Assembly: GCA_033819885.1 (NCBI GenBank)
Contig: JAQYUZ010000020.1
Location: 124,001 to 188,000 of the forward strand
Direction of reading: 5' to 3'
DNA length: 64,000 nt
Source: Microbotryomycetes sp. JL201
Lineage: Eukaryota; Basidiomycota; Microbotryomycetes
Shown here: piece after piece, positions 1-64,000 of the stretch
Position numbering within the stretch: the stretch's first letter is position 1
How the letters are laid out: each line of letters starts with the position of its first letter
Notes under the pieces: generated by a model
What the model saw: the letters and a program-made list of their open reading frames with translations, nothing else
Database searches by the model: none
Told to the model about the DNA's origin: nothing
Made by a program: the position numbers and the translations under genes

Positions 1-164
1 GTTGAGTAGAATTCATGAAAGCGCGAGCTTTCACTTCGTGTACATTTCGTCACTTGACCTCGAAATTGATTCGCAGGTTCCAACCCCCGCGATTGTCGTT
101 TCGCCAACGGAAAGGCATCATTCGCAACGGGCAAAGTTGAGGCACGTCACCGACTGTCGTGAGG

Positions 165-1870
165 ATGGCACCTGGTGCGCCATCGGCCGTCGGTGATGGC
201 AACTTGATGTACAGGCAACGGCGGGACTTTCAACGACCAACCGTGCTCAGGTGCGCCCCAGGAACTGCCGCTTGCATAGCAAAGAGAGCTGCTTCTGATC
301 AATGTTTGCTTGACAGCCGCTATGCCATTCTCGGCTTTCTTTCTTCGGGCACGTACGGCCGCGTGTACAAGGCCCGAACTCGCAAGCCATCGTCCGACAT
401 GTCGCCAGCTGGCTTGATGGGCACGCCAGGCGCATTGACGCCGGGCAAGCGACTGAAACTGTCACGAGATGATGGCGAAGAAGAGGGCGAACTCGTCGCT
501 ATCAAAAAGTTCAAGCCTGACAAAGAAGGCGAGGCGGTCACGTATACCGGCATCAGTCAGAGTGCATGTCGAGAAATCATGGTGAGAGGAGGTGTATACG
601 GCTGGCATTACAGGACTTGGTCTCAGAGTCTTTCGCCCAGATTAATCGGGAAATGGCGCACGAGAATGTCACGGCCTTGCGCGAAGTCATGCTCGAGGAA
701 AAAAGTATCTATCTTGTGTTCGAGTATGCCGAACACGATTTTCTGGTATGTTCGTCGCCTTTTGCGCCCGACTCCGGCTCGTCCTAAGTTTGAAAACACA
801 GCAAATCATTCACCACCACTCATCGACCCGGACACCCTTGCCTGTCGGTGTCCTCAAGTCGCTGTTGTGGCAGCTTTTCAACGGGGTGTCGTACCTCCAT
901 GACAACTGGATCATTCACCGCGATCTCAAGCCCGCCAACATTCTCGTCAATGGTCACGGGCAGGTCAAGATAGGCGATCTGGGTCTCGCTAGGTTGTATC
1001 AGGAACCCCTTCAGCCGCTGTACACGTCAGACAAGGTGCGTTGAAGTGCGTCCCAGGCCGATTTGCTGCCTGATGGCAACTCTCTACGGTTAGATTGTGG
1101 TGACGGTGTGGTATCGCTCGCCAGAATTGCTCCTTGGTGCGCGACATTATACGCCTGCTATCGATGTGTGGTCTATGGGATGCATCTACGGCGAGCTCTT
1201 GGGCCTAAGACCTATGTTCAAAGGCGAAGAGGCCAAAGTCGATTTGGCCGGCAAAAAGGGCGGCGTACCGTTTCAGAAAGACCAGCTGATGAAAGTCATC
1301 GAAGTGCTGGGCAGCATCGACCGTGGGTGCTGCAAGCTCGTACGCAAAGAAACTAGCTAAGCTGTCTTTGACAGGCTTGCAATGGCCCAACGTTGTCCAG
1401 ATGCCAGAGTACCCGAATCTAGCCCGCTTGGACCGACACGCAGACTCCCTTGAGCATTGGTATACCTCACGCAATCACACAAGCAAGCAAGAGCCGGCGG
1501 CGTCGGCATCCGGTTTCGACCTGCTCAGGCAATTGCTGATTTACGACCCGACGAGAAGAATTACTGCTCGAGCTTCGTTGACGCATCCTTGGTGGGGACA
1601 CGAGCCGAGACCTCATGTCAAGTGGGTGCTGGTGCGCGTCCTTAGCAGGCCGCTAACTGACCTGGACACTGCAGTGCTTTCACAGGTCTTCCACCGGGAG
1701 TCTCTTACCCCATGCGTCGGGTCACACACGACGAGTCGGACCCGAAGTTGAGCGCGGCCAGCCGCAACAGTTTCGCGGCCAGCGCAGGAGGAAGCGCTGT
1801 CGGCACAGGTTTGCCATTTGCAGCGAATGCCGTAGGCAGGGCGGCCAAGCGTTCCCGTTTAGATCATTAA
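165..1870 (+). CDS. SSN3: CDK8-type cyclin-dependent kinase (Mediator kinase module)
   Basis: Serine/threonine kinase that with cyclin C forms the Mediator kinase module and phosphorylates transcription factors and RNA polymerase II in the nucleus. Seen: glycine loop [19 protein letters not shown] lysine, a SACREI helix (the CDK8 counterpart of PSTAIRE), [20 protein letters not shown], catalytic [40 protein letters not shown] and a C-lobe ending [32 protein letters not shown] and the LYQEPLQPL loop are CDK8-specific. Introns seen include 251-316, 582-640 and others after HDFL, TSDK and LGSID. The first is 66 nt with no in-frame stop, so retention would leave the frame open. The start ATG at 165 is the first in frame; the last residues are a basic tail [10 protein letters not shown]. 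The DLG in place of the animal DMG is a small difference. Confidence 0.93.
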
Positions 1871-2205
1871 GGTCATTCATTCGAGTCGTGCACAGTGTTG
1901 TTGTATCGTCAGAGTTCGTACAGTCACGTGATGCCCGGAGAGCGGCGAAACCTTTGAGCCGTTCTCAATCAAAGTCGCTGCGCGCATCTCTGGCGAGTTT
2001 TGAGATCCGAGGGGAGAGAGATTAGATCTGGGATCTCTTTCTTCTCTGCGGAGCGGCCATTGCTGATGACCTCGTTTGGCCTCCTTTTTGATCACGAATC
2101 TCGAAGCCATGACGAATCCAGCGCCTGTTGCAAGTCCATTGACCTACACGACCGTGCAGTCCGGTTGTCCGCACTCAGTACCTGACAGAGTGGCTTGTGT
2201 GCACT
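1871..2205. other. Intergenic region between CDK8 and MTHFR
   Basis: No gene was recognised in this 335-base stretch; it should hold the CDK8 terminator and the promoter and 5' leader of the reductase gene. A short open frame starting with ATG at 2109 goes out of frame with the reductase across the proposed leader intron, so it is probably not its N-terminus. Confidence 0.5.
1924..1931. promoter_or_regulatory. TCACGTGA E-box upstream of the MTHFR gene
   Basis: The perfect palindrome TCACGTGA lies about 280 bases upstream of the proposed first exon end of the methylenetetrahydrofolate reductase gene. In yeasts this is the Cbf1 site that recruits Met4 to sulphur and methionine genes. The match and its position are seen; its use here is inferred. 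Confidence 0.5.
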
Positions 2206-4879
<2,674 letters not shown>

Positions 4880-5671
4880 CTTGTCTTTACTATTCCCATT
4901 TCTTCCTGTTGCCATCAACTGGCTTTGGTGCCCTCAACAGGCTCGCATTCACTTGTACACACACTTTTCGTTTCAACATAGAGATACCAGCCGAGTTTCA
5001 ACATACCACAAAAGTCGGCTCCCGAGTCGCCACAAAGTAGCTTGTTTTGAACTTTTCTTGCAATGCACAATAACCCAAGCGTTATTTCTCAGACCCGTGC
5101 GATGGCGCGGTCAGACACCTTCATTCACGAAGCAAAGATCTGAACACAATCGGAGCGTAAGCAAGGTTGACTGCCGAGTCAGTGATGTGACACAGCAATC
5201 CTAGTCACCCTGGTACTTAGGGTACGCCGCGCCAAATGTCGATTTCAATTCTCACTCCTGGACACGATCGCTCCAGTCATGTTTCTTGTTACGCTGCAAC
5301 GTTGGTTCGCAGCACTTTTGAAAAAGTCTGAAGCATCGCTGGCTTGAAAGAATGGTCTTCAGGCTCACCCTTTTCGTCACGTGATCGGCACAGAATTTTG
5401 GCGTCTCCCGGGGCCTCTTTGTATTGTCAACAGTTTGGCCGTATTCTCGCGATCAACATGCTGTCAGTGAATATGGTCGTCTCGGCATAAAGTCATTAAT
5501 TCAGCGTTTTTTGTGACTCGTTGCGCGCTGAGCTTGGCCACGGCGTGCGCAGCAAGTGGGCGGTGTCGCGGGTGACGTCGCAACTTTCCAGACTTGGCTT
5601 TCTTTTGACCACCAAAGCCTAACACCAACTCTGCCCAATCCTTTTCTCTCGCCCACTCAAAGCTAGCAAAG
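4880..5671. other. Intergenic region between MTHFR and PMP3
   Basis: About 790 bases without a recognisable coding region on either strand. It contains a TCACGTGA site at 5377-5384, about 290 bases before the Pmp3 start, and pyrimidine-rich stretches close to the gene. No RNA gene was recognised. Confidence 0.5.
5377..5384. promoter_or_regulatory. TCACGTGA E-box upstream of PMP3
   Basis: An exact TCACGTGA palindrome lies in the region upstream of the Pmp3-like gene. bHLH factors of the Cbf1 or Pho4 type bind this word in yeasts. Function here is not shown. Confidence 0.3.
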
Positions 5672-6219
5672 ATGCCTTTCACAGGTGCGCGACACTCGTC
5701 GACTGTGCAGCGTCACGAGCGCTGTCCAGCCCCTCGGTCTCGCGGTTCCTGGCTTTCAAACTGACACATTCACCTCTGAAACAGCCTCCGATATTTGCAA
5801 GATCATCTTGGCAATCATCTTGCCGCCGCTTGGAGTCTTCCTCGAGCGGGGATGCAATGCTGTAAGTCTCTTGGCGTCGCAAAGACTTTGGGCGCGGCAG
5901 AGCACGCCTCGCCACCGCCATTGTACTGCGCCGGGCGAGCCCTTGCATTCGCATCAGTTCACTGACAAACTAACAATCCGCTCAGGACTTCTGGATTAAC
6001 GTCCTCTTGTGCGTTCCGCCGCCAATTGCGCTCAGCAACGAGCCGTGCACTCCTTAGTCGGCTGACAATCTCTTGCGCTGCTGCTGATAAATACTACAGG
6101 ACCATTCTCGGTTACCTTCCCGGTATCATTCACGCGTTGTACATCATCCTCAAGGTTCGTGTATCCTCGTCGCAGCAGCAAACGAGTCACTTTCTGACGC
6201 GCCTCTCCGCAGTACTAAA
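5672..6219 (+). CDS. PMP3: Plasma membrane proteolipid 3 (Pmp3/RCI2 family), five exons
   Basis: Small hydrophobic protein that keeps plasma-membrane potential and cation tolerance in fungi and plants. Exons 5672-5684, 5785-5861, 5986-6008, 6100-6154 and 6214-6219 join in phase into 57 residues. Seen: start MPFTASDICKII, the family core ILPPLGVFLERGC, then INVLLTILGYLPGIIHALYI and the end ILKY. Two membrane helices are expected. 57 residues is normal for the family. The last exon carries only Tyr and the stop codon. All four introns (100, 124, 91 and 59 nt) have GT and AG ends. Identification is firm because the spliced protein matches the family end to end. Confidence 0.93.
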
Positions 6220-6806
6220 CGCGCGGAGCTGTGGATGGTATCCCATCAAGTCGTGACTAGTTCAAACTAGCTTCTCAGCACAACATACTCTTCTGTTGCA
6301 GTAGCAAACCGTGTCGTAATCCATCTTCATTCGACAACAGCTCTCGCGAGTCCGCTGCCGCCAGCTTTTCCTCTCGCAATGACGGTCAAGGCCGACGTGT
6401 TGACTGTAGGAGTGCTCGCCGGCCTCTTCGACCTCGTCCTGTAGGAATTGTCAAGCATATCTCCTCATGACAATGAGCGTCTTTATACTCCCTTGAAGAG
6501 TCGTTCGCGCACCGAAGAGCCCTGGAAGCGACGACTAATCACCGAGTGGCTCACGATGGTCCAGCAGCACAAGTCGCATGGTTCAGTTGTCTAAGCAAGT
6601 TGCTCAAAGAGGAGCTGCCAACAAATTTGAGAGTTGAGTCCCTCCAGGTAGCGCCACCCGACCTGAAGCTGTCATCGCATTGCTGGGATCTCGACCGTGC
6701 CAAAGGACCCGAGTTTCAAATTGGCAATACATCTATTTGTTCTCAAACAACGCCGCGGGTTTCTCGACGTGTGAAAGCAAGCCTGGGCGACAAAAATGCT
6801 TCACTT
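6220..6806. other. Intergenic region between PMP3 and the THADA/Trm732-like gene
   Basis: This stretch separates two convergent genes. A 21-codon frame starting at 6379 and a longer plus-strand frame from 6546 into the end of the minus-strand gene are open, but resemble no family and have no clear splice partners. I support no gene here. Confidence 0.45.
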
Positions 6807-9800
6807 TCAATTGATGACCGCTACCAACTCGTCACGCGAGTTCGCCCTGGTAAGCCTGTACGCCCACTTGCAAACGAGCTCGTCACCAAGTAGTCCAAGC
6901 GGTCCTCGAGCGTTGGCTGTCACCCTCTTGAGATCTACCAATGCATCCTCTGCGGCCAACGCCTGCGACAATTCACACTCGAGCAGGTCATCCTTGAAGA
7001 TATTTGGCTTTTCGATCGCAAACAACAGAGACGTCGGCTTGCGTAGTTCGGCAATATCGGCATCTGCGGCAAATTTCAGCCTGCTGACCTGGCTTGCGCC
7101 GAGAAAAACTTACCGAATTCACTCGAAACTTGAGCGAAAGATGGCGGCCCGGCGCTGCCGAGCACCGCTTCAATGGCTCGCCTTTCACATACTGACACGC
7201 CTCCATTCCACCCTCGTGCTACAATGGTTGATGCCACATCTCGAACAGCCGGATCGTCGTCTTGCAACAGCCTGAGCAGCAATCGGCAGAACGGCTCGCT
7301 CTTGACAGTCTCCAACTCGCGCAATTCGTTGAGAGCTTTAACAGCTGACTCGCGCGACTCTATCGACTGGTGTACTTCCGATGCGGTATCGATCAGACTC
7401 AGTGCCTCTTGCGTGTTCTTTGTCTGCGGATCGGGGGGATTAGCTTGGTTACGATCAAACTCAAACAAACGCACAGCATTCGCCAACCGGGCAATCAACG
7501 GCAACAAAGCTTCTCTGAGCGGTACAATGGCTGTCCGCCGCCGCCTGTCTATCAACAGCGCCTTGTTCGTGTCGAGCACGCTGGTCTCGTCGTCCCAAGT
7601 AACGTTCAAAAGTTGCTCGAGCGCGACGATGCGGCATTCAGAGGCAACATCCTCTGCCAACGCCAAACGCAAGAGACTTTGTTTGATGCTCTCTAGCGTA
7701 ATCCGCGACACTGCCTCTGCTTTCGCAAGAGCCCGTCTTTGAACCTCCAAAAATGGAGAAGCCAGTCCAGCCTCTAGTAACATCATCATGTTGCCGTCGT
7801 CAAGCAGTGCCAAGCTGAACGCGGCAGCGACAAAGTTTTCGGCGCTGGGCAGATGCGCCGTCCGGCGGGGCCACATGCGAGCATGATCCAATTCTGCATA
7901 CGCATGTTCGAGGATAGCGCTTGGTTCAAATCCGTGCAAAGTGGCACAGATACGAGCAATGTCGAACAATGTCGCACCGACAGCAAACGAATGCTTGCCA
8001 TTCAGCAATACCGGAGCCAGATCTTCGATCGCCCGGTGTACTGATTCCAAAGCGTCAGGAAGCCGCCACTCGGCTCTGCAGCTCTCCACGACTCACATGA
8101 CGAAAGGTCACTATGCGGCAAGGGGCCCGCAGCTTGCAAGACGCGCAGAACTTGAACCAGTCTGCCGTGAATCTAAGGATTGATGTCAGCACAAGATTGC
8201 CTCCTTCCGACTTGAGCGATTCACTTCGTTCTCATCTTTGCCAGGCACCTCTGACAAGATCTCGACACAAACCGACGCCACTTTTTGCGTTGGGATCAAT
8301 CCAGTCAGCGCATCGCCAGCGACGTCGCGAATCTGCTTGCGGTGAGTCAGATGGCTGAAAATTTGTTGTCACAGTCACAAGGCTTGCCTTCCACACCCGT
8401 GACTTGGCGCATTTTCGCACAATTGGGATGAAGACGTCCGATGGCGACGATGATGTCGGATCCACCCGATTGGTAGTCTGAATAAGCGACAGGAGCATCA
8501 AGATGGAGAATAGGCTGCTGTGCAAGTCGGATGTCTTCGAAATAGATCATGTCAGTTCTGCGGTAGCAAAGCGCCGATTTGGACTTACCGGGAGGTCGTC
8601 AAGGTGCTCTCGGCTGCAATATTCGAGCTCTCGCAGCAACACGGCGTGCAATGCGGGAAATCGACCGAAAAAGTCGTCTGCGGTCAGCCGATGTTGAAGT
8701 GCCAAGTGGTCGCGCTTGAGGTTGATTCGCCGTGAAGTAAACGCTCGTGTCACAAGGGCCGAATATGTGAGCATGGCCACGTTACGGCAAATCCAGCTGC
8801 ATCAACCTGTTAGTACGGTCAAGCGAAGTACGTCTGTTCTGCTTACTTTGAGGACCAGAATAGAGCCACCGAAACAAGGAAGCCTCGCTCGATGTAAGGC
8901 GCAACGAGCGGGGCGCACTTCGAGTCAAGGATTGCCGTCCTCAGCGTGTTCATGGCGTGCACCCGACTGCTGTCCCGGATGTCTGTCGATTTGGACTCGG
9001 CAATCTCAAATAGTCGCTCGAATGCTTTTTTGCACTGCGCGAGATCTACAGGCATCATGACAGTGAGCAGTCCAACGATGCAGTAAGGTACACCCGCAGA
9101 TCTTCGGGTAGTCGACACGTCGCCGGCCACAATTGAGTCAATGTGCATCTGAACGGCACAGGGCGATCAGAGAACGGTGCTTGCACAGGTAGCTCAAAAC
9201 TTACCGTTAGCCATTCGTACGGTAGCTCAGACACCTCCGGCCATCCTTGGCAGCTCAACAAAGCTGCACAGGCACGAGTATAACAAGGACTAACGGCCAT
9301 GTAGCCGCCTCTGTGACGAATACGCGCCAACCACTCTGCGAACAGGGCGCCAATATGCTTGACGTCGTCTGTCGTCCACACTTGCTTGAATGCGTCAGTG
9401 CCAAGTTCGGTTGGCAACCGAAGGATAGTCTCCAGTAGCTCGCTGCAGCACCCGAGTCAGCAAAGTTGACCATTCGGGCTAGGTCAAGCTCACCCGGCTT
9501 CTTTGATCGCTCGCCATGTTGCAGACAGAATGATTTTGTGCATCGGTCCGCCATGTCCTGCCGCTTCTTCTACTCCATCTGCCACATCCCCGTCGGTATC
9601 TGAAATGTGGATAGCGCGGGCCTCCTCATTATCTGCGGCTTGGGCTTCTAGTTCCGCCGTGCCTTCGGGTGCGCTCGCTGCCAATACCGGCGAAGTGACG
9701 TCCCACACGCGCTCGACAAGACGCAGCGCACGCACGAACAAATCTCTCCGCTCGTCAACCGTAGACAGGCGAGCGAACGCGGGCAAAGGAATCGACACGA

Positions 9801-11968
9801 ACAAATGGCGCAGTGCGAGGATTGTTCCGTGTATTGGGGTGGTCGAAGCTGCGTGAGCCAAATCTCGATCGTACGTAGCAATCTGTGTCTCGAGCAAGTC
9901 CATCAGACCGTTTATGAACGAGACTGCGACAGTACTTTGTGTAAGCTGAAGCAAGCAACGATGATGCGTTCATTCTTACATCCCGCGGGACCCTGCGTCA
10001 TCTTGAGCTTGTCCCATGAACCAATCTCGCTCAGTTGCCAACGGAAATCACCCTCGAGGGACCACTTGCGCCAGACGAGCCCAATGACACCCGCACCGGC
10101 ACTCGCTTCCGCATCACGACCGCTCTGGATCATCTTGAGGGCAGGAGCAAGCAGCTCCTGTTTAGCTCGAGTCTCGCCTCCAGCACCTTCGTAGCCCGGA
10201 AGCGGAGATGGGAATCGCTCGAGCAGCGACAATGCGAGCGCTCGCAAAGCCGTGTACGTGCTATTCATTTGCCGGAGCAGCGCAAACGTTGTTGACGCAT
10301 TGACGAGTTGCACATCAAACGGCCAAGCTCCTGAATCTTCCGTGAGAGCGCCGATGGTCGATCCGTCATCTATCTTGCGATGCTTCGCGTGGAACTGAGG
10401 CAAGTGGGTAGGCACGACTCGTCTGTACGAGGAGTAGCCTGCCGTAGGATCGTTCCCCGCCGTTTCAATAGTCTCTGTCGCATACTGAGCATCCAAGTTG
10501 GCTTGAAACAGCAGATCGAGCAACCGGATCGCGCTCATTTTTGTTCTGAAAGGCCGAGCCGGATTGAGGTTGGCAAACAACAGATCACACCACCATTGGA
10601 CAAAGTTGCGGACACTTTGGACATATTGCTTGGCCGTTTCATCCCCGACCTTGTCTGCACGCCGACGAGCTTTCCAAGCCGACGCGCGCAAGCGAATCAA
10701 GAGACGGCCGGACAAAGATTGGCAGTTCATGCGAAAGGCGCTATCTTCTTCGCCAAGACTGTTGACAAAGAACGTTCGAATATGCTCGAGGCTTGCCGTC
10801 GACAAAGGAGACGCGGTGGCGGTGGTCATGACGAGCAGCGAAAAGGCAGAACATCGTAACGAGGGATTGACGTTCTGTAGGCACTGGTCGAGCAGCGAGT
10901 GTGGCACGTTGAACTTGTCTGACGCGTGGTCTACATCTGCTTCGCCTATGTGCAAGAGCTGATACGTGTTGCCGACCTCGAGCGCCTCAAGCGCCGCTTG
11001 CAAATCAAGGCAACCCGGTTCGAGGAGCCCGCCTTGCTTGAGCAGAGCTTCGAGGCCGCGCTTACGCTGTTTCTGGATAATGGCAGGCAGCAAATGCAAG
11101 CACACGTTGTTGCGACCGGTGACGCCTCGCGCACGACATCCATCCGAGACAGGAGAAACCCAGAACAAATCGTCTACCGTGCCGGCCTTCCAAACGCGTT
11201 CGATCCAGACGAAGGCAGCTGTCCCTGCGACCGGCGAAACCTCGTCTGCCCTCGTCATAGCCTGTGTCAGCCGTCTGAGCACTCCAACCTCGACCGGTTC
11301 GTCCTTTCTCGAACAAAAGGACGTGAGTTCCTCCATGTCAAAATATGCCTGCATCGTTATGAACGTGTTGATAGTTCTCTTGTTGTGCCACGGCTCGAGT
11401 AGCGTCTTGTCGCGCAGGAACTCCTTTACTTTTCTGACCTGCATTAACTCGCTCAAGTCAAGAAGCGGTTTGAGTGTGGCCCTGCACTTTTGCATCAACA
11501 ACGTTGGCCCAGAGTCCCATGTCGTGTACACGGCGTTGGCGATCTCCATTAAGAACTCTGGCGAGAGTGAGCTGGTGAGCTCGGGCCCCTCTGGCGAGTC
11601 GATCTTGCCAACAGCACGCTGCAGTAGCAGCGAAATGACATCCATCGCGTTCAAATACATGGTGTTGGCCGTAGTAGTCGACATCGCTGGCGAATGTCCG
11701 CCTGTAATCGTGTGCAGTGCCAGGTGAAAGGCAGCATCGACTTGGCCGGCCCTGTGCATGAATAAGGCGTCAGTACGCAACCAAGCCGCAGAGGGAGCAG
11801 ACTTTGAGCTCACGTGAGTCCTGTATTGCTAGCGTCTCCAGTCTGCATGTGCTGTTTCGCCTTTGCTCTGCCCTTTGGCGTTTGGCGCATCAAAAGTTCA
11901 CGCCATCGAAGTAGCTCTTGCGCGCGGTCGTCAGACATGTCGGCGTCTCGCATGTCCAAGTATCGCAT
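6807..11968 (-). CDS. TRM732: THADA/Trm732-like protein (DUF2428), tRNA 2'-O-methylation partner
   Basis: Large alpha-solenoid protein. In yeast Trm732 pairs with the methyltransferase Trm7 for 2'-O-methylation of tRNA position 32. Seen on the minus strand: N-terminal helical repeats, LNPARPFRTKMSAIRLL, then the DUF2428 core: LSATWRAIKEAGE, HRGGYMAVSPCYTRACAALL, VHAMNTLRTAILDSKCAPLV, CRNVAMLTYSALVTRAF, FFGRFPALHAVLLREL and FIPIVRKCAKSRVWK, followed by a long C-terminal solenoid and a closing block FAIEKPNIFKDD. Several short introns are needed; one removes most of 7026-7120 and gives SSEFDADIAELRKP. The start is either MRYLDMRDADM (11968, used) or MSDDR (11938). The end AVIN is convergent with the Pmp3 side. 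The family is clear; the Trm732 role is by homology. Confidence 0.85.
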
Positions 11969-12002
11969 GCGCCAGCTGGCGCAGATTGCGATGCTAGGAC
12001 GT

Positions 12003-12364
12003 GTCGAAAGCAGCAGCAGCTAGAGACGAGCTGGGAGTGGGCGCCAGCATCGCTATAAGATGCGAAACTAGCCAATGCAAATCAAGGAAAAACCCACACG
12101 ACGTCGTCTCGACGTTTTAAATATCACCTCTTTTTGCTCCCCAATCCCCCCAAAAACATACGTCGCGAGAGTGCGCCCGTGGACATCGTCGGCCTGATCA
12201 ACTAGCAGGGATATTCGGACTCGTTCATCTGTGAGCTCGCGCTGGGAGCTCGTCAGAATATGCAGAATCGTGAAATCTAGAGATTTTTCTCGTTGATGCG
12301 TCGTGTAGCGCACGGGCATGGTCATAATCATTCTTGTCTGAATTCGAGTATTTTTCTAGGCTAT
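12003..12364. other. Intergenic region, no gene seen
   Basis: About 360 bases between the start of the THADA-like gene and the stop of the small membrane-protein gene, both on the minus strand. It includes the likely promoter of the first and the 3' end of the second. No coding or RNA signal was recognised. Confidence 0.5.
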
Positions 12365-12939
12365 TTATCCGGTGTGTACTCCTCGGCCCGCCCTGGATGA
12401 GGCGTTATCAAGGTTCAGTTTCATTTGCTGGCATTGTGGCAAGGCACAAGTGCGGGTTTCGGTCAGGCACTACTTACAGTCTTGTAGGCTGTCCAAGCCA
12501 CGTATATCGACACTTTGTCAAATCACGATTGTCAACATCGAGGAGCGAGAATCCCGTTAGCCAGCCAGGCTCAGTGCCACTCACATGCGCAGGCGGCAAG
12601 GTAAGGCAATCCGAGCTTGATCCAAACCAGGCCATCCTTCTGACCTAGCGAGAGAAAGTTCTTCAGGCTTTCCAGCACGCCAGGTATGCCAAATGGCACA
12701 AAGACAAGGAGGGCGTCGCTGCGCTTGACATTCATGTTCCCGCTCAGCCTTCAACATCCTCTCTAACGTCTCGACCTTTGATCTTTGGCTCACATGACGA
12801 GAAAGAACTGCAACAGGTGGTTCCGAAACGCGTTCGACAGCCACATTGTGATGATGATGCCGAGAATGGGACCCCCAAACGGGACGAGGAGAATTAATGC
12901 AATCGTGCCAATGAGTCGCACAGTCGCCGACTGGATCAT
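12365..12939 (-). CDS. Small three-helix membrane protein, unrecognised
   Basis: Four exons on the minus strand (12939-12794, 12718-12585, 12512-12478, 12427-12365) join in phase into a 125-residue protein; introns 12719-12793, 12513-12584 and 12428-12477 all have GT and AG ends. Three hydrophobic segments are visible: residues about 9-33 (IALILLVPFGGPILGIII), about 43-63 (LLVFVPFGIPGV) and about 88-105 (LPYLAACALSIYVAW), then a polar tail ending GRGVHTG. The first two helices share a pattern of aliphatic run, VPFG, one residue, P, which suggests an internal repeat. I do not recognise the family. The start MIQSATVRL is the first in-frame ATG of the hydrophobic exon; an extra 5' exon is possible. 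It is upstream of, and divergent from, the GH20 gene. Confidence 0.55.
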
Positions 12940-13349
12940 CCCACAGCGCCCGGTTTGAATTGAAGGAACGAAAACAGGTCCGATCCATATGCACGGCCAG
13001 GAGCTCCGCGGCAAAGTGACCTAGTCTCCTGCACGTCGGTGGCGAAGTGCAATAACCTCGACGTTTGGTAGATCTTGCGGGGAGAGAAACGCGTCTCTAT
13101 CGTGTTTGTGATACTTCGAAATTGCATGGAATTTGCGAAATGCGGATCAGTGGCACAACACACCTCCTGTCTTGAATCTTAGGGCCGAGTGCATTAGGTC
13201 AAAGTGTCCTTTACCAGCAGTTGAGAGTGGCACACGCTCCCATGCCGATTTTCAGCTTTTCTGCAGGGTCGTCATAGGCGCTTCGGTGCGCAGCAGGCTG
13301 AGACGAAGCGACTTTGCGACAGCAACAGCGCATTCGAGCTCTCGGCGCC
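12940..13349. other. Divergent intergenic region
   Basis: About 410 bases between the small membrane-protein gene (-) and the GH20 gene (+). It should carry both promoters. Open frames on both strands look like chance; no conserved motif was recognised. Confidence 0.45.
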
Positions 13350-16300
13350 ATGGACGATCTGACGGCAGGGCTGACCAACACGACGGCGAGTGCGCTGTCT
13401 GTGCGTCCTCCTGCGCCTGCGAGGACTGCAAGCAGCCGAACTTTGCCTCGCTCGTCGCACCCGCGCGTCACGGTCGTCATCTCGAAGCAGCAAACGCCGC
13501 AACAACTGTGGTCTGGACTGCAGCAGATAGCTCAACACACACCGAGGCAGAACGTCGTCGTCGTCGACAGCGACGATCAAGTGCCAGATCACGCTTTCGT
13601 TTGGCTCGTCGGGTCAGTTGCCATCGCCATGTGGGGGCCGAGTACTCGCGCGCTTGGTCAGTCTCACTCAACTCTCTTCCCGTTCGAATCGCTATAGGTT
13701 CAGACAAAATCAATCGCTGTCGCCGACCGGCCTCCAAGTCGACTGCAACTACGATGATTTCACAACCGTGCCTCAGGGTCAAGAATTCAAAATTCAAGTT
13801 TCTTACTGCAGGCCGATCGAAGGTGCGCCAGAGCACGTCGTCAGGAGTATCGTCGTCATAAACTCAGCGTTCGTCTGCAGCATTCCGAGGATTAGGCCAC
13901 GTCTTGGCAATCTCTCGCGGAATGTCAACGTTTCTTCACCCAGAGGCGGCAGACGCAGACGACATGTCGACATCACAGCAAGGCGATGAAGAAAACGCTA
14001 CTATGAACGGCAAGAACGCTTCAGCGGAAGGCGGCATAAAGTGGAAGGGCAACATCGGCTCAGATTTGAGGCGGAGGGAGGAATGCCAGTTCGAGTCTGT
14101 TGGGTGCGTGCGAGATTCAGGAACTGTACAAAGATCGATTGAGCTAATGTCTAAATTCCTCTAGGGTCATGATTGACTGCTCTCGTAACGGCGTGCTCCT
14201 GCCTTCGTCTGTCAAGTTTCTGCTGAGACAAATTGCATTGATGGGCTGTAACGTCCTCCAAGTGAGTCTTAAATCGCTTGAAGAAAGATCCGACTGACGC
14301 GGTATCCGCTAGCTTTACTGTGAGGACACGTACGAGATCAAGGGCGAGCCTTTCTTTGGCTATTTCCGTGGCCCATACACCGAAGACGAGCTTCGCGACA
14401 TTGACGACTATGCAGATGCACTGTGAGCACGAGCAGACTTTCATAAGAAAATCAGCACGCTTATCAAGAATCTCAGTGGCATCGAAGTCATTGCGTGCAT
14501 TCAAACGCTTGGACACCTCGGGCAAATGCTCCAGTGGCCAAAATATGGCCTCTTGCGTGATACGGCAGAAGTTTTGCTGGCAGACTACGCAGAGACGTAC
14601 ACATTCATTGAGAAGGTACGATCTTGAAATAGTTCATTGAATATTCAGCTGACAATGGCCTCTGTACAGATGGTCAAGGCTATCTGCGGTCCATTGCGAT
14701 CGAAGCGGATCCATATTGGTATGGATGAAGCCCACGGCGTAAGCGAAGGACGCTACCGCCAACTGTTTGGATACAAAGAATCTACCAAAGTGGTCAGTGT
14801 ACAGCGCTCAAGACGCATGGTACCCAGGACGAATTTCTCTGACTGCTCGCTCCACAGTTTACCGAGCACTTGAGACGAGTTAACGAGATCTGTGTGCGAA
14901 ATGGACTGTCGCCGATGATCTGGAGCGACAGTAGGCGTCTGAGCACAGGACCTCAGGGGGTAAGCAGCTAAAAAGTTCCCTTTCCCAGTGCTTTTCTGCT
15001 TGCCAGCCAAAAACAACCAGCTGTCGGGATACTATGACCCAAATAGTGTCATCAGCGCCGACCTGTCTTCGTCCATCCCGGAAGAAATCAATACGGTGTT
15101 TTGGGAGTGAGTGCCACTCTCTTTCTGTCGAAACAGCTCGCTGAACGCTGTTTTACTGCAGCTACTACCACACAGACTCAAGACCGTACTCGGCAAAAGT
15201 GGCACAACATTGGCAGCTGGCAGGCAAAGCACCGTGGATGGCTTCCGGTGTCTGGACTTGGAGTCGGTGAGCCTGTTATAAACTGTCGACTTTCTCTCTC
15301 GGCTAATAGGGCGAATGACCGTACAGTTTCTGGACGGCTTTGCCATTCACATTTGCCACCGTTCGCGCTTGCATGAAGGCTTCAAAGGACCCGTCTTCGG
15401 GCGTCAAGTCGTGAGTGCTCGCACAAAGTCACAGTATCGATCACTGAGAGACTGTTCAATCAGTGTCATGACGACGATTTGGGGGGACGAAGGCAACGAG
15501 TTTGATCTATACTCTTCCCTTCCCGGTATTCTCTACCAAGCCGAACAAGCGTATACTCCAAACGAAGAAGTCGATGCCGCCTTGCTCCGAAAAAAGTTTG
15601 ATGGCATCACTGGCGGTGACTTTGATGACTACGTGTATGCGAGCAAACTTGAGTGAGTCTACCTGTGCACGCAAGAGCGCAAGATGTCCGCTGACACCAG
15701 TGCTAAGCGATACACAACCTGAATCGCAACCGATCGATATCCGTACACACTACACACCCAACATCTCTAAATTCCTCCTCTGGGAAGGTCAGTGGACAAG
15801 CTCGAGCACCGGCGAGCTTGGAAGATTGATGACATTACTTCGCAGAGCCATTCTTTTCGTTCCTGAGTCCTCAGTACCGAGGGTACGACCTCGAGTATCA
15901 CTACCAACACGTCGCCACGTATCTCGAACAAGCGTTGTCTTCCGAGTTTTCGACAATGTCGACATTTGCCGTCCCTCACTCGATCGAAGATTATCCCGCC
16001 AACAATCGACTCCAATTGCCATATTTGCTCGCCCGCATATTGTCACTCAAATGCCACTTGCGAGACCGGCTTGCTCACGCTTACAAATCGAATGACCGAA
16101 CCGAGCTCGAGGCATTGGCAGGGCAAGCAGAGACAAGTCGACTGAGTCGGCTGCGCAAGCTTGTCAAGGAACTGCATTCCTTGCACAGGTTAGGAGAGTA
16201 GCTTATATTCCTTGGGATTTCGGCTGACGCGTATTTCTGCTCGGTTACAGGAATAACTGGATGACGATGTATAAGCCGTTTGGATGGGAAGTGCTAGACT

Positions 16301-16610
16301 TGCGGTACGGTGGGTTGCAAGCGCGGCTGGAGACGATGCACCAAAGGTAAGTGCAGATTGTGCGGGCTGCGAGCGACAACGGTGATTAATTCGCAGCCGC
16401 GATGCTCAGGCTTGTGGCGTACCTCGACGGCGAAAGTAATGTTGACCGTCTGGAAGAGCTCGAAGTTGAGCAGCAGGTGAGATTGAGGAAGCACGCCGGC
16501 GCAAGTTATCGCGAGAGCTAACGGCGATGATGTTGCAGGTCGTGTTTGAAGGTCAGCGATTGAATTTGATGCTCGATTATGCGCGGGCTTCGCGGCCACA
16601 ATACATTTAG
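13350..16610 (+). CDS. GH20 family beta-N-acetylhexosaminidase-like glycosidase
   Basis: Predicted glycoside hydrolase of family 20, cleaving terminal N-acetylhexosamine by substrate-assisted catalysis. Seen: [12 protein letters not shown], a catalytic barrel beginning [58 protein letters not shown] and, decisive, [11 protein letters not shown], whose Asp-Glu pair is the GH20 catalytic pair. Later come [13 protein letters not shown], a region with WMASGVWTW and [11 protein letters not shown], and a helical C-terminal region. No signal peptide is evident after MDDLTAGLT, so it may be cytosolic, like HexD-type enzymes, rather than secreted. At least ten short introns; checked ones include 13823-13880 and 14104-14164. 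The end ARASRPQYI is at 16610. The subfamily is closer to the HexD/bacterial GH20 group than to fungal secreted chitobiases, judged only from architecture. Confidence 0.85.
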
Positions 16611-16924
16611 AAACATTGCTGCGAAACGTTGCTGCGTGCTTGCAACATCTTTGTGAATAAACTTGCACTCCACTATGATTGAATGATCGCATACTCGACT
16701 GCGCAGTCACCGCTTCCGCTGCTCCCTCGTTCGAGCAGGCTGTGCCGCTAACGAGCTCTGACCGCGTGAAGCGTTCTACGCGACCATTCTACAGTCTCTT
16801 ACGCGCCTTGGAAGTTGGCAGGCCACAAGGTGCGCCTTTGACGCGTCGAAACAGGCGAGCGTTGAACCAACACAGCGCGCGCGCCCGAGCCCGCCTCAAG
16901 ACGAACTCGTGACAGTCTACTGCG

Positions 16925-18960
16925 ATGGCATCCGCAATTCAAGATGCGCCGAGAACGTCATTTGACTCGTCCGCGGCATCTACATCGACACCAGCGGCCA
17001 GCCGAGTGCTCGGAACGATGGTTGTGCTCGTCATGCGCGCCAAGAACTTGCAAAACAGGGTCAAATTGGGCAAACAGAACCCTTATGCGACAGTCACGTT
17101 CGGATTGAACAAGAAACGAACGGCAGCGATCGAGCGAGGAGGGCAACAGCCGACGTGGGACGCAGAGTTTCGATTCGAGATCATGAAGGATCCGATGGAC
17201 CAATTGAGGGACGACGCACAAGCAATCGTTGACAAGAGAGGTGGCGTCATGCCCGTATCGAGCGCCGGAACACCGAGCAAGGTCAAGGAAGCCGCGAGTC
17301 AGACAAACGTGGCTGTGGCGTCGGGAGCGGCAACCGGAAAGCGGATATTGAGGATCGCAGTGTACGCTGACGATCTAAGAGATCCGAGGCTCGTCGGAGA
17401 AGGGACACTGGACCTGGAAGACGTAATCAAGAAGGGGACTTTTGACGGTGAGGACATTGAATCTTCGTGCTCCATTCACCCGCTGACCTTTCCATCTCAT
17501 GACCTGCAACAGGCTGGGTTTCGCTCGAGCGCAAGAGCAGATACGCAGGAGAAGTCAAACTAGAGCTGACCTGGTACTGGAGCGTGAGTTGGGATGTCAA
17601 TGCAGTTCCTGGCGCTCAAACTCATCTCATGCGCGCACTCTTAGGAACCGCCCAAAGGTAAAGCACGAAGTAAATCGCCCGCACCAGAAGCATATGGCGG
17701 ACCGGGATTGAGAACAGAGGCAGAGGACGACGAATCGAGCGCTCGAGTTCAGACTTGGGAAGATTTGGGCGATGACGACTCTGCGGTGAGCCATTCGCCG
17801 ATCAGCGCCTTTTGCTGGCTCTGACGGAGACTTGCTCAGGCCCAAGACCCGGTAGATCTGGGGCCCGACTATCCGGATCCGGACGTGGCGCCGTTGTCGC
17901 ATTCAATGTCCAGGATGGCCCTCAATAGCAGTCAGCGCGGTCCTCTACCGGCACCACCTTCAGCCACAGCTGGCCGATTGCCCCACCAGCTCGCCTATGC
18001 GAATGCATACGCCACGGTCAACGGTCATTACAGCGCTTTGGATCGATCGTTTAATGTTCCGCAACTTGGAAGACGAGCGAGCTATGTTGATTCAAGCTCG
18101 GTTTCGTTTGCCCCGAGTGACGCTCAAGGCTACAATCATTTTGAGCCGGAGTGGCGGAGCGACTTTGGCGAAACCCACGGCTCACATCAGCACACGATTG
18201 GGCTCAAGGCAGCAGCTTACTCGGCGGTGCCGCACGGCCAACCGTATCAGGGTGAGTCAACCAGATCTCCTCGCAAGTCCAGAGGCTGACGACTGCCTGT
18301 CTAGGGTACGCGGCCGACTCCGGGCAGGCCCCGTACGGAGCTCAAACACCCTTGCCTCCTCTGCACTACACAGCTGCGTATCCAGATCAGCGAAGCGCAT
18401 TGCCTTCGTTGCCCACACAGCCTCAGATGGCGGGCGGATTCCGACACGCGCCACTCCCGCAGCCCCCGTCCGTGGCGCGGCCCAGCGCGACCGCAACCTT
18501 GTCCCATTCTCAGTCCATGTCGTCATTGCAGGGTCCTCCGGTACCACCGGTGCCACCAACAATGCCGGGGCATGTCCAGCCTCCATATTTCTTCCCCCCG
18601 CCGCCTGCCCCTCCTTTCACCGGAGATGTACTTGCTGGTCGTTCATACGACGCAAGTCTTGCATTACCTCAACCTCCTCAACCTCCAGTGGCGCCTCCAT
18701 CGATGCGCCGACCGCCTTCGACAGGGACGTTGCCACTTCCTCCCTCGTCCAGCACGACCGCCGGTCACGCTGGAGGCACAATCAACGGACACTATCCTCA
18801 CCCTGAATTTGTAGCACCTCCACGTCCCCACATGCCTGCAGAGCCGGGAATGTTCCATTCACAATCTGTAGCACTGCCCGTCAACGGCGGTGGCAGCTTG
18901 TATCCTCAATACTCGGCAGGGCCAAAACCTCCTCAACAGTATACTGGCTATACTGGTTGA
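16925..18960 (+). CDS. INN1: Inn1/Fic1-like C2-domain cytokinesis protein
   Basis: Likely contractile-ring protein that couples membrane ingression and primary septum formation. Seen: an N-terminal C2 domain at about residues 28-210 (GTMVVLVMRAKNLQNRVKLG, QNPYATVTFG, QPTWDAEFRFEI, LRIAVYADD, GEGTLDLEDVIKKG, GEVKLELTWYW), then a long low-complexity tail rich in Pro with many PxxP motifs (PPVPPVPPTMP, PPPPAPP), as in Inn1 and Fic1, whose tails bind SH3 domains of Hof1/Cdc15 and Cyk3. The loop between C2 strands has an insert of about 60 residues. Introns include 17448-17512 and 17584-17644; others follow DDDSA and GQPYQ. Other fungal C2 proteins cannot be excluded, but C2 plus a proline-rich tail fits this family best. 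Confidence 0.75.
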
Positions 18961-19224
18961 AGTTTTGTGTTGTGCGATAGATGCTAGCATGAAGAACGCA
19001 TTTTCCCCCTTTTTCTTTTGTGCTTTTCTTGGCACCTTTCGCTACCAAACAAGATTGATTATGATGTGCTAGAGATTGGTTGACACTGTGCAAGTGGGTG
19101 CATGTGGCCGCTTGGCAGTTGTGTTTCTCGTGCGCTTTCGCGCGCCTTGTCCAGCTCGAGTTGCGATCGGAGAAGGACGGCATTTGTGCGAGAGAAGGCA
19201 CGCGCCAGTCTCACTCGTTCAAAC

Positions 19225-22200
19225 ATGGACGACAATGCCGTATACTCGCTGTTTAGCGATCAACTCAGACTGGCGCAGGACGGCCAAGTTGACTTGTTGG
19301 ACGACGCAGACGGCCTATTGGCGCGTTGGACGGCCATCTGCGACTCTCAGTCAGCCCATCCTGCATTCAAAAGATCCCCAAGAGGGTCCTGGTTGACCGT
19401 GCGATGCTTTTGCCAGGCTTGAGCAACTGTCGGTCGAGATCAACGCGGACGCCTTTGACGCTTGGACGCTCGAACGCAACACATGGCAACTTGTACAAGC
19501 TCTGTATTCGTCAGTCTCCTGTGCCGGGGAGGCTGGCATGACTGGGCTGGGCCGTCATCGTTGCAACTCCAGCCTGCGCTCGTTACGCAAATACTGATCT
19601 GCTCGTTTTTAACAGAGAGAGGCTTCAGCCTATACCTGAGCCTTCGACAAGCTCTAGCAACGGCAACCCATACTCGGCGCCGATCACTGTCGCCCAGCGC
19701 TTGATCGAATCGAGCAGGGACCTGACAGAGTTAGCCGTGAGTGGTCCACGGCACCGCGTCAAATCAGCATCGCGATTGATCTCCCGTACACAGGCCATTC
19801 GAGACTGGTTGCACTCTATCCCATCATCTCTCAATCCGGCAGAGATTAGACGAGGATACTTGCCTTACACCAAGAACAAATTGAAACAGGCAAAGAGAAC
19901 AAAGACAGCAGTCCAGAGAGGGCTTGTCAACCAACTTGACCCTGACGCCACCTTGAGAAGCAAAGGCACTCTGAGGTTGGACTCGGACGACGAGGTGGGC
20001 ATTGCTTCAGCTTTGCACCATCTGACAGCTATTGACTGCGATACGTCATCTCTTATAGAGTTACGAAAAAGCGCTTCTACGGTCTCTGTTCGAGTACGTC
20101 AGGGCAGGGGAGTTGGATTTGGCGATCGACATGTGCAGGCAGTCGGACCAGTCTTGGCGCGCGGCTTCGCTCTCTGGCGGCAGGCTGTGGTCTGATCCGA
20201 ATCTCACCAACATCGACAACGAAATGGACACCACACTCGACGTGGATGACGGAAACCGGGCAAAAGGGACGATCAATAGGAGATTGTGGAAGCAAATGTG
20301 TCGACGATTGGCCTCAGCTGTCAGCTTGAGACAGAGTGCAGATCATCGAAACGGGCGCTGACTCGCACGAATGACAGCCCGGCACTGATTTGCATGAAAG
20401 AGCGCTGTACGGGGCAATTTCTGGTGATCTGGATTCGGTCTTGCCCGTGTGCTCGAACTGGGAAGACATCGTCTGGGCTCACGTGAATGCTCTCTTTGAA
20501 GCGAACGTCGAGGCAGCTCTGTGGAAGTCTGCAGAAGGACGGTATTGGTCCCGGGGCTCGGTCGCAGCGCTCGAAACCGACGTATTTCAGCCCAAAGCGG
20601 ATGATCCTTTGTTTGGCCGAGCAGGCCAAACGAGCATCAAGTCAGAGCTCGAGTCCATATTCGACAAGCTGCTCAAGACGAACAGGGGCGAATTGGCAGC
20701 CTCCGCCAAGAACCCGTTCCATGTCGCCCAATCGTTCATCGTCGTAGACAGAGTAGCAGATCTGTTTACGACGTTTGTGGAAAGATTGGAGCAGGCGGCA
20801 GCAGACACCGAACCAGAGTCAGTCTCTCGTAACGACGGCGCGATATGGAAATTCCGCTGATTTGCCTCGATTGCAGGACGCTGGCGCACTTGCTCCGGTT
20901 CTTTGCCCATCTCATTCTCGTGCTGCGCCTGATGAAACAGACGCTGCCCGAACACGCGACGAATCGAATCCTGGAAGCCTATGTTCAAGTGCTGGAAGCG
21001 AGCGAGCAGGTTCGTCGCTTCAAAAAGAGTCGCCTTGCATCTGTTCAATCTACCGTGTGCAGGATGAGAGCTTGATCGCGTTCTACGCCTCGAACCTGGA
21101 CCAAAGTAGCGCAGTCGAGTCTTATGCTAGGTTCTTGCTCAGTAAGGCTCTTCGAACGAAATTCTACGAAAGTCGAGCTCACGACACGTAAAACAGCTTT
21201 CGGCCCAGACTCAGACAAGCAAAGTCGCAAGCTGGCTCTCCTTCAAGCTCGCGAGCATGGCTTGGACCTGGCCAAAATTGCGTGCCGAACAGTCGAGTTG
21301 ATCCTATCTGACCTGCAAAACGTCCGTAACGACACGACGAGCTGTCCCTAGTACCTTGCTGAAATTCGCGGATCTCCACAGAATTTGCCCGACCTCGACG
21401 CTTTCGGTCCGCTAGATGCCCACGCTCGCGTCGATGCGCGCCAGCTGGAACTTATACGGTCACTCGAATGGTTGACATTTGACCCCGCAACCTACACGGA
21501 CGCCCTGCAGCAAGCAAATGCCCTTGCGCGACACTTCCTTTGTCCGTACGAGAGCCTCTCGCACCGGTGGACTTTGCTGACGGATTGTGAACCAGCCACG
21601 GACAATCCTCATGCCGCCAGAGAGCTGCTGTTCCAGCTTCCTGCCGACTTGCTCGCCACGTCTGCCTCATCACCTCAGCCCGACGACGCTTCGCAAATTC
21701 GCGAGTATCTCGATTACAATGCCTTGTTTCAATGCTTGGACAAGCACATGCAATGGTCGGAAGCGTGGGCACGTCAACCGAGACCAAGCGCTTCAAAAGT
21801 TGACCACGCAACGTTCCGAGATGGCGTGGCCGTAAGTCTTTCGGACTTCTCTCCCGTCAAATGGCAATTTCTCATCTTGGTCCCACATACATAGACCTTG
21901 GTGGACGATTTCTACACTGCGACATCGACCTTGCTCAAATCAGACTGGCTCAAACTTGAGATTGCTCAAAATGACGACGAGCGCGGAATCGCTCGAAGGA
22001 GATTGACAGAATTGGCGAGGATCAGACAAATGATCGTACCTCACCTTGTGATGAGGCTTCATCATACCTTGTACGACACTCGCAACGTTTTGTCAGAGTC
22101 AGTATCTCTCGCCGTTATCCCATTTTCGATACGTATCTGATGGCGTGAAGCTTTTTTTCTCTTCGCCCGCCTCTTGCAGCTCGCTTTCAAAGTGTCTTGA

Positions 22201-22351
22201 TTTGGCAAACATCGTCGCCGACGAGAGGTATCAGGTCTACGTCGAGTTTGTCACCCCCAGTGGCAACTTGTTGCCCGAATACTTGACCCAAGTCAGGTTG
22301 GCTAGCTTGGCTAGTCTTGAGCAGGGCAAATCAGCTTTTGGCGTACAGTAG
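19225..22351 (+). CDS. NUP84: Nucleoporin Nup84/Nup107
   Basis: Scaffold nucleoporin of the Y complex of the nuclear pore. Seen: starts MDDNAVYSLF; all-helical; AVIRDWLHSIP followed by GYLPYTKNKLK and SKGTLRLDSDDE, then LRSLFEYVRAGELDLAIDMC, WRAASLSGGRLWSDP (the hallmark Nup107/84 block), ERALYGAISGDLDSVLPVC, NWEDIVWAHVNALFE and EWLTFDPATYTDALQQANAL, with a C-terminal helical region ending ANIVADERYQVYVEF. A dozen or so short introns interrupt it. The gene is convergent with the kinase gene that ends at 22424, only about 70 bases away. The family call rests on the block order; the usual length of about 800 residues is consistent. Confidence 0.88.
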
Positions 22352-22423
22352 CCTTCATGATGCGAGAACCGATGTCATATCATTGCAACAACAAACAAAA
22401 ACAAGCCAAAGACAAATCAAGAT

Positions 22424-24876
22424 TCAAAGCTTGGGAGAACCTTGCTGTGATTTGGATTCCGCCATTGGTTCTTCCACCAAGAGCAATCCACTGGGAGCAA
22501 ACGTGCCACTGTAGTTTTGTTTGTGACCCAACGAACTTCGCCTGCCTCGACTTGTCGCCGCAGTAATCTTGCCGTCATCGACCGAATTTTCCCGCGCATC
22601 CTTTTCCAAAGCTGTTCTGTCGAAACTGATGCTCCTTCTATGTCCTACCGCCGAATTTTTTTGATGCGAAGTGGTGGCGGATACAGTTCCAGGTGACGAA
22701 TTTCTCCCAGATTTTGACAACCCTCCATCATCTTGACAGGTCAAACTCGCAACTCGATCGACACCTTGTTGTTGACCTGAAGAACCATTCGTGTCTACAG
22801 AAGAAACCGTCATGTTATTGCTAGCGTTGTTGACTCGTCTTCGTCCGAAACTAGAGAACCATCCCGAAGGCGAAAACGTGGCGCTAGGCGGCGGTGTGTA
22901 ATTGGCAGAAAACGAACCAAAGGGGTCATTCATAAACGAAGGGGAATTTGGTTCTTGAAAAGTTAGAACGGACGGCGTCGACAGGTGATGAGCCGTCGTC
23001 TGGTTAAAGTCCCACGACCCAATCGACTCGTCGGCACTGGCAGATTGCTTACGACCTGCAGCCACAAGGTTCAGATTCTGTCGTCGGCCAGTACAAGAAC
23101 GTATCGTCGCTTGCTTACGGCGGGTTTGCCTCTGCTCGAGTGGCGGCAAGTCTTTCAGAATTGAATCAACGAGAAATGACGGCTTCCTGGCGTGACGAAA
23201 GAAGGAATGTCGCAAAAGCTTGTCGGCGCTCGGTCTGTGACACAATAGAATAACATGTTCATGAGCTCAGACCGCGTGCACGGGATGAGAAGCAAAAAGA
23301 CGATTGGATACCTCTTTAAAGGATCCTTGTTGAGACAGCTTTCTATCATCTCTTTCATCGCCTTGCTGTACTTGTACCGGCCGCCTTCACGGTCCAATGT
23401 CGGTGGTTCTTCGAGCAAAGTCTTACTCAGCACCTTTGCAGGCGGGTACAAGCTGTTTGGTGCCCTTCCCGATGCTAGTTCGAGAGCCGTGATGCCAAAA
23501 CTCCAAATGTCGGCTAAGTACCCGGCGTGTCAGCAGACGACTTGCAATGAACCACGTATCTAGGCGCACCCTTGGAATCGTAGGCTTTGCGCTCGACGAC
23601 CTCAGGCGCCATCCAGCAGGGCGTGCCGACCTATCAAGCTCACCGCCTCGTCAGTTCACAGTCTATGCAGTGTACCGTGCCCCAGCCCCTACGAAAGATT
23701 TGCGCGGTACGAGCCCATTGTTACGATCCAAGCTTTCTTTGTTTGCAATCGACGTGGCCGGATCTTGAAACAAGGACGACGACACCCCAAAGTCAGCCAG
23801 CAATACTGTCCCGTCGTCGTCAACGAGCAGGTTGGCAGCCTTGACGTCTCTGTGAAGCCATCCATTCTGGTGCAAGTACTTGAGGCCTTCCAGTGCTTGT
23901 TTCAAAACTGTGGCGATCACCGGTTCGTCGAATCCATCCGGAAAAGCATACTTGGAAATGTCAAGTAGTGATCCAGCGGCCATGTAGCGACATGCGATGA
24001 ACAACTGGCTGCCTGCGTGTTCCGCCAGTATGTCAGGCCAAACGGGGGCAAACGGACGGACAGTTTCTGACCTTGAATCCACTCTCCTCGAACGCGAAGA
24101 ACGTTTGGATGTTTGGATAATGCCATCAATTGAGTCTCCCTACAGTGAAGTGTAAGAGTGTGACTCGTATTTGCCGGCAGGGACTCACCGTCTGAGCCTG
24201 TCAATATCTCCTGATTTGGAGAGGCGGTCGACGTTGATGATCTTCACAGCGCAAGTGATTGGGTCGGGTGATTGTGTTCCGGCTTCGCGATCCGTGACGG
24301 GACAATAGGTTGCCTTGTGAACGATGGATGACGAGCCGAAGCCTGTGACGCAGCACGTGTAGTCGGGAGTCAGTTTGAAATCTCCGAGGAACGTTTTTGA
24401 GGCCAGTGCTCACCTATTGGCTGTCCTATTTGATAGTCTTGAGGCTTGCACCTGTTTATTCATCATTAGCGCGAGGTGGGTTGTTCGCCACCGGCGCGTC
24501 GAGACTGACGAGTACATGACCCAGTTGTCTTTGACTGCACCCAGAATCTTTTTCGACACTATCGGTGCCGCTCCGAGTGCCTTCTTGAGCCTCTCGTGCT
24601 CCTGTTCGCGTGTACGGTCGTCATTAAACGCGAGAGTCTTTCCGTTGCTCGCCTGTGCTTCGTTTGTGAGCGTATGCGAGGGCCGCCGAGTGTTCAAGTT
24701 GCTCGACCTGATTTCGAGTGCTTGTGGCTGCTTGTGTCGCCTATGGAGGCTCATCTTTGCCGTCGAGCGGCTGCGCGACAACCACGATGACAGCCGGCCA
24801 CCACCACCGTCGTCCGCTGCATCATCTTGGACATCGCCGCTCTCAATCGACGCTGCTCGAGCGCTTCGGGACGCCA
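22424..24876 (-). CDS. STE20-family protein kinase, FRAY/OSR1-like
   Basis: Serine/threonine kinase. Seen on the minus strand: DYQIGQPIGFGSSSIVHKA (glycine loop), CAVKIINVDRL, LSKHPNVLRVRGEW, the extended WLHRDVKAANLL loop, LLADFGVSS, TPCWMAPEVVE, ADIWSFGITALELASG, YPPAKVLSKTLLEEPPTL and KDPLKRPSADKLLRH. TPCWMAPEV and YPPAKVL are typical of the FRAY group of STE20 kinases. An N-terminal extension of about 130 residues (start MASRSARAASIE at 24876, used; earlier ATGs exist) and a C-terminal Ser-rich tail of about 250 residues, ending QQGSPKL, flank the kinase. The C-terminal PF2/CCT domain of animal OSR1/SPAK was not recognised. An intron with GTCAGT splits VMYS from CKPQDYQ. Role in fungi is uncertain: polarity, mating or stress. 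Confidence 0.85.
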
Positions 24877-25040
24877 TCCGAACGCGAGCAGGTGCGTGCA
24901 GGCACAGCGAAACGTCCATTCGCTCGTCCCGCCCGACCCGAGCGGTCACGTGCACGAGCCGTCTCTGCATCACCTCAAAGAAGAAAGAATACCCAAAGAA
25001 CGAGATACAACAACAATTTTTAAAAGAGCCCTCGGGCATT

Positions 25041-26111
25041 CTACTCGCGTTCGCCTTTGGCCTGCCTAGCACTCGTCAACGCGCGTTGGACGGCTTCGAC
25101 GAATTTAGCAACCTCGGTCCGTTCTTCCGGCGTGCTCGGCAGCAGATCTGGTTCGGCACGGTGACCAAAATGCGATCTACCTTGCCCTCGACCTCTGCCA
25201 CCACCTCGAGACGAGTGTCGAGTGCCACTGCCGGTCCTGCCGTAGTCATACGCTGCTTTGCCACCGAAACCGGTCGAGTATCGCAAAGTCGACAAAGCGT
25301 TCACTCCAGTTCTGTATTGTGTAGGCACACTCGTAACGTTCGTCAAGCCGAGCAGCAATCTCAAACTCGCTCGTCTCGACTGATCGTCTCCAAGCTCTGT
25401 CAACCTTTTCAAAGTCGTGCGAAGAGACTTGTCACCGAGCACAGACCTGATGACGGGATCCGTGGCTGGCAGAACAAAGGGGTCAGTGAGTGCACTGAAC
25501 GGCGAAGGATCAGAGCGACACTGACCGACGGCTTCATACTCAAACCCTCTGAGGGGCTTGACATCGTTTCTGGCCAGAGGATCGAGCCACAACCCTGGAC
25601 TAGGCTCAGCTGGCCACCTGAGGTCTTTGAGCCGCTTGCTTGGTCTCAGACTGTCGTAGTCGTCATCATCGTCTCGGCCATGGTGGCCAAGTGGCAAAGG
25701 TTGAAGTGAGGGATTCTCGGGAGTTTTCAACGACGGTGGCACCTCGCCTCTGCCTTCTTGCTTGTCTGCATTCCGCAGGTGTCAAATCTCGCGCAAAGAG
25801 AGTCATATTACGCTTTGACAGACCTGCAGATCCAACGCCCGTGTCACTTGTGCCTGCCGACACCTGCGATTGCAGTGTACAGTCTGTGACCTTGTGCTGT
25901 TTGAAGCATGCAACGCTGCAACTATTACGTAGCCACCCGCAGTGCCGCCGTCAGCGCCTTGTGGTCGTCTACAGGGGCACAGACCGTCTGCGACCCGCTG
26001 TTTCGTAACATCAGGCCAAACGTACTAGTCAACGCCATCATGAGGACATCTGTACTTGGCAGCAGACTTTTTGCCGCACACCTTGCACGGCGGCAGGCGG
26101 CTTGGTCCCAT
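25041..26111 (-). CDS. HIT1: HIT-type zinc-finger protein, Hit1/ZNHIT3-like
   Basis: Likely box C/D snoRNP assembly factor. Exon 1 (26111-26026) encodes MGPSRLPPCKVCGKKSAAKY and RCPHDGVD; a Tyr codon is split by intron 25922-26025; exon 2 follows with CSVACFKQHKVTDC. Zinc ligands seen are C9, C12, C22, C30, C34, H38 and C43; the usual Cys after CP-x is Asp here. After a further intron near 25740-25830, the rest has an acidic and basic linker, then DPVIRSVLGDKSLRTTLKRL, matching the ZNHIT3 region that binds Rsa1/NUFIP, an RGG-like RGGGRGRGQGR stretch absent from yeast Hit1, and a C-terminal helix. A 60-nt segment ending CTGCCAG is probably an intron of length divisible by three. Starts 165 bases upstream of nothing coding; ends 165 bases before the kinase start. 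Confidence 0.75.
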
Positions 26112-26203
26112 CACAATCAGGACGAAAGCACAACGAGGCCCGAGCTCAAACCACCGACAAATTTTCTTGCTACAACAACAACCAAAATCAAATTTCCATA
26201 CAT

Positions 26204-28889
26204 CTACGCGCTCTGATACGCCATGTCTAATCGTCTCAACTCTTCGGCAGCATCAACGAGTGAGCCGTCCTTGCCAAACTTGGCGGGCAGAACGACAAAG
26301 ACGACAGTCTTGCTCGTCTGTGTCACAGCTGAGCCACTTTCTTGAGCTGCACAGACACCAGACTTGGACGTCGTGGGGTTGTCATCCGTGCGCCTCGCTA
26401 CAACCCAGTGCGACGATGAACCGAGTCTGATGAACGACTCGACGGATTCAGGAAACCGGTTCAGCCTCTGGTTGGCGTCGACGAGCGCTGACAAGATGTC
26501 TGCTTCGTCGTCATCGGCTTTGCCAGACCATGAATGCTCGTTCATGGGCCAATGTGCAACCGTCAGAAAAGGGCCCGTTTTGATCACGTGGCGGTGCGGA
26601 TACGGCCTGGTCGACCAGCTAGCATGAGCACAGGTCTCGAGCAGTGGGCGCTCAGTTTGATGACGTACGGTTTTGGAGGTAAAACTGGTTCAAGGATTGT
26701 CTCTACCGCTTCGAGCAACCTGTTGGCTCGGCTGGCCATCCACTGAACTGCGTCCTTGTCGGTCGTTCCATCGCTGACGACAGCTAGCAAGAGCCCTCCG
26801 CGCTGATTCGAGCCCCATATCAGTGATTTCAGCCTCGAGCTATCGGTCAGAAAACGCGAACTTGCCTGGAATTGGCGAACCCAACGAGGATCATCGTCTT
26901 TGCCGACAAAGACCTGCAATACGTTGCTTTCTTCTTCTTCCTCTGCTTCTTCATGCGTCTCCTCGATCTCAACCTCGGCTGGAATCGAGACGTTCTCTAC
27001 GCTTTTTGTCACTTCGCCCTCCAAGCGATTTCGAGCTTCACATTCCAGCCCGTCGCCTCCCGATGCTTCTGTGCAACTACCGATCTCTTTCAGAGCCTCA
27101 GTAGCGGGAGTGGATCCTTGACTAGTCGTTCTTATCGCAAAGCTGCCCATAGCTTCAGCCAAGGCAGACGAGTCTACTTCCGGTGCCAACTCGACTTGGG
27201 GCGTCGACGCGGAAGGCGTCGTCACTCTGCTGCTCAGCATAAAAGCCGGAGGTGACTGGATCTCCTCATCATTATTGGGCAAATGAGTTGCCTCCGAAGG
27301 CGGAGGTGGATAGGTGGCCGTCGATGAGGACATGCCGACGGTAATGCTAGTCTCGCTTGCCGTTTTTGAATGAGCCCGTCGAGCAGTGCCTGCCAAGAGG
27401 TTCCAACTTGACTTTCTGAGCGACCAACCGCTCGCGATTGACAAAGACGTTGATGTTCTTGGAGGAGACGAACTTGGCTGTGGCGGAGTGGATGACAATC
27501 CTGGGATTGAGGGCAACGACGGCATTGCGATCGAGGGAACAGACATTGACGGCATCGATGGCATCGATGGCATCGACACTGACGGCAGACCGGGTACGGA
27601 AGGCATTGATGGTGCCATCAGGTACGAGCTCATCGAACTGGTCCATTTTGAACTCGACGCAGCTTGGGCGGATGTCGGATTTGCGAGTCGATCCATGCTG
27701 CTGTCTCGAGAATGACGTGCAAAATCAACTTGTGAGTGCCTGACTTGAAGCGACTTAGGTTTGTCTGCGTTCTTTGTCAAGTATCGAACGATCGCCACGA
27801 GATCTTGATCGGAGAGCGTGCTGCCATTCGAGTCGATGCCGCCAGCACCCAAGGCCAGCACTTCATTATTGAACAGCAGGATAGGAAGCACACTGCTGTT
27901 TATGACGGTGAACTGGGACATGAGCGGGATGATTTGTCGATATTGACCGCTTCGAGTCATAACTGAGCACGGTACAGCTGACAGGCAGTCTCTTTGTCAG
28001 CTGAGGCAAGGCATCGCAAGCAAAGGTGAGAGTCACCCGGGAGAGCGGTCACGAAAGATCCGAGGTCGTTCGTTGTCAAATCCCAACCCGATGTCCAGGC
28101 GTCCCACCACCCTTTGATGGTGTCTCTCAGCCCGTTGCGAGTTTTTGTACGGGCCAGGCGAGACAGTCGACCGTGCTTGAGCCGGAATTGCTCGAAGCCG
28201 GCATTCAAAGATGCCAGCAGCATGTCATCGTGCAAGGCTGTGTTCGATGTATGGGTGAAAGCCGTGGATTTGCTCGAGTTTGAAGCGGATGATGGCGCTC
28301 TTTTATGTGCTTCGTCTGAGCTCGCATGATGGGGTAGTTCGATGGTCTGATCCGCCATTCCAGTCAGGTGACGATCTGGGACTGCCCACTAGTTCCATCT
28401 TGAACTGACCGCGTGAATGAACCAATCTGGCTCGGGTTCGATCCAGGTCATCCGCTGTCGGCTCGAATGAACCGTTCTCAGCCCGCTCGTCGCCCTTGAA
28501 GATTGACGTTTGACCATTCTACAGATACAAATGCGCCCATGTCAGGCTCGTTTTGCCGTTCCCAACAAATGCCACAAACTCGTTCTGCTGAGCTCGGGCC
28601 TCGAAAGCCCTTACCTAACAAAGTCTTGCATTCCCAACACTGTCCCAATCAAGCGCTGCTTGCGCTCATCAGATTCTTGTCCATCTTGTTCGGCATTGAC
28701 GCTACTGCCGAACCACGAATACGCGACATTGTCGTGCAACAGCCGACGATCGTCGTCGTCGTCGTCGTCACGCGCGTCGAGTTGATCAGCGTCGGGCAGG
28801 CATGGCAGATCTCGAGAGCTGTAGATCAGAAACAGCGACAGCGCCGGAAATGGCCGAGCACTGGGACGCCGCGCCGGCGGAGGCGGCAT
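26204..28889 (-). CDS. CCZ1: Vacuolar fusion protein Ccz1
   Basis: Subunit of the Mon1-Ccz1 exchange factor for Rab7/Ypt7 on late endosomes and vacuoles. First longin-type domain at the N-terminus: PFPALSLFLIYSSRDLP, an eight-Asp stretch, then RLIGTVLGMQDFVR. Intron 28519-28614; next exon has MVKRQSSRATSG and WIEPEPDWFIHA; intron 28347-28409; then TIELPHH and LLASLNAGFEQFRLKHG with WDAWTSGWDL, a Ccz1 hallmark. The second longin-like part is IIPLMSQFTVINSSVLPILL. A Ser/Pro/Met-rich linker (repeated S-M-P units near 27530-27620) and an acidic stretch lead to the third domain (WVRQFQASSRFL, SQRGGLLLAVVSDG), ending LRRLDMAYQSA. The linker is longer than usual. Confident because the order of blocks follows the family. 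Confidence 0.82.
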
Positions 28890-29000
28890 GCCCAGAGAGG
28901 CTTGAGCGCAACGCGACGCACATGGCGTGCATCGACAATCACACCAATCTGATATTGCATTACGAGTGGCTACAAGGTAATGAATGTATGATATCGTCCG

Positions 29001-31689
29001 TCACCGCATGTCTTTGTAATAAAAATCCCTTGATGCGGGCAGAGGAGGAACGTCCACGTGATCAGGCAAGTCCTTGCCCTTCAAGACAGTCACCAGCTCT
29101 AGCAACCTGACTTTGAGCCCAAGGTCTGTCAAAGCGGCGACATAATCTGCAGTTTCTTTTGTGCAAATGTTGCCGTCCGTGCGCAATAAGGACAACCCGT
29201 CTATCCACTCAGCGTAAACGCTCCGAGATGGTGCCGTCAACTCGACGATCGGCCCATCCGTACCGAGAATCGTAAATGTTAGGCTTTCATTGCTGGCGCT
29301 CGAATGTGTTGCGTTGGTGAATGATTTGACGGTCGAGTTGTGAGACGTGACAGAGTCGTGGCGTCTCAGTCTGTTAGTCTTGCCGTTTGCAAAAGAGGAC
29401 GCCGGACCAGGAATGATATCTGAAGCTGTCTCCAAATCGACTATGTAATACCCTGTCTTAGCTGGCGTGCAGTGAAGGAGGATGAGACGCCAGCTCACGC
29501 TTCTCTGGCAAGTCGTCGAATCCGGGTCGAATCTCGATGCGCTCTCCGACCTCGCAATAATGCAAATATTGCTTGTCTGCAGAAAGCCTATAAAACCTCC
29601 ACCCTTTTGTGATCGTTTGTCGTTTGGTCGTCAACAGCTTGCTCGATTGCGCCACGACTGGGAACCAGGCGCCTTCCATAAGGCACTGTATGCGCTGATT
29701 TCGAACGAACTCGTAAGATTCGAGGTACAGTCTTCCGCGGAGAGCTCTATCGCATCGAGGCTGCATCAGCTATCCTTTACGATAAAATCTCGAACGCCGA
29801 AACCCTCACTTGACAGATGGCTTGTTCATCAGCGCATCATTCCTGACCAACTCGTCTAATTGCCTGTCCCGGATAGCCCTGTAGCGCATACCAGCAAATT
29901 CTCTAATAGACACGGTCAGCACAGTCGCTTGGCTGATGGACGCGTTCAAGCTCACTTTTGGACTTCTGCCCAAGGTTTGCCCGGCACGAAAACTGTTTGA
30001 ACCTGCTCCCTGACAACGTCCTTGATATGATCATATTCATTTTGCGTGGCATCCGCCTCGGCCCACATCCGCGCGAAGAACTTTAAGACGAGAGAATGAC
30101 AATCATGGAACCGGAGCAACAAAGGCTGAGGCTTGGTTGGCGCCAACTGGAGAGGCTGCCGGAAACCCCAGTGCTCAGCCAGCAGAATCACGACAGTTCC
30201 GGATGCAGCCGATACCGGACAGCGCTGGTCCGGTTCCTTGCTTTGTTGAGCCTTGATCGTCTGCACCACATCTTGGTCAGCCCTGAGCTCGTCCAAACTT
30301 GTTGACGAGCTCACTCTCGCAAATTCGTCTCCCGAGCTTTCGACAAACCTAACGAGCGCCTTGAGCCCAAGCACTCCGGACGATGCCAATTCATCTTGTG
30401 GAGTCTCTGACGAAAATCCGACTCGCCGCCACCGATTATTTTCGTCCGTATCTTCGAGCGCAGCCGCGTTCCAAATGACATCAAACATAGGGAAGTGTTT
30501 CTCCTCGAGCTCTTGAGTAAGATCGCTGCGTAGGGACTGGGTGAGAATGCGTTGAAACTCGAGCAGGAGCTCCAATTCCCCATCTTTCTGCGTCTCCAAT
30601 AGTTTCTGGGAACAATCGAATTCGAGTGAGAATCGCAATCTAAAGCGGAGCTTTGGACCTTTCCCACCTCTATCGATTGGAAGGCTCCGAGACTCTCGAG
30701 GTCCTCAACAAAGTCGGTATCGCTTGCGTTTGCGGCGCCCTTGAACAATGAGTTGATCAAGCTAAGACTCAGTTCAACGAGCGCCAGCTCTTCCGCAGCC
30801 AGCCTGTCTACAATGATGCGTAGAGACCCATTGTGTTTCCTGATTTCGCCGTACACGCGTGTGAACCCTGAAGAGGACTGTTCGAGTGAGTCCGAATGAG
30901 AGTCTTCGCTGGCCAGCCTTCTTAGGATCGCCGTAGCGGGGCGACAAATGTTGATCAAGGCCTCGTTTGCTGTAAAGGCTACAAGTCAGATATCGTGACA
31001 GTGTGTGAAATACACGCTGTCTCACCAATAATGTCGACGATTCGAGCGGTGAAGTCTGGCTTGACGCCTTGCCAGCCTCTGCCTTCTAGTTCCATGAGCT
31101 GTTGCATGCTGAGCAAAGCATATGCGAGCGTGTTTCCTGATGAGTGCTTGATAACATGTTGCAGTGCTTCTAGCCCCCCTCTGTTGACAAACTCGTCGAG
31201 AAAGGCGCGTTCCTTGATAAGTGTTCGGAGCGAGAACGTTGCGAGCTTGAGCGTCGCCGTCTCGCCAGAGTTGAGTTTCTCGACCATTTCTGCTGCTTCG
31301 ATTGTTGGATTGCTGCACAATGTGAAGCTGCTTCGTGTGTCAGCGGCAGATCGGGTTCGGCCCCACATATTGCGTCATCATCTGCCGCACATGCACGGCA
31401 CTGGACGCGAGACTGACTGTGCCTGCCTGTCGAGTAGTGTGCCTACGTTCTCGTCCGTGACGAGCTCGCCTGTGTCCTTGTCTCTGAGCGCAAACAGTGC
31501 CGGCGGGTCCTTGATTTGCAACTGCTGCGACGTCACGAGCTGCCTGATGATCTCGGAGATGGGCACGTCGCGCGATATCCGAGCCTTGACGCTCTTGCTG
31601 CCGTAGAAGATGTACGTCGGAGGGCGGGCGAGCTCTGGTGCGGGGGCGGCGGGCGTTGTGCCACCGTTTGGCGCAGCGGCGGCGGCCAT
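29001..31689 (-). CDS. ELMO/CED-12-like protein
   Basis: Predicted partner of DOCK-type exchange factors for Rac. Seen on the minus strand: an N-terminal ubiquitin-like/RBD part (YIFYGSKSVKARISRDVPIS), armadillo-type repeats (NPTIEAAEMVEKLNSGETAT, NRGGLEALQHVIKHSSGNTLA, YALLSMQQLMELEGRGW), the ELMO domain (NNRWRRVGFSSETPQDE followed by GVLGLKALVRFVES), then a split PH domain (LMEGAWFPVV, GWRFYRLSADKQYLHYCEVG, GYYIVDLETASDI, YAEWIDGLSLLR). Start MAAAAAPNGGTTP at 31689; an ATG 30 bases upstream is an alternative. It is divergent from the OPT transporter, about 185 bases away. A DOCK gene is not in the window. Several short introns. Confidence 0.85.
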
Positions 31690-31873
31690 GACGGGTGGCA
31701 CACTGCGAACGGGGAGCAAGGCTGCAAGTGCGGTGTTTCCTGTCTGAAGCTAGGGCAGGCCCTTGACGCTGCGGGACAATGCACGCGCGTGCGGATTTCG
31801 GGCGCAGCACTCGAATGTTGAAATTGCAAAGGTGGCGCGCGTGTGCCGACACCGTTTGTGCGCGCGTCGCCGC

Positions 31874-34800
31874 ATGTCATCGTACGAGGCGCTGCTCGAC
31901 GGCACCTCCAAGCACACTACATTCGACGGCGACGACGACGACCAAGAGAATGACAGGGCGGCACGCGGGCGAGAGGAGCACGGACCCCGGTCGGACGCGA
32001 TAGCGCTCCACAGGCTGAGCGGCGACCACAAGCGAAGGTACGCAGGCTCGCGCATCTCAACAAAGACCGCATCATCGTCGTCACCGGGCAAGCATGGCCG
32101 GGAGCACCGCAAGAGCGCCGAGGACCCGTACGATAGCGAGGACGAAGACGAAGTGCTCGGCCTGATGGGCATGCATGCAATGTCGACAGACGGTGAAGAT
32201 GGCAACGAAGAAAGCAAGCGACCCAGAACTTCACAAGACCCGCCTTTGTTCAGGGACGACGACTTGGACACGGACTCGGCGCGCACTATCGTCCACAAGG
32301 TGATGCTTTCCACGGCCAGCAGACAAAGCTCTTGAACTGAAACGAACGCACTCGCTTGCGCAGGTCGTGCCAGAGAGTGACGATCCGACGTTGCCCACGC
32401 TCACACCAAGGGTGTTCATTCTCGGCACGCTGCTTTGCGTACTCGGAGGCAAGCGCACCGATTCGCGTCCACACCGCTTGTCCAACTGACCAACGCTTGA
32501 CTGCAGCCGCCGTGTCACAGCTATTCTTCTTCAAGTCGAATGCACCCTCGTTCTCGTCATTCTTCATCATCCTGATTGCATTTCCGCGTAAGCAAAGCAC
32601 CGAGTGAGGGATTTTTTGTCCCGGGAACGCCACCACTGACCGCGCGGGGCGTCTAGTCGGACACGCTTTGACAAGGGTCTTGCCCGAGAGCCTCAACACA
32701 GGACCATTCAACAAGAAAGAACACTTGCTCATTGGCGTGCTGGCCGCATCAGGTGCAGTAAGTGTTCTGGCTTTGGACCCTGGTCAGAGCGCGAGACTGA
32801 CCAAATTGTAATCAGTCCGCTGCCTATGCAGGAGAGATCATTTCAGTTCAGGATCTGTATTACAAGACGGACCTTGGCACGTTCGGTGGACTCCTCTTAC
32901 TCCTGTCGACGCAGTTGATCGGCTTTGGATTGTCCGGCTTGACTTACCGGTTACTGTGAGTCGTCGCCAGAATTTATTGGGACAGCACTGCAACTCTCGT
33001 CTCTCCCTAGAGTGAGGCCGACCGTCATGCTGTGGCCTTCGACTCTCGTTCTTGTAACTCTGTTCGAAACTCTACACGGCGGTGCCAGAGAAAGCCTCAA
33101 GCAGACAAGGGATCGCATGCGATTCTTCACGTACAGGTCTGTTTCAACAATACCACCCAAGCACGACGCTATTTGACGCTGGCAGCTCTACAGTTTCGTT
33201 GGCATCTTTTCATGGCAATTTCTCCCGGCTCTCATCTTCCCAACGCTCACATCCATTGCGGTTCTGTGCCTGATCAACAATAGCTCACTCGTCCTCAGAA
33301 CGCTGGGGTCTGGCTACGATGGGTTCGGCTTGCTGGATTTGAGCTTGGACTGGTCCGTGATCGGAGGCACGGCAGCCCTCTACACGCCCTGGTTCGCCCA
33401 GGCGAGCTACTTTGCTGGATTTGCCATCAATATGTGGGTTGTCACGCCAGTACTATATTTTACCAATTGGTGGGACGCGCGCTCGTACGATTCGCCGTTG
33501 GCCGCGCATCTTTACAATTCGACGTACGGCAGATTAGACGTCATCGATCTGCTCAATCCGGACCTGTCCCTCAATGAAGAGCGTTTCAGCCAAGTTGGAC
33601 CCATTCGCCTGACTCCGTATTTTGCGCTGTCGTACGGCATCTCATTCGCCGTTTTGACGAGCGCCGTCTCGACCGTGATTCTCTGGCACTGGAAAGATAT
33701 CACTGCGGCTTTTGGAAGGCGCGATCAAGCGGGTGACATCCATGTGGAGATGCTCGAGCGCAGCTATTCGCCCATACCGAATGCCTATTACACTGGCGTG
33801 TTCTGCTCAATGCTGGCCGCTGCAGCCATCCTTGTCACCTTTTACCCACTACAATTGCCGATTTGGGGTCTGTTACTTTCAATTTTGATGGCCGGATTGT
33901 TTTTGATACCTGTCGGTGTGATTGCGGCAATTACGAACACAACGCTTGGACTGAACGTGATTACGGAGTTTGTCGCGGGATATCTGTTTCCTGGACGACC
34001 CATCGCCAATATTGTCTTCAAGGTCGGTCCCTCGTCGATTCAGCTGGCTCAATGTGACTGCTGACCTTGCAGGGCAGGTTTACGGCTACATGACTCTCGT
34101 GCAGAGCATCGATCTCACGTCCGATATGAAGCTCGGCCTGTATTGCAAGATCCCACCGCGGCACTTGTTTATCTGTCAGGTGTATGGAACTGCGCTCGGC
34201 AGCATCGTCAATTACTCTCGTAAGCCACAGCGACAACAGAGCCGATTCGGCTATTGACGGCTGAGTTTTGCAATGTCGACAGTCATTCGTGGAGTCATTG
34301 ATTCGAAGAGACCGTACCTAGATGGTACTCTGATTGACCCGACTGGACAATGGAGCGGTCGCAAGCCGGAGATCTTCATGTCGGCGTCAGTCATTTGGGG
34401 ACTCGTTGGACCTGCTCGGTTTTTTGCCGGCTTGTACAGGCCTTTGTACCTTGTAAGCTCCGCTTCCACGTCAGAACGGCGGCTAGTGGCTAAGTATTCC
34501 CGATGCAGGGATTCGCTATCGGTGCGGTCTTACCGTTCCTGCCTTGGTTCATCTACAAAAGGACAGGCAATCGGTTCTGGAGGCGACTGAGCGTACCTCT
34601 GGTGCTTCATGGGGTTCGTCGAGATTTAGAAAATTGCTCCTGTACCGTCAGCTGATGATCCCTTGCGTACACAGAGTATCGGCCCGCCTCAATTGCCAAC
34701 AAATGTCATCATTCCCGGTTTTCTTGTCGGTTTCGCGTCACAATTCTGGGCGTTCAGATACAAGCCCAAATGGTTTGAAAAGGTGAGTGTTATTGTTCAA

Positions 34801-34960
34801 TACTGCGATTGCACAGCGCCTGATTTTACTTCATTAACAGTACAATTACGTACTGTCGAGCGCTTTAGACGCGGGCACGAGCATCAACGCTCTGGTCATA
34901 TACCTGTTTTCCATGACTTTTGTGCGTCGACCTGGCACTCCTCACAATGGACAGAGCTGA
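31874..34960 (+). CDS. OPT-family oligopeptide transporter
   Basis: Proton-coupled oligopeptide transporter of the plasma membrane or endomembranes. An acidic, Ser-rich cytosolic N-terminus of about 140 residues (MSSYEALLDG onwards) precedes about 14 membrane segments. Family blocks seen: LTPRVFILGTLLCVLGAAVS, SGASAAYAGEIISVQDLYYK, WPSTLVLVTLFETLHG, NNSSLVLRTLGSGYDGFGLL, FAGFAINMWVVTPVLYFTNW, GVIAAITNTTLGLNVITEFV, LFPGRPIANIVFK, GYMTLVQSIDLTSDMKLGLY and CKIPPRHLFICQVYGTALG. The NIVFK-G-GYMT block is diagnostic for OPT. It ends RRPGTPHNGQS. Eight or more introns. Substrate (peptide, glutathione or metal-siderophore) cannot be read from sequence. Confidence 0.92.
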
Positions 34961-35258
34961 CCACTATGTCGGTGCAGCCTACGTGGTGGGGCAACAGTTC
35001 GATAGATACGGAGCATTGCTTGGTCAATTCTTGATGATATATTCTTGTTCTTCGGCGATTCGAGAAGCGCATTTGCATGCACGGGAAGCTTAGATCATTG
35101 TTGTAGAGATGTGCCAACTCGTACTCCTTTCAAAAACAGTCAATCCAACAAGCATAGGTTTCAATCAAGACGCAATTTGTACGAGAGCAAGACGCAATTA
35201 ATATTGATATGTTGAGCAAAAGAGATTGTATGTACAGTGAACGAGACTCGTGCACTTC
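34961..35258. other. Convergent 3' region
   Basis: About 300 bases between the stop codons of the OPT transporter (+) and the glycosyltransferase (-). AT-richer than the genes; presumably 3' untranslated regions. No gene recognised. Confidence 0.45.
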
Positions 35259-37800
35259 CTATTCAACCTGGATGATGTGTGCTACTGGCTGGAATCGAGC
35301 GATGTAGGCCGAAGCGAGGTAGACGAGGTAGGAGAGTACGATGAAACGAATGAGCCACTCTGACATGTGTCAAGGTGAGTCAGCTACAGGATCTCAGGCA
35401 ACTCCATTGGATTTGAAACTCACTCAACGCCCACAGTTGGCCGGCATGCTCTAGCTTGTCATGCACTTGTACCATCGTGACTGGGTCATCCGTAAAAGAC
35501 GCATGTGTCTGCTTGCGTCCCAACCAAGTGGTCAAGCTTAACGATCCAGTGTGTCTGACTCTGCCTCCCCCACTCGTCCTCCTGAAAGCCGTCAACACGC
35601 GACGTCGCTTTGTGTCTGTCGAACTTGCTCTCGCTTCTCCTTCTAGGTTATCAACAAGTTGACCAAAGTGTTCCGGTGCGTCACAAACCACGTCAACTTC
35701 CAATGTCGATTGACGAGACAGCGCAAGCTTGGAATCCTGTTTTGTCAGAGATCGAGTCGGCTTGTATGACGATCGAGACTCGTGTCGAGTGACAACGTTT
35801 CTGTAACCATCTACGAGCATTTCCATTGCTCCGTGCCATGATTTCGTACCTGCTTCAAGGGCCGCTTGAACTCCCATTGCTCGTCGTCGGTCATGATTCG
35901 AAGCAAGTTCAACTAGCAATGCTCGATACATGGACACTGCCAGTGAGAACGTGGGTGCATCCGAGCCGACGAGCGAATGCGGGTTCGTTGGAAGAGGCTT
36001 GAAAGTAGAGTACAAAGGTGGTGAATTAGCAGTTGCGGCTGTCGTGCCTGCATTCTCCGGTACGAGGTCATCCATGTCGAGCAACAAGCCTGAGTTCACG
36101 ATGTCTCGTCAATGTGAGACATATTGACAAGTCACTTCACGAAAGCGCACTGACCTGTTTCGCCATGTTTGACGAGATCGCAAACGCCTTCTGCCCTTAA
36201 ACCGACAACCGGCAAACCCGAAGCCAAACTTTCAAGGACGACTTGACCAAAAGTTTCCGTCCTGTACAAGAACGCGTCAGATTCGATTTTCTGAGTACGT
36301 CTTGTATTCACAACTGACCAGGATGGGAAAGCGAAAATGTCCGCGCTTGCAAAGCATGCGGCCAACTCTTGACCTTTGCGGTATCCCATGAATACGGCGT
36401 CAAGTCCGTAGGTCGCACACAATTGCTCAAGCTCTGGCCTCGCAGGACCGTCTCCTACAAAGACGAGCGTGCAAGCCGGTCTGGAACCGGCGACATCTGG
36501 CTTTTCTAGTCCTCGAAATGCTTCGACAAGCAACCGGAGGTTCTTCTCCCATGAGATTCGACCGACGTAGAGCATGACGATTTTGCTCTCCTGTCGAGGC
36601 GGGGCAGTAACTGAAGATTGTTCACCTTGCGAATCCCCCTGCTGAACAGTGACAGATTGTTCGGCGCCCCAGGACTGTCGCAGGTTAAAGTCACGTGCCG
36701 TCGGATTGAATAGCGTCGTGTAGACCCCTCGTGGCCATTGAATGACGTGATTGAATCCTTGCGACTCGAGCATGCGCTGGGTGCTCGGTGATGGACATGC
36801 TGTAAACTCACACCTCGAGTGCAGATTGCGCTAGGAAAGACAGATCCACCTGTCAGCTGGCCAGCGTTCGCAGTCCTGTGATTGAATGATGCTAACCATG
36901 AGGTTCCACATTGTGGGCGTAAGCCAAGGAAATCCAAACAGAGTGGCGTACGAAGCCAAGTTGGTATGATATGAGGCAACGAGAGGCACATCAGGCATGT
37001 ACCACTGTACCACAGGAATCACTCTGTGAGACGATATGTCTGTCAGCTTGAACACCCGGTTATATACGCGGAACAACGGGAACTTGCTGAGCGCAGAGCC
37101 AGATGGGATCGACGAAATGGATCACGTCCGGCTTGAACTCTCCTGCCAACCCGGAAACAAAGGCAAGTATCAGAAAACCTTCTTCAAAGCTCCGTGCGGC
37201 CGAATCTGAGTCTTACTGAGCTTTCGCAAGAATTTTGGTCGAATGAAATTCAGCGCCAGACCCTTGTAGACCCCCAGCATTGGCAATCCTCGGGTTCCGA
37301 CCACTTCATGGCCAGCGTAAGAGTCCTTGAACGAGTACGATAGTGAGTCGTCGTTTAAACTAACGGGTCGGGTCCGACTGACCATGCCAGAGTTGGGACC
37401 GAGAACGAGCGCTTGATGTCCTTCTGACTGCAAGTGCTCGAGGAGCTTTGCAAGGGTACGTGTAACTCCATCGACCTAAATAAACCAGGCCGTCGAGTCA
37501 GCTATGGTCTTCAGCCAGCCGTGCACGCGTTAAGCTCGAGTGGCGACGTTAAGCTCGAGTGGCGAGACTGGAACGTGCGCTCTCCCCAAGCGAGTCACGT
37601 GACCTTAGAAGCACGATTCTGTTGACCGCCAGAGTTTGCCGGAGACTGACCTTTGGCAAGAAGTTCTCACTACAGATGGCGATCCTCAATGATCTTCTAC
37701 CTGTTGGATCGTTTGCCGGACGAGCCTTCTCGAGCGCGCTCAGCTCGAAGCCTCGCAATACTCTGTGGTCCGAGTCGGCGGAATGGGATACAGACGACAT
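35259..37800 (-). CDS. GT4-family glycosyltransferase with C-terminal membrane anchor
   Basis: Retaining glycosyltransferase of the GT-B fold, group 1/GT4, resembling SQD2-type lipid glycosyltransferases. Seen on the minus strand: RIAICSENFLPK, DGVTRTLAKLLEHLQ, ALVLGPNSG, then VIPVVQWYMPDVPLVASYHT, IQWPRGVYTTLFNP, VMLYVGRISWEKNLRLLVEA, LVFVGDGPARPELEQL, FMGYRKGQELAACFASADIF and the E-x7-E motif in TETFGQVVLESLASGLPVV. A Ser-rich linker leads to a C-terminal helix EWLIRFIVLSYLVYLASAY, suggesting a tail-anchored membrane enzyme. Exon 1 is 37800-37651; intron 1 (37476-37650) is 175 nt, unusually long here, with a 19-bp tandem duplication and a TCACGTGA. The acceptor could be a lipid or sterol; I cannot say. 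Confidence 0.85.
37528..37565. repeat. 19-bp perfect tandem duplication inside intron 1 of the glycosyltransferase gene
   Basis: Two adjacent identical 19-bp units, each starting CGTTAAGCTCGAG, occupy 37528-37546 and 37547-37565. They lie in the first intron, 30 bases from a TCACGTGA at 37595-37602. Probably replication slippage. Confidence 0.7.
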
Positions 37801-38381
37801 TTGAGGCAGCACAAGGGGGGACCAAGCGTGGGAAATACTGCGTCGGTGCCAGAAAGAAGAGCGAACAAGGAATGCGTCCGTGTTGATGCTGGATTAAAGG
37901 CTGTAGGGGCCCGAGCTCTGACTGTGCTGCCGTACTTTGCCTGGTCAGCCGAGCAGACGTGCAAAGTCGCAGCCTTTGACAGCTATTAATTTGAGTGAGG
38001 TGAGGATTGAGAGAGAGGAGGCTAGTATCTTGGGACGCGTAGGGCCCGAAAACAACTTGAACGACTTCGCGCGCGCGACAGCATAAAGAACGTGCCCTCG
38101 CTTCCGCGGCAGTCCTCTCACTCATAGTCAATCACCCAGTTTCTCGATCAACTCGGATGCCATATGAGAGATAGCATCGAATGACCTTTGAGCTCGCGGC
38201 TACACTGCTTGCATGTGCGCGTCTCCGCCACCGGAGATCGCAGGCCGGCGGCGCACGTGCAGATTCTCATAAGAATCGGGAAATCACATTCGCAACGAAG
38301 GACAGGCATCGATAAAACGACTGGCTTGAATGCATCACACGGACAAACGGATCAAAGCCAAGTGTCTATGGTCTGCATTGT
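37801..38381. other. Intergenic region
   Basis: About 580 bases between the start of the glycosyltransferase gene and the stop of the PEBP gene, both on the minus strand. A long open frame here on each strand looks incidental. No RNA gene or conserved motif was recognised. Confidence 0.45.
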
Positions 38382-39553
38382 TCAAGCCAAGAGAGCAGCG
38401 GCGGCAACAACGACGGCGCCCAAAGACATGGCTGTCTTGCCAGCGCCTGAAGTTGGAGACGTAGCTGCAGGAGCCGGCGCAGATTGCGAGTTTGATGCGG
38501 ACGAGGCCGGGGCAGATGTCTGGCTCGAGACTCGGGAGCTCGTCATACGGCTAGCAGACGACGAGGCCGCAGCTGACGAGACTGACAAAGTCGCAGTGTT
38601 CTGACAGCGAGAGAGAGAGAGAGAAGATCAGACTTTGTTCCGAACGAACCCTGTATTGACTTACAACTGCCGAAGTCTCAACGACAGAGCCTGTTGGCTC
38701 GCCGTTCTGGACGGTGAAGAACGACGCGGCGACGAGCTCGAGACCAGTGTTTTGGACGTACTCTTGAACGTTCCATGGACCGATATCAATGTCAGTGCCA
38801 GACAAGTTCTGCGGCGGCTCGAAACGAGCAGGCTGCAAAAACAGAAGCCAAGCGTAGCGATGAGGTCCGGAACCGGCCAGCGGCCCAGGTCCAGCGTAGC
38901 TCGTGACTTCGTTGCCATCGTCGATTTCGCCGTCTTGCTCGCGCTTGGCAGAGTTCTCCAGGTAGTGACGGTAGTTGGGCGTAGGATCACCGAGCGAGTT
39001 GGCGTCGGCGAGCACTAGCGTGAAGAGCGTCGAGTTTGTAAAGTCTGAAGCGTCGGCTTCGGCGGGAGCGAACGACACTGATGGCTTGTCTGACACTTGG
39101 TCGGCCGTGTACGCTTGGCCGTTTCTGAGAGTGCAATGACATTGAGGATTCGAAGCGGGACTTTTATTTTTTCCCTTAAAGTATGCTCACTCGACGACTC
39201 CAAAGCTCTCGTACTCGACAGTCAACAAGCCGCGCGACTTGAGCTCGATGCCGAATCCTCTTTCACTGTGTCACCGAAGCAACCCGGTCGGCGAGAGGGG
39301 CGGTGCGTGCGTGCGTGCGTGCGTGCGCGCGGGTGTGAAGACGAGATCATGAGCGTGTCAGCGGTCTGGGTACTACATCAAAAGACGCGTCGGCGATAAC
39401 TAACGGTGCCTGTGCAAAGCCCGAGTTTGCGTATTGCGCGTCGACGAGCGCGAGTTGCTCGGCCGTTGGCGTCGCAGACGTGCCATTCGACTGCTGGGCA
39501 GACACGGTAGCAGCGGCGTACGCGCAAGCAACGAGTGCGAATCGGGCGAGCAT
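38382..39553 (-). CDS. Secreted PEBP-family protein with predicted GPI anchor
   Basis: Phosphatidylethanolamine-binding-protein fold, here as a cell-surface protein. Seen: signal peptide MLARFALVACAYAAATVSA, then a PEBP domain: VEYESFGVVENGQAYTADQV, TLVLADANSLGDPTPNY with RHYLENS, and the core YAGPGPLAGSGPHRYAWLLF followed by LQPARFEPP. A Ser/Thr/Ala-rich tail (SSAAASSSASRMTSS) ends in a hydrophobic run, MSLGAVVVAAAALLA, typical of a GPI attachment signal. Introns: one at about 38604-38665 with a (GA)n run, one at 39128-39193 region, and one holding a (TGCG)n microsatellite at 39304-39328. Cytosolic PEBPs such as Tfs1 lack both signals. Ligand unknown. Confidence 0.8.
39304..39328. repeat. 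(TGCG)n microsatellite
   Basis: About six tandem TGCG units in the first intron of the PEBP gene. Confidence 0.85.
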
Positions 39554-39624
39554 CCTTGTGGCTGCGTTGGAAAAAGCAGAATGAGCTACGTTCGGCGCGC
39601 GCGTCTAACATCCTGAAAAATACC

Positions 39625-39895
39625 AAATTGTGCGTCGATTACCCGTGCTCTCGTCGCGGCTCGTGTGCACATGAGACCTGATCGTGAGACTGTGAGCTGC
39701 GGTTCGTTCATCCTCATTTTCTGACGTACCAGTCACGTGACATTCAACTTGGCGAGAGAGTTGTCGGTACTATTTGTTCAATCAGATACTATGACAACTT
39801 GATCTACGTGCTGTACTTGCCATGGCCTGCCCCTATCATCGCACGTTGGTAACTCCGCTTGGCCGTCCCGCGTAAACGGAAGCTTGTTCTTGCAA
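39625..39895 (+). repeat. Direct repeat DR-A (copy 1)
   Basis: About 260 bases that align along their whole length with 44250-44530 in the same orientation, roughly three quarters identical by eye. Shared words include CTCTCGTCGC near the start, TCACGTGACATTCAACT in the middle, CTATGAC and GGTAACTCCGCTT near the end. It lies immediately upstream of the PEBP gene start (39553, minus strand). TCACGTGA occurs at 39733-39740. Confidence 0.75.
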
Positions 39896-40798
39896 TTGCA
39901 ACACTCTTTCCTTCCCGAAACAAAAGAGGCGTTAACAGCGCGCCGTGCTCGTCACAAAAGCTATATCGATCGCTAGGTCGGCCTCCGATGAGAACCACCA
40001 CGACAAATGCTAAGCTCTTGGAATTCTAAGCATGGCAGGGCACCGACCTAGGTGACCTGAAAAAGAAGAAAGAAAAATGAAAAGAAGAGATCGATTTGGC
40101 CCTGAGGGCCGGCGCTGTCGACTGCCAGGATCTGAACCGTCAAGCTCGTCAGCGTTTTGGGTCCAGAATGTGGGTGATAGACTGTCAACCTACAGAGCAA
40201 AAGTGGGAAGGAAAGAGGTGAGCTACACCAGGCTCAGGTGTGCACAATGGTAGCTGAAGGGCGCGAGTCAGCCTTGAACGTTCCAATTGCTTGAATTGCC
40301 AGCACTGATTGTATGAGGGTCGTGAAGGACTGAAGCTCAACAGAAACTACTAGAGAAACCTGGCCAAATACAATCCGCAGTGTTCGAGATCTGAAACATA
40401 AGAAAGTCGAACATAAAGAAAAAGAGATGAAAAGGCGGTTCGGTGGAGAAGCGTTTACCCGAATCGTCTTAGGTCATTGGATCTTTGTAAAGTCGAGGCG
40501 TTGAGTGTCTCGGCGTTACATCGTCAGTCTACAGCATTCCGGGTCAGAGGATTCTATAATCAACGAGGCCAGAAACGAGGCCAGCTGGTGCTTGAAAGCG
40601 ACAGCAATCCGTTCGGCACAATTTGTCAGCTTCCTGTGCCTGACCCGCTGACCATGGCTGTGCTTGACGAGTGCGACATAGAAATAGCCGGTGAGGCTTT
40701 CTCCAAAGTCCGGCAAAGCTGTCCTTAGACTGGGAAGCCGTTTTCCCTCTTGTGCTTCTTCTTAATGAAGTGATTCGATCGTCTGAGACTCTGTCGAC

Positions 40799-41746
40799 AT
40801 GAACCACAAAATTCAATCGCGCGCAGTCGGACGACATACGCCAACACCGCCCAAAGCTGCGACAAGGGGTGAGGCACCCGGCCAAGTGTATTCCTTATTC
40901 GATAGACACATACCCAGCTTGCCGGACGAACACTGGAACAAACACAACTGGGCACGCTCAGATGACGGCAGTTACGCTCCTGATAGCGATGGTGACGACG
41001 ACGGCGACGACGATCATTTGCTAAGGCGACGGCGATCAATTGCTCCCTCCAGTAGCCGATGGCGAAAGCGTTATCGCAGAAGCAGACGAAGCCAGCACAG
41101 ATGAAGACATTGAAGGTGATTCATCCACGACCGACTCTACGCGCGGATCGTGTGTTTATCAGTATTGACGCACGACCGCTATTGTTCACAGCGCCAGACG
41201 CAGACGAAGACCCGACGGATTCGCACATCGTCGACACGCGCGCCCGCATGACGACCCAGACTAGTTTGGAGAAGGCGGAGAACCCCACCGCGGTCCTCCG
41301 CTTAGCCGCTTCTATGACATCGTCACCCGTCGGTTCCAATTCAGCAATATTTACTCGCCAGGTCCTGGGCAGCCTCTACAGCCGCTGCATGTCTGGCTCG
41401 AGCTCGAGCGACAGCTCATGTTGTCCGCACTGCCCTCAATCGCCGCCCTCAATCGCCGACTGCGTACGGTCTTGGTCGACGAAAGGCGCCGCACTCGCTC
41501 CGTCAGTCAACATGGCGTCCCGTCTGACAGACCCGGCTGCGGTCTCCAAGACCATCGAATTTGTCATCCGGAGTTTGACTGATGGGACAGACCGCATCGT
41601 GCCCACATTTCTGCCAATGCCACAGCTAGGCCTGCGCGGGCGACGAGGACAGCCTCTCGGCACCCCCCTTATCCATCCTATTACGCATAGCAAACGCCAC
41701 AGGTGCCAAGCCGACCGGCGGTGGACAGCTCATCGTCTGGATCTAA
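40799..41746 (+). other. Unresolved coding traces leading into palindrome 1 (left side)
   Basis: A plus-strand frame starts MNHKIQSRAVGRHTPTPPKA at 40799 with an acidic stretch SDGDDDGDDD. Further downstream other frames look protein-like (FYDIVTRRFQFSNIYSPGPG, LELERQLMLSALPSIAALNR), and the last block, RIANATGAKPTGGGQLIVWI, ends at a stop codon at 41744-41746 inside the left arm of the palindrome. A matching block is found on the minus strand of the right arm. The pieces lie in different frames; introns may join some, but I could not build one consistent gene. No family recognised. Confidence 0.3.
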
Positions 41747-42558
41747 ATGAGGCCCGAATCGAGGAGTCGAAGCGCTGCTGCGACAGTCGAAGGTGAGTGC
41801 GAGCTCACACCCCCAAATAAGACCCCGGTTGTTGACTCTCATGCCACAAAAGGTCGACATCTGTCTCCTTGAGGCAATCGCAGAGATGCGAGCTGTAATG
41901 GTCGTCCTTTGCCGAGGTGTCGCTACAAAGCAATCTGGAAACCGTATGCCCTACAAATGGCTAAATCACTCTCAACCTCAGGCAAGCAAAAGGCCAAGGC
42001 TTCAATCTCAAACGCTTTTGCGTTTCAATCTCGCCACAAGGCTCGATCTCTTGGGTAATCAGGAAGCGCCAGACCTCGTCATCGATCACGACACTGTCGA
42101 GCTCTGCCGCGAGTCCCGTTGCAAGGTGGCGTCGACCGTGATCGATGATGAGGTCTGGCGCCTCCTGATTACCCAAGAGATCGAGCCTTGTGGCGAGATT
42201 GAAACGCGAGAGCGTGTGAGATTGAAGCCTTGGCCTTTTGCTTGCCTGAGGTTGAGAGTGATTTAGCCATTTGTAGGGCATACGGTTTCCAGATTGCTTT
42301 GTAGCGACACCTCGGCAAAGGACGACCATTACAGCTCGCATCTCTGCGATTGCCTCAAGGAGACAGATGTCGACCTTTTGTGGCATGAGAGTCAACAACC
42401 GGGGTCTTATTTGGGGGTGTGAGCTCGCACTCACCTTCGACTGTCGCAGCAGCGCTTCGACTCCTCGATTCGGGCCTCATTTAGATCCAGACGATGAGCT
42501 GTCCACCGCCGGCCGGCTTGGCACCTGTGGCGTTTGCTATGCGTATACGATGGATAAG
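41668..42558. repeat. Palindrome 1: near-perfect inverted repeat with a 46-bp spacer
   Basis: Arms 41668-42090 and 42137-42558 are reverse complements with only about five differences seen over some 420 bases, outside the ragged outer ends. The spacer is 42091-42136. The two DNA strands therefore read almost the same, and both carry the same 157-codon open frame (from about 41793 plus and 42434 minus). Each arm also carries the last coding block ending GGGQLIVWI and a stop, so two gene ends face each other tail to tail. A transcript crossing it would fold into a 420-bp hairpin. Confidence 0.95.
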
Positions 42559-43997
42559 CCAGTGTGTAATCGCGGTCATGTTGACCCTGTCGGATGTGGT
42601 GGAGCCGTGACCGAGATGACAATAAAACGTGGGTAGGGTGGTAATCCTGAAACCCAGATGTCAGCTTGGTCATTTCACCGCGGACGCCTCGCACGAGACT
42701 TACAATGCTCACGCCGCCACAGCTATGACATTGCCAGTTGATCAGTGGAAGCGCCTTGTATCTCGGTCGCTCGAGCAATGCCGAGACTGATGGTGATTCG
42801 ATGAGTACGAGTGGCTGTTGGACACTGCCAGCAAGCCACCGAGGTCCGAGATCCCTCAGGACATTCATCTTTCGACGGAAATCAGCTACATGCTCTCATA
42901 TTCGACCTTGGACAGGTCAAAGACGACAGATTTACTCGAAGAGTCTTGGGCAACGACGCGTTCAACCAAATCGTTGATGGCGTACACCCCGTTGCGCTTA
43001 CCCGACACATCCTGTCAACGCACTTGTCTGTATTATTTGATGTCACGATCCACCGAGCCGTCTTGACGCGCATCAATCGTCGTCACAAAGTCAATCTGCC
43101 AGACCGCCGCTCTAATACTGGAGTTGTTAGTCGGCGCACCACATCGCAGATCTGGACGCCGGCTCTCAGTTTCGTCCACGGGATCGAGGGTCGCCTGTCG
43201 GTGGTTACAGAGATGCTCGGTGCCCAGGGCGGCACGGTGTCTCGGCGCGTCCAAGCCAAGAAAGTTGGCTCTGGACGTTTGGACCAGAGGACTGCCGCGG
43301 GTCGTGGGGAGTTCCGACCTCTCAAGGATTCGCCGTATGCTGACGCCAGCAGACGATTCAAGTCCGGCCGACATTGTCAAATCGATCAACAATGATTGGA
43401 TCATCGTGTCGATCAACGCCACAGGACTGGACACCTTGACCCTTTCGATACTCGCTTTTGATCACGAGCACCGGCGAGTCGATCGCGTAGTCGAGCTTGA
43501 CGACAACATTTTCAGAAAGGTCTCGCAGGCCATGGCCGCAGAAGCTCACCTACGGGCACAGGAGCTTGCTCACGATACCGACAACTCTATCGGCAAGCAG
43601 ATCGGTCGGCATACTGCCTTGCATCAGACGGTAATCGTGCGCAAAGTCATGGCCGAGAAGCAGCACGCGTGTGACAAATGTGTTCTTGGCGGCAGGCGTG
43701 TTCAAGACGAGTCACGATGGACGTGTGGCCGGCAATGCTGCCGAGCGACTACCAGGGCAATTCACTTTCTCGCACCTTTCATCGATTCAACCGCTCAAGC
43801 TTCTTATCGTCGTCAGCAAAAAGGTCTCGCACAAAGTAAATCAGCTCTCGACAGTCTTTCAAGACTTCCTCAGACGCTTCGAAGTGGAAGCCGCGTCGCG
43901 TGCGATACCGCTCGTATTCTTTCGTGCCGACCCGACAGACGCTTCTTCCGTGTGCGGTACAATACTTGCAGGCATGAGTTTCTGAGACGACGTACAC
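42481..43997 (-). other. Unresolved coding traces leading into palindrome 1 (right side)
   Basis: On the minus strand, a frame at 43997-43779 reads ETHACKYCTAHGRSVCRVG then KEYERYRTRRGFHFEASEEV and ends at a stop; its C-x2-C and later C suggest a metal-binding site. Nearer the palindrome an intron-like segment starts GTAAGTCTCG and ends GGGTTTCAG, followed by ITTLPTFYCHLGHGSTTSDR and a final block RIANATGAKPAGGGQLIVWI with a stop at 42483-42481. The end block is the paralogue of the one on the left side. Exons between 42.8 and 43.7 kb could not be ordered with confidence; the opposite strand also has a long open frame there. No family recognised. Confidence 0.3.
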
Positions 43998-44249
43998 GGT
44001 GAGTGACCTGACGACCTTTGATTGCAGCTATTGATCGGTATCGTCTAAGTGTACTCCTGCACCAAATGGTCGGTCCAACCTGTTCTTTTGCCCGAGCTGC
44101 GGAGAAACATGGAACGTTGGCGTCCTGGCGGCGATTGACATTCGATTCATTGCCGTTCATCAGCTGATTTTTCTATGGAGAGCATCCATTTGTGCAATCT
44201 CAATATTCCTAATCAGCTCACCCACAGCGGCAACGCGGTGAGCGAAAAA

Positions 44250-44530
44250 CAACAAACTGCGCGTTGGTAGCCCGTACTCTCGTCGCAGCTGCACTGCAAA
44301 TGACACTGGCTCGTACTCCTTATGAGATTGTGAGCTGGGTTCCAATCATTATCACTTTCTAATATACCGATCACGTGACATTCAACTAGGCGAGAGAGCT
44401 ATCAATACCAGGTTTTGAATCAGACACTATGACGACTCGATCTACATGCTGCGCTTGTCTTGGCGTGTCCCTCTTTGCGCTCCTCGGTAACTCCGCTTCG
44501 CCTCCCGTTCAGTGAACCTTGTTTGCCTCT
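44250..44530 (+). repeat. Direct repeat DR-A (copy 2)
   Basis: Second copy of the repeat at 39625-39895, same orientation. TCACGTGA is at 44371-44378. It lies immediately upstream of the DUF2235 gene, so both copies sit in front of a gene start, one on each strand. With copy 1 it brackets the palindrome region. Confidence 0.75.
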
Positions 44531-44535
44531 GCTCG

Positions 44536-46541
44536 ATGACCCCGCCAACACCGAGTGTCGTGCCAGTGCGAAGGCACACATCGCGTAACAAGACGTGGAC
44601 TGCACCGCGCAAGCATGCCGGGCTTCGTGTCCAAGCACACGCGTTGGCGATGGCCGTGCCGGCTGCTCCTGCACAAGCCGCGGACGACACTCCACCAACG
44701 GCGCGCCTGCAGGCAATCCCGGACGACCACAAAAACGGACGCAACCTCGTGCTGATATTCGACGGCACAAACAACACGTTCGAGTCCGAGGTGAGCGCGT
44801 TCATTCGCAGTAGCTTGCACGCTTGCTAAAGTTGTATCGAGGTCAGCTCACCTCCTTGCCGCTGTAAGCGGCACTTGCACGAGAAACTCTTCAGGGCCGA
44901 TCAAACAACGATACCTCTTGCAGCCTGTTTTCATTCTTGTCGACAGATACTCGTTACCAACTGGCTTAGTGAGCAACCGGAAATCTCCAGCGTCCTCTCT
45001 CCCCTTTAACGACGGGCTGAGCTTGATGAATCTTTCGCAGCTACCAGACAGGAATCGGCACGTACACAGCTGGCTGGTCACCTTCCGGTCTCGTACAAGG
45101 CTTCTGGCGATTCTTAGATTCTGTTGCAGCGTGGAACCTGCCTGAGCAGTGCGTCAAGCTCACGATGCTAGTTGCAAGCCGCTGATCGACCACATGCGCA
45201 GTGTCAAGGGTGGTTACGAGTACCTATGCAACTACTGTCAGCTCAATCAAGTTTTCGAGCATATTCAGCTACTCACTCCTGGCAATTCTTGCAGACCAAC
45301 CGGGCGACCGCATCTTCCTGTTTGGGTTCTCTAGAGGCGCCTACACTGCACGTGCCCTCGCCGGCATGTGTCAGCAGGTTGGATTGCTGATGCCAGGCAA
45401 CAAAGAATCTGTCGACCTCGCTTACGACATTTACTCGAGAGGGGCCAACGCCAAACTGTCGCCCGAGGCAAACGTTGGCTTGGCAGACGCATTCCACGAC
45501 ATGTTCTCACGGACGATCTCGATTCATTTCGTCGGAGTCTGGGATACGGTCGCCTCTGTTGGATTTCTGACACCGAAAACTCTGCCATTTTCTTCCGGCT
45601 CCTCGATGGTCTCACATTTTCGCCACTGTCTCGCTCTCGATGAGCATCGAGTTCGATTTATACCTCAAGTGTGGCTGAGCGACGATGCTGCCAATGGTGA
45701 TCCAAACGACAAGGGTTTGCTCGTCTCCGGATGCGAGCCGACGACCAAGGAAGTTTGGTTCAGTGGCGCGCACAGCAACATCGGAGGCGGTCAGACCGCT
45801 ACGGACGGAGACAGATCGCCTCGCCTCTCCCATCTGCCACTGAGGTGGATGATTCGAGAAGCGGTCGAACAAGGCCTTTTACTCGACATTGAAGTCGTCG
45901 AAAACTCGCCTTTGTTTACGCCATTCTTGACTCGTGCACAGAAAATGTTTGACGCCCAAGACGAACAGCTCTCGAGGTACCTCGATAAGTTTGGTCCATC
46001 GTTCCATCGCAAGATGGATCCGGCTTTGTGCGCTTTAATCTTTGTCTCTACTTTGCCAGGCGAAGAGAACACAAAGGCTGCACGCGCACCACGTGGTGAC
46101 CGATTGAGTCTGCATATTGCACTTGACCCGAAAGCGAAACGTATCACCGGAATGTGGAGCAGGATCAAACAGCGACTAGCAGCATTGCCCTGGATCCTAA
46201 TGGAGTGGCTTCCTTTGAAGGTAATACAGTGGGATGTACAGGGCAAACCCTTGCATCAAGGCACAGTGTGCGTCACAAGTAGATGATTTTCTTGTTATCC
46301 TCCACTGACGCCACCTTTGGTTTTCACGAATAGCATCCATCGAGGGCGAGGTCGTACGATGCCGCCGAACCCAGTCTGGCACTATTCCGTCAGAGAGCGC
46401 ATGAATGCGACAGCGGCCGACTTTATCGCTCAAGGCCAGGGTCAAGACAACTCGTCCGTCCCGGAGACTGTGCCATACAAACCAAAAGCGAGATTCCTTC
46501 AAGAGGAAGGCGTCCACTTATGGGACGATGGAGGGTTCTGA
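44536..46541 (+). CDS. DUF2235 protein (Tle1-like alpha/beta hydrolase)
   Basis: Predicted serine hydrolase of the DUF2235 family, related to bacterial Tle1 phospholipase effectors and common in fungi. Seen: NLVLIFDGTNNTFESE (oxyanion-side Asp-Gly motif), YQTGIGTYTAGWSPSGLVQG, FWRFLDSVAAWNLPEQ, nucleophile elbow DRIFLFGFSRGAYTARALAG, ISIHFVGVWDTVASVG, HCLALDEHRVRFIPQVW and EVWFSGAHSNIGGG, then a C-terminal region ending EEGVHLWDDGGF. The exons between 44791 (donor after ESE) and about 45040 are unclear, so about 20 residues may be missing from my reading. Start MTPPTPSVV at 44536; an alternative ATG is near 44650. The end is 32 bases from the end of the convergent esterase gene. Confidence 0.82.
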
Positions 46542-46573
46542 GCTTTGGAATTTGGAGTTTCAGTATCGGGCAT

Positions 46574-47563
46574 TCACCGTAGCTGCTTGAGAATATCGAC
46601 TACCGCGCCATATGCCTCGTCCCGAGCCTCGCTGTCCCCGGTTTTATTCATATTGATATCCCACGCGTGATCTCGCCCCTCAAACATCTTGTACACAATC
46701 TTTCGCTCGCTCGGACCCTGTTGTCCGCTCGCTTGAGCTCTCGTTCGAGCTGTGCGCAGTTGCTCGACAAAGTTTTCCATCTCTGGCACAAGTGAATCTC
46801 TTCCGCCTGTAAAGACAACGACCGTGTCTGGCATAGCTTCAATCTGCTCCTGCGTTGACGACATTGACATTCTCGGATCCTTTTTGACGCTCGGACGCGT
46901 GAAGTCACCTCCGTCGTTCAACCACTCGACTTGATTCGACAATCCGAGATAGGCATCGTTGAACAACTTTTGAAACTTGTGAGGTATACCAAGAGAATAC
47001 GGTGCGTCTTTTGGTGCTTCTGGGGCGATTCGTGTACCAAATGGAGTCGACAGGTCGGCTGGATAGAATGTAATGACGGCATCCACCTTGTTTCGAAGGT
47101 CGATCGGAGCGTTCGAAGAGACTGTCAATGCCAAATTACCACCAGCCGAGAAGCCCGACAAGACCAGCCGACTTTGTGGGGACAGGTTTGTGGCGAGGTA
47201 AGACAGAACATCTTCGACGTCCTCGTAAGCATGCGGGAATGGCCATTCAGGTGCGAGCCTGTATGCGACGTCGTACACAATCACGTTCGCCTCGTCTGCA
47301 ATGCGTCTCGCGAACGCGTCCGATTCACCGTGACACGGAAGCACGAACCCGGATCCATGCATGTTGATGACGACTCGCGCTGTTTGTTTCTGTTCCTGCG
47401 TCATTTCACGAGGCTCGTACACGTGAACCTTGATTCCGTGGCCATCTCGCGCCTTGATGTGGAGCACGTGATCAGGTGCGGGCGCAGGCCACTTGCGTGT
47501 TAGCCGAGAGATTGCTCGGATGAGCATGACTGTCGCTTTGAGCCTCAGGTAAGAGGGAGCCAT
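46574..47563 (-). CDS. HSL-type alpha/beta hydrolase (esterase/deacetylase)
   Basis: Single-exon esterase of the hormone-sensitive-lipase group, a rare intronless gene in this window. Seen: oxyanion motif NMHGSGFVLPCHG (HGSG rather than the usual HGGG), YRLAPEWPFPHAYEDVEDVL, nucleophile elbow LSGFSAGGNLAL, catalytic Asp in VVFTGGRDSLVPEMENF and catalytic His in FEGRDHAWDI. About 329 residues from MAPSYLRLKATV, normal for the family. A hydrophobic N-terminus could anchor it weakly. Substrate unknown; small acyl or acetyl esters are typical. Confidence 0.88.
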   Translation of the reverse strand: MAPSYLRLKATVMLIRAISRLTRKWPAPAPDHVLHIKARDGHGIKVHVYEPREMTQEQKQTARVVINMHGSGFVLPCHGESDAFARRIADEANVIVYDVAYRLAPEWPFPHAYEDVEDVLSYLATNLSPQSRLVLSGFSAGGNLALTVSSNAPIDLRNKVDAVITFYPADLSTPFGTRIAPEAPKDAPYSLGIPHKFQKLFNDAYLGLSNQVEWLNDGGDFTRPSVKKDPRMSMSSTQEQIEAMPDTVVVFTGGRDSLVPEMENFVEQLRTARTRAQASGQQGPSERKIVYKMFEGRDHAWDINMNKTGDSEARDEAYGAVVDILKQLR

Positions 47564-47764
47564 GGTGCAGGAGCAGAGCGCAAGGTCATCCACCACCCGG
47601 CGAGCAGCACTTGTATCGGCATATCCCGTTCATTACCGGTTATCAATTCGCTATCGAGTTAATAATACCCGAGAATGGTAACGGAGTGGTGGTCAAACAT
47701 TGCAACAAGACAAATGCCCAAACATTATGCGGCACGTCGGGCCATCTGCAGCAAAGAGACACGT

Positions 47765-49599
47765 TCAGCTTTCAGCCAGGTATAAAACAGGACGGGTTGT
47801 GCCGCTTACGTCGATAATCTTCCATCCTCCGGTAACCTTGTTGTCGAGCTCCTCCTCTTTCCTCGTAAACACGGCAACATAACCCACTTGCTGGATCCGG
47901 TCCTCGTCACCTGCAGCAATCTGGCCAGTCTTGATGTCCCGGTACGCCAGCACTTCTTGCGTCCTCCACGCAACAACAAACACATGGAGGTCGTTTTCAA
48001 GAATCTTTGAAGACATGATCTGTGTGAAACACTCAAGCTCAATTTCACGCTTCACTTGGATGCGAAGCGTGTGCCTGTCGACTCACGTCCAGGTTCCGGA
48101 TGTCGAGCACGCGCGACTCGCTGATCAGAGAAGGTGACACTGACCCTTGCAGGGTCGCCATCAGAACGTTGAATGTCTACCAATGTCGGAAAGATCAGTC
48201 GATGCGGAATCAGAAGGTCAAGCGTTGGCCACTCACAGCTTCAGAGCACCACTCTTTCAATGTAGCTTGATCTGCGTTGACATATGCATCCACGACTTCT
48301 GGAACGATATATTCCCTCAATTCTCTCAAGAAGCTTTCGGTTGTAAATTCGGGGTCCATCTCCTTGACCCATCGTGTGACTTTGCTGGTTTCTGTCTCGT
48401 CAAACCACCGCCCGACGGTCGAGGTCACGCCGCGCAGCGTCAGGACGAATGGATTCTCGGATTCTGCGTACGCTTGAGACATCGAGTCGAGAGCGTCTCT
48501 GACTGGCTTGGGCGTGAACGCGGACAGACGAGACTTTTTCTCTTGGTTGGCTGTGGCGTGAACGACGACAGCCTCTCCGGCGCTGCGCGAAAACGTCAGT
48601 GACGCCCTATGAAAGCGTACGACGACGCAGTTGGACCATATGCTCACTCGAGATTCTCTTCGACTTTGGGCCTCCTGGCAGCGAGTCCTGCCTTGCCCTT
48701 GCCTGCCTTGGCAAGCCGCTGCTCTCGTCGCCTCCGTCTGACCTCCTTGTCGACGTAGCCACCGTGTTGCGTGTTGACTGCCGCGTTTTCGAGCGCTTCT
48801 GTGATTTCTGCTGCGACAGCCTTGTAAGCCTCAGTTTTGCGCAGAGGTTCTGAAGCCGTCAGAGCGGCCGAGCCGACAGCTCGTGCGGATGCGTTGAGCT
48901 GGATTCGAGCAAAAGTAAGTAAACCAGTGGCGCTCACGAGACTGATTCACGCCGGCAAGGTGGACATACAGCCTGGACGACGCTGCTCTCTTCCATCGTT
49001 TTGAGCGTATGGTTGACGGCGTCTCCGACCGAGATGCCTGCCTTGCGCAGCTCCTCCGCCGCTGCAGCCAAGCGCGGGTTCTCCTTGATTGATGTGGTGA
49101 GCTGTTCGAGATGCGTTCACGTCAGTGTCTGCTGACTAGGCACATGAGCCGACGCCGGAGTGTTTTTCGTCGGGGGGTCCGTGCGGCGGCGGCGGCCGGG
49201 GACGGCGAGACTGACCCTCGCGCGCTCGTACATGAGCTTTGCTCGCTTCATTGCTTCCGAATCTTGAGCCTTGGACACCTCGCCTTCGAGCTGTGCGACG
49301 CTCTGCTGCCATTCGCGCGACTTTTGCATCTCTTCGCGCAAGACATCGACAAACGCCTTGAACGGCGACCGGCCTTCGACGGTGCGATCCTGAGGCTCCT
49401 CCTGTTGTTTTTGCTGTTGTTGTTGCTGCTGCTGCTTTTTGCTTTGCTGCTCTTGCTGCTGCTTGTCGTCTGGCTGCTGCTGCTGCCGCCGGGCCGCCGA
49501 CGCGTGCACAAACCTCGCCCGGGCATGCACGCCAGCCGACGAAGACGGGCGAGATGCTGCTGTAGCTGACCGTGCCGCCTGTCTGACGGCAGCTTTCAT
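47765..49599 (-). CDS. TIM44: Mitochondrial import translocase subunit Tim44
   Basis: Peripheral inner-membrane protein that tethers mtHsp70 to the TIM23 channel. Seen: presequence-like MKAAVRQAARSATAASRPSS, a Gln-rich tract of about 30 residues (CTG/TTG codons on the plus strand near 49400-49490), FKAFVDVLREEMQKSREWQQ, KAGISVGDAVNHTLKTMEES, a basic linker KEVRRRRREQRLAKAGKGK, then the Tim44/Mba1-like C-terminal domain: MDPEFTTESFLRELREYIVP, EVVDAYVNADQATLKEWCSE, VFVVAWRTQEVLAYRD and YVAVFTRKEEELDNKVTGGW. Start chosen at 49599 because it gives a clean targeting peptide; an ATG at 49641 adds 14 charged residues. The polyglutamine tract is not usual for the family. Several short introns. Confidence 0.92.
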
Positions 49600-49764
49600 G
49601 TCGTCGTCGTGTCTTGAGCGATGCGACTCGAGCTTGGCCAAGTTTCCGGCGTCGCTTACTGCTGCGCACCGTCATTGCATGCACGGGTACGACACGTAAA
49701 AACCCAGCAACTGTCATGCTCTCATACGTCTCTCTGCTGAGTCTACATCAAATGGGAAGGCCTC

Positions 49765-49835
49765 CTATTTGATGACTTCATATACGCTCTCTTAAAGCTT
49801 ATAGGTCACCCTATTAATATCGTCTCACTGAATAG
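49765..49835 (+). ncRNA. Candidate box C/D snoRNA
   Basis: A C-box-like TTGATGA at 49769-49775 and a D-box CTGA at 49828-49831 are directly flanked by CTAT (49765-49768) and ATAG (49832-49835), which can pair as a 4-bp terminal stem. Size, about 71 nt, is normal. The guide would be the bases just 5' of CTGA (TATCGTCTCA). No convincing D' or C' box was seen, and chance cannot be excluded. Confidence 0.25.
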
Positions 49836-50274
49836 CTCCGAATCTGGCACAGAATGAAAGAAATACATCCAGAGATATATGTAATGGGCTATGCGGACTG
49901 TGAAAGCGTCACTGTATGCTGCGGTGCGCGTGCGCGCCCGTCTTTTCGCGGCGGCGCAATGGGAGGACGAGGCAGCGGCGGCGCTCGGCGCGGCGCCGGT
50001 CGCAAACGAGCGGGGTGGCGTGACTAAGGTCAACCAGCACGCGAAGATGGCACCCGTGCGTCGAGACGCGTCGCCGCGAGATGCGTCATCGTTGATCGAC
50101 CCAAGTTGTGCAGGGCAAGCAACACTCTCAATCTCTGGCGATGGGGGAGCTACGCTGGCTCCTCTGTTTGGTGTGTCTTAGTATACCAGCTTTCAAGCTT
50201 CTTCAATCGACGCGCACGTTGCTTTGACAGCCCAAACAGCTCAGACTGCCGCCAGTCGAGATGCGCGAAATTCT

Positions 50275-50748
50275 ACCTACGCGACTCGACGAGGGTCGAA
50301 TAATACTGCGTGAACAAGAAGTTGTCGTCAATGAATCGTGGATCATCCGACTAAATCAAGTGCAAAGCAAGAATTGGAGGGTTGCTTGCTACCTGAACCC
50401 GCAACCCGCGCTTGGCGACTTTAATTATTTTACAGCTTCGCAAATCAAGGTCCTCATCCAGGAACAGTGGCTCTATACATGTCCTCTACTCCAAGGGGGT
50501 CGCTGCTATCTGGACGATAGTCTGGGCGGTCTGGGGGAGGACATGTGAAGAGCCACTGTTCGTGGATGAGGATTTGGATTCGCGAAGCTGTAAAATCTTC
50601 AAAGTCGCCGAGCGCGGGTTGCGGGTTCGGGTAGTAAGCAACCCTCCAATTCTTGCTCTGCACTTGATGTAGTCGGATGATCCACGATTCATTGACGACA
50701 CCTTCTTGTTCACGCAGTATTATTCGACCCTCGTCGAGTCGCGTAGGT
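50275..50748. repeat. Palindrome 2: inverted repeat with a 50-bp spacer
   Basis: Arms 50275-50486 and 50537-50748 are reverse complements with 16 mismatches over 212 bases and no gap. The spacer 50487-50536 itself contains a small hairpin (CTATC, TGGAC loop, GATAG). As in palindrome 1, both strands carry a similar open frame with LDEGRIILREQE, VNESWIIRL, VQSKNWRVA and PQPALGDF. Most arm differences change the residue, so selection on this frame is doubtful. No flanking target duplication was seen. Confidence 0.95.
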
Positions 50749-51011
50749 ATCTTCATTAGCCTATTTAAGCCGCTCTTTGGCTTCTTTAATGACCTAAGCT
50801 TGAAGTGAGAGAGCCACAGAGCGCTGGGCGCCCGTCAAAAGAGGACCAGACGTCCATGGAAGGCGCGGCGCTGTAGTTTACTCCTTTCCTTTTTCTCTCT
50901 TTTTTTTTCGTTTTTGGTTGTTTTCGAAATCCCAGGGGCACAAGTGGAGGGCCGTAACATAAGCTCCCGAGTGACTGTGCCCCGCCGCGCCGTTCATTCT
51001 AGCGCAAGCGC

Positions 51012-52015
51012 ATGTTTCGAATTGCCCGCTTGAATCTCTCCAAGAAGATTGCAATTGGCTCAACAGCAGCAGCAGCCGTCGTCGTCGCATCGTCATTGTC
51101 TTCGTCCCCGATCGGCGTCCGCGCATCGCTGCACTCGACAGCCACTCAGCTGTGGGCCGCAACGACTCACACGCTCGGAGCATTCACAAGCTCGCCTTTG
51201 AGAATGGCTTCAGACGACAGCAACCAGTGGCCAAAGGGCAAGTCCGAGGACGAGTGGCGAGTTCAGCTCAGCCCGGAACAGTTCAGGGTCAGTAGGATGC
51301 CAGTGATCTCCACTGGCGCCAAGACGAAGCCAACACAGAGATCAGAATGGCGCTCACATACTACATCATCGGCTCCCGGCAGATCCTCCGTAAGAAAGGA
51401 ACCGAAATGGCCGGTACAGGAGAATACGACTCGCATTATCCGCAAAAGGGCGTCTACGAGTGTGCAGGCAAGTCCATTGTCGATGTCATTCTCGCCCAAC
51501 AAGAAATCATGACGTCTTTGTCGCCCTCGTCCACTGCTCACGCCTCGTTTTCGCACACGCGCAGGTTGTGGTTCCCCGCTGTACAACTATTCAACAAAGT
51601 TCAAATCAGGCTGCGGGTGGCCTGCCTTTTTTGATTCTATCGTAAGAGCTGACGCCTTGAGGAACAATAAACTGCTTACTCACATCCTCATCGCAAAAAC
51701 CAGCCTGGGGCTGTCGTACAAAAGACAGACTCGTCGTGGGGCATGCAACGCACCGAGATCCTGTGCGCCCAGTGTGGAGGTCACTTGGGTCACTTGTTTG
51801 TGAGTGACGTCGATCAGCGCTTCCGTACAGACCACTGATGCTCGTGGCTCCTGCTCATCAGAAAGGCGAAGGTTTCAACACGCCCACTGACGAGCGAGCT
51901 TGTGTCAAGTGCGTAGACAGTCTCACACGTCCGGAACTGTCGTTGACTAATCAGTATCTACTTCGGCAGCTCTGTCAGCATCAAGTACAACCCAAATGGC
52001 GAAGAACAAAAGTGA
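51012..52015 (+). CDS. MsrB: Peptide methionine-R-sulfoxide reductase
   Basis: Reduces methionine-R-sulfoxide in proteins. Exons 51012-51287, 51383-51467, 51565-51641, 51704-51799, 51862-51908 and 51970-52015 join in phase into 208 residues. Seen: [99 protein letters not shown]. The two CxxC zinc sites and the resolving region are present; the catalytic position near the end is Cys in ACVNSVS. Intron 51468-51564 begins GCAAGT, a GC-AG intron. The N-terminal 60 residues ([15 protein letters not shown] onwards) look like a mitochondrial presequence; an internal ATG (MASDDSNQW) could give a cytosolic form. Confidence 0.93.
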
Positions 52016-52117
52016 AGCAATTTTGTGCAAACCAAGTTTGATATTACAACGTGTCCGATCAGAAATAAGATACCGTCTGTCTACAGGAACTGAAAACACA
52101 AATTCCTTGCTCCTGCT

Positions 52118-54115
52118 TCACTGAGGTTCGTCTCCAACCTTTTCAATCTCAAAAAAGACAAAGTCAAGGTACTCTTCCTCCAAGACATTTGCGAATTCTC
52201 CTGCCAATGCCGTGTCTGTTGACGAGTCTTGACCTCGTTTCTTTACTTTGGACGACTTGGATCCAGTACCGAAATGTGAGGATAGCGTTTGAACGAGCTT
52301 TGTTGATTGTTTCGGGTCGGGCTGGCAATCGATCACAAGTCAGATACAAGACACTTGTTTGAGATCGTCTGAAGCTTCGGTGAAGAAGCGCGAGACGAAA
52401 CACTCACCTTGATGATGGCGGCAAAGTAAGCCGCCGGTAAACCATACCTCAGAACAGACTCAATGTAAGCTCTGACGACTTTGATGTGGATCAAGATTTG
52501 AAACAAGTCTGAAAAGTTGATACGCGACAGCCTCAACAAATCAGTCTGTCGAAACAGAACAAGCGTTTCCTGTCAGCCTCAACAGAGAATCGTATGGGGC
52601 TCTAGTTTCCTATCGTCTCACCCATAGCTCCTTTTCCTGAGATTCTAGCTCGGTCAAATCGTGCTTTTGCTTCTCGATCGCATCCCGGTCGTACGTAAAG
52701 TCTCGAACGATGAACCTGCAAGTTTCTTCGTTAGCGCGAAGCTTTAAAACGCGGACTCTTGTTCTCAGTCACATACTTTTGCTCTCTGCACTTTTGCGCA
52801 AACTCGTCCCTGACGCGTTTGAAAATTGTCACGCCAAACAGAGTAAACTCGTCGTCTGTCGCAATTTTGCTGGATAAGACAGAGCGAGAGTAAGAAAAGA
52901 ATGATGCGATCAAACATGAAACAAGAAACTGACGTTGACGAGCGAGGCACGACCATTTGTGCTAACCGTTCATAAGACGAATCCCACTCCTTGACGAGGT
53001 TCCTGCGGGTAGATACTGATCAGACCATCTGCTCTAAAATCGATCAGGCCAAGGCTTCCGCGACCGAGACTCACTTTGGGACAGCGACCATGACGGTCTC
53101 TAGGTATTCAGACTTTGACGTAGCGGAAAAATCTTCCGGCGAGACAATGTCGGCCAAGCTCCTCATTGACAAGTTGCCGCTATCCATGGAAATTGAAACA
53201 AGATCAGCATCAAGCGGGATGTGAGAGAGCAAACATTGACGCTCACGTTTTTTTCCGTTGCGCCGTCTGCAATTGACCTTTGACGAGCGCGTACTGCGAC
53301 CCCTTGTTACGTTGAGCATTCTCAACGCTGCCGACTTCCTTCATCAACGTGTCCACAATCTCCTGCAAGCTCTTGCTCTCTGTTCTGTATTTGCTTCGGT
53401 TCCACTGCCAAGGCTGATCGTTGGGTGTGGGTGGCAACACGTAGTCGAGGTACGGTCGACCATCGTCTAGCACAAGGTGTCGCGCGAGGTCGCTCGACCT
53501 CGAAGAAGATGTCGAATTGGTGTTGTTGCTATTGTCGGACGAAGTAAGAGACTTGATTTGATCGACCGTCTTTGTGAGGTTTGTCGTCGTTTGGGCATCG
53601 TGTTTGACGAGAGTTTCAGACAATGTCAACAGGTCTGACAGCGTGCCGGTCTGCGAATCAATATATCAAGTGAGCTCGTTAGCGTACAAAGTGACTGCGT
53701 TTGCCAGAGGGCGGTGCGTATTATGGACAGGCCACGTGCTGCAGAGCGGTGCAGCGTCATCCGAGCCAAAGAGACAGCTTGACAGGCGGGCCGACTGGGC
53801 ACAATGAAGCTTGTTATGCTGATCTAGAGCTGTTGGGTATCCCAACGAGCCCATGTCGCCGTGCAGTCGCCTCACTCGCGCCTGATGACGCTCATCGGCG
53901 GCCCAAACGCGCCTCCGTCCAGACTGGCACAACTGTCTGTCGAGAATATGCAGCACACTTCTCGCGAGCAGACTCACTCTGAAATCTGGGAATCGAACGT
54001 TGACGGCGTGGCCAAGCTTGCCGTGGCCGAGTGCCTGCTGCAAGTCCTCGAGCTGTTCCTCTGGACTAGAGTCGGCTTTGGCCGTCACAAGCCACAACGC
54101 ATGCGCGTTCGGCAT
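52118..54115 (-). CDS. VMA5: V-type ATPase subunit C
   Basis: Stator subunit C linking V1 and V0 of the vacuolar proton pump. Seen on the minus strand: MPNAHALWLVTAKADSSPEE, KLGHAVNVRFPDFR, LSETLVKHDAQTTTNLTKTV, YLDYVLPPTPNDQPWQWNRS, KYRTESKSLQEIVDTLMKEV, GSQYALVKGQLQ, a middle region with an acid-activated foot, and the C-terminal hallmark LLRLSRINFSDLFQILIHIK followed by VRAYIESVLRYGLPAAYFAA. Ends EYLDFVFFEIEKVGDEPQ. A Ser/Asn-rich insert (SSDNSNNTNSTSSSRSS) lies in the first third. Eight or so short introns. Confidence 0.93.
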
Positions 54116-54377
54116 GCCAGCGGACTATAATCAGTGGGGCAGCCCGGACTGAGAGAGTCGGTCTCGAAGCGGATCTTAGCCCGCCTAGATTCAAGCAGGA
54201 ATGCATCGATCAAGTCTCATGAAAGCACAGATGTATTGTTAAGGCATTGTATACGAAAGCGGGCTGTATGCCACTAAATAAAGCGTGAAAATCGAAAACC
54301 GATGGAAAATCAAATCAAGTCAAGGAAGGAATCGCAAACGTATGAACAATGGCCGAGCGCCCCAAATGCGTCGAGCT

Positions 54378-57300
54378 TTACACAGGTTGGTACTTTGCTT
54401 CGGCTTCGTTGCAAGCTTCGATCAACGCGCCTCGGCCGCCCGCGTCCAAACGCTCGCGCACAATGTACTTGAGGGTTTCGATGCTGTGCGTCCGTCGTCA
54501 GTCCAAAGCTGACATGCGGAAAGACGATCGTTCAACTCACTCGACCTTGCCGAACCTGACAGCCACATCGCTGCCAATCTTTGCGGCGACAGTCTCGAGC
54601 TGAGCTGGTCGTTGCGAATCTTCCTCAATCAACTCTTCACCTGTCAACTCGAAAAACACATCAAAAGAAGCGCTGGCGAGAGGTACATGGACATCGACGA
54701 CGATGTTGAGCGACGCAGAGGAGGCGTCGAGAGCCGCTCGAGTTGGGAACCGGTGGTTTGCGAGCAAGACTTCTTTGCGAATGCGGCAAGCATTGAGCCA
54801 CAACGAGCCGATGCGACGGATTATCGTCTTTGTCAAGACAGGTCAGCCAGCCACACTCGATGCTGTTCAGGTCCGCGACTCACTCGTGCTCTGGCCACAT
54901 ACGATGTTTTGGCATTGTCAATGGCGTGCTGTACGTGCAGCGCGACCTTGTCGAGTAAAAATGTCGTTACCTGAGAATCAAGCGCCGAACGCGTCTTGGA
55001 GCTGTTGATTGCAAACTCGACGGCCTTGAGCTGCCCGACTCCGACCAGCAGCGTCACATCAAAATCATCCACGTGGCGCAACTGCACGCTGTGCCTGTCG
55101 AAACGAACCAGTTTCCATCCGTGCAATTGTTGCAATGCCTCGTACTCGGCTGCACGGCAGCGCCACCTGTCAGCCAAAGCCTTGCGTCCTCGACCGGATC
55201 GCGACAAACCTCGAAGCCTCGACACTTCAGCTTTTGTGAAACACCGCCCCTCCTCAAGCTTTTGCGCTATTTCGTCGCGCTCGGCTGTACTCTTGGCGAC
55301 TTGCTCGCTCAGATCGTCCGCTTTCGAGGTCAGTCCAGCTAGTTGAGCAGCGACCTCGTCGAAACCACGTTCCAGCTTTTCCAGCTCGTCTCTACAAAAG
55401 CATCGGCGATCAGCTCGTCAAGTTGGAGAGGCAGAACGCAGCACTCACGCTTGCTCAGCGACGGCGGCGTGCATCGCATCCAATTCTTCTTGGTCACACG
55501 CAGACAACTCGACGTCTCGTTGCCTCTCTGCATGCAGCTCGGCAAGCAGCGCAGCTTTATGGGCTTCGAGAGCGGGCAAAACCTCGTCAAACTCGGAAGC
55601 CTCGACCACCGCATTGTCCTGACGCCAGCGTTGTCAATTGATCAGGCTCTCACGACGCTCTGGGCCTCAGAACGTACCGCTCGCAGACCTTCCAGGTTCT
55701 CTTCCATCACTTCGATAATACTCTGATGGTTCAAAGCCCTGCACTCGTTCCACTCGATCCTGCCTACAAGGTAGTAGTGGGCTTTGATCATGCGGAATTG
55801 GTTCTGCAAAGCAGCCCGTCGAGCGTCCGAAGCCGAACTCCATTCTGTGAAGATCTTTGGTTGCTCATGTTTCAGCGCTTCTTCGCATTGATCGAGCTGA
55901 TCCATGATGTTGGTGATTTCTTCTTGCAGACGGAAGTGATCCTGGATAGATGCGAGATACGCGGTCAACAACTTGACAATGTAGCTGACTAGGGCAAGCT
56001 CACGCTTTGATACAGTTGGTGGAACAACGACTTGCAGCCACCTGCGACTGCGAGATCGGCAAACGAAGGCGGGCCACTCGCTGCAAATGCATTTGCGGAT
56101 TAGTCTCGTTCGTCCACGCGGATAACCTTGCTTCGCGCACCTTTTCGTCCAGTCGAAGGGGCGATACTTTTCCTTCGCTTGTTTCCAAGGTCAACCCCCG
56201 TCATACCGAGCACGTCCTTCATGAAGCCAGTCTCCGTCGCCTCAAAGAACGCGTCCAAACTCAAGATGGGCAGCGGAATCTGGTCGCCGTCGGCCGCAAC
56301 GATTTCGGCAAAGGATGTGTCTCCTGGTTCTTCAGACATGCGAGCGAGCTTGACCCGCGGGCTCTCTAGCATAGACTCTGCGCGGCGTTTCGGACTGGGC
56401 ATGCCGACTAGCGTTTTACGAGGTGAAGCACGAGCGGGAGATTTCGTTGCCGCCATGTTTGTGGTCGCAGCTGCCGTCATACTCGTCGTAGTCCGGGATG
56501 CCATCTGCTCCTGAAGCAGACCGCGCAGCGACAGCGAGCCTCCCGGCGAGCGGCCGGCAGATTGAGGTGGAACAAGCACGCGAGGAGTGAAGCCAGAGCG
56601 GGGAGTCCTTCCAGGAGTCAAAGACGATTTGAGAGGTGAGACTACTGCGCGCGGTGGCGTCTTGATTGGGACTGTCAGGTTGTTTGTGACGTCGACTGCG
56701 ACTGCTGATCCTTCGGCTGCGACACCGGGCGCTTCTTTTATCGGGGCCGCGAGGTTGAGGGGGGACGCCAACTGGGTTGGAGGCAAAGAAGAAAGAGACT
56801 TTGCGGGGCTTTGTGACTGCGCAAAGGCTTCAGCCGTTGGAGGATTCGCGAGTCTTCGAGGGGAGCGAGGCGACTTGACACTCAACCGACGCGGAGAACG
56901 AGCCAAGCTCTGTCTGCGAGAATTTGGCGTAGAAGGGCCACTGGCAGGTGCGCTCGTGTTGGTAGACAAGATCCTGCCGAAAGTGGTCGCGTCCTGCATG
57001 TCGGCAGTCTGATCCAGCTCCATCGTCTTGTCGGCCATGCTCATGTCCACCGTCTTGTCGACCATGCTCATATCCATTGTCGCGTCTTCCAAGTTGGCAG
57101 CATGCGTGAGTCCGCCTGTTGCCAACATCAGCTCCGTCGCGGCGGTGTCGTCCGCCGGTTCGATTGCAGGTTCGGACAGCCCGGAAAGACTGGCTCGTTC
57201 AGCTAGCGGCGGTCCACCTTTAGTCAGGCCCAGCTGACGCATTATCTCATCGTCTTCGGCGTCCTCTTTCCGAACCACTTCGCTGAATCGAGGTTTTTTC

Positions 57301-58540
57301 CCGGGCGACCGGATTGAAGATGCCGGAGGCGCCGCAGACACGTTCGCCGATGGCGGCTGCTGAGAATTGAACACGCTCGTCTGTTGGTGAGCGAACGCTT
57401 TCGTGATCTCGCCTGTGTTAGCCTCGTCCATATCTACCGTGCCGTCGTCGGATCGACTTTGATCCTCCATAGTGTCGTCCGCGTCGTCATCGTCTTGGTC
57501 ATCGTCTTCTTGCTCTTGTCCGGTCAGGACGGACACGGGCAGTTTCGTGCCGGCAAAGTGGCCCCTGAATGCGTGAGTGACTTCGTCTGCTGCAAGTTCC
57601 ATGCTCGGTTCCGACTCTGCAAAGCTGCCGTCTTGGTCTTGCTCATCCTCGTCTGAAGACCAGTTGGTAGCGTCATGGTGAGCGGCTGCCGCAGTGTCAA
57701 TGCCTGCCTGCACCGCGGCGGCGATGGCTTGCTTCTGGGCATGCAGGAGCGCTTGAGCTTGTGCGGTTGGCTTGTCGGGCGTGAACGTGCTGTCAGGAAG
57801 CTGATAGCTGTCAGAGGGCTGCGTTGCAGTGCAGTCGCAAGTAGCCGTTGCATGCTGACCGGATGTGTGCGCTTGGCGCAAAGGACACGCGGCGGTTGAA
57901 GGCGCTCTTGCGCCTGTCTGCGAGGAACGCGCCGGTTGTGTTGCTCATGCGCGTCAAGTCCATGTCCATCGTGCCGTCCTCAGAGTCGTCGTCATCGTCG
58001 TTGTCGTCTTCCTCATTGTCTTCTTCACCGCGATCGTCTTGGCCTGCTGGCACGGGCAATGCTGGCGTGTTGTGTTGGCGCATGTTGAATGAACTGAGCG
58101 TCGACAGGTCGGTCGTGTGCGCGCCCGCCGCGTCAAGCGTGCCCGTCCAGTCTGCCGTCAGGCTGTTGCTGGATGCACTCTTGAGAATGGACCTGCGTGG
58201 TGCCTGCGTGCAGGGCGAGCGCGTGGGCGCCGCGCGTGTCAGTATGTTCGCCGCCAACACCAAACAATCCGCAGCGACGGACCATCTTGCGGCGTGCTTG
58301 GTGCCCTGGGCTCAGCTCAAGGACGCTCTTGGCGTGGACAACACGCTCGAGTGCCCCGCCTCCAAGCGACAAGGCGCGTTTCTTGCGTTGATGCAGCTCT
58401 TTGGCCGCCGGCGCTGCGTTCTCGTGCAAGCCTGCGGCCGCAAGTGGCGCGCCAGGCATGGCACCGAGCGAAGCACGTTTGCTCGCACTGTTTCGAGTCG
58501 GTCTGAACGACCCGCGCGCGCCGTCGTCCATTGCGCTCAT
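54378..58540 (-). CDS. SPC105: Kinetochore scaffold Spc105/KNL1
   Basis: Outer-kinetochore KMN protein that recruits PP1 and the spindle checkpoint. N-terminal PP1 docking motifs are both present: RRSILKS (SILK) and FNRRVSFAPSAHI (RVSF), with an acidic Asp/Glu stretch between. MELT-like units follow (GTMDMDLTRMSN, MDMSMVDKTVDMSMADKTME), then a Ser/Pro/Arg-rich region. The Spc7 domain reads LPILSLDAFFEATETGFMKD, then KASGPPSFADLAVAGGCKSL and FHQLYQS across an intron whose branch is GACTAAT, coiled-coil blocks (LLTAYLASIQDHFRLQEEIT, MIKAHYYLVGRIEWNECRAL), and the RWD tail (WKLVRFDRHSVQLRHVDDFD, LDASSASLNIVVDVHVPL), ending EAKYQPV. Exon 1 ends ARRKM before a donor GTCCGT. Start MSAMDDGARG at 58540. 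Confidence 0.92.
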
Positions 58541-58982
58541 CGTGGTCGAAGCGACAGGATCAGCGTGCCTTCAGGCCACGGCAAGCACCTTGTAGTTCAA
58601 TTCAGAAAGGGGGCGGTCTCGAAGCGACTACTTCTATACACCTCTTTTGCTTGCTGCATATTTTATTGTTCAAGGCAAAGTCACGTGCCAAACGCTAGCG
58701 AATCTGCGCGTCTGGAGATGCGGGCCGGTCAAAAAGACACAAGTCTACACGCAAGCTTGCCAGTCGACGACACGAATGGTATACGAACGGCACGGGCATC
58801 GGAGTGGAGCAGCCGCTTCACTGCAACTCCGTCTAGGCTTTCGATCGAGTTTCAGCTCGGGCATCGGAGAACTCGGCCATCGGTGCTTTTGGCCAGCAAC
58901 AGGAGCAAACGCAGATAAAACGCGGGCAAATGGTATCTTTTCACCTCAACTCGAACATCGTCTCTGCTCTGCCAAGTCAAAC
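58541..58982. other. Divergent promoter region, SPC105 and MFS transporter
   Basis: About 440 bases with no gene of their own. A TCACGTG word lies at 58681-58687. Open frames running through here on the plus strand are not supported by any family match. Confidence 0.45.
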
Positions 58983-61042
58983 ATGGCTACATCGATGCCT
59001 TCGACTCGAGTAGCGACTCCTGAGCTTAAAGAAAGCCGGCCGTCATTGTCCGCAGAAATACACGTCGACCCGCTCGCTACTGACTCGATGAAAATCGAAT
59101 CCATCGCATCAGAAGAACATGTAGCTGCTGCCTCGGCCAACCCATTCGCCAACAGGGGATCGCAATTCTGGCTCGTGTTCTTGGCGCTATGCGTGTCTTG
59201 CTTCTTGTCGGCTTTGGACCTCACTGCAGTGTCCACAACTCTGCCATCGAGTGAGTCAAAAGTGCTGGGAGCGGTCTGGGCTCCTCTGACTCGCTCGAGC
59301 ACAGTGGCTGCCGACCTCAACGCCAAAGATTACTCTTGGGTCGGCTCTGCGTACGCTTTGACATCGACTGCGCTCATTCCTTGGACTGGTGGCCTGGCTG
59401 CCATCTTCGGTCGACGCTCGATCTTGATCGCCTCACTGCTCATCTTTGCAGCGGGCTCGACTATCATCGCGGCCGGTCCCAACATTACCACAGCTATCGT
59501 CGGCCGCTCAATTCAAGGTGTCGGAGGTGGAGGAATTTTAACGATGACGGAAATTGTCATCACTGACCTTCTTCCGCTTTCGGACCGAGGTCCATTCTTT
59601 GGAATATTGGGCTCAGGTACATGCTTCGCGTCGTTCTTCTTCGAGCTTCGCTGACTTCGTCTCATTTCTTCACTTGATAGTGTGGGCTATCGCATCGGCA
59701 ATCGGTCCCCCGATCGGTGGTGCTCTCGCGTCTGCCGGCGCTTGGCGTTGGCTGTACTACCTCAACTTGCCTCTGACTGGAATCGCCCTCGTTCTCGTCC
59801 TCTTCTTTCTCAAGATTAAGGAGCCACAGACAACCTTGAAAGAAAAGCTCGCTCAGATGGACTATGTCAATGTGGTGTTTGTCGCTGGTTCAACGTTCGC
59901 CATCCTCGGCTTGACTTGGGGCGGCGTCACGTATTCATGGGCATCGTGGCAAGTGCTCGTGCCCTTGATTCTCGGACTTGCCTGCATGGTTGCCTTTTTC
60001 TGGATCGAAAAAACGTGGGTCAAGAACCCGACTGTGCCATTCGACATCCTCCGAAACCGAACTACGGTATTGGCATACATCGGCACGTTCCTGCACTCGA
60101 TCGCTGTGTTGGCCGCGGTGTACTACCTGCCCCCCTACCTTCAAGCCTCGAAAGGGTTCTCGGCAGTCAAATCGGGCGTAAACCTGTTCTCCCTCAGCTT
60201 GTATGTATCGTTACGCTCTTGGAAAAGGGTTGCCACTTTGTCTAAACAGACTCTTGTCAATTTCCAGCACGATCGCCCCAATGGCCATCGTCATCGGGAT
60301 TCTCGTTCCTTTGGTCAAGAATTACAAATACCCAGTTCTGTCCGGATGGATCGTCATGACGCTCGCTTTCGGCCTTATGACGATGCTCAAATGGGACAGT
60401 GGTAAAGCCGAGTGGGTGGCGTATCCAACAATCCTCGGCATCGGTCTCGGTATTTCGTATTCGGCTCAACAGTTCGCTGTTCTCGCACCAATAAAACCTC
60501 AGCAACAAGCTATGGCAGTGAGTTATCTTTCGTGTGTCAAGTATGACATGAAAATCTGCAGAAAATCTGATTCGGAACTTGCACGGACTCAGATGGCCTT
60601 TTTCGGTTTCGTTCGGAGTTTCGGACAAGTGTTTGGTATTGCCATTGGCGCAACTGTTCTACAAAATGAGCTCAACAAGTCGTTACCGACCGAGTTTATC
60701 GCTCAACTGACACGCCAGAACGGTGGACATGCAAATGGCGAGATTGCCTTTGCCGCGATCCCAATCATTTCCACTTTGCAAGTTATACTCATCTACGCTC
60801 TTCAGAGCGAATCAATCGGGAACTGACCAATCGTTGTTCCCCTACACAAAAGGCCTCAGCCTTTACGCGACCAAGTGAAAGCGGCTTTCGCAGACTCGAC
60901 AGCAGTGATTTGGAAAGTCATGGTTGGCGTTGTGGCCCTCGGTCTCATTGTTTCCCTTCCTATTAAAAATATGGCGCTGTCAAGCGAAACGGACGACCAG
61001 TGGGGCCTTTCCGAGAAGAGCTCTGACGCGACCAAAGTGTGA
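58983..61042 (+). CDS. MFS transporter, DHA2-type (14 helices)
   Basis: Drug:proton antiporter-type major facilitator of the plasma membrane. Seen: SQFWLVFLALCVSCFLSALD, LTAVSTTLPSMAADLNA (spliced over an intron that ends CGAGCACAG), YSWVGSAYALTSTALIPWTG, LAAIFGRRSILIASLLIF (motif A region), GRSIQGVGGGGILTMTEIVI (motif B), LPLSDRGPFFGILGSVWAIA, SAIGPPIGGALASAGAWRWL (motif C), YYLNLPLTGIALVLVLFFL, then the second half with SGVNLFSL, GLGISYSAQQFAVLAPI and FFGFVRSFGQVFGIAIGATV. Ends SEKSSDATKV. Many fungal homologues are drug or iron-siderophore exporters; substrate unknown. Five or more introns; N-terminal tail of about 55 residues is cytosolic. Confidence 0.92.
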
Positions 61043-61245
61043 AGTCGGGGTCACGAGAAATGTCATGTTGTGTCACTAGTAAATTTTTTGTAATGACACA
61101 TGCTCAAGGCCAATCACAGGAAAGCAAGATGCGGTGTCATTCCCAATTCCAAAAGAAAAGGCTACCCTAACGTCAAGTCACACGAAGCAATGACCCTATA
61201 TGAGCTTTGGAAAGTGGGGAGATATTTATTGTGCACGCGACACGC

Positions 61246-62756
61246 TCAGTGCTTGGCTGAAGGCGGGTTGTACACAATCTTCCTCGATTTGAGGCCAGCC
61301 CACTTCTGCCTCTTTGTGACAATTGACAATGCCAACAAGGCAGTCAAAATAATGGTTGCTTGCATGCCCATCTTTTTGCGTTGGTCGTGCTCGGGTTCGG
61401 CGGCCCACGACAGGAACGTGACGACGTCCTTTGCCATTTGCGAAGTTGTTGCTGGTGTGCCATCTTCGTACTCGACAAGTCCGTCATACAAAACACGAGC
61501 CATGCCGATAGCTCCGCCGGGGAAGTAGGGGTCTGCTCAATCAGACGTGGTAAGCAACCATGTCGCAGCTAGGACGAGCTGTCTGTGAAACCCACTGTAG
61601 TTGAGGCCCTCGCGGATCTCGACGCCTGCTGGCGGATCGACGTAACCGGTCAAGAGAGCGTTGATGTAATCCTGTGAGCACATGTAGTCAGCTTGATCTG
61701 AGAAGCTCGCAACGGCAAGGCACAACTGACAGCACCACCGTGCCTGGCCTTGACGATGAGTGACAGATCCGGGGGCAAAGCGCCAGCGTTACCGGCACGT
61801 GCGGCTTCCTCGTTGGCATAGGGTGCCGGCATGTAGTCTGCGAGCTTGCCCGGTCGCTGGAACATTTCGCCGTTTGCGTCTGGGCCGTCTTCGTATTCGA
61901 CTTCTTCTGCCATAGTCTTTGCCTCTGTGACAGTGTGCGAGACACCGACCAAGTTGCGCCAGGCAATGCGGTCGAGCGAGTGGCAAGTCGAGCAGACTTC
62001 GCGGTAGACCTGGTAACCGCGGCGAATGCTGGAGCAGATAGCGATGCAGAGTCAGCCACGGAGGAATCATGTTGCTTCAAGTCCATGCCAACGACCCGCA
62101 ATGATCTGCAGACTGTACGGGCAGCCGATAGCGGCGGCACGAGTGCGTCTTTGCGAGATCGGACGGACGCGGGTGCGGGCGCGGCCTACTCGCCATCGCA
62201 GCGCCACTCGCCGATATGAGATTTCACGACTGGAGTGAGGGACGAGAAGCTTACGCTGCGTGGTCAAAGGTCTCAAAGACACCGCGGTGGGCCCATGGGT
62301 ACGCCGGCGGGTGCAGGCCGTGGTCGGCAGCCGACTCTGCCTCGACCTGCGTCAAGAAGGGGTTGCCGTACAGCTGCGTGTACCACCACAAGGTGCCTGC
62401 CGACACGGTGGCTGCCGCTGCTGCTGCTGCAGTGTGCGCCTTGCCCGACGCGAAAAGCGACGGCTGGCGATTGGCCACGACAAACACGCGTGCGCGCCAC
62501 ACACCGCGACAGACGACGGGCACGAACGTGGACAGCGATACAAGGCACGGGGACGAGAGCAGCACCGTCAGCGATTTGAGCTTGCACAGGGTTGCAGACT
62601 GGCAGGCACGGATGCGCACACCGACGCCGCAGGCAAGTGCGTCCTGCCTGCCACACGCACACCGCACGAACGCGAGCTCACCTTGGCGGCCTGCGTCGAC
62701 TGCATCCTGGCCTGCACGCGCGAGGCCGTGCGCAATCCAGCCCTGATGCCGATCAT
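61246..62756 (-). CDS. CYT1: Cytochrome c1, complex III
   Basis: Haem-bearing subunit of the mitochondrial bc1 complex. Seen on the minus strand: presequence exon [20 protein letters not shown], a 242-nt intron (62440-62681), [20 protein letters not shown] as the sorting stretch, [54 protein letters not shown] (CxxCH haem site), [70 protein letters not shown] (axial Met), [36 protein letters not shown], the C-terminal anchor [20 protein letters not shown] and the end YNPPSAKH. All functional residues are present. The long first intron falls exactly between targeting presequence and sorting segment. Confidence 0.94.
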
Positions 62757-63079
62757 CGTTGACGTGTGCGGAGGCCAAAACTTTCGTCGGCGGGCCAAGC
62801 TCGGGTCAAGCTCACCACGGCTCCGACACTCTTCCGCAACACCGTGCGCCCGGTGCAAGTCCTACAATCTCGACGGTGTCGCCGGCTATGCACCCATGGC
62901 TTGCGCATCGTGACAACCATGGGTCGGCTGCAGCGCGGCAGCTCACCCGCACAGAGTACTCGCTCACACCCGTTGGCATTTGCTCGAGGTGGGTTGCACG
63001 CCCTCACAAGCATACACGACATGCGTCACGGCCGACTCTTGCCGCCAAGCTCGGAGACTGGCCCCGGAACACCTGCTCT
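62757..63079. other. Divergent promoter region, CYT1 and the right-edge gene
   Basis: About 320 bases between the cytochrome c1 start and the first plausible exon of the right-edge gene. The true first exon of that gene may lie here, but no start codon could be chosen. Confidence 0.35.
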
Positions 63080-64000
63080 GCCGTCGCCAACTTGTGCGTT
63101 CGGGCCCCTCTCGCGCTTCGCTTCTCAAGAGAGCTCGCGCAAGCCAACGGCTGGGTCTTTTGGGGTCTCGTCGCCGTCAATATTGTCCAAGCAGCCATTC
63201 CAGCAGGCAAGCGCTGTCCACCTCTCGCATACAAACAAGCAAGTTCGAACCTGACTATTCCCTTATTTCCCATTCCAGCCGAATTCTTCTTCTCGCAAAA
63301 GCTGATAGCGATTGTGAGTGTCGGATGCCACCGCGGATACGTCGTCACCATGCTGACGCGTGTGCAAATCAGGCGCACTATGTCGGAACAGGCGGGCTCA
63401 TCGAGCCCGCTGTCTTGGCCGGGGCATTTATCGGTCGAGCAGCAGTGACAGTGTGCTCGGTCATACTTGACAGATTTGCGTAAGCTTTTGACGTGTCATC
63501 CGCCGAACCATAGCTCAACGCGTGCATACGCCTCAGGTGCACGCTCGAGGACAAACTCTCCTCCTCTTTCGCAATGACAGTCCAGACGGAAATCTTGCGC
63601 GTTCACTGCTCGCTGTCAGACGACGAGATGACCGAGCCTCGTACAATCCAGAGGCTCGCTCTGCTCCGGGACTTGGGGCAGTCTGGACTACATCGAAAGG
63701 CCTTTGACCCTTTGGGCTTATTCGGCGTCTGCCAGACCGCACTCAGCTTGGTTCTGTCTGCTGCCATGTTCAAATCAACGCTGAGCGCGCGCAATGTTCC
63801 ACTCCTGGCTCTGAGCTTGGCGTTCATGGCACTCGAAGAGCTCGACCGCAAAATGAGCTATGTTGATGGTGAGGCGTACGCACTCGAATACACTAATTGT
63901 CTTGTCTCACGTTGAGTAAACCGTGCAGTGGTCGAGCATTACGACGTCAGCAACGATGCGTATCTTCGCTTTCAGAATTTATTCAAGCTTGGCACATCGC
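63080..64000 (+). CDS. Multi-span membrane protein, possibly an ABC exporter (partial)
   Basis: The 5' part of a gene cut by the window end. Exons read LRFSRELAQANGWVFWGLVA, VNIVQAAIPA, then AEFFFSQKLIAI, an intron (GTGAGTGTCG to AAATCAG), AHYVGTGGLIEPAVLAGAFI, GRAAVTVCSVILDRFA, another intron, CTLEDKLSSSFAMTVQTEIL, RVHCSLSDDEM, then FGVCQTALSLVLSAAMFKS, NVPLLALSLAFMALEELDRK and, after a last intron, VVEHYDVSNDAYLRFQNLFK. A helix pair followed by LEDKL...TEILRVHCSLSDDE resembles the transmembrane region of ABC half-transporters, but no Walker motif is in view. The segment 63209-63280, starting GCAAGC and ending TTCCAG, may be a GC-AG intron of 72 nt; without splicing the frame also stays open. 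First exon not identified. Confidence 0.4.

Follow-up and report, generated by a model that had tools for sequence, protein, structure and literature searches.

Long palindromes are usually regarded as rare and unstable. A near-perfect one (here, I1) lies in a 64,000-nucleotide stretch of contig C13 (C13:124001-188000; here, the window), and it raises the question of whether such a structure is real and isolated, how its arms came to be so alike, and whether a transcript across it could feed RNA silencing. Our analysis leads us to regard I1 as real and as one of several such structures, most probably the product of inverted duplication by fold-back, a mechanism of a known kind.

Structure, number, and surroundings of the palindromes

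An inverted-repeat search of the window recovered the ungapped arms of I1 as two 409-nt segments that are 99% complementary and lie 46 nt apart, and a gapped local alignment reproduces the full extent of 41668-42558 that had been proposed in the first-pass annotation. Of the 433 columns in this alignment, 7 are substitutions and 6 are gaps, and the loop shrinks to 31 bp once the gapped extension is counted. The arms had been described as near-perfect, with about five differences between them; the description stands, and the 409-column core contains six differing columns. The accompanying proposal that the arms are either recent or homogenised agrees with their near-perfect match. As RNA, I1 is computed to fold into one long hairpin of -909 kcal/mol, compared with a mean of -304 kcal/mol for 20 shuffled sequences.

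When the arm DNA was searched against the 17.15-Mb, 92-contig genome, the two matches were the two I1 arms themselves, and each I1 flank likewise occurred once. Here and below, "single locus" holds at the sensitivity of this search, in which very common words were skipped and the best candidates alone were scored. A direct repeat is placed nearly symmetrically about the I1 centre (Table 1). The frame that adjoins I1 (43067-43999) has no Pfam match, and the frame at 45186-46283, about 2.6 kb from I1, encodes a Tle1-like phospholipase catalytic domain (PF09994, E 3.7e-53). No Rfam family was found in window positions 39000-52000. A scan for bacterial promoters and terminators, which carries no meaning for a eukaryote, also found nothing.

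A reading of I1 as an isolated oddity is not borne out. Five unrelated long inverted repeats (I1, I2, P94, P96, and P200) exist in the 194 kb of C13 that were read (64001-258000, window included), out of a scanned stretch of 198 kb with 4 kb masked. One of them, I2, lies in the same window and goes unmentioned in the first-pass annotation. All five, I1 among them, are closely spaced imperfect inverted repeats, with arm identities ranging from 70 to 97%. At the same thresholds, no long inverted repeat appeared in any of five dinucleotide-shuffled versions of the C13 stretch.

Table 1. Positions of the palindromes and associated repeats (window coordinates unless prefixed with a contig name)
Feature	Position	Strand	Length	Remarks
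I1 left arm	41668..42100	+	433 nt	gapped extent; ungapped core 41682-42090
I1 spacer	42091..42136	.	46 bp	between ungapped cores; 31 bp (42101-42131) with gapped extension
I1 right arm	42132..42558	-		gapped extent; ungapped core 42137-42545
Direct repeat, left copy	39615..39870	+		73% identical to right copy over 265 columns; middle about 2.4 kb from I1 centre
Direct repeat, right copy	44244..44507	+		73% identical to left copy over 265 columns; middle about 2.3 kb from I1 centre
I2 left flank	49813..50272	+		blastn match to C15:149389-149853, 84% over 475 columns
I2 left arm	50274..50486	+	213 nt	inverted-repeat search; whole palindrome 50274-50749
I2 spacer	50487..50536	.	50 bp
I2 right arm	50537..50749	-	213 nt	92% identical to left arm
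I2 right flank	50818..50953	+		match to C15:151817-151951, 78% over 140 columns
P94	C13:93751-94850		arm 516 nt	arms 70% identical; spacer 49 bp
P96	C13:96408-97226		arm 354 nt	arms 95% identical; spacer 109 bp
P200	C13:199752-200285		arm 245 nt	arms 90% identical; spacer 41 bp

The local density of unrelated long palindromes on C13 is unusual. The window was picked because of I1; the 190 kb read elsewhere, made up of 130 kb from C13, 50 kb from C1, and 10 kb from C15, yielded three. All three are on C13, and neither C1 nor C15 contributed any. If the C13 rate held, zero palindromes in these 60 kb would be expected about one time in five by Poisson arithmetic, and C13 therefore cannot be called special. 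Scaled to the 17.15-Mb assembly, the rate outside the window would correspond to some 270 palindromes and that of the C13 stretch to some 440. Among the titles listed by our literature searches, none reports long palindromes dispersed in this way through the nuclear genome of a fungus.

A short-range scan of higher sensitivity picked up inverted arms about 40 bp long in C15 and no longer than 50 bp in C1. For C13 and C1, it detected no arms intermediate in length between some 50 bp and the long palindromes, and because of this size gap the five palindromes constitute a discrete class. Such a class is a poor fit with slow growth from tiny repeats. Two other repeat structures were observed: (i) several inverted repeats clustered at C15 ~146230-146360, each arm being about 40 bp long, and (ii) a direct duplication of about 1.1 kb on C13 (218321-219392 and 220167-221229), whose copies are 66% identical.

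I2 differs in setting from I1 in that both of its flanks have a counterpart on C15. Between the two flank matches, C15 carries 1963 bp of other sequence. In this unit duplicated on C15, then, either I2 took the place of other sequence or other sequence took the place of I2. The left arm of I2 is one base away from the end of the left blastn match; a gapped local alignment of the left flank with C15 carries on for 24 bases inside the arm, where its quality is low. Because the C15 match runs almost up to the palindrome, both I2 arms look foreign to the left flank, and a simple one-sided duplication in place therefore does not fully explain I2. Two blocks of the left flank, 50035-50099 (65 bp) and 50232-50272 (41 bp), are identical to C15 within the 84% alignment, as if conserved.

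Palindromes are hard to sequence, and a fold-back chimera generated during assembly or library preparation could in principle mimic the structures described here. However, the arms differ by 3 to 30%, the left flanks are unlike the right flanks, the I1 flanks are single-copy, and the sites lie within a 281-kb contig. An assembly fold-back is disfavoured because the flanks differ and the arms are imperfect. Judged from the sequence, an artefact at I1 is unlikely, and we give the artefact explanation almost no weight.

Kinship among the five palindromes

The arms of all five palindromes lack a further locus in the genome by DNA search, and the arm-to-arm comparisons (10 of 10 pairs) score inside the range of shuffled sequences. 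Since the arms are single-locus and the pairs unrelated, each palindrome was either made in place or derived from a source that our searches did not find.

Fold-back transposons and MITEs consist of long inverted repeats around a short centre, and the five palindromes share this anatomy. It is conceivable that they are transposable elements of this type, with the long terminal inverted repeats making up the whole element. Their discrete sizes would agree with this, as would the position of I2 inside a two-copy unit common to C15, where it might represent a mobile element whose interior has been exchanged, and the two direct repeats that flank I1. The five sequences differ from one another, however, and each is found at a single locus rather than as several copies with a common terminal sequence. 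The longest direct words shared by the flanks (14 bases on each side) are 3, 3, 3, 5, and 5 nt for I1, I2, P94, P96, and P200, respectively. The first-pass annotation had noted no sign of a mobile element at I1, and the 3-nt word, together with the single-locus arm and flanks, upholds that reading. Because the arms differ, are single-locus, and lack shared ends or a clear target-site duplication, a transposon family is unlikely. At the sensitivity of our searches, which revealed no further copies, shared ends, or clear target duplications, we rejected it, and we regard fold-back or MITE-type elements in general as quite improbable. The palindromes thus resemble fold-back transposons and MITEs in having long inverted repeats with a short centre, but differ from them in lacking family kinship, shared ends, and clear target duplications.

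Arm differences and proposed fold-back copying

Where the arms differ, the differences tend to lie toward the loop. Counting all differing columns, a loop-ward shift is seen in all five palindromes (p = 0.0028, 0.0043, 0.025, 0.033, and 0.0001 for I1, I2, P94, P96, and P200, respectively). When an indel is counted as one event in the same alignment, two of the five stay below 0.05 (I2, p = 0.006; P200, p = 0.0002), and the other three lie above it (I1, 0.15; P94, 0.17; P96, 0.08), with a Fisher value of 2e-5. Event counts in a looser alignment give 0.0002 for P96, 0.27 for I1, and 0.74 for P94 (Fisher 8e-7), and those in a stricter alignment give 0.32, 0.27, and 0.65, respectively (Fisher 6e-4). 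After trimming of both ends to exact 12-mers, which removes the diverged inner part of P200, I1 (0.022) and I2 (0.009) are significant and the other three are not (Fisher 0.017); the pooled halves then contain 34 and 42 differences (p = 0.21). The outer fifths of I2, P96, and P200 contain no differences under all three scorings. Thus, the loop-ward gradient is firm in I2 and in the untrimmed P200, suggestive in I1 and P96, where it depends on the counting method, and absent in P94 by event counts. In the I1 core, five of the six differences fall within the inner fifth; the outer fifth of I1 holds three differences, which gives the U shape that ordinary gene conversion would also produce. Classical conversion would be expected to leave both edges more diverged, a pattern that I1 alone fits as well.

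This U shape bears on the possibility that the palindromes are pieces of genes duplicated tail to tail, whose likeness is maintained by ordinary gene conversion (ectopic recombination) and needs no special fold-back process. Each arm of I1, I2, and P200 is traversed by an open frame, which in I1 measures 171 aa in either direction, and the best of six frames shows an excess of third-position changes in I1 (5 of 7 substitutions) and in a stop-free frame of P200 (11 of 22); I2, on the other hand, has no codon-position bias. The codon scores of the I1 arm frames (-0.012 and 0.005) exceed the upper quartile (-0.027) of 449 small ORFs and fall below the scores of two known genes (0.018 and 0.055). 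The ten arm-frame scores range from -0.081 to 0.009, and because codon bias is weak in this genome, they do not discriminate. Four arm proteins, one each from I1, I2, P200, and P94, have no Pfam match at E 0.1, and in a genome search the 171-aa frame of I1 matches nothing but its own mirror copy. Among the candidate stretches searched for a viral relative of this frame, one viral-contig match was found (residues 1-29, 55%, E 9e-4), which we dismissed as chance. A protein-coding reading of the arms was rejected, given the missing Pfam matches, codon scores that do not discriminate, and a third-position excess restricted to I1 and P200 in their best frames. That the arms are, or once were, coding is possible, and an origin from gene pieces by ordinary conversion appears improbable.

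The explanation that we favour, with somewhat better than even confidence, is that all five are interrupted (quasi-)palindromes born by fold-back template switching, or snap-back, whose arms were later re-copied. A 3' end at a stalled fork or a resected break would fold back at a short inverted repeat, use its own strand as a template over some hundreds of bases, and then return to the original template. The loop would be left as the spacer and may keep the hairpin tolerable for replication. Later template switches or conversion would re-copy one arm from the other. Because fold-back copying would run outward from the pairing point near the loop, each event would renew the outer stem, so that the outer stem should stay alike while the loop-proximal part drifts. 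Outward copying of this kind therefore predicts both a loop-ward gradient and arms with no relatives elsewhere. The same process would have made at least four other unrelated palindromes on C13, at different times, as their range of arm identity suggests. Alongside the observed structure, the five-member class, the unrelated single-locus arms, and a loop-ward bias that is firm in two of the five, we infer the fold-back mechanism, its timing, and the tolerance of the spacer with moderate confidence.

Template switching homogenises the arms of inverted repeats in Saccharomyces cerevisiae, according to the available text of PMC8604942, and that of PMC3820800 likewise describes yeast template switching that homogenises inverted-repeat arms. 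Hairpins are created and maintained by template switching, and a stem is possible in one event, in the account excerpted from PMC8794818. In yeast deficient in Mre11 or Sae2, repeats of 5 to 9 bp can seed snap-back palindromic duplication, as stated in the accessible portion of PMC7999016. According to the same review, forks stalled at inverted Alus in Escherichia coli, yeast, and primate cells alike when the spacer was 12 bp, whereas with a 52-bp spacer frequent fork stalling was seen in E. coli only. The first-pass claim that long perfect palindromes are unstable thus needs qualifying: stalling at inverted Alus depends on the spacer, and that of I1 measures 31 to 46 bp. The 31- to 109-bp spacers may explain why the palindromes of C13 survive.

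RNA silencing and comparison with known systems

A profile search placed a Piwi domain above the cut-off at C2:417186-418224, in two pieces without stops, which marks the locus as encoding an Argonaute; in the PDB, the larger of the two frames is most similar to chains that bear the name Argonaute-2 (E 4e-59). This Argonaute and the size of the genome point to a eukaryote, probably a fungus. An RNA-dependent RNA polymerase (RdRP; PF05183) gave no match in the genome portion searched, and the profile control was silent as well. For RNase III, five candidates from the same portion were scored with PF00636, yielding one weak match (28.2 bits against a cut-off of 27) in a frame that we take to be a mitochondrial ribosomal protein. 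With PF14622, neither of two candidates from that portion matched, and 8 of 14 controls did. Argonaute is thus present where profile searches of the genome portion found neither RdRP nor a canonical Dicer.

It is in this setting that the suggestion of a natural Dicer substrate at I1 has to be judged. If transcribed, the palindromes would readily supply long hairpin RNA in a genome that also encodes an Argonaute, and because no RdRP was found, hairpins would be a natural source of double-stranded RNA. In wild-type Naumovozyma castellii, palindromic loci give 74.1% of siRNA-locus reads, according to the available text of PMC7528652, and for this reason the Dicer-substrate idea is a fair hypothesis. 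By analogy, the palindromes could be functional hairpin-RNA loci, whose transcripts are cut to small RNAs and loaded onto Argonaute; the very stable predicted hairpin of I1 is in keeping with this. However, no Dicer-like RNase III was found in the genome portion searched, and the part of the window around I1 and I2 is empty of Rfam families. Arm changes compatible with G-U pairing also show no consistent strand excess (plus/minus strand, 3/2, 6/3, 27/38, 4/3, and 6/7 in the five palindromes; 46 plus and 53 minus in total), and selection on RNA pairing was rejected on this basis. We consider functional hairpin-RNA loci possible but rather unlikely. A broader proposal, in which hundreds of unrelated hairpin loci (an extrapolation from a small sample) are born by fold-back and feed an Argonaute pathway that works with neither RdRP nor canonical Dicer, is a long shot.

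The main point of interest is the local density of unrelated palindromes. Several of them in about 200 kb, with graded identity, offer natural material for studying how palindromes are born, what spacer size is tolerable, and how alike the arms remain. Three known systems invite comparison. (i) The palindromic siRNA loci of N. castellii resemble ours in combining inverted repeats with an Argonaute-bearing genome and in giving hairpin transcripts, if ours are transcribed (PMC7528652, available text); here, however, the searches used found no Dicer. (ii) The mitochondrial coding palindromes of Nematomorpha share with ours the presence of numerous long inverted repeats in one genome. Those described in the accessible part of PMC6649704 are perfect, up to 284 bp long, mitochondrial, and located inside genes, whereas ours are imperfect, lie on a contig of the main assembly, and have no demonstrated gene. 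(iii) The template-switch quasi-palindromes of yeast, E. coli, and RNA-gene hairpins are likewise imperfect inverted repeats, in which copying of one arm from the other makes the two alike. As far as the excerpts of PMC8604942 and PMC8794818 go, the former concerns short inverted repeats and the latter RNA stems, whereas the C13 palindromes have arms of 213 to 516 nt, and several unrelated ones share a single contig.
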